In this document: positions 1 through 56,968 of the stretch, in pieces
Numbering within the stretch: the first letter of the stretch is position 1
Layout: each line of letters opens with the position of its first letter
Assembly: GCA_012522955.1 (NCBI GenBank)
Contig: JAAYJK010000048.1
Span: forward strand, 1-56,968
Origin: Syntrophomonadaceae bacterium
Lineage (GTDB): Bacteria > Bacillota > Syntrophomonadia > Syntrophomonadales > Syntrophomonadaceae
Reading direction: 5' to 3'
Length of the DNA: 56,968 nt
Program-made: the position numbers and the translations under genes
The notes under the pieces: model-generated
The model's database searches: none
Told to the model about the DNA's origin: nothing
Seen by the model: the letters and a program-made list of their open reading frames with translations, nothing else

Positions 1-55
1 GCATCATCTTTTTCACAATAGAGTACTTGAACTTATCACTATATTTAGCCATCAT
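1..55 (-). mobile_element. Transposase, N-terminal fragment running off the window edge
   Basis: Seen: on the reverse strand a GAGGAG ribosome site (60-65) precedes tandem ATG codons at 55-53 and 52-50, and the frame stays open to the window edge. The visible peptide begins MAKYSDKFKYSIVKKMM. Known: short lysine-rich starts of the type M(A/S)KYS-x-x-FK-x-x-(I/V)VKKM are typical of the first ORF of IS3-type and related transposases, ahead of a helix-turn-helix. Spacing favours the second ATG. Inference: an insertion sequence lies just left of the window and one end should fall between 56 and 102, immediately upstream of the mscS gene. Only 17-18 codons are visible, so the family is uncertain. 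Confidence 0.55.
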
Positions 56-102
56 TTCACTCCTCTGTGTCTGTAATGTTACTATACTTTTAATAGAGCT
101 CC

Positions 103-909
103 ATGACAACTATTCTGACACAGGGGGGCGGAGTTGCATTCACAACTCTATTATTGGTAATCGTTAAGGCTATTCTTATCTTTTTTATTGGTCGTTGGTT
201 GATCAAAGTGGTGCTTAAACAAGTTAAAAAGATTTTGGAGAAACACTCCTTCGACCCTATGCTGACAGGATTTATTGAATCTTTGCTTAAATTCCTTTTG
301 TATTTTGTTTTGATCATGGCCATACTCCAAACCTTTGGGGTAGAAACTACTTCCCTCATAGCAATACTGGGAGCTGCTTCTTTGGCTATAGGCTTAGCAC
401 TGCAAGGGAACCTGGCCAACTTCGCCAGCGGTGTAATGCTAGTTACTTTTAAACCTTTTAAAGTAGGAGACTATGTAGAAGTAGGAGGAAACTCCGGTAA
501 TATCGTGGAAATAGGTATATTTCAGCTAATTATGAAAACACTGGATAACAAACAAGTAATCATTCCCAACAGTGCTGTAACCGGTGGAGTTATAACCAAT
601 TATAATGCCTATGATGAAAGACGCGTGGATCTTACCATCGGAGTGGACTACGGAGCCTCCATTGACCATGTGAAAAAGGTTATTCAGGATGTCGTTGAGG
701 CCCATGATAAAGTCTTGGCAGATAAACCGGTATTTGTCAGGATGGCTGAAATGGCGGATAGCTCTCTTAACTTTGCGGTTCGAGTCTGGACTCGCAGCGA
801 ATATTATTGGGATGTTTACTTTGACCTTAACGAAAATATTAAGAAGAAATTGGATGAAGAAGGCATTTCCATACCTTATCCGCATCTTACCATAGAGATG
901 AAAAAATAG
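103..909 (+). CDS. mscS: MscS-family mechanosensitive channel
   Basis: Small-conductance mechanosensitive channel of the inner membrane, which opens under tension to release solutes on osmotic downshock. The 268 residues are close to E. coli MscS (286). N-terminal hydrophobic segments at about 12-35 and 60-80 are followed by the glycine/alanine-rich pore helix (SLAIGLALQGNLANFASG, about 93-110) and the beta-domain signature FKPFKVGDYVEVGG with IPNS near 165. The C-terminal alpha/beta vestibule ends in HLTIEMKK. In-frame stops lie directly upstream, so translation cannot begin earlier than 103. No convincing Shine-Dalgarno precedes that ATG, which is odd. The transposase start 50 bp upstream may mean an insertion replaced the native 5' region. 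The gene converges on rarD with a 22-bp gap. Confidence 0.93.
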   Translation: MTTILTQGGGVAFTTLLLVIVKAILIFFIGRWLIKVVLKQVKKILEKHSFDPMLTGFIESLLKFLLYFVLIMAILQTFGVETTSLIAILGAASLAIGLALQGNLANFASGVMLVTFKPFKVGDYVEVGGNSGNIVEIGIFQLIMKTLDNKQVIIPNSAVTGGVITNYNAYDERRVDLTIGVDYGASIDHVKKVIQDVVEAHDKVLADKPVFVRMAEMADSSLNFAVRVWTRSEYYWDVYFDLNENIKKKLDEEGISIPYPHLTIEMKK

Positions 910-931
910 GATCCAGATCCATCTTATCTCC

Positions 932-1891
932 CTAACCAGGTCTTGTTAAGTCAGCCTTTTTTTGACTACGGCTTAGTATTCTTTCTTCCATTTGGCTTAG
1001 CATCCTGGTTTTGGATAGGGAGAAAACAATCAAGGCTATCCATATTAGACCAAAGGAGAGTAAATGACCTCGGGTAAACGGTTCATGATATAGTAAAGTT
1101 CCCAATAACAGAGTCATGGTAGGATTGATGTATTGCAGAAAACCCAGGACAAATAGGGGCAACCTGTGCGCACCAGCTCCAAATAAGAGCAGTGGTACAG
1201 CGGTTACAATACCGGCTCCAAACAATAAGCCTGATTGAGCTGAAAGAGAAAAATGAAATGATCCCAAGTTTGCTGCCCTCAGGTAGATTAAATAAGCCAG
1301 AGCGAATATGCAGGTTAGCATGGTTTCCAGGGTTAAGCCAGTTATGGAATCAAGACTGGTAAGTTTTTTGAACAAACCATAAAAACCAAAAGACAAGGCT
1401 AGAATTAAAGCTACCCAGGGAAAAGTTCCATATTGAAGAGTAAGGCTTAATACCCCGATGGTGGCCAAAAGAAACGCCAACAGCTGCCATAGGGATAAAC
1501 GTTCCTTTAAGAAGATAATTCCCAGCATTACGCTTATCAATGGATTTATATAGTATCCTAGGCTGGTTTGGACAATATGATTGTGGTTAACCGCCCATAT
1601 ATAGGTACCCCAGTTCAAGTTGAGTATTACCCCGGCGGTAAAAACCCCTAGCAGTATACGGGGACGCCCTAATAGCCCTTTGATTTCCCTTAAAAAATTT
1701 TTTATTTTGCCCTGAAAAAGCATTAGTACCCATAAAAAGAAAACCGACCAGACAATACGATGAGCAAGTATCTGCAAAGCTGGAATCGTTTCCAAATACT
1801 TCCAATAAATTGGAAGTATGCCCCATATTGTATAGGATCCACCTGCCATAAGAATGCCATTATAGTATTTGTTATTGACAAAAGCTTTCAT
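932..1891 (-). CDS. rarD: RarD-type EamA/DMT superfamily permease
   Basis: Drug/metabolite-transporter family permease of the RarD subfamily (319 aa). Seen: about ten hydrophobic segments; the RarD hallmark N-terminus with GGSYTIWGILPIYWKYL and LAHRIVWSVFFLWVLML; the NWGTYIWAVNHNHIVQTSLGYYINPL block; and a second conserved block QYINPTMTLLLGTLLYHEPF. An AAAGGAG ribosome site sits just upstream of the ATG on the reverse strand. Known: RarD was named from chloramphenicol-sensitivity work, but its substrate is not firmly established, so only inner-membrane permease is claimed. It is a single gene, convergent with mscS. No regulator is adjacent. Confidence 0.9.
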   Translation of the reverse strand: MKAFVNNKYYNGILMAGGSYTIWGILPIYWKYLETIPALQILAHRIVWSVFFLWVLMLFQGKIKNFLREIKGLLGRPRILLGVFTAGVILNLNWGTYIWAVNHNHIVQTSLGYYINPLISVMLGIIFLKERLSLWQLLAFLLATIGVLSLTLQYGTFPWVALILALSFGFYGLFKKLTSLDSITGLTLETMLTCIFALAYLIYLRAANLGSFHFSLSAQSGLLFGAGIVTAVPLLLFGAGAHRLPLFVLGFLQYINPTMTLLLGTLLYHEPFTRGHLLSFGLIWIALIVFSLSKTRMLSQMEERILSRSQKKADLTRPG

Positions 1892-2181
1892 CCTTGGCTC
1901 CTTTGTTCACTTACTTAAACTATTATAGGTGGGGAGATGAGCTGGAGCAAGCAATTATTGTTTTTATCAACTCACATGATCAGGGGACACAAGCGATATG
2001 AAAATTTTGCGTTATGCTTGGAACGGGCGGCCAAAGACTTCCCCACATCTATTTGGTGATTAGACACACTGGGTGAATCGGCATAAACCATTTTCGTGTG
2101 CACCTTATAATGAAGGATTTAATGTTTTTGATTGCGATTGCAAGTAATCTACAGTATATTAAGGTGGAGGAGGTATGGATT

Positions 2182-2610
2182 ATGTTTAAAAACATTCTGG
2201 TTTTGGTGGATGGTTCTGATTTCTCGTTAAATGCAGCTAAAGTAGGATCATCTATGGCCGAAAAATATACGGGGAAGTTAACTCTGTTGCATGTAGTAGG
2301 AAAATCTTTTAGCAAGACTACCATGCCTGAATTGGAGCTGGAAATCGCCGGACTTAGGGCTGAGGGTAGTCAAATACTGGCTAATGCTCTTAAGGCAATA
2401 GGAAAAAACGAAAATGAAGTGGAGCTTGTATTATCCTGGGGTAATCCGCTGAATATTATATTGGAAGAAGCAGAAGATAAAGCTTATGACTTAATTGTAA
2501 TGGGCAGCCGGGGATTAGGTGCCATAAAAGGCTTGCTAATGGGCAGCGTAAGCGAAAGGGTGAGCAAGTCGGTAAAGTGCCCGGTGTTGATAGTAAAAGA
2601 CTTAGTATGA
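2182..2610 (+). CDS. Universal stress protein UspA family
   Basis: Single-domain universal stress protein (142 aa from the chosen start). Seen: beta-strand one with MFKNILVLVDGSDFS, then the ATP-binding signature GSRGLGAIKGLLMGSVSERV near the C-terminus (G-2x-G-9x-G-S pattern), ending CPVLIVKDLV. The frame is open upstream to 2098, but GGAGGAGGT at 2166-2174 is correctly spaced only for the ATG at 2182, where family homology also begins. Known: such proteins bind ATP or dimerise in the cytoplasm under stress or growth arrest; the specific role is unknown. It is monocistronic and followed by a hairpin terminator. Confidence 0.9.
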   Translation: MFKNILVLVDGSDFSLNAAKVGSSMAEKYTGKLTLLHVVGKSFSKTTMPELELEIAGLRAEGSQILANALKAIGKNENEVELVLSWGNPLNIILEEAEDKAYDLIVMGSRGLGAIKGLLMGSVSERVSKSVKCPVLIVKDLV

Positions 2611-2629
2611 GCCTATAAATTAAATTGAT

Positions 2630-2692
2630 ATGCTCCCCTAAAGGTGAAAGGTTAAATGAAAAACCAACTGCCGGAAGGGGAGCATTTGCTGT
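2630..2692 (+). terminator. Hairpin downstream of usp
   Basis: ATGCTCCCCT (2630-2639) pairs perfectly with AGGGGAGCAT (2676-2685), with a smaller inner GGTT/AACC pairing. Only a short T-rich tail follows. It is probably the terminator of the stress-protein gene, though the 36-nt loop is long for a classical one. Confidence 0.45.
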
Positions 2693-2792
2693 CTAAAAAA
2701 ATATCAAGTTCGATATTTGATGGCCCTGTGAAAAGTTATATTTCGCGGGAGAATCATATTTAATTTTAACGTGTCTATTAAAGCGGCTAAAT

Positions 2793-4145
2793 TTATATGG
2801 CCTCATCATCATGTTTTGTGCCCGATCTTCTTTTTGATGCCAGTATCATTATTATTATGCCAGTGCCCGCGGAAAGAATGGATCCTATTATTATACCAAT
2901 CTTGGCCTGGTAAAATAAAATGGGTTCTGCGAAGGCCAGGTTAGTCACAAAAAGGGACATGGTAAAACCAATACCGGCCAAGCAGCCTGCCGCCCAAATC
3001 TGACTCCATGAAACCTGGTCCGGCAGCTGAGCCAAACCTAATTTGACGGTTAACCAGGCAAATAAGGTTATCCCTAACTGCTTGCCAAAAAATAGTCCCG
3101 CTATTATTCCTATGGTTACGGGATTAAAAACACTGCTTCCTTCGCTGCCCTGAGCAATATTCACTCCGGCATTGGCCAGAGCAAAAAGGGGGATTATGAA
3201 ATAGGATACCAATGGATACAAAGCATCCTCTAGTCTCTGTAAAGGAGTATCCAGGTTGTCAACTGTACATTTAAGCTGTTGCATCATACTTCTCTGGGTT
3301 TCATCCACCATCATGATTTTGAATTCTTTTTCCGGGAAGCTGTTGAGGATGCTGTTAGTCTCCTCTCGAAAGCGTTTCTGATCTAATTGAGCTCGCGATG
3401 GTATGGTGAAAGCGAGTAAAACACCAGCTATAGTGGCATGAATACCGGAAAGGAAAAAGGCTAACCATAAAGCTAAACCCAGCAAGGCATAAGGATAGGT
3501 TTTTCTTACTCCCTTAATATTTAAAATAATTGAAATCACAAGTATTAATAAGCCGATGCCCAGACTAATCAAGCTAATTTCTTCAGTATAAAAAAGAGCA
3601 ATGACCAGAATAGCACCCAGATCATCTACAATAGCCAAGGCCAACAGAAATACCTTCAAAGGAAGGGGAATTAATGATCCCAAAGCCAGCAGACATCCCA
3701 GTGAAAAAGCAATATCAGTAGCCATAGGAATACCCCAGCCATTACTGCCGGGCCCCCCCATATTGAAAGCCAGGTATATCAAAGCAGGAGCCAGCATTCC
3801 GCCTAGGGCCGCCATTACAGGGAGTGAGGCTTTCTGAAAACTGGATAATTCTCCTACCAGCAATTCCCGTTTAATCTCCAAACCAATTACAAAAAAGAAG
3901 ATTACCATAAGGGCGTCATTAACCCAATGTAGCAGACTTTCTGAAATAGCAAAGTTTCCCATACTAATGCTAATGGGAATATTCCACAAAGCATTATAGC
4001 TATCAGCGTAGGGGGAATTAGCCCAGGCAAAACCAGTAATTGCCGCAATAAGCAAGAGAAATGTACCCAACATCTTATCGTCTATAAACTTTGACATTGG
4101 TTTCATAAGCAGTTTTAGTAAATGATAGCTGTTTTCTTTCATCAT
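2793..4145 (-). CDS. nhaA: NhaA-type Na+/H+ antiporter
   Basis: Electrogenic Na+/H+ antiporter of the inner membrane, used in pH and sodium homeostasis (450 aa, longer than the 388 of E. coli NhaA). Seen: the family core with GLEIKRELLVGELS, GGMLAPALIYLAFN, the MATDIAFSLGCLLALG block and LALAIVDDLGAILVIALFYT. The paired aspartates in AIVDDLGA and the aspartate in ATDIAF correspond to the ion-binding residues of NhaA. The C-terminal half has AAGCLAGIGFTMSLFVTNLAF. A hydrophilic insert at about 255-300, between the two membrane halves, accounts for part of the extra length. An AGAGGT ribosome site precedes the ATG. Confidence 0.94.
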   Translation of the reverse strand: MMKENSYHLLKLLMKPMSKFIDDKMLGTFLLLIAAITGFAWANSPYADSYNALWNIPISISMGNFAISESLLHWVNDALMVIFFFVIGLEIKRELLVGELSSFQKASLPVMAALGGMLAPALIYLAFNMGGPGSNGWGIPMATDIAFSLGCLLALGSLIPLPLKVFLLALAIVDDLGAILVIALFYTEEISLISLGIGLLILVISIILNIKGVRKTYPYALLGLALWLAFFLSGIHATIAGVLLAFTIPSRAQLDQKRFREETNSILNSFPEKEFKIMMVDETQRSMMQQLKCTVDNLDTPLQRLEDALYPLVSYFIIPLFALANAGVNIAQGSEGSSVFNPVTIGIIAGLFFGKQLGITLFAWLTVKLGLAQLPDQVSWSQIWAAGCLAGIGFTMSLFVTNLAFAEPILFYQAKIGIIIGSILSAGTGIIIMILASKRRSGTKHDDEAI

Positions 4146-4860
4146 TTTTACCTCTCTTATTAAATAGATTGGAGCAAAAACAAGAATTCAAAGAGTTTAG
4201 TAGGTATATTCTATCATAGAGCGGCAGCTTATTCATACTCGTTAAGAGTTAATGAAACCATTAGCTTGGAAAAATAAGGCAAGCCCAAGCTGCCTGCCTC
4301 TATTAGTGCACTAATAAAATATTTGCATTCCTAATATTATAAATGTTTATATTAGTAAATGTTGTAAGGGAGCTTTTCAAATGTCCTAGAACGCTTGGCT
4401 ATATGAAAAGCGAAACTACCATCCCTCCAGAGCCATTAGAGCCCACTGCTGGCAGTGTGTGGATTGATAATTCTTCTGCCAGCAGCTCTATTTTGGTCTC
4501 AGGTTGCCCTGGAACCAATATTAGTTAGTAAACCACTGGGTAACATATATATATATATAGGATCCACTCTGGTAAAAGCCTAGTCCCAGTTTTTTAAATC
4601 CGCTATTCAGAATATGACTAATTACCTCCTTGAAGGTAAGGTAAGATAACTCAAATCAGTAATAAATTACTAGTTGTATATTTTGCCAGTTATCTTCTTT
4701 GAATAACGAAATAAGGTATATTTAGGAATTACTAAGCATTAGAGGTAATTTATGACATTGGTTCTCGCTCTTAAACTTAATAGTATTTGGGACTCACTAG
4801 TTGAGCACATTAAGTTACGAGCTATTGGGTAGAACGTCTATTGCATAAGAAAATAAATAA
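4146..4860. other. Gene-poor interval upstream of nhaA
   Basis: No supported gene. It contains the divergent 5' region of nhaA, an (AT) dinucleotide run at about 4541-4558, and short low-quality open frames. A reverse-strand stretch at about 4399-4515 reads like coding sequence for roughly 38 codons (including VPGQPETKIELLAEEL), but it is bounded by stops and has no start, so it could be a gene remnant. Confidence 0.4.
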
Positions 4861-4880
4861 GAGCCTTATTATTAAGGCTC
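4848..4880 (-). terminator. Rho-independent terminator, reverse strand
   Basis: GAGCCTTA (4861-4868) and TAAGGCTC (4873-4880) form an 8-bp stem with a 4-nt loop. Read on the reverse strand, a T-rich tail (TTATTTATTTTCTT, 4860 downwards) follows. It lies downstream of tlp and of the 4901-5170 inverted-repeat element, so it could end a transcript coming from tlp. Confidence 0.55.
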
Positions 4881-4900
4881 TTAACTTGGTTCTATAATGT

Positions 4901-5170
4901 GGTGGCGGAGAAAGGTTAGAAATTCTTTTGGATTTTAAAAACTTTCTTTTTGAACCACCTATTTTAGATCTTGGGTTTAATTAACTTGAATTAACTAACT
5001 GGACTTTAATTGGTTTTACTCTCTTGAATCAACTATTTGGTTTTTAAGGTACTGAATTAACTAACTCGGGTTAAATAAACTAAGTTCTCACTCATTTTGA
5101 TTTTGGACTAAATATCATCTTTGGGTCTAGTTATCCTTCTAAACTTGAGATATACTATTTCTCCGCCACC
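4901..5170. repeat. 270-bp element bounded by 13-bp perfect inverted repeats
   Basis: GGTGGCGGAGAAA at 4901-4913 is exactly inverted at 5158-5170. The interior is AT-rich, lacks an ORF, and holds degenerate internal copies of TGAATTAACTAACT (exact at 4987-5000 and 5053-5066, looser near 5025). No clear target-site duplication is visible. Either a MITE-like non-autonomous element or a structured non-coding RNA with a closing stem would fit. A reverse-strand terminator follows at 4880-4848. Confidence 0.5.
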
Positions 5171-5232
5171 TAAGCCTATTATAATTTTTAATTATCTGAA
5201 AAGCAAGAGATATAATAAGACTATATTTGATC

Positions 5233-5460
5233 CTAATTATATCCCTGTTCCCGATCCCTGGCTTCATCTTGAATTTCCTGTCTGAAACCATCCAGAGCAT
5301 CTTGTCTTCGTTTATTCTTAGCTTGTAGAGACTTTTTGGTCTTCTCATCATCTGTTTTTGCAATCATTTCTTCTGCCGCTTCCATGTTTTCAATGGTGTT
5401 GTCAATACTGGCTTGGATTTTATCCACATTATCCTTACGATCATCAGCTTTGTGTTTCAT
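5233..5460 (-). CDS. tlp: Small acid-soluble spore protein Tlp
   Basis: Tlp-family small acid-soluble spore protein (75 aa; the family is usually about 75-85). Seen: the characteristic order DDRKDNVDKIQ, then NTIENMEAAEEMI, then KNKRRQDALDGFRQEIQDEA. These match the DDRSDNVEKLQ / NTIENIEEAEE / KNERREESIEAFRNEIKDEA pattern of Bacillus Tlp. The protein is highly charged, without cysteine or membrane segments. An AAAGGAG ribosome site is correctly placed before the ATG. Known: Tlp is made in the forespore under sigma-G in Bacillus. I could not pick out a convincing sigma-G promoter here. The gene supports a spore-forming host. Confidence 0.88.
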   Translation of the reverse strand: MKHKADDRKDNVDKIQASIDNTIENMEAAEEMIAKTDDEKTKKSLQAKNKRRQDALDGFRQEIQDEARDREQGYN

Positions 5461-5538
5461 AAAATCGCTCCTTTCTCATCCGTATCTAAATCATATTTTG
5501 GGCTAATATCTATGTTTTATGCTGTTGATTCCTGCCAG

Positions 5539-6060
5539 TTAATTCCTACTATAGTTAATAATTAATCTTGGGGCTCGGCTTGATTCGATGCCATAAAAAC
5601 CGAGCAGAGAGTTCCTAGCCTCATTACCCCTGATAGCGATGCCATAATTGGGGGTCTGTCTATTGTACCATCGCCTCACCAATGATGTTAAATCCAGGTT
5701 TATAATCGAACCCCGGGATTGAGCCGAAGATATCCAGAACCTGTAAAGTAGATTAGAGGCAGGTTGCTTATTCCAGGTAACAGTTGATTCACGCCAGGAC
5801 CCCAAATTGCGGCGCACACTGGCGCGTATTCTGGACCCGGCCGGTATTTCATTGCGATATATTCGTAACTGCAGACGAGCAGATACTATACGTCTGCGGG
5901 GTGGAATAGAAGCTAAGGAGAATTGAAGCAAGGAACGATAATCATCACCTGTTTGCTGATACTGGCTTATATACAAATATGCACTCTGACCAAAATTTTG
6001 ACTGGGATAGTATTGAGAAACATAAGCATCCTTGAGCGGAAAAATAGTTTTTATGCTCAG
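5539..6060 (-). CDS. DNRLRE domain-containing protein, probable CTG start
   Basis: The product looks like a stand-alone DNRLRE beta-sandwich (about 173 aa), a fold usually found as a module of secreted surface proteins. Seen: the N-terminal signature FPLKDAYVSQYYPSQNFG lies upstream of the first ATG (5976); the core LLQFSLASIPPRRRIVSARLQL and a closing GIESSRAPRLIINY follow. The domain therefore needs an earlier start. AAGGAAAGGAG at 6069-6079 sits 8 nt before an in-frame CTG at 6060-6058. ATT codons at 6061-6066 are the other options. No signal peptide is visible, so it may be intracellular or coat-associated. Function unknown. It lies upstream of tlp on the same strand, 78 bp apart. Confidence 0.72.
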   Translation of the reverse strand: MSIKTIFPLKDAYVSQYYPSQNFGQSAYLYISQYQQTGDDYRSLLQFSLASIPPRRRIVSARLQLRIYRNEIPAGSRIRASVRRNLGSWRESTVTWNKQPASNLLYRFWISSAQSRGSIINLDLTSLVRRWYNRQTPNYGIAIRGNEARNSLLGFYGIESSRAPRLIINYSRN

Positions 6061-6311
6061 AATAATTACTCCTTTCCTTGAATTGTTAGTACATATTATT
6101 TAAACTGGTATAATTATGTGATAATGGCTTGGATTAACTTCAAAGGCCGATTAATTGACAGAATAACCGAGGTGAGTTTTACACCGCAGCCTTGACAGAT
6201 AATCATCTGAGCAGATTATAATTGTATAACGATACAATTAGCAGCTAGCATGGTAAAGGGGAGTAGAATAAGGATGCCAAGATTCCTACCCTAATTATGG
6301 AGGACATAGTA

Positions 6312-7193
6312 GTGATTAAAGTAAACCAACATATTAAATTGCTGGATTACCCTGGTTACCAGCATCCACATTGTAACTGCCTTTTAATAGAAGACGATAT
6401 CAGATGTATAATTGATAGCAGCTGCGGGGCAGATGATTTAGCTTATTTAAAGCAGCGACCATTAGACATTATTTTACATACTCATGGTCACCACGACCAC
6501 TATTTTAATAACCATTATTTTCCCGGCAGCAGCATATATATGCATCAAGCCGATCACGCTATAGCTCAGTCTACCAGCAGTTATCTGCATTTCTTTGGAA
6601 TAGAACCTCTGGGTAAGAATCCCCAATTGAGTTCCATGTTTCTGAAAGCAACTCAATATTTAACTACCGAAATTCATGCCACTATTGAAGATAGGCAGAG
6701 TTTGGACCTGGGGGCCACCCGCTTGGATATGCTTCATCTTCCAGGGCATTCAGCAGGCCATTGTGGATTCTTTTTTCCTGATCAGGGTTTTATTTATACC
6801 GGAGATATTGATCTGTCCGCTTTTGGTCCCTGGTATGGTAATTTGAACTGTACTATCCAGGATTTTCTTGGGTCATTGGATCGATTAATAGCATTAAAAC
6901 CAGACTATATTATTACCGGCCATGGGGAAGGAATAGTCAGAGAAGAAGTTATCCCCCGCTTGAAAAAGTACCGGGATGTAATTTATTCTCGAGAACAGAG
7001 AATACTAGACTTAATAAAAAGTGGAAATCACACCTTGGAAGAAATAGCGACAAAATGCCCTATATATCGAAAAATACCCAAACCTCAGGCCATCTATTAC
7101 ATTTATGAGCAGGTTATGATACTGGTTCATCTATGGCATTTGGAAGAACAGGGAATTATCTTCCAGGAAGACCAGGCTTATTACCTAAGATAA
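6312..7193 (+). CDS. MBL-fold metallohydrolase
   Basis: Metallo-beta-lactamase-fold hydrolase (294 aa). Seen: the metal-binding signature HGHHDH (HxHxDH) in ILHTHGHHDHYFNN, then LHLPGHSAGHCGFFF with the third histidine, YTGDIDL with the bridging aspartate, and ITGHGEG with the final histidine: a complete two-metal site. The C-terminal third (about 225-294) is helical and resembles the helical tail of LACTB2-like members. GGAGG at 6299-6303 is well spaced for the GTG at 6312; the in-frame ATG at 6297 overlaps that ribosome site, so the GTG is preferred. Substrate unknown. Confidence 0.88.
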   Translation: MIKVNQHIKLLDYPGYQHPHCNCLLIEDDIRCIIDSSCGADDLAYLKQRPLDIILHTHGHHDHYFNNHYFPGSSIYMHQADHAIAQSTSSYLHFFGIEPLGKNPQLSSMFLKATQYLTTEIHATIEDRQSLDLGATRLDMLHLPGHSAGHCGFFFPDQGFIYTGDIDLSAFGPWYGNLNCTIQDFLGSLDRLIALKPDYIITGHGEGIVREEVIPRLKKYRDVIYSREQRILDLIKSGNHTLEEIATKCPIYRKIPKPQAIYYIYEQVMILVHLWHLEEQGIIFQEDQAYYLR

Positions 7194-7541
7194 GTGTTGT
7201 GCACGAAAAAGTTTTATCCCATTTACCAGGTGGTTTCTAATCGCCAAATAGTAGGGGCGGTCTTTGACCGCCATTCTGGCATAGTCCAAAATAATTGGTT
7301 GTTCCCTGAGCATGTGGCTTGATAAGCAATATGCCAAAGGTTAAACAAGCTTATTATTGGAGCCAAGTGAAGAAGATTGTAATAATATTCAGCAAGGTCA
7401 GGTAAAAAGATTGTCACTAATACTTAACAATTCCAGCCCAAGAAACATTTACTTTGGGTTTATATCAATACAATATAAAAATATTCGTAATATTATGTTA
7501 TTATTTTAATATAAATATAATATACAGGAATTGAATAATGT
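7194..7541. other. Intergenic region upstream of the hydrogenase-like activator
   Basis: No gene supported. GGCGGTC-TTT-GACCGCC at 7256-7272 makes a 7-bp hairpin inside a GTAGGGGCGG context that looks like a dispersed intergenic repeat. The last 60 bases are extremely AT-rich and probably hold the promoter of the downstream gene, but no sigma-54 or clear -35/-10 pair stands out. Confidence 0.4.
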
Positions 7542-10229
7542 ATGCATAAATTAGTCGAAGTAATAGGTATAAGGGAAGAAAATTGCACCAATTGCCATCA
7601 ATGCATAGCTGTTTGCCCAGTCAAGATTTGCAGCGATGGTAGTGGAGATGTTGTAAAATTCAATAATAATTTGTGTATTGGCTGCGGCCGATGTATTGAG
7701 GCTTGCGTTAAAAGCCATGGCGGTGTGGTTGAGAAAAGTGCTCGCTTTGCCATCGATGATGCTTCTAACTTTGCAGCCGATTTGCCCAATAAAAATATTA
7801 TTGCCCTGGTAGCCCCCTCCGCTCAGGGCAATTTTGATTTGCCCAAGTTAATCACTGCCTTGAAAAGCCTGGGAGTTATCAAGGTCTATGATGTTTCTCT
7901 GGGTGCAGAGATTACCATAAGATCCTATCATGAGGCTATTGGCAAAAAGCAAGCCAAAACTCCGGTAATAGCACAACCTTGTCCTGCCATTGTAAAATAT
8001 ATTGAGCTACATCATCCTGGTCTGGTGGAATATCTAGCACCAGTAGGAAGTCCGGTTCATAACCTGGCCGTTTATGTGAAATCCTTGCATCCAGCTGCTG
8101 ATCTGGCTTTTATATCTCCCTGTTTGGCCAAGCGCCGCGAGTTTCAGGACAGCGGATTAATTAAATATAATGTGACTTATCAATCAATGTTAAAAATCCT
8201 ACAGGAAAATTATCTCGATCTGGATTCCATGCAGGATAGTCAATTCGATAATGTGGTTCCTGCTGGGATAGCCACAAAGTTTTCCACGCCTGGAGGTTTA
8301 AAGGAAGCCTATCTTTATCACTATCCGGACACTCCCCCCAGCAGTATTTCTAAAGTAGATGGAGCAGCGGTGTACGAAGGTTACTTAATAGATTTGGAAG
8401 AATCAATTAAAAAAGGTCTTCCGCATATGCCATTAATTGTAGATATATTGAGCTGCGATAATGGTTGCAATATGGGGCCTGGCTGTATCAATAAATCATT
8501 ATCCAAAGTTGAATATTCCGTATCCCGGCGGGCAGAAATAGAAACCAGTGATGAAGTGGCCAATAAGCAATTAAAGAACTTTTTAAACGAAATTTCCGTT
8601 AAACTTGATTTTAGCTATGGCAATTATGTTGATTTATCTGCTCAGAATCAGCTAAAAATTCCTAGCGAGAATGAATTGCAAAAAATATATATACAAATGC
8701 ACAAACTGGAAGAAAAAGACTTCAGGAATTGCGCGGCCTGTGGTTATAATTCCTGTTATCACATGGCATTGGCTGTATTTAACGGTTTAAATAAGGTTGA
8801 AAACTGCCATCTATACCAGGAAAAAGAACTGAGAATTGAGCAACAAGCCCTAAGCAATATGCATAACGAACTCAGCAATGTTTTTGATACCATGTCAGAT
8901 GGAGTAATTGTGTTAAACCAGGAGGGTAGGGTTAGCCAGTTTAATCCGGCAGCACTAAATATAACCGGTTATTCTGGTGAGGGGCTGTTAGACATTCATG
9001 TGGTTGATCTTTTTAGTGGAAAGGCACCTTATACTCTTAAGCTTCTAGAAACCGGCCAAGACTTTTATGATAAAGAAATATTGATAGACGGTAAATATAG
9101 ACAAATTCATGGTACAGCCACTGGTAAAGCCATATTTGATGATTCCCATCAAGTGGTGGGGGTTACTATAATACTGAAACCTATGGAACAGGTACACCAG
9201 ATGGTAAATACCTTAACCGGGGCCCAAGCCAGTTTTACCTTTGAATCTATAATAGGCGAAGATGAACAACTGCTAAATTCAATTAAACTTGGTATGATGG
9301 CCGGTTCCAATGATTCCAATGTGTTATTGCAAGCTGAGAGTGGCACTGGCAAGGAAGTATTTGCCCAGGCTATCCATAATTACAGTCGGCGAAGAAATGG
9401 TCCTTTTGTGGCCCTTAACTGTGCCGCTTTGCCTCGAGAACTAATAAGTAGTGAATTGTTTGGCTATGCCGAAGGAGCATTTACTGGAGCCAGAAGGGGA
9501 GGAAGACCGGGTAAATTCGAATTTGCCAACGGAGGGACCCTATTACTCGATGAAATCGGTGATATGCCGCTAGAACAGCAAGCTACTTTGTTGCGTGCCA
9601 TACAAGAGAAAGCAATTCTGCGAGTAGGCAGCAATACTTTGGTAAAAGTTGATGTTAGAATAATTGCAGCTACGAATAAAGATTTGCTGGGCTTGGTTGA
9701 TCAGGGAAGATTCAGGGCTGACCTTTACTATCGTCTAAATGTAATTAATATTTTCATACCCCCTTTAAGAGAAAGACCCAAGGATATCAAACTGCTTTTC
9801 CATTACTTTTTGCATGAAATGGCTCCCAAGTTAAACAAAAGCATTAGTAAAATAGATCCGGCACTAATTAGATGTTTAGAGCATTATGATTGGCCCGGTA
9901 ACGTCAGGGAGTTACAGAATGTAGTGGAAAGAATCCTTTTAATGGCGGAAGACGGGCAGCTTACCGTTGATCATTTGCCTATTGAAATTGCCCGGGCTGC
10001 CGTAGGATATGGAACTGTTGTGAGAGAAAGCGATGTGCATGCACCTGGCAGTACTCCCAATCTGCCGTCTCGAAATGAGAGAAAAATATACGCCTTGGAG
10101 CAGGAGAAAGAACGCATATTAACAGCACTAAATATGCACGGTGGTAATGTGACTCGTGCAGCCACGGAACTTAAGATGTCGCGCAATACCCTGTATCGGA
10201 AAATGAAAACGCTTAATATAAGAAATTAG
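7542..10229 (+). CDS. Sigma-54-dependent activator with ferredoxin and [FeFe]-hydrogenase-like sensor modules
   Basis: An 895-aa transcription activator. Domains in order: two [4Fe-4S] ferredoxin motifs (CTNCHQCIAVCP at 15-26, CIGCGRCIEAC at 45-55); an [FeFe]-hydrogenase large-domain homologue (about 85-340) keeping cysteines that match the four H-cluster cubane ligands, Cys147, Cys194 and Cys305/Cys309; an Fe-S domain CAACGYNSC...C (397-422); a PAS domain (about 440-560); a sigma-54 AAA+ domain with AESGTGKE Walker A, GAFTGA loop and LLLDEIGD; and a Fis-type helix-turn-helix (about 850-890). In the L1 motif the proton-relay cysteine of catalytic enzymes is replaced by proline (QPCPA), which favours sensing over turnover. 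Inference: it senses H2 or redox state and activates sigma-54 promoters nearby, for example the one at 12602. The ribosome site is weak, so the exact start is uncertain. Confidence 0.92.
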   Translation: MHKLVEVIGIREENCTNCHQCIAVCPVKICSDGSGDVVKFNNNLCIGCGRCIEACVKSHGGVVEKSARFAIDDASNFAADLPNKNIIALVAPSAQGNFDLPKLITALKSLGVIKVYDVSLGAEITIRSYHEAIGKKQAKTPVIAQPCPAIVKYIELHHPGLVEYLAPVGSPVHNLAVYVKSLHPAADLAFISPCLAKRREFQDSGLIKYNVTYQSMLKILQENYLDLDSMQDSQFDNVVPAGIATKFSTPGGLKEAYLYHYPDTPPSSISKVDGAAVYEGYLIDLEESIKKGLPHMPLIVDILSCDNGCNMGPGCINKSLSKVEYSVSRRAEIETSDEVANKQLKNFLNEISVKLDFSYGNYVDLSAQNQLKIPSENELQKIYIQMHKLEEKDFRNCAACGYNSCYHMALAVFNGLNKVENCHLYQEKELRIEQQALSNMHNELSNVFDTMSDGVIVLNQEGRVSQFNPAALNITGYSGEGLLDIHVVDLFSGKAPYTLKLLETGQDFYDKEILIDGKYRQIHGTATGKAIFDDSHQVVGVTIILKPMEQVHQMVNTLTGAQASFTFESIIGEDEQLLNSIKLGMMAGSNDSNVLLQAESGTGKEVFAQAIHNYSRRRNGPFVALNCAALPRELISSELFGYAEGAFTGARRGGRPGKFEFANGGTLLLDEIGDMPLEQQATLLRAIQEKAILRVGSNTLVKVDVRIIAATNKDLLGLVDQGRFRADLYYRLNVINIFIPPLRERPKDIKLLFHYFLHEMAPKLNKSISKIDPALIRCLEHYDWPGNVRELQNVVERILLMAEDGQLTVDHLPIEIARAAVGYGTVVRESDVHAPGSTPNLPSRNERKIYALEQEKERILTALNMHGGNVTRAATELKMSRNTLYRKMKTLNIRN

Positions 10230-10946
10230 AACATTGATTCCCCTGCGATAAGTTCTGCTCTCAAGATGATAAAGGAAATATATTAACAATAATGTTTATT
10301 AATTGACTAAATTCCGCAAAATCTTCTTGATTGGATATTATTGGCTTTGATTAAGCGGAAGTGCAAGGTATAATAACAAGCAAGGTTATCCTTTGGCGAT
10401 ATTTACCATAACTTGAGTCAAATAAGCTTGGGAAAATCAAAGGATCAGTTATACAAGAATGGAATTGTTTGAGCTGCTTATTCGAAGTGCAAGAAATAAG
10501 CAGCGCTTTTAAGCATAGTCTTAGAATAAATCTTGCTTAGGCTTGGCTTGAGCTTATCCGCATTAATGACATTTCCCAAATTAACAACAAAATAATGAGA
10601 ATAGTGATGTTGGTAAAAGCATTGGTGGCTCAAATAAAGTAAATATTAATATTCAGTTTTGGCCATTTGTGTACGTATTTTCTTTTGGGTGGTGAATCTT
10701 TAGACTAAGAAAACTGTTGTTATTATTAAGGACACAATATCGACAGAAGTATTGGCAGATTTCAAGCATAGATGCTTCCGATCGGGCTAACATGTTTGAA
10801 ATAAGGTTTCTGTATACAAGGCCAGCAATATTGATGCTAACAGTAAGCTCTGAGCATTAATGGTACACCTTATTCTAATAAGAGTGAGTATAAAATCATC
10901 AATGAACTTAGGGATTGCAGATGAATTTGGAAAGGAAGTGACAGTT
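10230..10946. other. Long intergenic region upstream of the thiolase
   Basis: No gene supported. It holds an imperfect inverted repeat TTCCGCAAAATC (10312-10323) / GATTAAGCGGAA (10349-10360), which could be an activator site, and the hairpin at 10473-10504. TGGCAGATTTCAAGCA at 10753-10768 has the GG-N10-GC spacing of a sigma-54 promoter but a poor -12 box. The length suggests regulation at a distance, as sigma-54 systems need, but this is inference. Confidence 0.35.
10473..10509 (+). terminator. Possible terminator after the activator gene
   Basis: GCTGCTTATT (10473-10482) pairs perfectly with AATAAGCAGC (10495-10504) across a 12-nt loop, followed by GCTTTT. The T-run is short and the site is 245 bp past the activator stop codon. 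Confidence 0.4.
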
Positions 10947-12137
10947 ATGGCAAGAGAAGTAGTAGTAGCAGGTCTGTGCCGTACACCAATAGGAACCTTT
11001 GGAGGTGCCCTTAAGGACACTAGAACCGTAGAGTTGGGTAGAATAGTCATGGAAGAATCTATTAAAAGATCTGGAGTGAAACCGGAGCAGATTGAAGAAG
11101 TAATCTTTGGCTGTGTACTGCAGGCCGGACAGGGGCAAAACATAGCTCGGCAGTCCATGATACATGCGGGTATTCCGAAAGAAACTACTGCCTTTACCAT
11201 CAATAAAGTGTGTGCCTCGGGAATGAGAGCAGTACAATTAGCAGCTCAGGTTATTAAAGCTGGGGATGCGGATATTATTTTAGCTGGTGGTATGGAATGT
11301 ATGAGTATTCATCCATATTATCTGCCCAATGCTCGTTGGGGATATAGAATGAACATGTATAAAGGTGACCTTATAGATGGTATGGTTTATGATGGCTTAT
11401 GGGAAATATTTAATGGATACCATATGGGGATAACCGCAGAAAATATAGTAGACCAATATGGTATAACCAGGGAAGAACTGGATGATTTCGGATACATGAG
11501 CCAGGTTCGAGCAGCCCAAGCCATTGCTTCGGGTCGGTTTAAAGATGAAATCGTACCCGTAGTAATTAAAACCAAGAAGGGTGAAAAGGTATTTGACACT
11601 GACGAACACCCCCGGGCTACCACCAGAGAAAAAATGGCTACCCTAGGTGCCTCGTTCAAAAAAGATGGAACCGTCACCGCAGGAAATGCCTCCGGCATAA
11701 ACGATGGAGCGGCGGCCATGATTGTCATGTCCAAAGAAAAAGCCGATGAACTAGGAATCAAGCCTATGGCTAAAATCGTCAGTTATGCCTCCGGTGGGGT
11801 TGATCCTTCGGTTATGGGTTTAGGCCCCATTCCAGCTACCAAGAAGGCCCTGGCCAAAGCCAACATGACCGTAGATGATATAGACCTAATCGAAGCCAAT
11901 GAAGCCTTTGCCTCCCAGTCTTTGGCTGTTGCCCGGGATTGCGGATGGGCTGACAAAATGGAAAAAGTTAATGTCAATGGTGGGGCCATTGCCCTAGGAC
12001 ATCCCATCGGCTGTTCCGGGGCCCGGATTATAGTGACTCTGCTTTACGAAATGCAAAAACGTCAGCTCAAAACGGGATTGGCTACCCTGTGTATAGGCGG
12101 CGGCATGGGTTGTACTACCATATTTGAAAGCTTATAG
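10947..12137 (+). CDS. Acetyl-CoA acetyltransferase (thiolase)
   Basis: Thiolase of 396 aa, the usual family length. It cleaves acetoacetyl-CoA or 3-ketoacyl-CoA with CoA to acetyl-CoA, or condenses two acetyl-CoA; this is the last step of butyrate beta-oxidation. Seen: [16 protein letters not shown] at the N-terminus; the nucleophilic cysteine in [21 protein letters not shown]; the base histidine in [20 protein letters not shown]; and the second catalytic cysteine in [14 protein letters not shown]. All catalytic residues are present. The frame is open to 10860, but AAAGGAAG just before the ATG at 10947 and family length set the start. It stands alone, with the hydrogenase-sensor activator upstream and a strong hairpin downstream. 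Confidence 0.95.
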
Positions 12138-12190
12138 ATATCAGCTGCAACACCTAACTCCATAATTACCACGATAGTGTAGCTATAAAG

Positions 12191-12248
12191 ACTGCTCTGC
12201 AGTACCGGGGAAGTGTACTTATCAACCCGGTACCCGCAGGGCAGTTTG
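12191..12248 (+). terminator. Large two-part hairpin after thiolase
   Basis: ACTGCTCTGC (12191-12200) pairs with GCAGGGCAGT (12236-12245), and inside it GTACCGGG pairs with CCCGGTAC. Only TTT follows. It is a strong structure that probably ends or stabilises the thiolase transcript. Confidence 0.5.
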
Positions 12249-12332
12249 CACATTTCAATGCTCTATGACCATATTTGACCGGAAATATGATAGTATTTGA
12301 TCTAGAAATACTTTGATTTATGATATATCAAC

Positions 12333-12360
12333 GCCTCTGAAAAGGGGCATTTTTTGATTT
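12333..12360 (+). terminator. Short hairpin with T-tract
   Basis: GCCTCT-GAAA-AGGGGC stem-loop at 12333-12348 is followed by ATTTTTTGATTTT, a good intrinsic terminator shape. A near copy of the hairpin occurs at 12541-12561. Confidence 0.6.
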
Positions 12361-12440
12361 TAGCATTACTTTCCGGAGCAAATCGTATAAAAATTTAACA
12401 ATCTTTATATCATAAAGATGAATAATAAATATAATGTTGC

Positions 12441-12504
12441 AAAAGTGTCACATTAATGCATGCCGAAATTTATAAATGACACTTTTGGTACAGGGATGTG
12501 ACAA
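12441..12504. promoter_or_regulatory. Inverted repeats upstream of the sigma-54 promoter
   Basis: AAAAGTGTCA (12441-12450) is exactly inverted as TGACACTTTT (12477-12486). Overlapping it, TGTCACAT at about 12446-12453 recurs inverted as ATGTGACA near 12496-12503. The sites lie roughly 100-165 bp upstream of the -24/-12 promoter at 12602, the usual place for enhancer-binding activators. Inference only. Confidence 0.45.
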
Positions 12505-12540
12505 CATTCGCAAAAATACGACAATGCTATATAATTCATA

Positions 12541-12567
12541 ATGCCTCTGAAAAAGGGGTATTTTCTT
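12541..12567 (+). terminator. Second copy of the short hairpin
   Basis: ATGCCTCTGAAAAAGGGGTAT forms an 8-bp stem using G-U pairs, followed by TTTCTTG. It shares the CCTCTGAAAA-GGGG core with the hairpin at 12333. It lies just upstream of the sigma-54 promoter and could insulate it from read-through. Confidence 0.4.
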
Positions 12568-12601
12568 GTAGTGGAGGATATTAGCCCGGAATATATTAAC
12601 T

Positions 12602-12617
12602 TGGCATGTGTTTTGCA
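12602..12617 (+). promoter_or_regulatory. Sigma-54 (-24/-12) promoter
   Basis: TGGCATGTGTTTTGCA matches the sigma-54 consensus TGGCAYRN4TTGCW at all defined positions, with GG at 12603-12604 and GC at 12615-12616 separated by exactly 10 nt. The start codon of the next gene is 104 bp downstream. Inverted repeats upstream could bind the activator. Confidence 0.82.
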
Positions 12618-12720
12618 TTTAAAGAATGATAAAGAAGAGGAAACAAAACGGTGTAACAGAGCTAGTGAATGATGTAACAAGCACAAATGCAGTTCCTGAT
12701 TGTGAAAGGAGATGAGATTT

Positions 12721-13272
12721 ATGGCTATAGTATTAGAAAAAATGTCGAATTACACTTACGAAAATCCTGACCATGGTTCCCAAATCATTTCCTGTCCTCG
12801 TTATATGAAAGATGTGTATACTCTTGGCATCGATCTCCAGTATTACATCGGTGATATGTATTTGCATTTGGCTGAATTAAACCAAGGAGAAGAGAAAGCA
12901 AAGTACCAAAAGATGGCTGTTAGCGAATTGGAAATCAAGCAGAGGATGCAAGAGATCAATGAAGCTCATTTAAATGAAATGCTGAGTTACTTCTATAACA
13001 GCGGAGGGCAAATTGTGGAAGCCTCATTGGGATCCGAACAGGCTAAAGAGATACAGCCCTTTTTCAATCGGATCATGGCTACTTTCATTAAGCGGCTGGA
13101 AAGGGCTACGCTGTTAGTGGTTGCGGACGGTATAACTCCGGAGCAGTTAAATAATATGATAGATGACGATATTACTGAAATGTGCGGCAATATGTGTAAA
13201 TTATTTAAAGTTGATGAAATTGTTCGAGGTTTTGAAGTATTAACAGAGATCCGGGAGAATTTTCGGAAGTAA
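12721..13272 (+). CDS. Protein of unknown function under a sigma-54 promoter
   Basis: I do not recognise this 183-aa protein. It looks soluble and largely helical: no signal peptide or membrane segment, many Glu, Met, Gln and Asn residues, and heptad-like spacing in ELEIKQRMQEINEAHLNEML and near the C-terminus. Four cysteines are present, with one pair as MCGNMC near residue 155. AAAGGAG at 12704-12710 is spaced for the ATG at 12721; the ATG at 12712 touches the ribosome site and is less likely. It is the first gene behind the sigma-54 promoter at 12602 and is followed after 33 bp by a small membrane protein, so the two likely form an operon. The nearby hydrogenase-like activator is the natural candidate regulator (inference). 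Confidence 0.75.
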   Translation: MAIVLEKMSNYTYENPDHGSQIISCPRYMKDVYTLGIDLQYYIGDMYLHLAELNQGEEKAKYQKMAVSELEIKQRMQEINEAHLNEMLSYFYNSGGQIVEASLGSEQAKEIQPFFNRIMATFIKRLERATLLVVADGITPEQLNNMIDDDITEMCGNMCKLFKVDEIVRGFEVLTEIRENFRK

Positions 13273-13305
13273 CGACTTATAAAGATTAGAAAGGTGGGAG
13301 CAAAT

Positions 13306-13575
13306 ATGTTGAGTAAGAAAAGTATTATTATTCGATACGCGATATTTCTAGGCTGTTTCCTCTTATCCGGTACTGAAACCATTACCGGTTGGACCGCCAC
13401 CCTATGCGGGGTATTTGGAACCATCGAATTAGCTTGTGCATTGCTACGGTATTCACCTTTGGTTGAACTCCTGAGCATGGCTGGGGTAAAAGTTCCAGAA
13501 ATAGTAATGGCTAAGAATCTAAGTTACACCTACTCGGACAGCCATGCTAATCTAGCCACCGGCTTAAAGAAGTAA
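13306..13575 (+). CDS. Small membrane protein of unknown function
   Basis: An 89-residue protein with two likely membrane segments at about 6-24 (IIRYAIFLGCFLLSG) and 28-46 (ATLCGVFGTIELACALL), then a polar C-terminal tail. AAGGTGG at 13291-13297 is well spaced for the ATG at 13306; an in-frame GTG at 13294 lies inside the ribosome site. No family recognised. It follows the unknown soluble protein at 12721 and shares its sigma-54 promoter and the terminator at 13610, so the two products may work together at the membrane (inference). Confidence 0.65.
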   Translation: MLSKKSIIIRYAIFLGCFLLSGTETITGWTATLCGVFGTIELACALLRYSPLVELLSMAGVKVPEIVMAKNLSYTYSDSHANLATGLKK

Positions 13576-13609
13576 AAAAGCAACTAACATAAACTCTTCA
13601 CACTCTCTT

Positions 13610-13656
13610 AATACCCCGGTAATTAAATTACTGGGGTATTGAGCATTTTCTGATTC
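13610..13656 (+). terminator. Terminator of the sigma-54 operon
   Basis: AATACCCCGGTAAT (13610-13623) pairs with ATTACTGGGGTATT (13627-13640) in a 14-bp stem containing one G-U pair and a 3-nt loop, followed by GAGCATTTTC. Confidence 0.7.
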
Positions 13657-13863
13657 TAGTTATGCTTGATTCAGGCTGCCTTAATTCATTAGCTGTCTAA
13701 GAGTTGGATAAATAATTTTAAGCTGCTGCTATAAATGACTATAAGCAGATATACTCGCTGAATGATGTAGAAAAGACAGGAGTTCATAATATTAATGTCG
13801 AATAACTAATAAACTATTTTATTGATTATATATCCACGCATCCTTTGACGGGAAGTGAAATTA

Positions 13864-15408
13864 ATGCAGGCATTGGCTGAATTAATTAGAAATAACGAAG
13901 ATTTTATTTTAAAAAGAACCCTGGATTATGCAGGGCAACACAATTATGTAAAATATACTACTACTCTGGCTGAAGCCAGGACGGTATCTATTCGAGGTGT
14001 TTCCGAAGCCCTCTTGACGGCATTGAACACCTATAATGAAATACCTGAAATAAATATCGATGAAGATTATTCTGCGGATCATATTGCTAGCTATGGAATT
14101 CTTCAAGCTAGACGTCATCGCTACCGAGGAGTAAATCTGGAAATGTTCCTGGGATTGACTATATATTATCGGCAGGCGTATCTGGATTTAGTCCTGGAGC
14201 ATAATTTTCCTGATACCATTAAAAACAAGTATCTATTATTTATCCTGCGCTTTTTTGATCACCTTAAAATAGCTTTCATAAAAGAATGGACAGGTGAAAG
14301 CAAAGAAAAACTCTTGGAACAACTGCAGATGAGTAACCGCAATATTACCAACGAAAAAAACAAGTATTTAACCCTATTTGAAAGCATTCCCACTCCAGTC
14401 ATAATTCTTAACCAGGATAATTTAATCGATAATCTCAATTACTCAGCGATGGAGTTTTTACACGGGACTGCCCTGCCCGGGTCTGACTATTACTCTAAAA
14501 ATAAGTCCAGACAGCAGTTAGAAGATGTTTTTCCCTGGTTGGCAGAAGATTTGCATAAGTTTACTGCGGGAAATAATATAAGGTTTAAATTGGAAAAGGA
14601 AATATGTATTCCTGGTAATAGCGCAAAAACCTTATTGATCAGCTTTATGAGGATGTTGGATGTTAGTGAGAAGTATAAGGGTACAGTAATAATTTTTACT
14701 GATGTTACCGAAATTAAACAAATGGAAGCAGCCATGACCAGGCTGGATAGAATGCATCTGGTAGGGGAGATGGCTGCTAGCATCGGACACGAAATTAGAA
14801 ACCCTATGACTACAGTTAGAGGATTTCTACAGATGTTGAGCGGAAAAGATGTCTACCATGAAGATATAGAATCATTTGAATTAATGATTGAAGAATTGGA
14901 CCGGGCTAATGCCATAATAAGCGAATTTCTTTCACTGGCTAAAAACAAGCTGGTCAAGCTGGAAATGAATAATCTCAACGATATTGTACTAAATATTTTT
15001 CCATTGATAAAGGCTCAGGCTACAGCCCAGGACATGAATATCCAACTCGGATTAAGGAAAATACCTGATACTCTTTTGGATGACAAGGAGATTCGTCAGC
15101 TTTTCCTGAACTTGGTTTACAATGGTTTGGAAGCTATGCAGCCCGGGGGAACCCTGCATATAAAAACTTTCCTTCGGAATAAGGAGATTATTCTGGCAAT
15201 TAGAGATCAAGGCTATGGAATAGACCCTGAAGTGCTGGATAAACTAGGCACCCCTTTTTTGACTACCAAAGCAGATGGAACCGGCTTGGGCCTGGCAGTA
15301 TGTTATAACATAGCCGCCAGACACAATGCCAATATCGATGTAATAACCAGCGCCAACGGCACTATTTTCACGGTTCATTTCCCGGTTGAAGAACCACAAA
15401 ACCATTAA
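13864..15408 (+). CDS. Orphan PAS-domain sensor histidine kinase
   Basis: Cytoplasmic histidine kinase, 514 aa. Seen: a helical N-terminal sensory region (about 1-150) that loosely resembles RsbR/RsbRD-type N-termini; a coiled linker; a PAS domain starting LFESIPTPVIIL (about 175-290); HisKA with the phospho-acceptor histidine in ASIGHEIRNPMTTVRG (about 300-365); and an ATPase domain with N box LFLNLVYNGLEAM, G1 DQGYGID and G2 GTGLGLAV. No membrane segment and no adjacent response regulator. The HEIRNPMT box is typical of sporulation-type kinases that feed Spo0F, a possible role here (inference). GGGAAG at 13850-13855 suits the ATG at 13864 better than the in-frame GTG at 13855. Confidence 0.9.
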   Translation: MQALAELIRNNEDFILKRTLDYAGQHNYVKYTTTLAEARTVSIRGVSEALLTALNTYNEIPEINIDEDYSADHIASYGILQARRHRYRGVNLEMFLGLTIYYRQAYLDLVLEHNFPDTIKNKYLLFILRFFDHLKIAFIKEWTGESKEKLLEQLQMSNRNITNEKNKYLTLFESIPTPVIILNQDNLIDNLNYSAMEFLHGTALPGSDYYSKNKSRQQLEDVFPWLAEDLHKFTAGNNIRFKLEKEICIPGNSAKTLLISFMRMLDVSEKYKGTVIIFTDVTEIKQMEAAMTRLDRMHLVGEMAASIGHEIRNPMTTVRGFLQMLSGKDVYHEDIESFELMIEELDRANAIISEFLSLAKNKLVKLEMNNLNDIVLNIFPLIKAQATAQDMNIQLGLRKIPDTLLDDKEIRQLFLNLVYNGLEAMQPGGTLHIKTFLRNKEIILAIRDQGYGIDPEVLDKLGTPFLTTKADGTGLGLAVCYNIAARHNANIDVITSANGTIFTVHFPVEEPQNH

Positions 15409-15468
15409 AGACATAAGCTAGAATTTATGGACCATCCCTAGTCTTTAAGACTTCATGCCCTACCCATA

Positions 15469-16326
15469 CTATTCTGAGGGCTTAAATGGCGGTTCTGGTG
15501 ACCAGGGATAAAAATCAGGCATATCATTTTGAGCACTCATAGTAAAATTAGGCAGCCGCTTTTCCAAAAAGGCTGAAATTCCTTCGCCGGCGTCTCTTTG
15601 TTGTCCCAGCCAATGATAAGCTTTTGATTCCAGACGGTGGGCTTCCATGGGATGATTGGCTGCAGTCATGCTCCATAACAATTGACGAGTAAGAGCGAGG
15701 GAGACCGGTGCTGAGTTCCGGACCATTTCCAGAGCTATGTCACGAGCCGCAGGCAATACTTCTGATGGTTCTACTACTCTGCTGACCAAGCCGCATGCCA
15801 AGGCTTCCTGGGCTGTAAAGACCTTTCCGGTAAGAGCCCATTCCAGGGCATTACCTATACCTATTACCCGGGGTAAAAACCATGAAGCACAGGCATCCAC
15901 AACTATACCGCGGCGAACAAAAACAATACCCATCTTAGCTGTGGTGGAGGCAATACGAATATCCATAGGCAAGGTCATGGTCAGTCCGATCCCAACTGCT
16001 GGACCATTAATAGCGGCAATTATGGGTTTTTTTAGCCTATAAATTCGCAGAGCCAAGATCCCGCCACCATCCCGATGCTCATCCTGGGATACTTCATCAT
16101 AATTAAAAGTGGAACCTCCTTCTTCCAGATCCATTCCGGCAGAGAATCCACGTCCGGCTCCGGTGATAATTATAGCCCTTATGTTATCATCCTCTTCGGC
16201 CCGATCCAGGGCGACTATGATTTCTTCCCGCATGGCTCGGACAAAAGCGTTTAAACGGTGGGGACGGTTAAGGGTAATAGTCAATATCCGCTCCTCGACT
16301 TCATACTTAATGTACTTGTAACTCAT
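15469..16326 (-). CDS. Enoyl-CoA hydratase/isomerase family protein
   Basis: Crotonase-fold protein of 285 aa, slightly longer than the typical 260. Known: the family hydrates or isomerises enoyl-CoA in fatty acid oxidation. Seen: ILTITLNRPHRLNAF; the first oxyanion-hole segment AGRGFSAGMDLEEGG with a glycine-rich tail (DGGGILALR); PIIAAINGPAVGIGLTMTLPMDIRIAS for the second; and FVRRGIVVDACASWFLPRVIG. There an aspartate sits near where classical hydratases have a catalytic glutamate, so the exact reaction is uncertain; isomerase-like or broad-specificity members share this pattern. A GGAGG ribosome site precedes the ATG. Single gene, convergent with the kinase upstream. Confidence 0.9.
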   Translation of the reverse strand: MSYKYIKYEVEERILTITLNRPHRLNAFVRAMREEIIVALDRAEEDDNIRAIIITGAGRGFSAGMDLEEGGSTFNYDEVSQDEHRDGGGILALRIYRLKKPIIAAINGPAVGIGLTMTLPMDIRIASTTAKMGIVFVRRGIVVDACASWFLPRVIGIGNALEWALTGKVFTAQEALACGLVSRVVEPSEVLPAARDIALEMVRNSAPVSLALTRQLLWSMTAANHPMEAHRLESKAYHWLGQQRDAGEGISAFLEKRLPNFTMSAQNDMPDFYPWSPEPPFKPSE

Positions 16327-16614
16327 TTATCTGCCTCCTTTATTAAATCAATCGCAGGAACCGTCTATATCATTATATCATGCAGTCATAACCAGGTGCT
16401 GCCAACCAGCAGTGGAAGGAAGCAAGCTCTGAGGACTTTAATCATCAGGCCAGAAGGCATTCAGAACCCCTAATTCATATATGCCCATCAATCATCTGCT
16501 TGTGTCTTACTCTGTGCTTATTCGCTTTAGCAGTATATCTGGGCTAGAATAAGAGTAATAATGGGTTTATAATTAAACAGTCTATGTGTTAAACTTCCTT
16601 TAGAGGTGGTAGTT

Positions 16615-16998
16615 ATGAAGAAGAAAAAATACGCAGAACGAGTTAAGGAAAAACAACAGTACATCGATATCGCTACTATGGGAATCCTAGGTTGGGGATT
16701 AGGTAGCTTTGCCAGTTGTATTTATTATTTATCCTTATGGGAAGCTTTAAAAGGTTCAATTCTGGTCTTATTAGCTATACTATTAATGAATTCCTGGGCA
16801 GAACCTTACGAATATCGTTCCACCTATCTAAAGTGGCTTATGATATTGTTATTGGTGCCAGCAATAGGTTATTTGGTTGTTTTTTTTACGGTTCCACATC
16901 CCACCAATTTCAAGTTACCCTATCTGATCATTGGCCTGTTTTTTGTGGCAGCACTATTTTCTAAAACCTTAAAGACTAAAAAAGATCTGGGTTTCTAG
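16615..16998 (+). CDS. Small four-helix membrane protein, unknown
   Basis: A 127-residue integral membrane protein not assigned to a family. Seen: a lysine-rich cytoplasmic start (MKKKKYAERVKEKQQ), then hydrophobic segments at about 19-42, 48-65, 75-95 and 103-120, ending in a basic tail KTLKTKKDLGF. AGAGGTGG lies just before the ATG at 16615; the in-frame GTG at 16606 overlaps it. Inserted between the divergent enoyl-CoA hydratase and the PurL-like gene, with its own intergenic space on each side, so probably monocistronic. Confidence 0.7.
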   Translation: MKKKKYAERVKEKQQYIDIATMGILGWGLGSFASCIYYLSLWEALKGSILVLLAILLMNSWAEPYEYRSTYLKWLMILLLVPAIGYLVVFFTVPHPTNFKLPYLIIGLFFVAALFSKTLKTKKDLGF

Positions 16999-17132
16999 CA
17001 TCATGGAATTGATCACAGTAGATAAATGTGATCAAGCTGAAGGGATACAGCTAACTTTACCTTGGATTTCATTTGATGGTATTATTAGTTAACGTACTTT
17101 TACCCATAATATTAATAGGAGGAGTCTGATTT

Positions 17133-18236
17133 ATGAATAAAGTAGAGAAAGCATTAATCCATGCACTTTTTGTTCACCTTCATCACAATACTGATAAAGC
17201 TATAGATTTTAATCTGTTCAAGCAGCTTAATCAAAAAATAGAGCAGACCTGGCCTGGAGCATTACTTGTAGGCCCGGATGCGAATGATGATGCAGCTGTG
17301 TTCAGAATTCCTGGTTCGGATTGCTTTATAACCGCCAAAATGGAAAGCCACTGTTCACCCAGTGTGCCCCGGCCTTATGACGCTGCTGCAACCGGAGCGG
17401 GTGGAGCCATGCGTGATGTGGTGGCAATGGGGGCCAGACCTATTTTTCTTCTGGATTTTATTGGGACACGCCCTTTGGAAGAGCAGGTTATAGTAGGGCC
17501 CTGTGGCTTTGATGGCCAATGTACCTGCGGGCAATGCCAAATAATGACCAGCAAGGATAGGATAAACCTGATGCTGAAAGGGATAGCGGACATGTGTGAA
17601 ACCATGGGAGTATTCGTAGTAGGAGGAGGTTTTTCTACTTCCTTTAGCGATATTGTGCCGGCAGTGGTAGTATCCGTAATTGGCAAACAAGTAACTGAAG
17701 AGCCTCTGACCAAACCGGCCAAGTCCGCTGGTGATAAAGTGATAATAGTGGGAGAAACAGGGACCGATGGCAATGATACTCTTTACCGAGCAGGTCTGGT
17801 ATCGGTAATGCAACCGGCCCTAGCTTGTTTTATCGAAGAAAGAACTACTATGGAAGCTACTCTGTCTGCCTTTGCTACCGGCAAAATTAAAGCTTGCTCC
17901 GATCTGGGAGCAGCCGGCATTGGAGCTGCGGTATGTGAATCGGCACGATTTGGCGGCTTGGGGGCCAGGATTGAGTTGGATAAGGTTCCGGTTAACACTG
18001 GATCCATTACTCCGGAAGAAGTATTTATTTGTGAAACCCAAGCTCGCATGTTGCTTCAGGTAGCAGCTGATGATGTAGATGAAGTATTGGAAGCCATTAA
18101 GAGTAAAAACGGTATAGCGGCTGTAATTGGAGAAATAACTGCCAAAGACTTTAACATTTTCACTTACGGGGATAATATTATAGCCACCATACCTAATAAG
18201 CCGAGCCCAGAACAATTAAGCAGTTTAAGCGATTAA
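17133..18236 (+). CDS. PurL/AIR-synthase-superfamily protein with altered active site and cysteine cluster
   Basis: ATP-dependent PurM/PurL-superfamily protein (367 aa; bacterial PurL is about 720-740, so only one of its two halves is represented). Seen: GPDANDDAAVF (phosphate-binding start); a PurL-like active-site block in which SHNHPS has become SHCSPS; AATGAGGAMRDVVAMGARP; and the C-terminal glycine-rich SDLGAAGIGAAV. After LLDFIGTRP comes an insert with CGFDGQCTCGQC, five cysteine/glycine-rich residues around four cysteines that could bind a metal or Fe-S cluster. AGGAGG precedes the ATG. No purine genes are nearby, so purine synthesis is unlikely; a different amidine-, thiol- or carbamoyl-type ATP chemistry is inferred. 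Confidence 0.8.
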   Translation: MNKVEKALIHALFVHLHHNTDKAIDFNLFKQLNQKIEQTWPGALLVGPDANDDAAVFRIPGSDCFITAKMESHCSPSVPRPYDAAATGAGGAMRDVVAMGARPIFLLDFIGTRPLEEQVIVGPCGFDGQCTCGQCQIMTSKDRINLMLKGIADMCETMGVFVVGGGFSTSFSDIVPAVVVSVIGKQVTEEPLTKPAKSAGDKVIIVGETGTDGNDTLYRAGLVSVMQPALACFIEERTTMEATLSAFATGKIKACSDLGAAGIGAAVCESARFGGLGARIELDKVPVNTGSITPEEVFICETQARMLLQVAADDVDEVLEAIKSKNGIAAVIGEITAKDFNIFTYGDNIIATIPNKPSPEQLSSLSD

Positions 18237-18317
18237 ACTCTTTTGCAGTAGCTGTATTATTGATTGCCCTGCTAAAAGTTACATGGGATTGACTAGCCAT
18301 ATAAATTTGTAAACAGT

Positions 18318-18370
18318 ATATAATAAAACTAGCACTAACTGTTGCCCAGCCAGTGCTAGTTTTATTATAT
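18318..18370. terminator. Bidirectional terminator, 19-bp stem
   Basis: ATATAATAAAACTAGCACT (18318-18336) is exactly inverted at 18352-18370 around a 15-nt loop. A- and T-rich outer arms serve both strands, fitting the convergent genes ending at 18236 (+) and 18428 (-). Confidence 0.85.
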
Positions 18371-18427
18371 GGTTCTCTTATGTTTAAAAACATATTATCT
18401 TGGTTTTCGCAGGCAGCTAGTTTACTT

Positions 18428-18841
18428 CTATAATTCTCTTATAGTCAGGTTAAAACTATAATTGGAATTAGAAGTGTGTAGCAGTTCTTCTACCGATTTA
18501 AGAATAGCATTTACTACCTGAGGAGATTCCTGGACAGAGACGGAAAAGAGCATTTTATCCTGGCTACTATTAAACATAGGTGCTTCCAAATCCAGGGGGG
18601 CTTTATAAACCGATGCCAGTTTAGCTGAGGTAGATTCATCGCGGGTTTTCGTATTCTCATTCTGCTCTGAAGTATCATGGTTTAATTTCAATTTTCTAAG
18701 CATATAATAATACTTGCTGCGGGAGAGATTCCATTGTTTTAATACTCCTTCTACCCCCATATTCTTTTTCATCTCTTCATGAATTGCTATTTGTTCTTCT
18801 CGGGGTAAATCTTTGAACTGTTCCAGTGACACAGCAGTCAT
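18428..18841 (-). CDS. Hypothetical protein with N-terminal HTH-like region
   Basis: A 137-aa protein of unknown family. The first 55 residues have a helix-turn-helix character (EEQIAIHEEMKKN followed by VLKQWNLSRSKYYYMLRKL), as in transposase or small regulator DNA-binding heads. The middle is polar (about 55-75). The C-terminal half ends in LFSVSVQESPQ...YSFNLTIREL, which could be a beta-rich dimer or ligand region. ACAGGAGGT precedes the ATG with ideal spacing. Single gene. DNA binding is plausible but not shown by any specific motif. Confidence 0.7.
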   Translation of the reverse strand: MTAVSLEQFKDLPREEQIAIHEEMKKNMGVEGVLKQWNLSRSKYYYMLRKLKLNHDTSEQNENTKTRDESTSAKLASVYKAPLDLEAPMFNSSQDKMLFSVSVQESPQVVNAILKSVEELLHTSNSNYSFNLTIREL

Positions 18842-19019
18842 TTCGTATACCTCCTGTTTGTTCTTAATTCCATTATTTCCTAATCCAATGAATTCTATAA
18901 CTCAGTAAACAGAATTTATGTTCGGCTCTGGATGACAAATGTGTAATCTTATCCCTCTTTTTAGTGTATTAATGTTAAGATAGATAAGAATTAAAAGAAA
19001 AACTAAGGAGGTAATTTGA

Positions 19020-20300
19020 ATGCGGAAATGTTTGGTAGGGTTACTTACTCTGCTGCTTTTGCTGGTTTTTATTGTTCCAGCAGTAGCAGCGGATCTTACC
19101 CTAAATGTAAATGGCAATGTGTACCAACCGTTAACATCACCCCAGCTTCAGGAAGGAACCACTTTGGTACCTCTCTATGCAATTGAAAGAATGGTCGGTG
19201 CAGACGTTAGCCAATCTGAGGAGAATATTGTGATTCAGAAAGATCAGAATACTCTGCTTCTTACTCTTAATAGCACTCAGGCCAGTTTAAATGACAGTTT
19301 AATAACCCTGCTTCAGGCTCCGATACAGGTAGAAGACGAAATAATGGTACCGTTAAGGGCAGTTTTGGAAGGTCTCGGAGCAACTGTTGATTGGGCAGGG
19401 GAAACCCGTACCGTACTGGTATCTTTCCAGGAACAACGTGATGGAATGACTACTGAGGATTTACTACTCAAATCCACCGAAGCTTTAGCTTCATACAATA
19501 CTTACAAGGTCAGAGCAGATATGACTCAAGATATGCAGATGCTTAATCCCGATAGCGGAGAAACAGATCAGATGGAGATGCAAATGCTAATGGAAATGGC
19601 TATACAGAATGAACCCGTGCTGGTTTATGCCAAAACTGAGGCAGTCTCCACCAGTCCCGAATTACCTGAGGCAGAGGACATAATCACAGAAATAGTAATT
19701 AATGAAGATGGTTTATACATGACCATTCCTGAGGAGGGATGGGTGAAGCTTACTATACCTGGCATGGACCTCCAAAGCTATTTGGAACAATCCAACCAGG
19801 ACCCTTTAAAATCTTTACAAGATCTATCGGAGGCTGGAGTAGTGATAAGTTTTGGCCAGGACCAGGAGATTAACAATCGATCATATTGGGTTCTTAATGT
19901 AACAATGGGTCCGGCTAGCTTTAGTCAGCTATTAAACCAAACGTTGGAAGGCATTCCCCTTCCCGAAGTAGATGATCAGAATACAGGCGAAGTGCTGTCT
20001 CAAATCCTGCAAAAACTATTTGATAATATGAAAGCAGATATGTTCTACAATATGCTGATTAATAAGGAAACTCTGATTCCGGAATTTATGAATCTATACA
20101 GCACTGTGGAAATAAAGACCGAGATTCCAGACCCGGAAAACAATAATGAACCAGTATCCCTGGATATGACCATGCAACAGACCGGAACTTATGAGTATTT
20201 TGACCTTAATGAAAGCTTTACCATTCCCGACCTTAGTCAGGCTAAAGACCTACAGGAACTAGATTTAGACAGCAAAACCGAACAGGCACCTGCTGAGTAA
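19020..20300 (+). CDS. Exported protein with copper-amine-oxidase-like N-terminal (stalk) domain
   Basis: Secreted or surface protein of 426 aa. Seen: signal peptide MRKCLVGLLTLLLLLVFIVPAVAA (cleavage about residue 24, split here by description only); a copper amine oxidase-like N-terminal repeat domain at about 26-140 (NGNVYQPLTSPQLQEGTTLVPL and MVPLRAVLEGLGATVDW); then a domain of about 280 residues rich in Met, Gln and Glu, with SYNTYKVRADMTQDMQ and periodic beta-strands, resembling the DUF6612-type lipoprotein fold. Known: the stalk domain is a structural wall module and implies no oxidase. AAGGAGGT precedes the ATG. Function unknown. Confidence 0.82.
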   Translation: MRKCLVGLLTLLLLLVFIVPAVAADLTLNVNGNVYQPLTSPQLQEGTTLVPLYAIERMVGADVSQSEENIVIQKDQNTLLLTLNSTQASLNDSLITLLQAPIQVEDEIMVPLRAVLEGLGATVDWAGETRTVLVSFQEQRDGMTTEDLLLKSTEALASYNTYKVRADMTQDMQMLNPDSGETDQMEMQMLMEMAIQNEPVLVYAKTEAVSTSPELPEAEDIITEIVINEDGLYMTIPEEGWVKLTIPGMDLQSYLEQSNQDPLKSLQDLSEAGVVISFGQDQEINNRSYWVLNVTMGPASFSQLLNQTLEGIPLPEVDDQNTGEVLSQILQKLFDNMKADMFYNMLINKETLIPEFMNLYSTVEIKTEIPDPENNNEPVSLDMTMQQTGTYEYFDLNESFTIPDLSQAKDLQELDLDSKTEQAPAE

Positions 20301-20384
20301 AATAGTAAAACAAATACAATTGACTGCTGGAGATACTCTGTAGATGACTTACAGCAAAACTTAAAGGAGAAAGCGGAGGATCAC

Positions 20385-20450
20385 ATGATCCTTCGCTTAA
20401 ATATTTGGCTGCTATTCACGGTTATGTTTATTTCTTTAGCCTTATATTAA
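20385..20450 (+). CDS. Candidate 21-residue membrane peptide
   Basis: A short ORF starts at ATG 20385 with GGAGG at 20375-20379 upstream and encodes MILRLNIWLLFTVMFISLAL plus one Tyr. One basic residue precedes a single hydrophobic helix. It sits between two exported-protein genes. The start overlaps a hairpin (AAGCGGAGGATCA 20371-20383 / TGATCCTTCGCTT 20386-20398), which would hide the ribosome site or could simply be a terminator for the gene upstream. Low confidence. Confidence 0.3.
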   Translation: MILRLNIWLLFTVMFISLALY

Positions 20451-20541
20451 AATAAGAATAATGAAGTATACTTGATCTATTGTTTTATCAGTGATATGCA
20501 TTCAAAGTCAGAGGGCTTAACAGAAATGGAGGTATCTAAAG

Positions 20542-21381
20542 ATGAAAAAATGCTTGAAGTACTTGTTTCTGCTCATGTTTTTGGTAGGGGTGGCTGGTTG
20601 CTCCCTCCGGGAGTCACCGGCGCCAGATCCTGCTCCAAATGAACCGCCAGTGCTTGAAACCATGGAGGTAGCAGTCTATTATTTGAAGAGTACCAACAAT
20701 GATATGTACCTAGTCCGGGAAGTACATGAGGTAGATAAAACCAAAGCTGTAGCCCAGGCTGCCTTAAATGAATTGATCCACAGCACTCCGGTCACTGAGG
20801 GAGCTTTTAATGTACTTCCGTCCGATACCAGAATTAATGGCATCCAGATTGAGGAGGGATTGGCCACTGTAGACTTCTCCAGCCAGGTGTTGCAAGCCAA
20901 TGTGGGCTCCAGTGGTGAAGGCTTGGGTATAGCCAGTATAGTCAATACTCTGACCGAGTTTCCAACTATTCAAAGGGTACAATTCATTGTGGATGGCGAT
21001 CCCGAAAAGGGCATGGACTGGTGGGGTCATGTAGGTCTTTACGAGCAACCGTTTACCAAAAATCTCAGTGTGGTTTATGAACCGGTTATTTGGGTTACTG
21101 CTCCAGTTGCCCAACAGGTAATTAAGAGCCCAACCAGCATAAAGGGCACTGCCCGAGTATTTGAAGCTACGGTGAGTTTTCACTTAAAGGATGCTGATGG
21201 GAAGATACTGGGCCGGGGTTTTACCACCGCCAGCGAGGGCGCACCCGGGCGGGGTGAGTTTGAAGGGGAATTGGTTTTCAATCCCGAGACAGCAGGTAAA
21301 GGACAGCTGGAAATCTTCGAAGTCAGCATGAAAGACGGCAGTGAAGTGAATAAGGTAATAATTCCGGTTGAATGGAAATAG
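20542..21381 (+). CDS. GerMN and Gmad2 domain lipoprotein
   Basis: Lipoprotein of 279 aa. Seen: a lipobox (LVGVAGC, lipidated Cys20); a GerMN domain at about 40-175 with VAVYYLKSTNNDMYLVREV, LPSDTRINGIQIEEGLATVDFS and VNTLTEFPTIQRVQFIVDG; then a Gmad2 immunoglobulin-like domain (about 185-279) with WVTAPVAQQVIKSPTSIKG and GRGEFEGELVF. Known: GerM is needed for Bacillus sporulation and germination, but free-standing GerMN-Gmad2 lipoproteins are widespread in Firmicutes and have no defined role. A GGAGG ribosome site precedes the ATG. A 37-bp palindrome follows directly after the stop. Confidence 0.87.
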   Translation: MKKCLKYLFLLMFLVGVAGCSLRESPAPDPAPNEPPVLETMEVAVYYLKSTNNDMYLVREVHEVDKTKAVAQAALNELIHSTPVTEGAFNVLPSDTRINGIQIEEGLATVDFSSQVLQANVGSSGEGLGIASIVNTLTEFPTIQRVQFIVDGDPEKGMDWWGHVGLYEQPFTKNLSVVYEPVIWVTAPVAQQVIKSPTSIKGTARVFEATVSFHLKDADGKILGRGFTTASEGAPGRGEFEGELVFNPETAGKGQLEIFEVSMKDGSEVNKVIIPVEWK

Positions 21382-21418
21382 TAAGTTAACTTAGGGGCCT
21401 GGCCCCTAAGTTAACTTA
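21382..21418. repeat. 37-bp perfect palindrome, REP-like
   Basis: TAAGTTAACTTAGGGGCC at 21382-21399 is exactly inverted at 21401-21418 around a single T. It begins right at the stop codon of the GerMN gene. No T-tract follows, so it is not a standard terminator. The centre GGGGCCTGGCCCC belongs with other short palindromes in this window at 36746 and 55052. Confidence 0.7.
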
Positions 21419-21451
21419 AGAAACGCTATAGGTGAACACAGGAGTAAATAA

Positions 21452-22288
21452 ATGAGGAACTGGAAAATACTAACGCTGGCCCTATTATTGATGGTATTCC
21501 TAGCGCTAGCCGCTTTTTATCATGGCTTAGTCCTTAAGCGATACCAAATTAATACGGATAAATTAAAGCCCGATGCTTCCATTAGGATAGTTTTAATCAG
21601 TGATTTACACAATCATATATATGGTGAAAAGCAAGAGCCACTTATTTCATTAATCCGAAAACAGAAGCCAGATATAATTGCCTTGGCAGGAGACATAGCA
21701 GACGATCAGGTGCCGATAATGGGTACTGAATTATTTCTAGCCGGTATTAAGGGAATGGCACCGATTTATTACGTTACCGGCAATCATGAATTTTGGTCCC
21801 ACGATATTGATAACATTAAATCTATCATTAGCAAGTATGGGGTAAGTATTCTGGAAAACAATTATAAGCCAGTTAGGATTGGCGACTCATCCATTATCAT
21901 TGGCGGGGTTGATGATCCTGATATAGTGCTTTTTGATAAAGCCGACCTGGATTGGGAGGGGGGATTGCATAAGGCCTTTTCCCCTTTGCAGGATTATCCT
22001 GAATTCAAAGTACTCCTATCTCATAGACCGGAACTAATAGATATTTACCTGAAAACAGATTTTGATTTGGTTCTATCCGGTCATTCCCACGGGGGACAGG
22101 TGAGGATTCCATTTTTTATAAATGGACTTTACGCTCCCAACCAGGGTTGGTTTCCCCAATATGCGGGGGGAATGTATACTTATGACACTTTGACTCACAT
22201 AGTAAGCCGCGGTATTTCTTTTAACCCCCGCTTGCCCCGAATATTTAATCCTCCTGAAGTAGTGGTAATTGATATTAAGGGGAAATAA
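21452..22288 (+). CDS. Membrane-anchored metallophosphoesterase
   Basis: Calcineurin-like metallophosphoesterase (278 aa). Seen: one N-terminal membrane anchor (LALLLMVFLALAAFYHGLV), then the complete metal-site motifs in order: LISDLHNH, LAGDIADD, VTGNHEFW, LLSHRPEL and LSGHSHGGQ. The last is followed by the C-terminal block GISFNPRLPRIFNPPEVVVI typical of the YkuE-like group. Known: YkuE-type members act at the cell surface; the substrate is not established. An AGGAG ribosome site precedes the ATG. Confidence 0.9.
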   Translation: MRNWKILTLALLLMVFLALAAFYHGLVLKRYQINTDKLKPDASIRIVLISDLHNHIYGEKQEPLISLIRKQKPDIIALAGDIADDQVPIMGTELFLAGIKGMAPIYYVTGNHEFWSHDIDNIKSIISKYGVSILENNYKPVRIGDSSIIIGGVDDPDIVLFDKADLDWEGGLHKAFSPLQDYPEFKVLLSHRPELIDIYLKTDFDLVLSGHSHGGQVRIPFFINGLYAPNQGWFPQYAGGMYTYDTLTHIVSRGISFNPRLPRIFNPPEVVVIDIKGK

Positions 22289-22765
22289 GAATGGGTTTGA
22301 TAAACATTTCATGATTGGACCTAGGCCGGAAAGAGTAATATCAAATGCAGAATTTTGAATTCATTGCTGACTGACCCCAGGCTCTGTATATCATTATGTA
22401 TCTTCATGTGGAGCGGGCTACGCTCCACAAAACTCTTCGTTATCATTCTCCTGCGAAAACCCCAGTACAACTAGTTTGGATGTATAAATAAGGCGTTTGA
22501 TGCAGCATAGTAGCACCCTTGGAGTACTACTGATCTTCCGCCGCGCTTCACAATTAAGGTTGCACCAGTGTGTGATTACCAGCTACGAAATGGACGAGTA
22601 TACTCTTACCTCAGTGTTCCTGACTATCACCAAAAATCAACCATATTTTGTTAAACACTTACACACAATATAAGTCATTACCTGCATATACATATACATA
22701 TAACAATATTTACTGGGCAAATTGGCCAGAACCCAAGGAAATTCGAAAGGGGGGGCAGACTGTAT
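22289..22765. other. Intergenic region before prkA
   Basis: A hairpin GTGGAGCG-GGCTA-CGCTCCAC lies at 22408-22428 without a T-tract. A 57-codon frame at 22500-22673 ends in a segment (EMDEYTLTSVFLTITKN) resembling the last residues of ABC-transporter ATPases (consensus around EPTLEDVFLxLT), so this may be a fossil gene fragment. The 80 bp before prkA are AT-rich with repeated CATATA and may hold a sporulation-type promoter, unproven. Confidence 0.35.
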
Positions 22766-24691
22766 ATGGACTTTGATTTTCAAGACATGATTTTAAAAGA
22801 TCGTGATTCCAAGCAGCATCAATCCTTCGAAGGAAGCTTTTTGGAATACTTGAGCATTGTTAAAAGCAGCCCGGAGGTAGCTAAACTAGCTCATGAACGA
22901 ATGTATAAAATGATCATGAGCCAAGGGGTTGAATCCATTAAAACTGAGGATCATCAACGGTTAAAGCGGATATACGGAAAAGAAACCATAAAGAGATACA
23001 AGTTCTTCGAAAGTGATTTTTATGGCATTGATAAAACCATTATGGATATTGTTCGATATTTCCATTCTGCGGCCATGCGGGGAGAAGAATCTCGCCAAGT
23101 GTTATATATGGTGGGACCGGTGGGGTCAGGCAAGTCATCTTTGATGGAAAGCCTGAAAAAAGCTTTGGAGCAACATCCTCCCATCTTTGTACTGAAAGAT
23201 TGTCCCATGCGGGAAGAACCACTGCATTTAATTCCTAAACACCTCAGGGCTGAATTCTCAGAAATTTTAGGCATGAACATCGAAGGTGATTTGTGTCCGG
23301 TCTGCCGTTACCGACTGATTCATGAATATAAGGGGGAATATGAAAAATTCAGAGTAGTGACCAGTGACTTTTCTATTCGCTCCCGTAAAGGTATAGCTGT
23401 GGTACCCCCGGTGGATCCAAATAATCAAGATACCTCAGTTTTAGTGGGATCGGTAGATATATCCAAAATGGATTTATATCCTGAGGATGACCCCAGGGTG
23501 TTGTCCTTAAACGGTGCTTTTAATGCTGGTAATCGGGGACTGGTAGAATTCATCGAAATCTTCAAGAATGATGTGGAATACTTGCACACCATACTTACAG
23601 CCACCCAGGAGAAATCAATCCCTTCTCCCGGCAAAAATTCTATGATCTATTTTGATGGCATCATACTGGCTCACTCCAATGAATCTGAATGGAACAAGTT
23701 CAAGGCCGACCATACCAACGAGGCTATACTGGACCGAATCGTAAAGATTGAAGTGCCCTACTGTCTGGAGTTGGATGAAGAGGTTAAAATATATCAAAAA
23801 ATTCTAAAACGCAGCAATTTCAAGGCTCATATTGCCCCTCATACTATAGAAATGGCATCCATATTTGCCATCATCAGCCGTCTGACCCGTTCTGCCAAAG
23901 TAGATATTATAAGCAAAATGCACATATACAATGGGGAAGAGGTTTTACAAAAAGATGCTACTCAACGAATCGATATACGAGAACTAAGGGAGGAAGCAGG
24001 AAGAGAAGGCTTCGAAGGTATTAGTACCCGTTTTATTATGAAAGCCATTGATAATGCTTTGTCCGAGTCAGAACACGATTGTATAAACCCTATCATACTT
24101 TTGGATTCACTGGCCACATCGGTAAAAGCCAGTGATTTCGGAGAAGAAGAAAAGAAAAGGCTGCTGGCTTACTTACAGGATGTGGTTAGAAAAGAGTATA
24201 ACCGGATCCTGGAAAAGGAAGTAACCAAAGCGTTTATCCATGGTTATAGAGAACAAGCTGAGAGTCTGTTTAATAATTATCTGGATCATGCCGAAGCCTT
24301 TGTAAACAAAGTTAAACTTAAAGATATAAATACCGGTGAAGAACTGGACCCGGATGAAATCTTTTTGTCCTCCATCGAAGCCCAGCTTGGTTTAACCGGT
24401 AATGCAGCCCGGGGATTCAGACATGATGTCACCGCCTATATGTTTACTCTTTTACGCAATAAGAAAAGGATTGAATATGACAGTTATGAACCCCTTAAAG
24501 AAGCCATTGAGAAGAAATTAACTGCTTCGGTCCGAGAGCTGTCGCGTATAATTACTTCAGCCAGAGTAAGAGATAGTGAGCAGAGCGAGAAATATAATCA
24601 GATGGTGGAAGAAATGATAGGAAATGGTTATTGTGAACACTGTTGCAACGTTATACTAAAATACGCCGCCAATAATTTGTGGAAAGACTAA
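22766..24691 (+). CDS. prkA: PrkA family serine protein kinase
   Basis: PrkA-type AAA+ serine kinase of 641 aa (family about 630-640). Seen: the N-terminal PrkA AAA+ domain with Walker A GPVGSGKSS (117-125), IYFDGIILAHSNESEWNKF near residue 295, and the typical long helical C-terminal kinase region. A cysteine pair in CPVC (about residue 178) and CEHCC near the end are present. AAGGGGGGG precedes the ATG. Known: in Bacillus PrkA affects sporulation, and in E. coli yeaG forms an operon with yeaH and ycgB under stress. The same order prkA-yhbH-spoVR appears here. Confidence 0.95.
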   Translation: MDFDFQDMILKDRDSKQHQSFEGSFLEYLSIVKSSPEVAKLAHERMYKMIMSQGVESIKTEDHQRLKRIYGKETIKRYKFFESDFYGIDKTIMDIVRYFHSAAMRGEESRQVLYMVGPVGSGKSSLMESLKKALEQHPPIFVLKDCPMREEPLHLIPKHLRAEFSEILGMNIEGDLCPVCRYRLIHEYKGEYEKFRVVTSDFSIRSRKGIAVVPPVDPNNQDTSVLVGSVDISKMDLYPEDDPRVLSLNGAFNAGNRGLVEFIEIFKNDVEYLHTILTATQEKSIPSPGKNSMIYFDGIILAHSNESEWNKFKADHTNEAILDRIVKIEVPYCLELDEEVKIYQKILKRSNFKAHIAPHTIEMASIFAIISRLTRSAKVDIISKMHIYNGEEVLQKDATQRIDIRELREEAGREGFEGISTRFIMKAIDNALSESEHDCINPIILLDSLATSVKASDFGEEEKKRLLAYLQDVVRKEYNRILEKEVTKAFIHGYREQAESLFNNYLDHAEAFVNKVKLKDINTGEELDPDEIFLSSIEAQLGLTGNAARGFRHDVTAYMFTLLRNKKRIEYDSYEPLKEAIEKKLTASVRELSRIITSARVRDSEQSEKYNQMVEEMIGNGYCEHCCNVILKYAANNLWKD

Positions 24692-24725
24692 AATTTGGAT
24701 TCTTCTATAGAGGAGAGTGATCGAG

Positions 24726-25901
24726 TTGGCCATTTTCCGTGATCATGACCGCTGGGGCCGAGACCGAAGTGCGGAAGACCGCAGACGTCACCGGCAGCTG
24801 GTGGAGGACTCCATAAAAAAAAATATTGGGAATATAATTGCTGAAGAGAGCATTATTGGACAAAGCAAGGATAAGGTTATCAAGGTTCCTATCCGAGGCC
24901 TTAAGGAATATGGCTTCATTTTTGGTGAAAACCGCCCCGGGGTGGTACCGGGAACCGGGGAAGAAAAACGTGGTGACCGTTTTGCAGGACCAGCAGAAGG
25001 TTCTGGTACTGGTGATGGAGCAGGTACAGCGGAAGGGGAGGATTATTATGAACTGGACATAACTGTAGAAGACCTGGCCGAATACCTGTTTGAAGATTTG
25101 GAATTGCCATATATGGAAAGGAAAAAGTTTTCTTTGATTGAAAGCGAAAAGAGCAGTAAACGCTGGGGCATACAGAAAAAGGGGATTCCACCTCGACTAT
25201 CCAAGAAGCGTTCTATGCAGGAAAGAATAAAGAGAAAAAAATCCCTGGAAAGATCCTATCGGGAAATGGATATTGAATCAGATAGAGAAAGGGTTCCCTT
25301 CCATGAGGAGGATTTACGCTATCATCGGGTTAAAGAACAGCTGCGTCCTCAATCCAATGCTGTGGTAATGTGCCTTATGGATAATTCAGGTTCCATGTAT
25401 CAAGAAAAAAAGTATCTGGCTCGCAGCTTCTTCTTTCTGCTTTATCATTTTGTCAAATATCGCTATGTAAATGTTGAACTGGTATTTATAAATCACACCA
25501 CTACTGCTCAAGAAGTTAATGAAGATGAGTTTTTTCACCGGGGAGAATCAGGGGGGACTTTTATCAGCAGTGCCTACAAGAAGGCTCTAGAAATAATCGA
25601 GGAACGTTATAGCCCTGAAATTTGGAACATTTATGCCTTTCATTGCAGTGACGGCGATAATTGGCCGGAAGACACTCCTTTAGCTATTGATCTTGCTAAT
25701 GAATTATGTTCCCAATGCAATTTGTTTGGCTATGGTGAGATAAGGTTGGCTATCGGTTCTTATCGCAGTGCTTCCAGTTTGCTGAAGAAGTTTGAAGGGG
25801 CTATTAAGGCTTCCAATTATGTAGCTGTGTATATTGACGGCAAGCAGGACATCTGGCCGGCCTTCAAAAAGCTTTTAACCCTTAGCGATAGGAGTGATTA
25901 A
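24726..25901 (+). CDS. yhbH: YhbH/YeaH (DUF444) sporulation-associated protein
   Basis: DUF444-family protein (391 aa). Seen: the N-terminal FRDHDRWGRDRSAEDRRRH; a Gly/Asp-rich linker near 70-100; a basic middle region; and a VWA-like C-terminal domain with MIDAS-type motif MDNSGSM and GGTFISSAYKKALEII. GAGGAG at 24711-24716 suits the TTG at 24726; an in-frame GTG at 24717 abuts the ribosome site. Second gene of the prkA operon, 34 bp after prkA. Function unproven; it is thought to partner with PrkA. Confidence 0.92.
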   Translation: MAIFRDHDRWGRDRSAEDRRRHRQLVEDSIKKNIGNIIAEESIIGQSKDKVIKVPIRGLKEYGFIFGENRPGVVPGTGEEKRGDRFAGPAEGSGTGDGAGTAEGEDYYELDITVEDLAEYLFEDLELPYMERKKFSLIESEKSSKRWGIQKKGIPPRLSKKRSMQERIKRKKSLERSYREMDIESDRERVPFHEEDLRYHRVKEQLRPQSNAVVMCLMDNSGSMYQEKKYLARSFFFLLYHFVKYRYVNVELVFINHTTTAQEVNEDEFFHRGESGGTFISSAYKKALEIIEERYSPEIWNIYAFHCSDGDNWPEDTPLAIDLANELCSQCNLFGYGEIRLAIGSYRSASSLLKKFEGAIKASNYVAVYIDGKQDIWPAFKKLLTLSDRSD

Positions 25902-25902
25902 T

Positions 25903-27243
25903 TTGGATTACCAAATGACAGACCTGGAGTATTATAACCGGATTATTGAGCAAGCTACCAGGGAGTTTGGATTAGATTGTTACCCACAGGATTTTGAAAT
26001 CTGCGATTATGAAGACATGCTTAGCTATGAGGCCTATTCCGGCATGCCTTCACGTTACCCCCACTGGAGCTTTGGCAAGGCCTGGGAGAGGAAGAAAACC
26101 TTCTATCGCTACAACTTAATAGGTTTGCCTTATGAAATGGTGATCAATTCCAACCCTTGTCTGGCCTATCTGATGAAAGAAAACACCCTTGCCTTACAGG
26201 TCCTTACTATAGCTCATGTTTATGGACATAATGATTTCTTTAAAAATAATCGTTTATTCAAAAATGGAACCAGGGCGGATTATACCGTAGAAATGTTCAA
26301 ATCCCATGCTTCTCGTATAAGTGATTATATAGCAGATCCAAGCATCGGTTATGAAAGGGTAGAAAGGATACTTGATGCTGCTCATGCCTTGCGCTTTCAA
26401 GTTTACCGAATAAGTAACGAAAAGCACCTATCCCCGGAGGAAATAAAAGAATCCCATATGGAAAAATACTATAAGGCGCAATTAAATATGGTTTCAACGA
26501 TCAAAGATAGCCAAGGAGAACAACCCAATTGGGATAAAATACCCTTGGAGCCTGAGGAAGATATTCTCCTCTTCTTGCTGCGATATGCCCGTTTAAGTGA
26601 ATGGGAGAAAGACATTATCAGTATTGTGCGCTCAGAAGCTCAATATTTTATGCCCCAGATGGAAACCAAGATTATGAATGAGGGTTGGGCCAGTTTTTGG
26701 CACTTTAAGATTTTAAATCATATAAACTTACGGCAACCATTATATTTGGAGTTCATAAAAAGACACAATCAAGTTATTGCTTCTCGTCCGGGAACCCTTA
26801 ATCCCTATCACCTGGGTTTCAAAATATTTTGTAAGCTGGAACAGGAAGGGAAACAGCTATTTGATATTAGGGAACAAGAGAGGGATGTTTCATTTATCCG
26901 CAGATACCTGGACGAAGAGCTGTGCCAGGAGTTAAATTTATTTGAATTCCAAAAGGAGAAGCAAGAATATGTGATAAGAGAGATTTCTGATGAGAGCGGG
27001 TGGAAAAAAATACGTGATACCTTGATTATGAACGTGGGCATGAATGGTATCCCGGTAATAAAAGTATCGGAAACCGATGCAGCCAAAATATTGCATTTGG
27101 AACAAGAATGGGATGGCCGGGAATTGTTACAGGATTATGCTCATAAAACCATTAAATATATTGCCCGTTTATGGGGAAATAAAGTAAGGCTGCGGGCACG
27201 GATTAATGGAGAATATAAGTTACTGGAATCTGATGGGGTATAA
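25903..27243 (+). CDS. spoVR: SpoVR family protein
   Basis: SpoVR homologue of 446 aa. Seen: FEICDYEDMLSYEAYSGMPSRYPHWSFGKAWE near the start; AHVYGHNDFFKNNRLF, a probable metal site with histidines; and MNEGWASFWHFKIL, all conserved in the family. Known: SpoVR is involved in Bacillus spore cortex formation, and the E. coli homologue YcgB is in the same operon type. AGGAG at about 25889-25893 overlaps the end of yhbH and gives correct spacing to TTG 25903, only one base after the yhbH stop, so the two are translationally coupled. Confidence 0.94.
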   Translation: MDYQMTDLEYYNRIIEQATREFGLDCYPQDFEICDYEDMLSYEAYSGMPSRYPHWSFGKAWERKKTFYRYNLIGLPYEMVINSNPCLAYLMKENTLALQVLTIAHVYGHNDFFKNNRLFKNGTRADYTVEMFKSHASRISDYIADPSIGYERVERILDAAHALRFQVYRISNEKHLSPEEIKESHMEKYYKAQLNMVSTIKDSQGEQPNWDKIPLEPEEDILLFLLRYARLSEWEKDIISIVRSEAQYFMPQMETKIMNEGWASFWHFKILNHINLRQPLYLEFIKRHNQVIASRPGTLNPYHLGFKIFCKLEQEGKQLFDIREQERDVSFIRRYLDEELCQELNLFEFQKEKQEYVIREISDESGWKKIRDTLIMNVGMNGIPVIKVSETDAAKILHLEQEWDGRELLQDYAHKTIKYIARLWGNKVRLRARINGEYKLLESDGV

Positions 27244-27393
27244 ACCAAGGCTATACTAGCTGGTGAAAGGCAGGCAAATACTGGTGTTTAAAACCAGAGT
27301 ATTCAACTTAAGCCGGAACAAAGTACTGTTCTTGTTCATAGTTTAATGTTAAAATATTAAGAAATGTGAAAACAATTACACGGAGGCTATACA

Positions 27394-27786
27394 ATGGAAG
27401 CAACATTCACTGCAGCACGTAGACTCTCCGTTCGTGCCTATTTTGATTCATTTACTTACCAATTCTCATCTCTATCAAAAGAGCCGGGCTTATTGATTTG
27501 CACCCTAATCCTAGTTGTATTTTCAACTGATCCTATCTTTTTTTACCTTGTGCCATCTTTGGCTCTCCTGATCTGTTGGGATTTATATAGATCCCTTCAG
27601 CTGAAAGATTATCTCCAAATAGGTATTCAGAATTACATTGGCCTAGTGAAGCTTAGTACATGGAAAAGTGTCAAGAGTCTTCATCTGTATTTCCGAGCAG
27701 ATGCAGTTTTCGCTCTGGTCAAGCCAGCTATAATGGACTGGAATTTCAGCAATCAAACACGGCTTAATTATTGGAAAGAAAGGTGA
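27394..27786 (+). CDS. Small membrane-associated protein, unknown
   Basis: Unrecognised 130-aa protein. It has a polar start, one or two hydrophobic segments at about 34-62 (LLICTLILVVFS and FYLVPSLALLICW), then an amphipathic C-terminal half with many aromatic residues. CGGAGG is perfectly placed before the ATG, which supports translation. It ends 5 bp before the FabG start, so they are probably one operon, perhaps localising the reductase (inference). Confidence 0.6.
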   Translation: MEATFTAARRLSVRAYFDSFTYQFSSLSKEPGLLICTLILVVFSTDPIFFYLVPSLALLICWDLYRSLQLKDYLQIGIQNYIGLVKLSTWKSVKSLHLYFRADAVFALVKPAIMDWNFSNQTRLNYWKER

Positions 27787-27791
27787 ATGCT

Positions 27792-28535
27792 TTGAAAAGA
27801 TTGGAAGGCAAGGTATCAATCATTACAGGAGCTGCCCAGGGTATCGGTCAAGGTATCGCTCACCGCTTTGCCCAAGAAGGAGCCAAGGTAGTCATATGTG
27901 ATATCAACCAAAAATTGCTGCAGCAGGTGGCCCAGGATATTATGGAGCAGGGGGGAGAGGTTCTAGACTTAATTGTAGATATTACCGATGGAGCATCTGT
28001 CAGAGCTCTGATTAAGCAGGTCATGGATAAATATGGAACAGTTGATATTCTGATTAATAACGCAGGAATTACCAGGGATGCCATGCTTCATAAGATGGAT
28101 GAAGAACAATGGAATACGGTTATGAGTATTAATCTAACCGGTACCTTTAACTGTTGCCGGGCTGTAGCAACTATTATGAGAGAGAAGGGCTATGGCAAAA
28201 TAATTAATATATCCTCGGCAGCCAGGTTTGGTAATGCAGGCCAGGTTAATTATGCAGCTACCAAGGCCGGGGTAGTAGGTTTAACTCGTTCTCTGGCCAA
28301 AGAGATGGGGATGAAAAATGTAAATGTAAATGCAGTAGCTCCCGGGTTTATCAAGACAGCTATGAGTGATGCGGTTCCAGCTGAAATTATCAAGGAGAGA
28401 ACCAAGTTATCAGCCATTCCACGTCAGGGTACGGTAGAGGAAGTAGCTAATGTCTGCCTCTTCCTGGCCAGTGATGAATCATCTTTTATAACTGGTCAAG
28501 TTATTCACGTGGATGGGGGACGCTATATGCCCTAG
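27792..28535 (+). CDS. fabG: 3-oxoacyl-ACP / acetoacetyl-CoA reductase (SDR)
   Basis: Short-chain dehydrogenase of 247 aa, exactly the FabG length. Seen: cofactor loop TGAAQGIGQGIA; CDIN at the ribose-recognition strand, which does not by itself decide NADH or NADPH; NNAGITRDAMLHKM; catalytic Ser in INISSAARFG; catalytic Tyr-x3-Lys in NYAATKAG; and SSFITGQVIHVDGGRYMP at the end. GAAAGGTG at 27777-27785 points to the TTG at 27792; an ATG at 27787 is out of frame. Known: FabG reduces 3-oxoacyl-ACP in fatty-acid synthesis. Close paralogues reduce acetoacetyl-CoA or oxidise 3-hydroxyacyl-CoA, plausible beside an acyl-CoA dehydrogenase. Confidence 0.9.
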   Translation: MKRLEGKVSIITGAAQGIGQGIAHRFAQEGAKVVICDINQKLLQQVAQDIMEQGGEVLDLIVDITDGASVRALIKQVMDKYGTVDILINNAGITRDAMLHKMDEEQWNTVMSINLTGTFNCCRAVATIMREKGYGKIINISSAARFGNAGQVNYAATKAGVVGLTRSLAKEMGMKNVNVNAVAPGFIKTAMSDAVPAEIIKERTKLSAIPRQGTVEEVANVCLFLASDESSFITGQVIHVDGGRYMP

Positions 28536-28959
28536 GCGGTTAACTGCCTGGTTTCCTGGCAATTATCAAATTAAGTAGATTCTAGGAAAACGAAAGAGGC
28601 AGGAGCTGTGTAATCTATACAATCAAGTCAACAGGATATTGATGAATAGCAAAGCCCCTTATCTGCCGGTATTCCTGAGAAAATAGGGAGGTGATATGCT
28701 CTACTGACAAACGCAGCACAGATTATAGCAGTTGGTAAGAGAAAAAGAGACGCGGCAGACATGATTTTCCATTTGATATATGGAGAGGAAAAGAGTTCGA
28801 TATTGAAGTCTGTATCATTCTCTGCAACAGCCAATATAGCATGGAAGCTTCCAAGTTGGACAAGATCTCAGATCATCGCGGAGGTTTTCAATGCTGATTG
28901 TTCACAGCAAAAACTAAAGTTTCTAAACAAATCATCAGTAAATAAAAGGAGCAGATATT
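28536..28959. other. Intergenic region between fabG and acyl-CoA dehydrogenase
   Basis: No gene supported. A ribosome-site-like GGGAGGTG at about 28686 is followed by an ATG with only two more codons, so at most a leader peptide. No terminator-quality hairpin was seen; the dehydrogenase may be transcribed from its own promoter here. Confidence 0.35.
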
Positions 28960-30753
28960 ATGGAAAAAGTAGTTAGCAGAAGAAATATTAAATTTTTACT
29001 ATATGAGGTTTTTGGCGTGGAAGACCTGACCAAATATGAGTACTTTGAAGATCATAGCCAGGAAACCTTTGATATGATAATTGATACCGCATATAAACTC
29101 GGTATGGATTTTATGTACCCGGTCTTTCAGGAGATGGACGCCAATCCTCCCGAATATGTGGATGGAATAGTAAAAACCCATCCTATAGTAAAAACCACTA
29201 TGCGTGACTTCGGCCGGGACGGATGGATTAATGCCCCCATGGCTTATGAATATGGCGGACAGCAGATTCCTCAGGTTATTCAAAACGTTATTCAGTTCAT
29301 CTTTACCGCATCAAATTATTCTTTGGGTGCATACGTGTCCCTTACCCGCGGAGCAGCTGACCTGATTGTTCACCATGGTTCCCAGGAACAAAAAGATCTT
29401 TATTTGGAAAAGATGTTTGCTGGTGAATGGCAGGGAACTATGGCCTTGACTGAGCCAGATGCGGGCAGCTCTCTGTCTGACATTAAAACCAGCGCAGAAG
29501 ACACTGGAGAAGGTTATTATAAAATCAAAGGGCAGAAAATATTTATCTCAGCTGGAGATACCGATGCAGTTGACAATACAATTCATATGATGCTGGGCAG
29601 AATCAAAGGAGCTCCAGCCGGGGTAAAAGGAATCTCCTTATTTATCGTTCCCAAATATCGTATCAAAGATAATGGCGATCTGGAATATAATGATGTTTTC
29701 TGTGCTGGAATTGAACATAAACTCGGCTATAAGGGATCACCTATATGTCAGCTAAGCATGGGGGACGAAGGGGATTGCCGCGGCTACCTGGTAGGTGAGG
29801 CTAATAAGGGTTTGGCATATATGTTCCAAATGATGAATGAGAAGCGTATTGGGGTAGGGATTGGAGCTACCGGCAAGGCCACCGCAGCCTATTACGCCGC
29901 CCTGGAATATGCCAACCAGCGCTTGCAGGGCAGACCACTAAACGAAAAGGATCCTAATTCACCACAGATTCCTATTATCAAACATGCTGATGTTAAACGC
30001 ATGCTGCTCTTCCAGCGGGCTATCTGTGAGGGAGCATTATCCTTGGCTCTGCAAAACGCTAAATACCGGGATTTGGTTAAAGTTGGAGAAGATGCGGAAA
30101 AATTTGACTTAATCTCAGATTTGATGATTCCAGTGGTAAAAACCTATCCTTCCGAAATGGGTATACTGACTACCAGTACCGCAATCCAGTGTCTGGGAGG
30201 TTATGGATTCTGCCGCGACTTCCCGGTGGAACAGTATTACCGCGATATCAGAATAGATACCCTGCATGAAGGAACTACTGGTGTTCAGGGTCAAGACTTG
30301 CTAGGCCGAAAAGTCACCATGAAGGGCGGCAAAGCCTATCAACTAGCCATGGAAGAGGTCAGAAAGACCATAGAGGAAGCAGCAAGCATTGATGAACTGA
30401 AGGCTTATGCAGCCCAGCTCAAAGATGCTCAACAAGTATTCAGCGATGTCACCGATTATCTCTTAGCTATAAAAGAAACAGGTGATAAAGAAAAATTCCA
30501 AGCTGACGCCAGTGTTTATCTGGAAATGGCTGGAGTCCTCTTCATCGGCTGGCAATGGCTGCTGCAAGCTGTAGTCGCCATCAAAGCTCTGCCCACAGCC
30601 ATTGATGTGGATAAGAATTTCTATCAGGGTAAACTCATGACTTGCCAGTATTTCTTCAAGTATGAAATGCCCAAACTGGAGAGTTTAGGAAAAACTCTGA
30701 AAACCAGTGATGGCTTAACCGTAGCCATGAATGCTGCCCTATTTGAAGACTAA
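28960..30753 (+). CDS. Acyl-CoA dehydrogenase
   Basis: FAD-dependent acyl-CoA dehydrogenase, 597 aa; the extended class (about 600) rather than the classic 380. Seen: the middle-domain flavin motif MALTEPDAGSSLSDIKT, then KIKGQKIFISAGD, the C-terminal helical domain with QCLGGYGFCRDFPVEQYYRDIRI, and the catalytic glutamate region DTLHEGTTGVQGQDLLGRK, then an extra C-terminal helical extension (about 450-597). Known: it oxidises acyl-CoA to enoyl-CoA, passing electrons to ETF. Chain length is unknown. AAAGGAGC precedes the ATG. Confidence 0.93.
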   Translation: MEKVVSRRNIKFLLYEVFGVEDLTKYEYFEDHSQETFDMIIDTAYKLGMDFMYPVFQEMDANPPEYVDGIVKTHPIVKTTMRDFGRDGWINAPMAYEYGGQQIPQVIQNVIQFIFTASNYSLGAYVSLTRGAADLIVHHGSQEQKDLYLEKMFAGEWQGTMALTEPDAGSSLSDIKTSAEDTGEGYYKIKGQKIFISAGDTDAVDNTIHMMLGRIKGAPAGVKGISLFIVPKYRIKDNGDLEYNDVFCAGIEHKLGYKGSPICQLSMGDEGDCRGYLVGEANKGLAYMFQMMNEKRIGVGIGATGKATAAYYAALEYANQRLQGRPLNEKDPNSPQIPIIKHADVKRMLLFQRAICEGALSLALQNAKYRDLVKVGEDAEKFDLISDLMIPVVKTYPSEMGILTTSTAIQCLGGYGFCRDFPVEQYYRDIRIDTLHEGTTGVQGQDLLGRKVTMKGGKAYQLAMEEVRKTIEEAASIDELKAYAAQLKDAQQVFSDVTDYLLAIKETGDKEKFQADASVYLEMAGVLFIGWQWLLQAVVAIKALPTAIDVDKNFYQGKLMTCQYFFKYEMPKLESLGKTLKTSDGLTVAMNAALFED

Positions 30754-31097
30754 AACTGTTCTTGTATGATTGCTATTGAAGAGTACAGGAAACTTGTTTA
30801 TATATTCAGATATATATATATCATGCTCTGGTTGGGCTCAGCCCAGCCAGGGCATGCCTTCTTTTTATTTCTGATAGCCTATTTAGATCTCATCTTGAGT
30901 ATTTCATGCCTGCCATGGTCGATAAATTCCGTGCCAGATAAGGCCGTATTGTATAAAAGCTGCGCTCTTAGCTGATAGGGAATTGCATATCGATTCTGTG
31001 TTAACCACTAGTTAATATTGCTTTATAATTAAACTATAACTAGAATAGCCTAAGCAGAGTAGCAGTAAAGCAAGTTTCGGAATCAGAGGTAGATAGC
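30754..31097. other. Intergenic region between acyl-CoA dehydrogenase and topB
   Basis: It holds the terminator at 30823-30869; otherwise no gene is supported. Short frames here have no ribosome site. The last 80 bp are AT-rich and likely carry the topB promoter. Confidence 0.4.
30823..30869 (+). terminator. Terminator of the acyl-CoA dehydrogenase gene
   Basis: ATGCTCTGGTTGGGCT (30823-30838) pairs with AGCCCAGCCAGGGCAT (30840-30855) with two G-U pairs, then CTTCTTTTTATTT. Strong intrinsic terminator. Confidence 0.8.
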
Positions 31098-33017
31098 TTG
31101 AGTAAAAAATTATACATTACAGAAAAACCATCGGTGGCAGGAAGCTTTGCCAGCGTTTTAGGTATAACAATATCAAAATCCGATAGAGCTCAAGGCTTTG
31201 CGGAAAATTCTCAAAGCATTATAAGCTGGTGTTATGGACATCTTGTTACTATGGCTTATCCGGATAAATATAATCCGGCCTACAAATCATGGCGTATAGC
31301 CCATTTGCCCATTATCCCCCAGGAGTACAAATACGAGATTATTGATCATACTGGCACTCAAAGACAATTTTCTGTAATAAGGCAGCTGATGCATCGTGAT
31401 GATGTAGACATGATTTACTCCTGCACTGATAGCGGGCGGGAAGGCGAGTACATTTTTCGTTTGGTCTATCAAGAAAGTGGAAGCAATAAACCCGTTAAAC
31501 GGGTATGGATATCTTCCCATACTGAAGATGCGGTAAGAATAGGGATCGATGAAGCTCAAGATATTTCTAAGTATGATTCCTTGTCCCGGGCGGCCTATTG
31601 CCGAGCTAAAGAGGATTGGCTTTTTGGCATGAATTTTAGCAGACTATATACCTGTCAATACGGCAAAGATTTGGCAGCTCGTTTACAGGAAGATAAACCA
31701 ACGGTAATAGCCATTGGAAGAGTGATGACCTGTGTCCTGGGCCTGGTAGTGGAAAGGGAATTGGAAATAAGGAACTTTGTACCCCGGATTCATTATGGAA
31801 TAGTAGCCAGCTTTTTATCGCAAGAAAAGGGGATAGCATATAAAGGTAAATGGCAGCCCAAGAAAAAGAGGGGAAGAAAGCCAGCCGATGAAGCAGTTAG
31901 CGAAGACGCATATTTAAGCCAAGATGAAGCCAAGGATATTATAAGAAAGTTAGAAGGACAGGAAGCCACTATAAAAAAGGTAGAGGTAAAAACCAAGAAG
32001 GAAGCGCCGCCTTTGCTCTTTAATCTGGCTGAATTGCAATCAGAAGCTAACAAAAAGTATAAACTTCCGGTGGATAGAACTCTGGAGATTGCCCAAAGCC
32101 TGTATGAGAAAAAACTTATATCTTACCCCCGAACCGACAGTAGGGTATTGTCTACGGATATCGTTCAGGAAATACCCAAAATCCTAAATGGCTTATATAA
32201 AAATGCTGACTTTAAAGAATCTGTCCTTCGAATAAAAGACTTTGGCCAGCTGGCCATTAATAAAACCAGCAAAAGGTTTGTGGATGACAGCAAAGTGACA
32301 GACCACTATGCCATCATCCCCACCTATGTGACAACTGACTTATCCCGATTGGACCCGGACCGTTGCAATATATACAGCTTAATAGTAAAACGCTTTTTGG
32401 CTATTTTCTATCCGGCTGCAGAGTATAATACCGTCAAGGTAGAAACAGATATCTTAGGTGAAATATTTGTAAGTAACTCCAAGACTTTAAAAGAGCCAGG
32501 TTGGAAAGAAATCTATGAAGTCACTACTACCAAGAAAGAAGAAGAGATCTCTGTTTCACCTATTCATAAACTAATCAAAAAAGAAAAGTGCCATACCAGC
32601 CTTCTGGAATTGGAAGAGAAGGAAAGCAAACCACCATCCCGTTTTTCGGATGCTGCTTTGATTCTAACCATGGAAAAAGCGGGAAAGTACATAGAAAATG
32701 AAGAGCTACGAGAGCAGATTAAAACCTGTGGCATAGGCACCTCAGCCACTCGCTCCGGAATTATAAAGAAGCTTGCGGATATCCGCTATATTAGAATAAA
32801 TCCCAAAACCCGCATTGTATCACCTGAGCCTAAAGGGGAAGCCATAGTTGAACTACTTCGTTTAACGGCAAAAGAACTGTTAAATCCAATCCTAACCGCT
32901 AGTTGGGAAAAGGGCTTGTTTATGATTCAAAATAAGGAAATCACCGAGGATGTTTTTGATGCCAAGCTAAACAGCTATATTATCCGCACTATACAAAAGG
33001 TGAAACGCAATAGCTAG
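31098..33017 (+). CDS. topB: Type IA DNA topoisomerase III
   Basis: Topoisomerase III (639 aa). Seen: N-terminal Toprim YITEKPSVAGSFASVLG with a CTDSGREGEYIF acid cluster, and the catalytic tyrosine in KLISYPRTDSR (about residue 348); the downstream GIGTSATRSGIIKKL is the conserved type IA block. The usual C-terminal zinc ribbons are missing; the protein ends in a short basic tail. A lysine-rich insert (about 253-262, PKKKRGRKPA) recalls an AT-hook. It decatenates DNA by single-strand passage. Start TTG at 31098 with AGAGGTAG upstream. Confidence 0.93.
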   Translation: MSKKLYITEKPSVAGSFASVLGITISKSDRAQGFAENSQSIISWCYGHLVTMAYPDKYNPAYKSWRIAHLPIIPQEYKYEIIDHTGTQRQFSVIRQLMHRDDVDMIYSCTDSGREGEYIFRLVYQESGSNKPVKRVWISSHTEDAVRIGIDEAQDISKYDSLSRAAYCRAKEDWLFGMNFSRLYTCQYGKDLAARLQEDKPTVIAIGRVMTCVLGLVVERELEIRNFVPRIHYGIVASFLSQEKGIAYKGKWQPKKKRGRKPADEAVSEDAYLSQDEAKDIIRKLEGQEATIKKVEVKTKKEAPPLLFNLAELQSEANKKYKLPVDRTLEIAQSLYEKKLISYPRTDSRVLSTDIVQEIPKILNGLYKNADFKESVLRIKDFGQLAINKTSKRFVDDSKVTDHYAIIPTYVTTDLSRLDPDRCNIYSLIVKRFLAIFYPAAEYNTVKVETDILGEIFVSNSKTLKEPGWKEIYEVTTTKKEEEISVSPIHKLIKKEKCHTSLLELEEKESKPPSRFSDAALILTMEKAGKYIENEELREQIKTCGIGTSATRSGIIKKLADIRYIRINPKTRIVSPEPKGEAIVELLRLTAKELLNPILTASWEKGLFMIQNKEITEDVFDAKLNSYIIRTIQKVKRNS

Positions 33018-33088
33018 GCATCAAGCTTGAATAGTTGTTTTACCTACAGCCTATTAGCTATAATTACATAGAATGGAGGTTGTAATAT

Positions 33089-34423
33089 TTGATAGTAACA
33101 CCGGAACATATAATAAAGAAGTACTTTCCAGAACCGGTAGAAACAACCCGGGAATTATATAATCGGCTGGAATTCGATGAGGCAGTTTATCCTTACTCTA
33201 ATTGGCTGAAAGATGCGGAACAGTATTGTTTTTCACAATATCTGGATGAGTCACAGTATACCCTGATTCCTGATAGCGAGGAAAAAAACTATCGGATCAG
33301 TCAGAAGGCATTTCTGGTACTGCTGGAGAGCAGTCCGTCCAAAATAGGTGACGAGATCAGGGCAAGTTTTGCCGATATCTCGGAAAGAGTGTCTAAAGAC
33401 CCTAGCTTTCTAAAAAAATTGCAGGATCAACTGGATCAGGAAGCTGGGATAGAAAAAGTAATACCCAAGGTATCCAAAAGCCTAAAAACCAAATATAATC
33501 AGTCAGGACAGGATGCTTTTGAATTCATGATTAAAGCCGATAACCGCTTGCATTTTGATATTATATCCGGCTACAATTTTCAACCTGGGGACAAAATCAA
33601 TGATGCTGCATTTTGGTTTAAACTGGTAAAGGAACAGGGTATTCCTTACCATATAGTTGATATATCATTTACTCTCAGCAATGAGAAAACTTTTTCCAAT
33701 CGGACTATATGGTCCTGCATGGAAAATAGAGATTATTATCCAGCCATACATTTGAGCAGGATAATTAGAATCAACCTGTTTGGAGATAACAAAAAGCTAG
33801 TAGACAGTTATGATTATCGTTTTAATGCTGGGCAGTTGAATGGATTGGGATCCGATCTACAAGAGGCAATGGACATGCTGCTGGAATTTAAGCCAGTAGA
33901 AGGTTTAGATATTGCTCAATTAGGGGACACAATATTACAAAGTTATAATCTTAATGATCAGGCTTATGCCCAGGCAATTAGCGAAGTGGTACCGGTCATA
34001 ATGGATTATAAAAGCCAGGCCTCTGTGGAGATGTTAGAGAATTCATTTCATGAGGCGGTAGATAACTACTGGGAATATTATGTTTTACAGGATGATCCGA
34101 CCAAAGCCATTGAAGATGACCTGGAGCAGATGATCACAGACCGTAAACCCAGGATTACTCTGGCCTTAAGCGTTTTTAACCTGCTTGATCAAAGCCATCT
34201 GATGGACAAATATTTTCATAAGAAATACAGCGATAAACAGAGGGATGTTATTTCCATCGAAGGCAGTCTGCGCTTGATATTTGCTCTGGCCGAAGCTGAG
34301 GGACTGGACCCTAACGCTGATCACGAGAAACGCATCACTGATATCTCGGCTATTGTTGCTGATCATTTCGATTTCATACAACAAATATTAGCAGAAATGG
34401 GGCAATGGCCCGATAAAAAATAG
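33089..34423 (+). CDS. Hypothetical protein downstream of topB
   Basis: A 444-aa protein I cannot assign. It is acidic and mostly helical with scattered beta-strands, without a signal peptide, transmembrane helix or recognisable motif. An apparent domain boundary is near 140-150, ahead of NRLHFDIISGYNFQPGD. GGAGG is spaced for the TTG at 33089. It is co-directional with topB, 71 bp after it, and convergent with the TIGR03915 gene. Co-transcription with topB suggests a DNA-related role, but this is inference. Confidence 0.75.
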   Translation: MIVTPEHIIKKYFPEPVETTRELYNRLEFDEAVYPYSNWLKDAEQYCFSQYLDESQYTLIPDSEEKNYRISQKAFLVLLESSPSKIGDEIRASFADISERVSKDPSFLKKLQDQLDQEAGIEKVIPKVSKSLKTKYNQSGQDAFEFMIKADNRLHFDIISGYNFQPGDKINDAAFWFKLVKEQGIPYHIVDISFTLSNEKTFSNRTIWSCMENRDYYPAIHLSRIIRINLFGDNKKLVDSYDYRFNAGQLNGLGSDLQEAMDMLLEFKPVEGLDIAQLGDTILQSYNLNDQAYAQAISEVVPVIMDYKSQASVEMLENSFHEAVDNYWEYYVLQDDPTKAIEDDLEQMITDRKPRITLALSVFNLLDQSHLMDKYFHKKYSDKQRDVISIEGSLRLIFALAEAEGLDPNADHEKRITDISAIVADHFDFIQQILAEMGQWPDKK

Positions 34424-34597
34424 CAAAAAATCCCGGGGACAATACCAGACACTGAAAAATTCTTAAATGGGTATGCTGAGCGTAAGGGAAGCATCTTGTA
34501 ACTGTATAAACAGCATAATAAGTTATTGCTGATAAGATCCTTGGTCGCCTTCGATTCCTCGGGATACCAAACAGGTTCTTGGTCAGCGGTTTCCGAC

Positions 34598-34623
34598 GGT
34601 CCCATAATCCTTAAGGGACCTTT
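34598..34623. terminator. Short hairpin between convergent genes
   Basis: GGTCCC (34598-34603) pairs with GGGACC (34615-34620), then TTT. It overlaps the end of the reverse-strand gene, so it may be a weak terminator for the gene ending at 34423. Confidence 0.3.
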
Positions 34624-35396
34624 CTGGTTCCTGATGTGTATTGGAATTCCAAGAGGTGGCGGCGGTAGCGCTGAGGAACAAACTGGGATTGAAGCCGGGG
34701 ATTGAGCCTGGATTCAATGCCTATCTTTTGAAAATATAGCTGCCAGAGTTGCTGCCAATGCTGGTCCTTATCAGCTATATCATCTTCCATGAGGTAGGCA
34801 AAGTCAGTGAGATACCATTTATCTTGTATTGGTTTCATCTTGCTATCATCCTGTCCAACGTAAACAATGGCCAGCTTTCGCTTTTGGTCGTGAATAATCC
34901 ATCGTTCGCCGGCCAAACGGTCGGCGAAGTGATCGGCAATAAGAGTCAGAATATGATGATCAGGTGACATAGCGGCATACAAAAATCGTCCAGTGTCTTT
35001 AAACCTAAGTAAGCCTAGCAAACGATGAGTTTCGATTCCCACCCTGCGGTTCAGTTTATGCAAAGAATAGACATCGGGATGGCTATGATAATGATCTACT
35101 TTAGCTCCCATTTTGAAACCCAGCCGAAGGTAGTTGAGAATAAGATTTTCCTTATTGGAATCGGACGAGAGATAAACATGATATGTTTTTTCCAAAGCAT
35201 CCCCTGATATTTTTTCTTCAATGGCAATATATACCCGCTTAGCCAGAGCAGGATCAGTCTCAACCACCTTGGTATTAACCATCAAGCCAGGTTGGTAATA
35301 ATCCTGCTGGTAGATGCTGCTAGCTGCTGCTCCATAATAATGGTGGTATATACAGGTTAAGAGGCCATCAAAACTGCCATCGTACAGATAATCCAT
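34611..35396 (-). CDS. TIGR03915 family DNA-metabolism protein (DUF4130)
   Basis: Member of the family known as TIGR03915 / SAM-dependent DNA glycosylase-like (261 aa). Seen: the start YLYDGSFDGLLTCIYHHYY; YLRLGFKMGAKVDHYHSHP, then RLLGLLRFKDTGRFLYAAMSPDHHIL with HFADRL; and a C-terminal YTSGTRKVP. Known: it occurs almost always next to TIGR03916. That partner begins upstream here, with a 20-bp gap between the genes, consistent with an operon. The biochemical role is not settled; nucleic-acid modification or repair is predicted. GGAAG precedes the ATG. Confidence 0.88.
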   Translation of the reverse strand: MDYLYDGSFDGLLTCIYHHYYGAAASSIYQQDYYQPGLMVNTKVVETDPALAKRVYIAIEEKISGDALEKTYHVYLSSDSNKENLILNYLRLGFKMGAKVDHYHSHPDVYSLHKLNRRVGIETHRLLGLLRFKDTGRFLYAAMSPDHHILTLIADHFADRLAGERWIIHDQKRKLAIVYVGQDDSKMKPIQDKWYLTDFAYLMEDDIADKDQHWQQLWQLYFQKIGIESRLNPRLQSQFVPQRYRRHLLEFQYTSGTRKVP

Positions 35397-35416
35397 TATT
35401 TCTCACTTCCAATATG

Positions 35417-36643
35417 CTAAAACAAGCTCATTTGTTGCAAGGGGGCCTCGGGTACCATAACTTTACGTATTATTGCCGGGTCATAGGGCTTATTCCCAGC
35501 ATAAACCCCTTTGCAGGTAACGAAATATTGTGCCCGTTTGAAAACCACACCCATTTTTTTTAACTGCTCCACCGAGATAGCCGCTACCCGACGTTGGCTT
35601 ACGATACGCCAGGCTGATTTGGTTCCAATCCCCGGTACCCTCAGCAGTTCCTCATAAGAGGCCCGATTGACCTCCAGAGGAAAGAATTCCGGATGCCTGA
35701 GAGCCCAGGCGGTCTTGGGGTCGATTTCTGTTTCCAGATTGGCATGAGTGCTATCTACGATTTCCTCCGCTTTAAAATGATAAAAGCGCAGGAGCCAGTC
35801 GGACTGGTATAAACGATGTTCTCTCAGCAGGGGTGGTGCAGTATTAACAGCAGGCAAGTTGGAATCCTTATTGACCGGCACATAAGCTGAGAAGTATACT
35901 CGTTTCAACCGGAATTTCTCGTATAGAGCCTGGGCGGTATGTAGAATGGCCAAGTCACTATCCTGGCTGGCGCCTACGATCATCTGGGTCGATTGTCCAC
36001 CAGGAACAAAACGAGGAGTATGCCTGAAATGCCTGCGATCAGCTTTGTGCTCCTGTATTTTATCCGTTAGCTCCTTCATGGAAAGATATATGACTGAAAG
36101 AGACTTTTGCGGAGCCAGCAGCCGTAAACTACCTTCAGTAGGCTGTTCAATATTCACACTCATCCGGTCAGCCAGCAGTCCGGCCCGATAGATCAATAAG
36201 GGATCGGCCCCGGGAATCACCTTTACATGTATATAGCCTTGAAATTCATATTCCTCTCTAAGCAAGGTCAGGACCCGGATGATCTTTTCCATAGTATAAT
36301 CCGGAGATTTCTCCACTGCTGCGCTCAGAAACAAGCCTTCGATATAGTTGCGTCGGTAAAACTGAATGGTAAGCTCGGCCAGTTCCCGGGGAAAAAAACT
36401 AGCCCGGGGAATATCATTGGAGCGGCGATTAACACAATATTGACAATCATAGATACAATCATTGCTCAGTAAAATTTTAAGCAAAGATATACATCGTCCA
36501 TCACTGGACCAGGCATGGCAGATGCCAAAAGATCTGCAATTCCCGGTACCACCTGAATTATTCCGTCCTACCCCGCTGGAAGAACAAGATACATCGTATT
36601 TGGCCGCGTCGGCCAGAATATCAAGCTTAGTCATGATATCCAT
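35417..36643 (-). CDS. TIGR03916 putative DNA modification/repair radical SAM protein
   Basis: Radical SAM protein (408 aa). Seen: cluster-binding motif CIYDCQYC (Cx3Cx2C) at about residues 63-70, preceded by the unusual cysteine-rich N-terminal region with GICHAWSSDGRCISLLK; the TIM-barrel with VKVIPGADPLL and MSVNIEQPTEGSL; and a C-terminal helix-hairpin-helix DNA-binding segment (SYEELLRVPGIGTKSAWRIV, about 340-360). Known: pairs with TIGR03915. Likely acts on DNA, reaction unknown. GAGGTG sits before the ATG. First gene of the reverse-strand pair. Confidence 0.92.
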   Translation of the reverse strand: MDIMTKLDILADAAKYDVSCSSSGVGRNNSGGTGNCRSFGICHAWSSDGRCISLLKILLSNDCIYDCQYCVNRRSNDIPRASFFPRELAELTIQFYRRNYIEGLFLSAAVEKSPDYTMEKIIRVLTLLREEYEFQGYIHVKVIPGADPLLIYRAGLLADRMSVNIEQPTEGSLRLLAPQKSLSVIYLSMKELTDKIQEHKADRRHFRHTPRFVPGGQSTQMIVGASQDSDLAILHTAQALYEKFRLKRVYFSAYVPVNKDSNLPAVNTAPPLLREHRLYQSDWLLRFYHFKAEEIVDSTHANLETEIDPKTAWALRHPEFFPLEVNRASYEELLRVPGIGTKSAWRIVSQRRVAAISVEQLKKMGVVFKRAQYFVTCKGVYAGNKPYDPAIIRKVMVPEAPLQQMSLF

Positions 36644-36745
36644 CTATATTCACCTCGCAACATTAATAACTCCCTAGTTTTTTTAAGTATACTACAAAAA
36701 CCGAGCAAGACAAACACTTGTTCGTAGGCAGCTATGAAGTGGATC

Positions 36746-36792
36746 CATAGGGGCAGGTACCTTGATTTAATATCAGCCGACCTGTCCCCATG
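36746..36792. repeat. REP-like imperfect palindrome
   Basis: GGGGCAGGT at about 36750-36758 and ACCTGTCCCC at 36780-36789 form an imperfect stem (one bulge), extended by CAT/ATG on the outside, with a 21-nt loop. The GGGGACAGGT type is a common dispersed repeat in Clostridia (recalled, not checked). It sits between two reverse-strand genes. Confidence 0.55.
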
Positions 36793-36801
36793 ATTTCACC
36801 A

Positions 36802-37683
36802 TTAGCAGATTTGTCCTCTTGTTTGGTTATCAAAAATACTGTTGTTGCAATTGTTCTCGATGTCTCCACCCTTATTATCAACAACAAGGTTGCCCTGTAC
36901 GACATTTTCATCGCCATTGATTTGGATGCCGGTTCCACAGTTTTTCTCCACCAGGTTGGCAAAGGCGATATTTCTATTGCTAGAGATGTCAATACCGTCG
37001 CCATCGTTAGCTATAATGCCGTTTCTTACCGCGATAGAGTTGTTGCCAAACTCCAACTTGACTCCATTGATGGCATTGTTTTTAACCCAGTTGCCATACA
37101 ACAGCGTGTTTTGCCCCTTAGCAAAGATGCCTTGACCATTGTTACTGTAGATTTTGTTATTGATAAGGGCATTGCCAGTTGCCCCAGAGGTCCATATTTC
37201 CACACCGTGGCCAACATTATTAAAAATTAAGTTTTCCAGCAGCCAGTTGCTGGTTGAGCCGGGGGCTGACCAAGCAAGTAATACCCCAACGGAGAAATTA
37301 TCACGAATGATATTCTGGTAGATGAAGTTACCGGTAGAATCTTCAAAGATAATACCGTCAGCATTATGGTTTTGAAAGATGTTCCCTATAATCCGGTGGT
37401 AACCACCTCTATAAGCCCATATGGACCGGTGTGAACTTTGGATAATAAAACCATACACTTCTACGTTGTAGGTGTTGTCAAGTTTTATTGCATTCTCAGT
37501 ACCGCTATCAGACTCGAGGATTACTCCATGCTGTACTTTAGCGACAATCCTGATGGAGTTTTGGCTGACTATTACTGATTCTTTATAAAAACCTTTATCC
37601 ACCAATACTATGTCACCTGGATTTGCTGCATTAACGCCAAATTGTATAGTATCTTGGTCTTGTGGGACCCGAATTATGGCCAT
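36802..37683 (-). CDS. Right-handed parallel beta-helix repeat protein
   Basis: A 293-aa parallel beta-helix (NosD/PbH1-type). Seen: repeated N-x-(I/V)-x-x-N rungs such as NYIYQNIIRDN-like, NALINNKIYSNNGQGIFA and NIAFANLVEKNCGTGI, from about 60 to the end. GGAGTG upstream places the start at the ATG 37683, three codons inside an earlier in-frame GTG. No signal peptide, so not an obvious exported enzyme; such proteins in spore-formers may sit on the spore surface, but that is speculation. Substrate unknown. Confidence 0.8.
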   Translation of the reverse strand: MAIIRVPQDQDTIQFGVNAANPGDIVLVDKGFYKESVIVSQNSIRIVAKVQHGVILESDSGTENAIKLDNTYNVEVYGFIIQSSHRSIWAYRGGYHRIIGNIFQNHNADGIIFEDSTGNFIYQNIIRDNFSVGVLLAWSAPGSTSNWLLENLIFNNVGHGVEIWTSGATGNALINNKIYSNNGQGIFAKGQNTLLYGNWVKNNAINGVKLEFGNNSIAVRNGIIANDGDGIDISSNRNIAFANLVEKNCGTGIQINGDENVVQGNLVVDNKGGDIENNCNNSIFDNQTRGQIC

Positions 37684-38246
37684 AAAAATCACTCCTTTTT
37701 GTTTACTAATGGTTTTCTACATTCTATGAAATTTGGTAGTTTTTGGTGATGCCTCATCAAACTTCCACTCTTTCTAAACTATACTGGGTCACTGAAGTCT
37801 GCAACATCAACACCAAATTCCTTTGGTATCAAGGTCTTGTACGAATGAAGTATAGCAGACAATTTTACTATTCTTTGTTCACTACTTGATGGATCCTTCT
37901 CTAGTAATTAATTACATGGATTGTCTTGTGTATACAATTGGGTAAAAGCAGGTAAATATCGGTAAATGGTAGAATACAATTATATCCCTTATATATTTAT
38001 CCAGATAGCTAAGTACCATTAAGAACCACTACTTGGAGTATAGGAAGGTCTCAAGCAGCTACAGATATCATTTCTATATTATATTTGGAAGCAGCAGGCC
38101 TCAATCACAAGAAAATATGACTTATTTGTAGAATATGATATATAAGATATAAATTTTTATTTTACCCAATGGACAATTGATGGTAAAATACATTTGCTAT
38201 TATTGATGAGCAATGAATCCAAACCAAATGAGAAGTAGGAGATGTT
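37684..38246. other. Intergenic region with GGTAAA motifs
   Basis: No gene. Divergent promoters for the beta-helix gene and the CofE-like gene must lie here. Three GGTAAA copies with a 10-bp period at 37941-37966, and the inverted pair at 38160-38188, look regulatory. Confidence 0.4.
37941..38188. promoter_or_regulatory. Candidate operator: GGTAAA direct and inverted repeats
   Basis: GGTAAA occurs at 37941, 37951 and 37961, exactly one helical turn apart. TTTTACC (38160-38166) and GGTAAAA (38182-38188) form an inverted pair 60 bp before the CofE-like start codon. Binding protein unknown. Confidence 0.35.
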
Positions 38247-39455
38247 ATGAGTAGATTAGTTGGCACTATTGCCAGGGGTATTCGTACGCCAATTATTAGA
38301 ATAGGTGATGATCTGGCAGAGATAGTTGTTGATAGTGTAATAAATGCATCTATCAGTGAGAATTTTGATTTGCGTAGCAAAGATGTAATTGCGGTGACGG
38401 AATCGGTGGTGGCTAGGGCTCAGGGTAACTATGCCAATATTGATCATATTGCCACTGATGTTATGAGAAAATTCGGTGAAGTTCCTCTGGGTGTTATCTT
38501 CCCGATTTTGAGTCGCAATCGTTTTGCCATCTGCCTGAAAGGGATTGCTAAAGGAGCGAAGAAGATTGTTCTGATGTTGAGTTATCCTGCCGATGAGGTA
38601 GGCAATCGTCTTGTAGACTTGGAGGACTTGGATGATAAAGGTATAAATCCCTGGACCGATGTGCTTACAGAAGAATTGTATCGTGATCTATTCGGATACC
38701 AAAAGCATTCGTTTACTGGGGTTGACTATATAGAATATTATAAAGATATTATTACCGATGCCCAATGCGAAGTTGAGGTAATCCTGGCCAACGATTGCCG
38801 TCATATATTAAAACATACTGACTTTGTTCTTAACTGCCATATCCATGGCCGCACCCGCACCAAAAAATTGCTCAATACTGCAGGCGCCAAGAGAGTATTG
38901 GGCCTTGATGATATCCTTAACGATTCAATAGAGGGCAGTGGATATAATGAGGACTATGGCCTGCTGGGAAGCAATAAAGCAACTGAAAATTCGGTTAAAT
39001 TATTTCCACGGGATTGTATGCCGGTGGTGGAAAAAATCCAGCAGGGAATCCTAAAAAAGACAGGAAAACAAGTGGAGGTAATGATATATGGGGACGGGGC
39101 CTTTAAAGACCCAGTGGGACAAATATGGGAATTGGCAGATCCAGTGGTTTCGCCAGCTTATACTTCTGGTTTAAACGGGCAGCCCAATGAAGTTAAATTA
39201 AAATATCTGGCAGACAACAACTTTGCCGAACTAAAGGGCGAGGAACTAAAAAGAGCAATAACGGAATATATCCGAAATAAGGATAAAGATCTGCTAGGCA
39301 ATGAGGTATCTCAAGGAACAACACCCCGCCGTCTGACAGATTTAATTGGTTCGCTATGTGATCTTACATCAGGCAGCGGGGATAAGGGCACCCCAGTGGT
39401 TCTTATTCAAGGCTACTTTGACGACTATACCATAGGTAAAACCGTAAAGAGATAG
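38247..39455 (+). CDS. CofE-like F420-0:L-glutamate ligase family protein
   Basis: 402-aa relative of coenzyme F420-0:gamma-glutamyl ligase, larger than archaeal CofE (about 250). Seen: DLRSKDVIAVTESVVARAQGNY near the start, the conserved motif of the fold; GVIFPILSRNRFAICLKGI; and ELADPVVSPAYTSGLNG. AGGAGATG precedes the ATG. Known: CofE adds glutamate to F420. No other F420 gene is in this window, so the substrate may differ. A candidate operator lies upstream. Confidence 0.82.
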   Translation: MSRLVGTIARGIRTPIIRIGDDLAEIVVDSVINASISENFDLRSKDVIAVTESVVARAQGNYANIDHIATDVMRKFGEVPLGVIFPILSRNRFAICLKGIAKGAKKIVLMLSYPADEVGNRLVDLEDLDDKGINPWTDVLTEELYRDLFGYQKHSFTGVDYIEYYKDIITDAQCEVEVILANDCRHILKHTDFVLNCHIHGRTRTKKLLNTAGAKRVLGLDDILNDSIEGSGYNEDYGLLGSNKATENSVKLFPRDCMPVVEKIQQGILKKTGKQVEVMIYGDGAFKDPVGQIWELADPVVSPAYTSGLNGQPNEVKLKYLADNNFAELKGEELKRAITEYIRNKDKDLLGNEVSQGTTPRRLTDLIGSLCDLTSGSGDKGTPVVLIQGYFDDYTIGKTVKR

Positions 39456-39685
39456 ACAGAACACCATAAAAATGACTCACCAGCTAAATGATGCCCGGGC
39501 TGCACAGCTTATATTAGTTGTCTGCCCGGCATAATCCAGCCACTAGCATCTCAGACCCATTTCTCCAAAAATAGTATTTTCATCCATTATTTCTCTCACA
39601 TGCTAAAAATGTGGAATTTTACTTGTTGTATTTTATATGTTCGTGTTAAACTCTAACCAAATACAATGAATTATGGGAGGGTAGT

Positions 39686-41167
39686 ATGGTAGGAAATATT
39701 TATAAAACAGTATATAATGCTAATTCAATTGCATTAAAATTCAAGGGAAACAATATAAGCTATGAAGAGCTGGATAAGGCTGTTAATTGTTATGCTAGTC
39801 TATTATTCCAGCTGGGGGTGAAAGACGGGAAACGAGTGATACTAAGTTGCCCCAATTCACCTGAGTTTATCTATTCCTATTTTGGTGTGGTGAAAACTGG
39901 AGGCATTATAGTACCCATAAATGTACAGTTAACCATAGAAGAAATTAAATATTTTATAAATGATTGCCATGCTGAATTTATAATATTCCATCCTCTAATT
40001 ATTGAGAAATTAAATCATACTAAAGAATCTCTCAAAGAACTATTAGGTATAAAGCTCATTGTATTGGACCAGGAATTTGAGCAAAATATTTGTGATATTT
40101 CACCTGCAACCTTTGAAGAAATTACGGACGAGAACGCAGTTTCTACATTTTTATATACTTCCGGTACTACGGTAAAACAGAAGGCGGCAATGCTAACCCA
40201 TAAAAATTTGTTGGTAAATGCCGAACAATGCCAGATTGCCTTTCATGGAGCTGTAGCGGACAACTATATGTGCGCGCTTCCGATGTTTCATGTATTCGGA
40301 TTTACCATCTGTATTTTGAACCCGCTATTAAGCGGTGCAACAGTTACCATACTGGAAGGCTTTCATCCCAATCAGGTAGTAGAATCTCTGTTAAATGATG
40401 ATATTACTGTTTTTATAGGAGTTCCTACCATGTATGTATTATTGTTGGCGGCATGCAAAAACAAATATACTTTTCCCAATCTGCGCTGGGCGGGTTCTGG
40501 GGGATCATCACTACCGGTTGAAGTTCTTAGACAGGCCCGGGATGTTTTAAAGTTACCTATTGTTGAAGGATACGGTTTGACTGAAGCATCCCCCGCAGTA
40601 TGCTTTAATCCTTTGCACGGAATACAGAAGGAGGGGTCCATAGGTTTGCCTCTTCCTTATGTCAAATGCAGGATTGTTGATGAAAATGATATGGAAGTTG
40701 CCGTTGGTGAAGTCGGTGAACTGTTGGTGCAGGGCGAAAATGTAATGTTAGGATACTACAAGCAGGAGCAAGAAACTACAGAAACATTAAGGAATGGGTG
40801 GCTCCATACCGGCGATCTGGCTAGGCAAGATGAAGACGGATATTACTATATCGTAGAAAGGAAAAAAGACTTGGTTATAGTTGGGGGGTTAAATGTATAT
40901 CCCAACGAGATTGAAGAAGTTATATATCAGTATCCAAAGGTAAAAGAGGCAGCGGTGGTGGGAGTCGACGACAAATTGAGAGGCGAGTTTGTTAAGGCAT
41001 TTATTGTTCTTAAAGAGGGTGAAGAGTGTACTGCCAAGGAAGTATCCATGTATTTAAGGGAACATCTGGCCAATTATAAGATGCCTCGCGTAATTGAATT
41101 TGTTTCAGATCTTCCCAAAAGCGGCTCAGGAAAAATCTTGAAGAGGTTACTTAAAAATATTAACTAG
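39686..41167 (+). CDS. Long-chain acyl-CoA ligase-like AMP-binding protein
   Basis: Adenylate-forming enzyme, 493 aa. Seen: the A3 loop as LYTSGTTVKQKAAMLTH, where canonical enzymes have YTSGTTGxPKG; A5 EGYGLTEASP; A7 LHTGDLARQDEDGYYYIVERKKD; A8 IVGGLNVYPNEIEEVI; and the catalytic lysine in PKSGSGKILKRLL. The A3 glycine and proline are changed to Val and Gln, and a later glycine to Ala, so activity needs testing, although the other motifs are intact. Inference: it could activate a fatty acid for the alpha-oxoamine synthase downstream. GGGAGGG precedes the ATG. First gene of a likely operon running to 46732. Confidence 0.9.
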   Translation: MVGNIYKTVYNANSIALKFKGNNISYEELDKAVNCYASLLFQLGVKDGKRVILSCPNSPEFIYSYFGVVKTGGIIVPINVQLTIEEIKYFINDCHAEFIIFHPLIIEKLNHTKESLKELLGIKLIVLDQEFEQNICDISPATFEEITDENAVSTFLYTSGTTVKQKAAMLTHKNLLVNAEQCQIAFHGAVADNYMCALPMFHVFGFTICILNPLLSGATVTILEGFHPNQVVESLLNDDITVFIGVPTMYVLLLAACKNKYTFPNLRWAGSGGSSLPVEVLRQARDVLKLPIVEGYGLTEASPAVCFNPLHGIQKEGSIGLPLPYVKCRIVDENDMEVAVGEVGELLVQGENVMLGYYKQEQETTETLRNGWLHTGDLARQDEDGYYYIVERKKDLVIVGGLNVYPNEIEEVIYQYPKVKEAAVVGVDDKLRGEFVKAFIVLKEGEECTAKEVSMYLREHLANYKMPRVIEFVSDLPKSGSGKILKRLLKNIN

Positions 41168-41369
41168 AGTATATACAAGATAAAACATTGCATGTTTGTT
41201 TTACGACTTAAGGAGTAGCATTTTTTTACAACAATAACAGTATTTGGACAAATAAGGTCATAAGACGAATTTTACTTCAATATTCTGGTGAGCTTGGAGG
41301 AAATTGTGGAATTGGTGTAGAAAGATAGCTTTATTTACAATATGCTGAAATGATTTCTTCCGAATAAGT
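41168..41369. other. Spacer between ligase and alpha-oxoamine synthase
   Basis: About 200 bp without a good ORF. An AAGGAG ribosome-site-like string occurs at about 41210. One frame gives DEFYFNILVSLEEIVELV before a stop, reminiscent of acyl-carrier-protein helices; this may be chance or a decayed carrier gene. Confidence 0.25.
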
Positions 41370-42701
41370 TTGCTAAATAAGTTCGTACTATACTTCAACC
41401 CATGGGGAAATTTACCGATTAATAAGAGGGTGATTGTTATCTGTTGTGATTTTAATTCTATCGGAGAAGTATTGGCGTATTTAAAAAGAGAGAATATTTC
41501 TAGTATTGATGAGAGAGCTAACATCATTCAAGCATTCATTGACAAAGAGATTCAGGAGGGTGGTAATGCTCATGATCGTTATCTGGAGAATGGGCCGTCA
41601 ACTCTCATAAATGTTATTACCGAACACTCTGGTAGCAAAAAAGAGTGTATTTTGTGGTGTGTAAATCATTATCTTAGTTTAAACAGAAACGAAAATGTTA
41701 TTGAAAAAACCTGCAATGCACTCCGCCAATTCGGAACCGGATGTGGCACCTCTGCACCATCATGTGGCATGAGTTCTTTGCATAAAGAAATTGAAAAAAG
41801 AGTTGCCAATTTGCTAGGTAAAGAAGAGGCTGTGCTATTCCCAACGGGATTTACTGCTAACCTTGGTTCCATTTCTTTTCTGGCTGGAAGCAGAGATTTG
41901 ATTATTTTTGATAGAGAATGTCATTCATCAATGCTGAATGGGATAACACTATCTAACGCTAAACGGATTCCCTTTAAACATAATAGTGTTGCAGATTTAG
42001 AAAAAAAGTTGAACAGATATCAGGACTCATATGAAGATATATTGGTTGTGCTTGAATCAGCCTATTCCATGAGCGGGGATTTATCTCCACTCATGGAAAT
42101 TACTGAATTGAAAAAGAAGTATAAATTCTATATTTATGTGGATGAAGCCCATACCTTTGGTATATATGGCGATAAAGGACAGGGTTATTGTTATGAATTA
42201 GGGGTAAGTGATGAAGTGGATTTCATTATGTCCACTCTATCTAAAGCTACTTCTTCCGTAGGAGGGTTTCTGGCCTCCCAACATAAATACTGTTCATTAT
42301 TGAGATGGTCCGATGCCTATACCTTTCAAGCTTGTTTAACTCCAGCCGATGCAGCTGTAATTCTGGCTTGTCTGGATGAAATTGAGGATAATCCTGACAT
42401 GATAAGGGAACTCCATGCTAAAAACCAATATATGCGGAATCTGTTACAATCTAAAAGGTTTAATTTGGGACAAAGCCAAAGTCCCATAATTCCAATAATG
42501 ATTGAAGATCATAATAAATTGAGAATGGTGGTTAATGAACTTTATCAGGAAGGTGTTTATTCAACGCCAATCGTATATCCGGCAGTTAAGATGAATGAAG
42601 GAAGAATAAGACTAATACTAAATCATGCCCATTCCAAGGAACAGATAGATTATACGGTTGAGGCTTTAGAAAAAATATGTAAAAAGTATCAAATAATATA
42701 A
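41370..42701 (+). CDS. Alpha-oxoamine synthase (class II PLP aminotransferase fold)
   Basis: PLP-dependent alpha-oxoamine synthase, up to 443 aa. The family condenses an acyl-CoA/ACP with an amino acid, releasing CO2 (BioF, Kbl, serine palmitoyltransferase), or with SAM in CqsA. Seen: an N-terminal region of about 100 residues; FGTGCGTSAPSCGMSSLHKEIE; FPTGFTANLGSISFL; the PLP-ring aspartate in YVDEAHTFGIYG; and the Schiff-base lysine in STLSKATSSVGGF. Start uncertain: TTG 41370 has no clear ribosome site, and GTG 41430 is an alternative. Inference: together with the acyl ligase and the six-TM kinase downstream, it may make a diffusible aminoketone or hydroxyketone signal. Confidence 0.9.
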   Translation: MLNKFVLYFNPWGNLPINKRVIVICCDFNSIGEVLAYLKRENISSIDERANIIQAFIDKEIQEGGNAHDRYLENGPSTLINVITEHSGSKKECILWCVNHYLSLNRNENVIEKTCNALRQFGTGCGTSAPSCGMSSLHKEIEKRVANLLGKEEAVLFPTGFTANLGSISFLAGSRDLIIFDRECHSSMLNGITLSNAKRIPFKHNSVADLEKKLNRYQDSYEDILVVLESAYSMSGDLSPLMEITELKKKYKFYIYVDEAHTFGIYGDKGQGYCYELGVSDEVDFIMSTLSKATSSVGGFLASQHKYCSLLRWSDAYTFQACLTPADAAVILACLDEIEDNPDMIRELHAKNQYMRNLLQSKRFNLGQSQSPIIPIMIEDHNKLRMVVNELYQEGVYSTPIVYPAVKMNEGRIRLILNHAHSKEQIDYTVEALEKICKKYQII

Positions 42702-42786
42702 GTATATAGGTAAATCTATTAAAAGGTTGCAGGATTATTGACCGAGTAGCAAATAATATTATTTACCAGATAACACGGAGTTAAAG

Positions 42787-45633
42787 ATGCAGCTACATCC
42801 ATTGAGCTTGAGTTTCACTGACTTAGACTTGGAAACAGAATATAAGGCTTTTAATGACTATGAAGCCCGGGGCTTTAACCGGATTGGCATAGCTCTTTCA
42901 GGTATGGCCTGGCTGGTTCTAAATATATATTGTTATTTATTCTATCCTCAAAATTTTTTTAACATGACGGTGGCTCTAGTTGTTTTTTTGTACCCCCTTT
43001 TTATCCTTATCTTTGTAGTAACATCTGATCCCAACAAGGTAAAATACTATCAGCCTTTATCTGCTCTGGCCAACTGCCTGGCCGGATTGATGTTTGTTTA
43101 TGTTGGCCATTATTTATGGTCCAACCATATTCTTACTGTCTGTGGCATAATGGCTTGTGTTTTGTTCGGCTTCTTTATTTTACGTATCCGGTTTAAAATT
43201 GCCCTGGTTGAAACTCTTATCTATATTGCTGTTTATGAAGTTTCGCTATTAATGTTATCAGGCTCTGATAATCCCGATATTCTTCTGCTTGCCATTATTG
43301 GAGTACTAATTGAACTCATTTGTACCATAGGTGGCTACAGTTTAGAAAAAAATTCTCGTAAAATGTTTTACCAGAATAAGGAACTTATATATCAACGACA
43401 AGTAGCCGAAGCGGCAACTCAGGCTAAAAGTGATTTTTTAGCTAACATGAGCCATGAATGTCGCACACCTCTTAATGCAATTATTGGCATGTCCCATCTA
43501 GCTTCACAGACCAGTTTAACCCCTAAGCAGCGCGATTATTTGGATACTATTTATTCCTCGGCACACACATTGCTGGAAGTGATAAATGACATCCTGGATT
43601 TTTCCAAGATCGAAGCCGGCAAAATGGATATCGAATGGGTAGATTTTAACTTAGATGACATACTAAGCAACCTGGCCAATCTGTTTAGTTTGACTGCCCA
43701 GCAGAAGGGTATTGAACTGCTCTTTCAATATACCGCTGATGTACCCCAGGGGTTGAGGGGGGATCCCCTTCGCCTGGGCCAAATTCTTTCTAATCTGGTT
43801 AATAACGCCATCAAATTTACCGAACAAGGTGAGATTGTGGTCAATATTGAGTCTTTGATGCAGGATAAGGACCAGATAAACCTGCATTTTTCGGTCAGTG
43901 ACACCGGCATCGGAATTTCCCAAGAGCAGCAAAGCAAGCTTTTCCGCGCATTTATCCAGGTAGATGCTTCCACCACCCGCAAATACGGTGGTAGTGGTCT
44001 GGGGTTGGCTATTTGTGAACGATTGGTCAAACTAATGGGTGGCAGGATATGGGTGGAGAGTGAAGCAGGGGTTGGCAGCACCTTTTTCTTTACGGTAGTC
44101 TGCGGATACAGTCAATCCCTGGAATCTAATCTAAACTCACTTATTCATCGGGAACATATTAAGGTGTTAGTCATCGACCATAATCCGCATACGGTAGGTA
44201 TATTGACCGATATGCTAGAATCTCTGGGTTTTGCTGCTACGGGTGTTGATTCCAAGGAGCAGGCGCTAGTCGCACTAAGGAAGGGTATGGATATAGTGCT
44301 TTTAGACCAGGCAATGCTGGCTATGGACGCTTTAGGAAAATCCAGCTGGACCAATCTTGATAAAATAAAAAAAAGGCCGAAATTTATCGTTACCACGACC
44401 TATATGTTATCGGAGCCGTTAGATGATGAGGAGGAATTAGGAATCGCTAAATCTCTTACCAAACCCATGACTCAAACCCAGCTGCTTAATGCAGTGATGG
44501 AAGTATTAAATGGAGACAGGGATAAATCTTTGGCCTTTAACTGCTATGGCTCTGACCCTGCTTCTGGTCAGACCGTTGATACCAAAGGGGTCAGAGTCCT
44601 ATTGGTTGATGATAACGAAATTAATCAGCAGGTCGGGCAAGAAATAATGGAGCATATGGGACTGCAAGTTGATATTGCCGCCAACGGCTTGGAGGCTTTA
44701 GAAGCTCTGGAGGAGAATGTATACGACTTAGTTTTTATGGATGTGCAGATGCCTTTTATGGATGGTTATGAAGCTACACGCAGAATACGCAGAGACTCCC
44801 GTTGGAGAAACCTACCGGTTATTGCCATCACTGCCCATGCGTTGAGCACTGATCGAGAAAAGAGCCTTCAGGCTGGTATGAATGACCAAGTAAACAAGCC
44901 TATTGATCCAGATGAACTTAAGAGAGTCATAGCAAAATATACTAAGAACAGCAGCCTAACACAAGCCTACATCGGCAGATTGGATCCCCAGGACAGCAAG
45001 TCGGAAATTCCACCTTGGCCCAATATGCCGGGGATAGAATCTGCTGAAGGATTGGCCCGTGTGGGCTGCAACCGGGAACTTTACAAGAAACTGCTTCTTC
45101 AATTTGCTGCCAGCAATGCCGATACCCCGGATAAGCTAAAAAACACCCTAGCCACAGGTGACATTCAAGAGGCCAGCCGATTGCTGCACACGGTTAAAGG
45201 GGTGGCAGCCAATATTGGGGCCAATCACTTGGCCGCTACCGCTGCCGAACTGGAGACAGAGCTGAGGCCAGGAAGTCTCCCTATTAATGATGTGTTGCTC
45301 CAGAAATTCATAGCATCCCTTATGCTTGTTACCGCAGGCATACGAAGATTTGAGGAAGCCTTGGAGGTTTTACCGGACAGCAAAAAGCAGGATAGAGTAA
45401 TGACCCCTGTAGATGCTGACAAACTACGGCCCGAATTGATCAACTTGGCGCAAATGCTGGAGAGTGGATCGATAAAATCCATGACTCAGCTTAGCGTTTT
45501 GGAAAGTTATTTAAGCAATACCAGGGTAGAAAGACAGTTTGAACAATTAAAGAAAGATGTAAATGTGTTTGATATGGATAGTGCCTTGGTCAAATTAAAA
45601 GGCATTGCCTCAGAATTAAAGATTTCTATATAG
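42787..45633 (+). CDS. Six-TM hybrid sensor histidine kinase with two REC and Hpt domains
   Basis: Hybrid kinase of 948 aa. Seen: six hydrophobic segments within about 30-190; a linker; HisKA with H-box FLANMSHECRTPLNAIIG (Cys replaces the usual Ile/Leu after HE); HATPase with NLVNNAIKFT, DTGIGIS and GGSGLGLAI; REC1 (about 450-565) with aspartate in IVLLDQAM and a KP pair; REC2 (about 598-715) with DDNEINQQ, phospho-acceptor FMDVQMPFMDG and NKPID; and an Hpt domain with LLHTVKGVAANIGA (about 795-805). It can run a full phosphorelay in one chain. GGAG precedes the ATG. The HD-GYP regulator 16 bp downstream is the likely target. The six-TM sensor topology matches CqsS and LqsS (known); a shared ligand type is inference. 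Confidence 0.93.
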   Translation: MQLHPLSLSFTDLDLETEYKAFNDYEARGFNRIGIALSGMAWLVLNIYCYLFYPQNFFNMTVALVVFLYPLFILIFVVTSDPNKVKYYQPLSALANCLAGLMFVYVGHYLWSNHILTVCGIMACVLFGFFILRIRFKIALVETLIYIAVYEVSLLMLSGSDNPDILLLAIIGVLIELICTIGGYSLEKNSRKMFYQNKELIYQRQVAEAATQAKSDFLANMSHECRTPLNAIIGMSHLASQTSLTPKQRDYLDTIYSSAHTLLEVINDILDFSKIEAGKMDIEWVDFNLDDILSNLANLFSLTAQQKGIELLFQYTADVPQGLRGDPLRLGQILSNLVNNAIKFTEQGEIVVNIESLMQDKDQINLHFSVSDTGIGISQEQQSKLFRAFIQVDASTTRKYGGSGLGLAICERLVKLMGGRIWVESEAGVGSTFFFTVVCGYSQSLESNLNSLIHREHIKVLVIDHNPHTVGILTDMLESLGFAATGVDSKEQALVALRKGMDIVLLDQAMLAMDALGKSSWTNLDKIKKRPKFIVTTTYMLSEPLDDEEELGIAKSLTKPMTQTQLLNAVMEVLNGDRDKSLAFNCYGSDPASGQTVDTKGVRVLLVDDNEINQQVGQEIMEHMGLQVDIAANGLEALEALEENVYDLVFMDVQMPFMDGYEATRRIRRDSRWRNLPVIAITAHALSTDREKSLQAGMNDQVNKPIDPDELKRVIAKYTKNSSLTQAYIGRLDPQDSKSEIPPWPNMPGIESAEGLARVGCNRELYKKLLLQFAASNADTPDKLKNTLATGDIQEASRLLHTVKGVAANIGANHLAATAAELETELRPGSLPINDVLLQKFIASLMLVTAGIRRFEEALEVLPDSKKQDRVMTPVDADKLRPELINLAQMLESGSIKSMTQLSVLESYLSNTRVERQFEQLKKDVNVFDMDSALVKLKGIASELKISI

Positions 45634-45649
45634 GCAGGCGGGAATAGGA

Positions 45650-46732
45650 ATGACATTATTTACGGAGCAAAAAAGAGTAATGATTGTGGACGATACGCCG
45701 GAAAACATTTCTATATTAACGGGGATATTAAAGGATCATTACGATGTGTCGGTAGCCATCAATGGACAGAGGGCATTGAATATCGCAGCCATGGACCCAC
45801 CCCTGGACTTGATATTGCTGGATATTATGATGCCGGAAATGGATGGTTATGAAGTATTTGCCAAACTGAAAGCCAATCCCAAAACCACTAATATTCCGGT
45901 TATCTTTGTAACGGCCTTGAGCGCATTTGAAAATGAAGCCAAAGGCTTGGAACTGGGTGCTGTGGACTATATTACCAAACCCTATAATCCAGCTTTGGTT
46001 AGGGCTAGAGTGAAAAACCATTTGGAATTGAAGATCTATCGAGACAAACTGGAGGAGATGGTTCAGATAAAAACCAAGGAACTGATGCTTACCCGTGATG
46101 TTGCCATAGAAACTCTGGGTTTTTTAGCCGAATACCGCAACCTGGAAACGGGCAATCATATCAAGCGCACCATGTATTATGTCCGTCTTTTGGCTAAACG
46201 ACTCCAGGACCATCCAAGTTTTAAGGATTGCCTGACTAGTGAGAAGATAGAAAACCTTTGGAAATCAGCACCGTTACATGATATCGGTAAGGTGGGAGTG
46301 CCGGATCGTATTCTTATGAAGCCCGGTAAGTTGACCCAGGAGGAACTGATTGAGATGCGGAAACATACTATCTACGGATGGAATGCACTTACTGAATCCG
46401 CATCGCGACTAGGTCCTGATTCATTTCTCAAAACCGCCCAGGAGATGGCATACACTCATCACGAAAAATGGGACGGTTCAGGTTATCCCCAGGGTCTTAA
46501 GGGGTCAGAGATCCCAGTTTCCGGACGACTGATGGCAGTAGCCGACGTATATGATGCTTTAATCACCAAACGGGTATATAAACCGGCCTTTCCCCATGAA
46601 GAAGCTGTAGAAATAATCAGGAATGGCAGTGGTACTGCTTTTGATCCGGATATTGTGGAAGTATTTCTTCAATATGAGGATGAGTTTCATCGTATTGCTT
46701 TAGAATTCAGTGATATGACAGATGAAGAATAA
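45650..46732 (+). CDS. REC-HD-GYP response regulator (c-di-GMP phosphodiesterase)
   Basis: A 360-aa response regulator. Seen: an N-terminal REC domain (VMIVDDTPENIS, phospho-acceptor LILLDIMMPEMDGYE, lysine in YITKPYNP); a coiled linker; and HD-GYP with the metal residues in ETGNHIKRT, LHDIGKVGVPDRIL, HTIYGW, TYTHHEKWDGSGYPQGLKG-type and ADVYDAL motifs. Known: HD-GYP domains hydrolyse c-di-GMP to pGpG or GMP. Sixteen bp after the kinase, so it is co-expressed and probably phosphorylated by it. The output is then a change in c-di-GMP, affecting surface or motile behaviour (inference). Confidence 0.94.
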   Translation: MTLFTEQKRVMIVDDTPENISILTGILKDHYDVSVAINGQRALNIAAMDPPLDLILLDIMMPEMDGYEVFAKLKANPKTTNIPVIFVTALSAFENEAKGLELGAVDYITKPYNPALVRARVKNHLELKIYRDKLEEMVQIKTKELMLTRDVAIETLGFLAEYRNLETGNHIKRTMYYVRLLAKRLQDHPSFKDCLTSEKIENLWKSAPLHDIGKVGVPDRILMKPGKLTQEELIEMRKHTIYGWNALTESASRLGPDSFLKTAQEMAYTHHEKWDGSGYPQGLKGSEIPVSGRLMAVADVYDALITKRVYKPAFPHEEAVEIIRNGSGTAFDPDIVEVFLQYEDEFHRIALEFSDMTDEE

Positions 46733-47555
46733 TTCTTCACACTCCTTTTTTTTTGGGTGATTGTTCCACACCGAAGCCATTACTCATTAACAAAGTATTA
46801 CCCTATTGATAGTAGACAATGGTACCATGTACGACATTTCCCAGGGAATTCGCTATGCAGTTAACTGGGCAGAGCAAAATAATCAAAAAATTGTTATCAA
46901 TCTGAGTCTAGGTGCTCGTCTTCCAGACTATCCCTTGACTTTAGCTGAAGCAGTTCAATATGCCCAGGATAAAGGTGCTGTAGTAATAGCTGCTTCAGGT
47001 AATGACAAAGGTGGTTTGCAAGGATTTTATCCCGCCTGTCTGCCGGGGGTAATTGCCGTGGCAGCATCCGGCCAGGATCATCATCCAGCCAGCTTTTCCA
47101 ACCTAAGCGGCCTGACAGCTCCTGGTGTGGATATTATCTCCGCCCTGCCTAATAACAGCTATGGCACTTTAAGCGGAACCTCCCAAGCCGCTGCTTTCGT
47201 ATCTGCCGCAGCCGCTATGCAATGGTCGGCATATCCTGACAAAAGTCCGGCGGAACTGGATACAGTATTACACAGCAGCCAGAGTGATTTTTCCGAAGGA
47301 TGTACCCAATATTGGTGGGGAAAGGTTTGTACTTATAAATACTTTGTCCTAAATGCTCTAGATTCAATCTATAGATTAGGCGAAGAGATTTCCCTTTACG
47401 ACACCCTTGAATTCTTAAATACAACTTATGATGCACATTTATCCGGGGAAATTCCTTTTGCCGTAAAGGTTAGCAATCCGGCCACAGTTACCGGAGTTGA
47501 GTTTTCCTTAATCCTTATGAGGAAAATATAACCCTGGGAACTGTAACCGGCCCTA

Positions 47556-47996
47556 TTGAAAGCGGAATATATAATCTCTCCTGGGACAGCACTCAAGCTT
47601 TGGTTGGGAGGAAGTATAATTCCTGATGGCTCTTACACCATACAAGCTCGTTCCCTGAATGCTTTGGGTGAAGAGCTGGCATCGCAAACCTATGACTTCA
47701 AACTAGCCAATCAGCAGAACAGTGGCTTGAAAATTACAGTTAACAAGCCGGATGCCTCCATAGCCGCTGGAGCCCAGGTAGCGGTCTACCATCGCTATTA
47801 CCATAATAAATATGATCAAATAGTCTATGAACGGGTTTGGGAAGGCTCGGCCGATATTAAGGGCCAGGTTATCGTTCCTGGCAGCCTGGCTAAAGATGGC
47901 AATGATTATGTAGTCACTGCTCTTGGTACTGAGCCCAATTTTTTCTATTACCAGATGCTAAGATCTCCCGGAAACTATACCCTGGTGGTTCTCTAA
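47556..47996 (+). pseudogene. Middle fragment of the subtilase-SLH pseudogene
   Basis: Frame 2 of the broken gene: an extracellular beta-domain with PDGSYTIQARSLNALGEELAS and a KITVNKPDASIAAGAQVAVYHRYY segment. It has no ribosome site of its own and is joined to its neighbours only through frame changes, so it is not an independent gene. Confidence 0.7.
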
Positions 47997-48097
47997 ACAG
48001 CACGGATAATCAAGTAACAGTTCTTATCCCTGCCAGGACAGTATCTGCCGACGGAAGGGTAAAAATTGCTCTGAGCAGCAGCCAAAATCTCCCTTCA

Positions 48098-49186
48098 ATG
48101 GGTAATATGATTTTCGGCAGCCAGGTTTACAACATTAATCTGGAGCAGAGCAGTCTTACCGGCCAGATAACTATAAGCATGAAGTATGATCCCCAACTCT
48201 TTAAGGATATTCCCAGCGAACAAATCGGCATCTATTATTGGGACGAAAGCAGAAACCACTGGGCTTATCTGGGTGGGGTTGTGGACAGCGCTAATAATCG
48301 AGTTACAGTTTCAGTCGATCATCTGGCTCTGTATGCAGTTATGGCTAATACATCTATACCAGTTTTCAAGGATATTCAATCCCATTGGGCTTACCAGGAG
48401 ATTGTTAAACTGGCTAACTTAGGGATAGCAGGGGGTTATCCGGATGGAAGCTACTTGCCAGATAATAAAATAACTCGGGCTGAATTCGCTAAACTGCTGG
48501 TAGAGACCATGGGCTGGACTCCCAGCCAGAAAAAACTAAACTTTGTTGATACTTCTCATCTTCCAACCTGGTCACTGGGTTATATTGCCACGGCAGTGGA
48601 TAAAGATGTTATTAAAGGCTATGCTGACAACAGTTTCCGTGGTGATCAAGTAATTAACCGGGCGGAAATGGCCACTATGGCAGTAAGGACCTTAAGCACC
48701 GAAAATGGTGTACAGGGAGAAATGAAAAAGAGCAGCTTTGCCGATGATAACAATATTCCGGATTGGGCACGAGCTGCAGTGAATGGAGCAGTAAAAGCAG
48801 GAATCCTCAAAGGATTACCAGGTAATATCTTCGGCGGGGAGCAAAACGCCAGTCGGGCAGAGACAGCTGTCATTCTGGTGCGTATGCTTAACAATCCGGA
48901 GCTGAGTGAGCAAAGCAATGACGCCCAGACTATTGCTGCCACAGGAGTAGTATTTGTAAGCGATATATCTGGAAGACACTACGAACTCAGAAGCTGTTCC
49001 AGCAGTGAGGATGCAGACTATGTTCTCATACCCAATAGTGAAGTCCTGGCTCAACGACTGGAGACCCTACTTGGTCAAGAAGTTATGGTGACGGGAAACA
49101 TCGGATCTGGTAATGACATTCATATGAGTGGTCCGCTCCTGCAAGTAACAGGAATTACCACTCAGTTTGGTTCCTCTGGCGGCTGA
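48098..49186 (+). pseudogene. C-terminal SLH fragment of the subtilase pseudogene
   Basis: Frame 3; homologous coding extends upstream to about 47988 (SLNSTDNQVTVLIPARTV). Contains a linker, three SLH repeats (about residues 85-270) and a short C-terminal beta-domain (VFVSDISGRHYELRSC). No good ribosome site at the ATG 48098; could still be translated only by chance. Confidence 0.7.
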
Positions 49187-49338
49187 GCTAAATAAAATGT
49201 AGCCGGAGGCTTCAATCAAGGAAAAATATATGCAGAGAGGCTATCTCCAACGGTATCAAGAGGGAATTAGCTGTGAAGATGAACAAACGGACTCATTATA
49301 AATAACTTAAATCTAATCCATTAGCCATTAGTTAGACT

Positions 49339-49392
49339 AGGCGGTACTGGGGTAATTCCGAGAGGTATCTTCAGTACCGCCTTTGTTTAATA
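49339..49392 (+). terminator. Terminator after the subtilase-SLH pseudogene
   Basis: AGGCGGTACTG (49339-49349) pairs exactly with CAGTACCGCCT (49372-49382), followed by TTGTTTAAT. An inner irregular loop of 22 nt. Confidence 0.65.
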
Positions 49393-49571
49393 AAACCATA
49401 TGCCCTCGCCCTTGTTAGCAAGTATTACTGCCAATTCATAATGTCTGCATTTCCACCTCTATACTCCAATTTATCTTCCTGGATTTTGCCGTTGAAATCC
49501 AGGAGGCAGTTGAAATTTTTCTGCAGGCGGGAACGAACGATACGCCTGATTATTTTGGAATCGCTTGTGAT

Positions 49572-50798
49572 GTGGAGGATACCGAAAATATCGAAAACCT
49601 CATTGGCTTGGAAGTATTTGGCACAGACCGGCCGTTTAAAATTACAGCAGGTACGTATACCATGGCGGCTACAGCCTTTTACAGTAATCCTTATACTTCT
49701 CAGCCCCACCGATATACCCTGGTTACCTACAATCTCGGCCGGCAAAATATAACAACAGGACAAACCATGGTCATAGGCGGGGAAACTACTGGTGGAGACC
49801 GGTTTAAACTGGGCAGTTTTTATATCAACGATAAGGAAATCAACCCGCTCCTGGTCCCTTCCGTCTATGCGGAGGAAGATGCCTATTATCGGATCCGGTT
49901 TACAGACGCCCAGGACCATTCAGTAATTCGTACCGGTAGTGTGGATATCGTCCCATCACCTGACGGCGGCGTCATATTGTCCTATACTGACATTAATGAA
50001 GCAGAAGGCGAAATGATTCCTGCTACCGGCATGGTATCAAGAAATTATAGATTTAATTATAAACCCCTATTTTTGTACCGGTATGTCAATGGCAACTGGA
50101 CAGAGGTGGATGTTATGGAGCAGAGCATCACCTTCCTGGACTATTCCATGAAAACCGGTGAGGCCCACCTGAAAAGCGATGCGTCCTATCTTAAGCCGTC
50201 CGGCAGCTACAAGGCTCAGGCCTATGTATATCTAGACAATACCAACTACATAATTCAGGAGGGCTTTTTCAACGTCATCGGTCCCAATACGGAAGCCAAG
50301 AATTTAACAATTATGGCTTCCCTGGATGGTACCAACCCATGGGGAAATGTGTCTACCTGGGACCTGGCAGAATTTATGCTGTACCGGTTGCAGGACGGGG
50401 TTTATACGCCATATCCTTCCGATGCAGCATATACGCCGTTAGTGAACGATGCTTATGTGCCCGGAATTTATACCTTAAATAATATTCCTTTCAGCCCCAC
50501 AGAACCCTTGCTGCTAGTGCTCTACGGGGCAAACGGGCAGACCACCGGTGGATTTCCGGACTACACTGTTTTGTACAGGCATTTCACTCTGTCGGACCTT
50601 TTCCACGACCCGACCACCAATACCTGGACAATCAATGTGGACGGAACAGCTTATCAACTAGTCAAAACCAGCATTTCCTCTGTAGATGAAATTTTAAAGC
50701 CGTCGGACAGGACGAGACCAGCATATTGCTCTCCTGGGAAGCTTCTACAGATACGGGCAGCGGGATTGCGGGATATGCACTCTGCAGGGATGGGGTAA
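49572..50798 (+). pseudogene. Fragment 1 of the giant SLH protein
   Basis: Open from 49419 in the same frame. Repeated beta-rich segments (MASLDGTNPWGNVSTWDL) without a recognised domain. The last 30 residues from about 50700 are out-of-frame noise; the true sequence continues in fragment 2. Confidence 0.65.
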
Positions 50799-51610
50799 AA
50801 ATCGCCGCCCTTGGTGCCGCCGATCTCTCTTATCAAGATACCCATCTGTCACCGGGAATCAATTATGCCTATACCCTTACAGCAATTGACCTGGCAGGAA
50901 ATGAAAGCTTAGTGGCACAAACTACAGGAAATCCTTCCTTGGAGGGAGACACAGAGCCCCCGTCCGCACCTGCCGGCCTCACTGCTGAAAATGCCCCGGG
51001 AAGCGTGGTCCTGCGATGGACAGCTGCTACAGACAATATCGGGGTTGCCGGATATATCATTTACAGAGGTTTGAGTGCAGACAGCTTGACGGAAATAGAC
51101 AGGACTACAGGCAGTCTGTTGCAGTACAGCGACCGGAGTGTGGATTTTAACCAGACTTATTATTACCGAATTGAAGCCTATGACCCGACCGGGAACCAAT
51201 CCGCAGCTGACTCGGAACAAGTGGTTTCGATAACTACCGAAGCAGCTGTTATATCAGAAGTCCGTCTGGATATGGCCAAGAATGACTTTGGATATGCCGT
51301 CAGCAGAGAAATTAATCTGGGTGTTTATGCCAATTCCGGCGCACCGGCAGCCAGCGCAGCTGTTTGGTATGAAAAGTGGAATGGTTTAGATGAATCCTTG
51401 GGTACCACAGAGGTCACCCTAGAATTCAACCTAAAGGAGGCACCGGAAGGTTTTTATTTGGCAGGCTTCTCTTTGCCGGAAGGCACCATACGTATCAACC
51501 GTATTCTAGCCACTGTGGGTGATGAAAGTCATCAGGCGGAAAGGGAGGGCCTTTTTCCCATACATTTGTGCCGGATGGTTACGGACAGAGCTTCAGGATG
51601 GAAGGGTTAA
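50705..51610 (+). pseudogene. Fragment 2: fibronectin type III domains
   Basis: Two FN3 repeats: first GQDETSILLSWEASTDTGSG, then PSAPAGLTAENAPGSVVLRW with DNIGVAGYIIYRG and YYYRIEAYDPTGN. Family recognition is firm. The last 15-20 residues from about 51560 are read in the wrong frame; the authentic frame continues VPDGYGQSFRMEGLNIFQ. Confidence 0.7.
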
Positions 51611-53496
51611 ACATATTCCAGGGAGACATCTTGCATTGCAGCTTCGAAGCAAAGCTGCATAAACCACACCTTTACGATAATGTAGAGATTGCCGCCGTAT
51701 CAGGCAATTCCTAGGACATCATTCCTTTGACCTATTACCCGGACGAAGGGACATTTTTCGGGTATGGTACTCTGGGCGAAGACGGGTCCATGATCGAACA
51801 GATCCGGCTTATGTATGACTTGAAGCCCTTCTCCGCTGCTTTTCCTTTTACCATGGAACTGCCGCAGGAAATACCTGATAATGATGATTTTTACTGGAGG
51901 CTGCCGCCGGAAATCCGGGATGCAGAAATTACAGTGGGTTCGCCTGGAGATAATGCCGATCCTGCCATGGTAAACCCCGGTCCCGTAGATTTTTTACAGT
52001 TGGCCGGCGAAGATGGGCAGTATGTGCTGCCTCAGGTAACCATCTCCCTCCCTGCAGGCCAGCAGTTCGTTATCCAGCAGAGATATTTTCCGGCTGAAGG
52101 CAGTCATTTGCTGGATAGCTCGCAAAAACTGGATTTGGGCGACGGCAGGTTTGCATATTTTGGCTTTGAGGAAATCCCGGAAGAAAAATTTACTGCTATC
52201 ATCCGGGCACCCTTGCAATACCTGCTGCCCATGGAGGTGCCTGGGGATTTTTCCGCCGCCGGATATGGGTTGAACAGTGAAGTATTCGGAGTAACGGAAA
52301 TGTTATTTAAACTCAACGATGTACGGGAAGCCAAGAATACCATATGGGATATATGGGAAAATATAGATGATTATAAGGAGCGCATGAGCGGCATCGACCA
52401 GCTGGATGAAGATTTGAGCAAGGGTGGCTGTGGAGGCATGGCAGATGGCATGATTGACAGCACATTGAAGGGTTTGCGGAAAAACGCTTCAAATTTTGCC
52501 TATGGGAAAAGTCTCATGAACGTAGCGGGTTATGTGGCTCCCGGTATATACAATGCCATGGCTGCTGAGATGGGCGGAATTATTATGCAAGGATATGAAG
52601 GAATTTTCGCTCAGCAGGCCAGGGATATACTGGATGCCCTGCGGGAAGTCCGGGATTCAGAATGCGATAATGATTACTATGACGATGATGACTATGACCG
52701 GGACAGAGATAAAAAGAAAAAGAAGAAAAAAGATTATGACAAAGAGATTTTTGAACCGCTTATCCTGGTGGATCCCAGTGGCTATGTTTTTGAAGCAGTA
52801 CCGGAAAACAGGCTAGAAGCTGTGTCGGCAAGCATTTATTGCCTGGATGGAGACGGCAAATGGCAGCCTTATGATTCTGAATCCTTCGACCAGGGCCCCA
52901 ACCCCAACATCACTGACATTGCAGGCAAATACGGTTGGGACGTGTTCTCAGGGCAGTGGCAGGTGGTCTATGAAAAAGAAGGTTACCAGACGGAAAGAAG
53001 CATGATCCTGCCAGTTCCACCTCCCCATGTGGATGTAAATATCAGCATGGTATCACTGGATGCCCCCGCGGTTGCCGAGGTGTATGCCGGTTCGGGTGGG
53101 GCCTATATCCAGATGGAGTTTTCCCATTATATGTTGACGGACGCGGTTACCAATGGAACAGTAACGGTCAGCAGCGGCGAAACCATAGTCTCCGGTACGG
53201 TTGCTGCCATGGACGCCAAAACTACATCAGGCGGAAATAAACAATATGTCCCCGGGGACGACTCTCCAGGAATTGTAGTGGAAAACGGCGTTTCTGTAGC
53301 TCGGGTATTCCGGTTTATCCCGGATGGCGGCATTGATTTGACGGTGGGTGCAGAATATACAGTCACGATTTCTGGAAAAGCCACCGCATACAACAAACGC
53401 TCCCTTTGCGAAAACCAAGGGGCCACAGGGATCAATTCCCATGGAGATTGGCAGGGTACGGTGACGGTTCCGGAAACCGCTGAAAATATATCCTGA
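51570..53496 (+). pseudogene. Fragment 3: central region with charged tract
   Basis: Starts in the frame containing SFRMEGLNIFQGDILHCSF, interrupted by TAG 51712-51714, then runs from 51727 as a 589-residue open frame. No family recognised. A tract with repeated Asp/Tyr followed by Lys-rich residues at about 52663-52750 may be a flexible or Ca-binding linker. The closing part (about 53000-53490) resembles a bacterial Ig-like fold (YAGSGGAYIQMEFSHYML and GAEYTVTISGKATAYNKRS). Confidence 0.65.
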
Positions 53497-55003
53497 AGAG
53501 GCAAACAGCTTCACAGTAAGCTGGTCATCCAATAGTCCCGACATTGCTTCGGTCAATGAGGATGGGGTAGTAAATGGAATCGCAAAGGGTACTGCTACCA
53601 TATTGGCACGTACATCAACAGGTCTGGTGACTGGGATCACCATTGAGGTATATGAAGAACCCCGTACGGTTCCACTATCGGCAGACTATACAAAGAATAC
53701 CATCCAATTTTGTCGGGATTATATGGTGTTAGGCCAGGGCTGCTATATGATGGCCACAGGTGATCGGCAGGGCGAAGCAGGATTGGTGGCAGGGGATGAG
53801 CGGTATATTCCAGTCAGCTGGCGTATGAATGACACCGCAGGGAGTAGCGGCAGCTGGTCTACGCCTCCTTATTCCACCGCTTATACTGCATCACAGGAAG
53901 GTTCACTTACCACCTGGGTGGTATTCAGGAAGCAGGTATTTGACGGACAACAATGGGTAGATGGCAGCGAAAGCGAAAAAACTTCTTCCTACACTATTTT
54001 GGTCTATAGCCAAGACGGCGGCTCCAGCACGATTCCAGGATCTGGCGGTGTATCCCACTCGGGCAATACCAGCGCCGGTGATAGCGGGGGAGCCCTGGTA
54101 TTTAACCCGGACGGCAGCCCTGCAGATACTGTTATTCAGATTCTCTCAGAACAGGATGCCACTGCATTAAACCTCAAAAACAATACGGCTTTGTTTGCCC
54201 AATTGATGAATGTACAGATGCTACCGGCTTCACAATGGTTTCAACTGCCAGGTCTGGATGGAGAGGTTCTTAAAATCCATATTCCATTGGAATCGGCCTT
54301 GCTGCAAGCCAACGGCTTGGATGAAAATAGCAGGAAGTTGGGCGTATACTGTTACGATCCGGAAAACAAGGAGTGGGAATATATTTTCGGCAAATATGAC
54401 GACAAAGCTGATGCCATGGTATTTTCCACAGAGCAAAGGGGGATATTTGCCCTATTTGAAGCCCATAAAACCTTCCCGGATATCAGCGACTGCTGGACCA
54501 GGGAATATATAGAAATTCTGGCGGCGCGGCAGATTGTGGACGGCACCGGCAATGGGTATTTTGAACCCCAAAAACAGCTGACCCGGGCGGAATATCTGAA
54601 AATGTTGATAGAAGCCTTGGATATTGAACTGGAGACCAAGCTAACCACCAGCTTTATAGACGTGGATAAGAACCAATGGTACTACTGCTATGCGGCCACA
54701 GCCCAAAAGCTGGGCATTGCCACGGGTGTTCCGGGAGGCTGTTTCAATCCCAACGACTTTGTTCTGCGGCAGGATATGTCCGTCATGGCAGTCCGAGCCC
54801 TGAAAGCTGCGGGGATAGAATTGGAAGATAACGGTATCCAGAAGGTGTTCATCGATGAAAGCAATATTTCGGAATACGCTAGAGAAGCTGTCAAGACTCT
54901 TGTGGCAAGAGGTATTCTGACCGGAGACGACAAAAGGCGCTTCCTGCCGAGAAAGGGAGCGAACAGGGCAGAAGCAGCCAAGATAATATACCTGCTTAGG
55001 TAA
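53475..55003 (+). pseudogene. Fragment 4: BIG2 and three SLH domains
   Basis: BIG2 motif ANSFTVSWSSNSPDIASVNE with GIAKGTATILART, a spacer, and SLH repeats TFPDISDCWTREYIEIL, SFIDVDKNQWYYCYA and VFIDESNISEYAREAV. Ends at 55003; a short terminator follows. Confidence 0.75.
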
Positions 55004-55017
55004 AGCCATATGATTTG

Positions 55018-55041
55018 GCTCTCGTTAGTGAGAGATTTTTG
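55018..55041 (+). terminator. Terminator of the giant SLH gene
   Basis: CTCTC (55019-55023) pairs with GAGAG (55030-55034), followed by ATTTTTG. Short stem with a good T-tract. Confidence 0.55.
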
Positions 55042-55051
55042 CATGCCTCAT

Positions 55052-55088
55052 TTAGGAGTCCCAGGTGCCAGCCACCTGGGACTCCTAA
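55052..55088. repeat. REP-like palindrome
   Basis: TTAGGAGTCCCAGGTG (55052-55067) is exactly inverted at 55073-55088 around CCAGC. Same style (TTAGG...CCTAA) as the palindrome at 21382. No T-tract. Confidence 0.65.
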
Positions 55089-55092
55089 CAAT

Positions 55093-55153
55093 TTATCGTA
55101 CGATGATATTATATTTCTAGCTCATCGCACTACATGCTATAATTATCGTACGA
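55093..55153 (+). promoter_or_regulatory. Promoter with paired palindromic operators
   Basis: TTATCGTACGA occurs at 55093-55103 and again at 55143-55153, 50 bp apart; the first is part of the perfect palindrome ATCGTACGAT (55095-55104). TATAAT at 55138-55143 with TTCTAG 17 bp upstream is a plausible promoter, so the second copy overlaps the -10 box and start region. The Phd-like domain of the gene downstream may bind here (inference). Confidence 0.65.
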
Positions 55154-55163
55154 GGTGATTAAT

Positions 55164-55904
55164 ATGAATGAAACCACAAAAGTTATTACCGCCACCGAGT
55201 TGAAGACCAATCTGGGTAAATACATCGACTATGTTATTGATGACCACGAGGTTGTTATTACCAAAAACGGCAAAAAAGCCATAAGGATTACCCCTTACAT
55301 CACGGAAATCGAACGATATTTTATAGTTAAGGAAAACGCATTAGATTACCAATATGGCGGCAAGAAGGTATCCTATGACGAATTCATGGAGATTTATGAG
55401 AAAAGTGAGCTAAGAATGGAATATATCAACGGTGAAATAGTCCTTTTGGCCTCCCCCAGCACCTATCATCAGGATATATCCGGGAATTTGTATACCCATC
55501 TACGATCATATGTAAAAGGCAAGAATTGCAAGGTTTTCTATGCTCTTGATGTCCATTTCTATAAAAAGGACCTTAATACACCCGATGTAATGCAGCCCGA
55601 TCTGCTCATAGCATGCGATTTGGAGAATAACGTTAATGAAAACGGCCGATACATGGGAACACCCACCCTTTGCGTTGAAATTCTGTCCAAAAGCACACGT
55701 TCCAAGGATATGGTAGATAAACTCAATACTTATATGTTATCCGGTGTGAGAGAATTCTGGATTGTCGATCCTTTTAAACATTCTGTTATGGTCTATGGAT
55801 TTAAGGATTTCGAAATCGACGAGTATACCACCTGTAAACTCCAGGATACTCTAACATCGTATTTTTTTGAGGGTTTAGAGATTCCGATAAGTGAAGTATT
55901 TTAA
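55164..55904 (+). CDS. Phd/YefM-like antitoxin domain fused to Uma2-family nuclease-like domain
   Basis: A 246-aa fusion. Seen: residues about 5-50 (KVITATELKTNLGKYIDYV and HEVVITKNGKKAIRITP) match the Phd/YefM DNA-binding antitoxin fold; residues about 65-245 match the Uma2 (DUF820) PD-(D/E)xK fold with SYDEFMEIYEKSELRMEYINGEI, QPDLLIA and the ExK pair in VEILSKSTR. GAGGTG at 55153-55158 fits the ATG at 55164 rather than the in-frame GTG at 55155. Known: Phd domains repress their own operons and neutralise toxins; Uma2 proteins are common in genome repeats but poorly understood. Autoregulation at the ATCGTACGA sites is inferred. Confidence 0.8.
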   Translation: MNETTKVITATELKTNLGKYIDYVIDDHEVVITKNGKKAIRITPYITEIERYFIVKENALDYQYGGKKVSYDEFMEIYEKSELRMEYINGEIVLLASPSTYHQDISGNLYTHLRSYVKGKNCKVFYALDVHFYKKDLNTPDVMQPDLLIACDLENNVNENGRYMGTPTLCVEILSKSTRSKDMVDKLNTYMLSGVREFWIVDPFKHSVMVYGFKDFEIDEYTTCKLQDTLTSYFFEGLEIPISEVF

Positions 55905-55956
55905 TTTAGCCCATTAATGATCAATGCCTTCCAATGACAAGGTGTTATGTGAACTA

Positions 55957-55987
55957 CTCCCACTTACACTTCATTTAGAAGTGGGAG
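55957..55987. other. IS605-type right-end hairpin / predicted omega-RNA 3' region
   Basis: CTCCCACTT (55957-55965) pairs exactly with AAGTGGGAG (55979-55987). Together with the GTGAACTA string at 55950-55957, it has the typical look of an IS200/IS605 right end. On the reverse strand it lies just downstream of tnpB, where guide (omega) RNAs of TnpB systems end. The insertion boundary is likely near 55950. Confidence 0.6.
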
Positions 55988-55996
55988 CTTCTGGTT

Positions 55997-56968
55997 TCAA
56001 CACCCGGCTACTGCCGTAGCTCCACCTGGGGCCGTCCCGGCCCTCAAGATATTTATTGCAGCGTTTATATCACGATCTATCTCTAGTCCGCAGGGACATT
56101 TATGTACTCTTACGGACAAAGACTTCTTGACCATAGCACCGCAATTCGAACAGATTTGTGATGTATTCCGCGGGTTCACAAATATTACTTTCTTACCGGC
56201 ACTTTCAGCCTTGTAAGAAACATATTTGATGAACTTAGCCTAGGACGCATCGGAGATTGACTTAGCTAAGTGATGGTTTTTAACCATATTCTTGATTTTC
56301 AAGTCCTCAAACACAATCACATCATAGTTTTTAATAAGCTTTTTACTTTCATTATGCAAGAAATCATTGCGCTGGTCTTTAATTTTACAATGTATCTTAG
56401 CTAACTTATTTCTTTGTTTCTTGCGAGAATTAGAGCCCTTCTTTTTACGGGATAGTGATCTCTGCTGGGATTTAAGCTTAGCTTCGGATTTGCGTAAGAA
56501 TTTTGGGTTGTAAATCAGGACGCCATCTGAAAGAGCAGCAAACTTCTCGATACCAACATCAATACCTACATCTCGAAAAGCCTTAGGTAATAGTTCGGAC
56601 TTGGTTTCACATGCAAAACAAACATACCAGTTATTAAGCTCTCTTTTAACCGAGCAGGTTTTAATTATTCCTTTAATCCCACGATGCAATTTAATTTTTA
56701 TATTGCCAATCTTAAAAAGTTTTAATCTCTGGTTGCCTTTATGATTATCGGATAAAGAGAACCCAGACTGCGGATAAGTGAAACTATCATACCAGCCACG
56801 TCCCTTAAATCTCGGGTAGCCGGGTTTTTCGCTTGTTTTAAGTCTGCGAAAGAAATTCTGAAAGGCTTTATCAACTCGCCTGAGTACATCTTGTAAAATC
56901 TGCGAATAGATATTCTTATATCCAGGGAAATATTCTTTTAAAGTTTTTAATTCGTCAGCCTGGTTATA
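55997..56968 (-). pseudogene. tnpB: IS200/IS605-family TnpB (RNA-guided nuclease), amber-interrupted and running off the window
   Basis: TnpB/OrfB on the reverse strand; the 5' end lies beyond the window. Seen: N-terminal helical region (FPGYKNIYSQILQDVLRRV); RuvC acids in VGIDVGIEKFAALSDG (Asp), VIVFEDLKIKNM (Glu) and DRDINAAINIL (Asp); and a zinc finger with CSNCG and KCPCG. One in-frame TAG at 56240-56242 replaces what is normally a Trp codon in SISDASWAKF, separating the last RuvC segment and zinc finger. Otherwise the reading frame is intact, so the inactivation looks recent. No tnpA in view. Known: TnpB is a guide-RNA-directed DNA nuclease. Confidence 0.85.

Follow-up and report, generated by a model that had tools for sequence, protein, structure and literature searches.

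Group C (M2f) [FeFe]-hydrogenases, for example Thermotoga maritima HydS, are putative sensory proteins that combine two N-terminal [4Fe-4S] motifs, an H-domain without the relay cysteine, a Cx2Cx4Cx16C motif and a PAS domain (PMC8163306, PMC8924675). Syntrophomonas wolfei Swol_1040 is a histidine kinase with an Fe-only hydrogenase domain (PMC4324140). Activators of the FhlA/NifA/NtrC type carry an AAA+ domain with GAFTGA and a Fis-type HTH, and are associated with inverted sites upstream of a -24/-12 promoter. A 2019 survey of sigma-54 regulation in Clostridiales lists Fer4, Fe_hyd_lg_C and FeS among the activator input domains, and describes an XhpR group with a 'hyp-memP' target in Desulfosporosinus, Carboxydocella and Desulfotomaculum and a UAS of the form TGT-N10-12-ACA (PMC6615313).

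The locus analyzed here shares features with each of these systems. It encodes an activator that has all four of the listed HydS features but, unlike the HydS-type group C proteins, carries a sigma-54 AAA+ domain and a Fis-type HTH output in the same chain, and a direct DNA target set is proposed for it; because sensor and output lie in one chain, one protein could both sense and activate. The output of Swol_1040, in contrast, is a kinase and not sigma-54. The AAA+ domain with GAFTGA, the HTH, the upstream inverted sites and the -24/-12 promoter are held in common with the FhlA/NifA/NtrC type, from which the locus differs in its hydrogenase-derived input, in a phased array of at least four half-sites and in a terminator between array and promoter. 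The XhpR target type (a hypothetical plus a membrane gene) fits the F0-F2 gene pair described below, although the UAS form differs, the array here consisting of tandem TGTNNC half-sites at 11 bp facing an inverted set. The XhpR group could be a system of the same kind; neither hydrogenase nor H2 appears as a role in the survey's target table, and the main text of the survey does not name Syntrophomonas (PMC6615313). Since Fe_hyd_lg_C enhancer-binding proteins and the XhpR 'hyp-memP' target are already listed in that survey, the kind is not wholly new. In the literature searched, we found no account of the sensory-hydrogenase input link of such an activator, of the phased array, of hydrogenase or beta-oxidation targets, or of the LNxxLxxFYxxGG family introduced here.

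The window, i.e. the whole stretch of DNA analyzed, comprises 56,968 nt of a Syntrophomonadaceae bacterium (assembly GCA_012522955.1, contig JAAYJK010000048.1, positions 1-56,968, forward strand). Its relevant features are as follows.

7542..10229, + strand: gene for the hydrogenase-like enhancer-binding protein (895 aa; Pfam and 12-sequence alignment)
10947..12137, + strand: thiolase gene between the activator and F0-F2 (ORF and grouping with other thiolases; ATG 10947 is the chosen start)
12333..12348, + strand: intrinsic terminator 3' of the thiolase gene
12435..12451, + strand: TGTTGCAAAAGTGTCAC, putative left element of the enhancer, with TGTTGC and TGTCAC as half-sites at an 11-bp interval (conserved across loci)
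12476..12492, - strand: putative right element of the enhancer, in inverted orientation, at 41 bp from its left counterpart (comparison across loci)
12498..12503, - strand: third inverted half-site GTGACA, a further 11 bp along
12540..12562, + strand: terminator-like hairpin between enhancer and promoter
12602..12617, + strand: predicted sigma-54 (-24/-12) promoter TGGCATGTGTTTTGCA (pattern scans and promoters of relatives)
12721..13272, + strand: F0, 183-aa helical protein (ORF, relatives, AlphaFold2 model)
12970..13023, + strand: codons of the F0 core motif LNEMLSYFYNSGGQIVEA (residues 84-101), common to the small proteins
13306..13575, + strand: F2, membrane protein of 89 aa with a two-helix hairpin; similarity to YgaP/DUF2892 below cut-off
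13607..13643, + strand: strong intrinsic terminator closing the F0-F2 unit

The gene layout of the original prediction, including a terminator of the pair's own (13607-13643), was recovered with every named element in place. The promoter lies 2.37 kb past the end of the activator gene, with the thiolase gene in between, and is followed after 104 bp by the F0 ATG at 12721, which is preceded by a good ribosome-binding site (AAAGGAG, 12705-12711).

The domain order of the activator, from Pfam and alignment, is two [4Fe-4S] motifs (C15/18/21/25 and C45/48/51/55), an H-domain (84-313), Cx2Cx4Cx16C (397-422; C397/400/405/422), PAS (443-547), sigma-54 AAA+ (570-737, GAFTGA at 645-650) and a Fis-type HTH (853-889). 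The GAFTGA loop and the C-terminal HTH identify it as a sigma-54 enhancer-binding protein. Across 12 genomes, the activator is 64-79% identical to the window copy, and the 12-sequence alignment shows the H-cluster cysteines C147, C194, C305 and C309, the Cx2Cx4Cx16C motif and GAFTGA to be invariant. By motif alignment, the proton-relay cysteine (CpI C299) is replaced by proline P146, while S192 and L303, at the positions of CpI M353 and M497, are reminiscent of the group D enzyme and having a PAS domain is typical of group C. These features match the definition of group C sensory [FeFe]-hydrogenases (PMC8163306), and in every testable feature the input of the activator would be a group C 'sensory' [FeFe]-hydrogenase domain, an assignment made by sequence features.

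The original prediction had read TGGCATGTGTTTTGCA as a near-consensus sigma-54 promoter, and genome-wide counts together with its recurrence ahead of most F0 relatives bear this out. It fits TGGCAY-N5-TTGCW with the invariant GG and GC correctly spaced, and is the only exact match to TGGCAYRNNNNTTGCW in the window; over the whole 2.53-Mb genome, this exact pattern has 27 matches versus 0 for the reversed control. The scan of the window allowing up to one mismatch gave 6 matches versus 2.5 expected, about twice chance, and is therefore weak by itself. The genome encodes RpoN and 19 clear or strong sigma-54 activator domains. TGGCATGTGTTTTGCA is a predicted sigma-54 promoter, from which a transcript start would be expected near 12628, about 12 bp past the promoter. 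No strict sigma-54 promoter or enhancer was found upstream of the window's activator and thiolase genes. In regulon scans of the genome, run by pattern and by locus, many of the 27 strict promoters (G000, loci L114-L139) seem to precede beta-oxidation and electron-transfer genes, judged from sequence starts to be enoyl-CoA hydratase, thiolase, acyl-CoA dehydrogenase and CoA transferase; sigma-54 is therefore seemingly the main switch of fatty-acid oxidation in this genome.

The inverted repeats suggested to lie at enhancer distance, AAAAGTGTCA (12441-12450) / TGACACTTTT (12477-12486) and TGTCACAT (12446-12453) / ATGTGACA (12496-12503), are both present and are parts of one larger half-site array. 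Its design is that of tandem TGTNNC half-sites 11 bp apart (TGTTGC at 12435 and TGTCAC at 12446) opposite an inverted set, also 11 bp apart (ATGACA at 12476, GGTACA at 12487 and GTGACA at 12498), and the window holds only one such inverted pair (12435-12503). The left-right spacings cluster at about 31, 42 and 52 bp, i.e. at whole helical turns, which points to helical phase. An inverted double-site pair was found at 26 of 35 sigma-54 promoters located ahead of F0 relatives or behind activator genes, compared with 0.03 in shuffles, a count to be read with the motif having been derived by eye from some of the loci later used to test it. Because the motif was shaped on tested loci, the order-wide search for the 42-bp form and the set of mini-protein and F2-like genes constitute fairer tests. 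The 42-bp form occurs in 16 of the 63 genomes of the order sample, with 0 in reversed controls, and 14 of these 16 carry the activator. The proposed scan of other -24/-12 promoters of this genome recovered the pair at only 1 of 24. Exact copies of the left element TGTTGCAAAAGTGTCAC number only two in the genome, each at an F0 promoter, and the full element TGTNNCAAAAGTGTCAC, with up to one mismatch, occurs within the genus at F0 promoters only. The inverted repeats are, on these comparisons, a putative enhancer.

In many loci the array lies directly behind the activator stop codon, and in four g17 genomes it also occurs immediately ahead of the activator gene, suggesting autoregulation. That the family-2 activator neighbors lack the enhancer was considered and rejected, as the array was located 280-340 bp upstream once the search region was lengthened. 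A strict terminator-like hairpin is present at 17 of the 35 related promoters versus 0 of the 24 other sigma-54 promoters of the genome; the hairpin at 12540-12562 was absent from the original prediction.

Roughly 27 genomes of the order sample (63) carry a full-length activator, a few copies being cut by contig ends, and it directly precedes F0, at 280-450 bp, in 12 loci; in one of these (L059), the assembly breaks the activator's reading frame. In G002, activator and F0 are separated by an acyl-CoA dehydrogenase gene, as they are by the thiolase gene in the window. The F0-F2 pair occurs in seven genomes of the order, and all seven hold the activator (the G046 copy is truncated by the assembly), so that the many activator-less genomes with the pair that would have spoken against the proposed link were not found. 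A strict promoter stands at 28 of 30 core F0 copies in activator-bearing genomes versus 1 of 7 elsewhere (Fisher p = 8e-5, from a hand tally of related genomes that are not independent). The exceptions are G031:C97 and G044:C18, which have no strict promoter despite an activator in the genome, and G012:C27, which has the promoter without the enhancer in an activator-less genome. Among the 398 genomes of the phylum sample, G205 is the only one outside the order with a full activator and the only one with F0. It belongs to a distant family of the phylum and holds a complete operon (G205:C6, L228) in the order sigma-54 promoter-F0-hydC-hydB-hydA-activator, as well as a second activator copy followed by array and promoter. 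G205 may be taken as the best independent co-occurrence event. The G205 operon resembles the transfer of a whole module. With the enhancer tracking the activator and both joined in a hydrogenase operon in G205, the activator at 7542-10229 appears as the best-supported regulator of F0-F2, in line with the original proposal.

F0 has no match in Pfam, NCBIfam or PDB sequences, including phasins and ferritins, and relatives occur in half of the genomes sampled from the order (63), the named matches being from Syntrophomonadaceae and Syntrophomonas. An alignment of 30 copies retains few fixed residues; there are seven invariant columns, five of which (L84, N85, Y92, G95 and G96) fall in one block, LNEMLSYFYNSGGQ. 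The AlphaFold2 model is an all-helical bundle (pLDDT 87) for which Foldseek returned nothing below E 0.1 (best E 0.27); the best VIA-align score, Z 7.8, was to ferritin-like bundles and is of a size often seen between helical bundles. Membership in a known family is not supported by these searches, which gave no Pfam, NCBIfam, PDB sequence or significant fold match, and F0 appears to be a new helical family.

The core motif LNxxLxxFYxxGG is also found in proteins of 65-133 aa under the same type of promoter and enhancer. These small proteins, reached via partial F0 profile matches, end in or repeat YLNEKLxYFYNNGGPIMDL and have no Pfam or NCBIfam matches above cut-off. A sigma-54-type promoter with an inverted array was present at all eight unlinked small genes (seven mini-protein promoters and one stand-alone F2-like gene; shuffled, 0), six of which had been found by protein similarity alone, making the motif the regulon's common denominator. 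Unannotated small-protein loci include L241/L247 and L250 (G005), L245 (G053), L246 (G040), L248 (G027), L251 (G028) and L252 (G046), some with two motif copies.

The partners of F0 vary. It is followed by F2 in nine loci, by hydCBA (NADH-linked hydrogenase) in seven loci from four genera of the order and G205, and by crt-hbd-thl-acd (butyrate oxidation) in two. F2 itself scores 13.5 bits against PF11127 (DUF2892/YgaP-like), under the cut-off of 25.3. The two genes had originally been taken as one unit; F0 proved constant but F2 is replaced elsewhere by hydCBA or crt-hbd-thl-acd, and the constant unit is F0 alone, with the membrane gene F2 as one of several partners.

Taken as a whole, it is likely that the sigma-54 activator with its sensory-hydrogenase domain controls the F0-F2 unit. 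As a dedicated one-component regulator, it would bind the helically phased TGTNNC array 100-170 bp upstream of the promoter and drive sigma-54 RNA polymerase at 12602-12617 to produce an F0-F2 transcript; in relatives, the same activator and array would drive F0-hydCBA, F0-crt-hbd-thl-acd and the stand-alone small proteins with the core motif. The proposal that promoter and repeats match by chance only and that the genes are ordinary can draw on the one-mismatch scan of the window, which is barely above chance, but conservation of the elements spans about a dozen genera as well as one distant family, and we rejected the proposal as having next to no probability on the 27 versus 0 genome scan, the enhancer statistics, the order-wide search and the 8/8 small genes. 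It is improbable, though less extremely so, that the pair is sigma-54 dependent yet driven by another enhancer-binding protein, such as a PAS-type beta-oxidation activator, with the hydrogenase-like activator a mere neighbor. With 19 strong sigma-54 activator domains in the genome, another activator could bind the array. Many other strict promoters precede beta-oxidation genes, and the thiolase gene separates activator and pair in the window. However, 23 of the 24 other sigma-54 promoters are without the enhancer, which follows the activator through the order and into G205 and lies behind its stop codon in many loci and ahead of its gene in g17; enhancer specificity and co-occurrence thus disfavor an unrelated neighbor.

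If the hydrogenase-like activator is the regulator, its H-domain would report either H2 itself or the hydrogenase pool's redox state, a signal inferred from the activator's domains that fits the sensor anatomy. A serious competitor, to which we give appreciable though minority weight, is that the right activator has been identified but responds to something other than H2, its H-domain holding iron-sulfur clusters only and sensing redox (ferredoxin/NADH), or another ligand via PAS. The proton-relay cysteine is lost, the sensory role of group C is itself termed putative (PMC8924675), and redox sensing is common for PAS domains; conversely, the four H-cluster cysteines are invariant across families, and relatives of groups C and D that lack the relay cysteine still form the H-cluster and turn over H2 (PMC8163306). 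As for the products, F0 and the small proteins might be adaptors that dock via LNxxLxxFYxxGG onto a hydrogenase complex or a beta-oxidation complex, F2 serving to anchor them to the membrane in loci that have it, a rather doubtful guess from gene neighborhood and motif repetition. F0 could instead be unrelated to hydrogenase: a storage- or membrane-associated structural protein, in the form of a phasin- or ferritin-like bundle, whose expression accompanies fatty-acid oxidation. The helical bundle, the thiolase neighbor, the membrane partner F2 and the best structural neighbors, ferritin-like bundles that are all weak (Z under 8), would agree with such a role, which is nonetheless unlikely given that phasin and ferritin matches are absent in Pfam/NCBIfam, the invariant columns show no conserved metal-ligand pattern, and F0 heads hydCBA operons in several genera. 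Returning to the adaptor reading, we tentatively propose, as a possibility we would not yet favor, that an H2-sensing one-chain activator controls a previously unnamed LNxxLxxFYxxGG docking family, which adjusts both NADH-linked hydrogenase and the beta-oxidation of butyrate to the H2 level that the methanogenic partner sets. This would offer a possible concrete route by which Syntrophomonas-related bacteria react to hydrogen or redox state. The analysis names a candidate sensor with its DNA site and target genes, as well as a new motif family of small proteins, and a single purified protein and a single DNA fragment would suffice for testing these in vitro.

Several further observations concern the surroundings of these elements. 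At L172, L175, L176, L182, L183 and L184, draft contigs stop within ~220 bp of the activator stop codon, where the enhancer sits, and in L059 the array coincides with a stretch of N. Assemblies may break at the inverted repeats, which would hide F0 neighbors. A gene for a soluble PAS-histidine kinase (AtoS/ZraS-like match) lies at 13864-15408, directly 3' of the F0-F2 terminator. Genus g3 has array and promoter behind the activator (L180 and L181) or, in the fragment L185, the promoter only, and the next gene there is conserved, starts with MSEKSYNPFVNAQAQFDKV and is not F0, possibly encoding glutamate dehydrogenase. Lastly, genes for AAA-type ATPases (..ERYEGN..LF..) are possible further targets of the regulon, being located close to the enhancer or after sigma-54 promoters in L235, L236 and L135 (G000).
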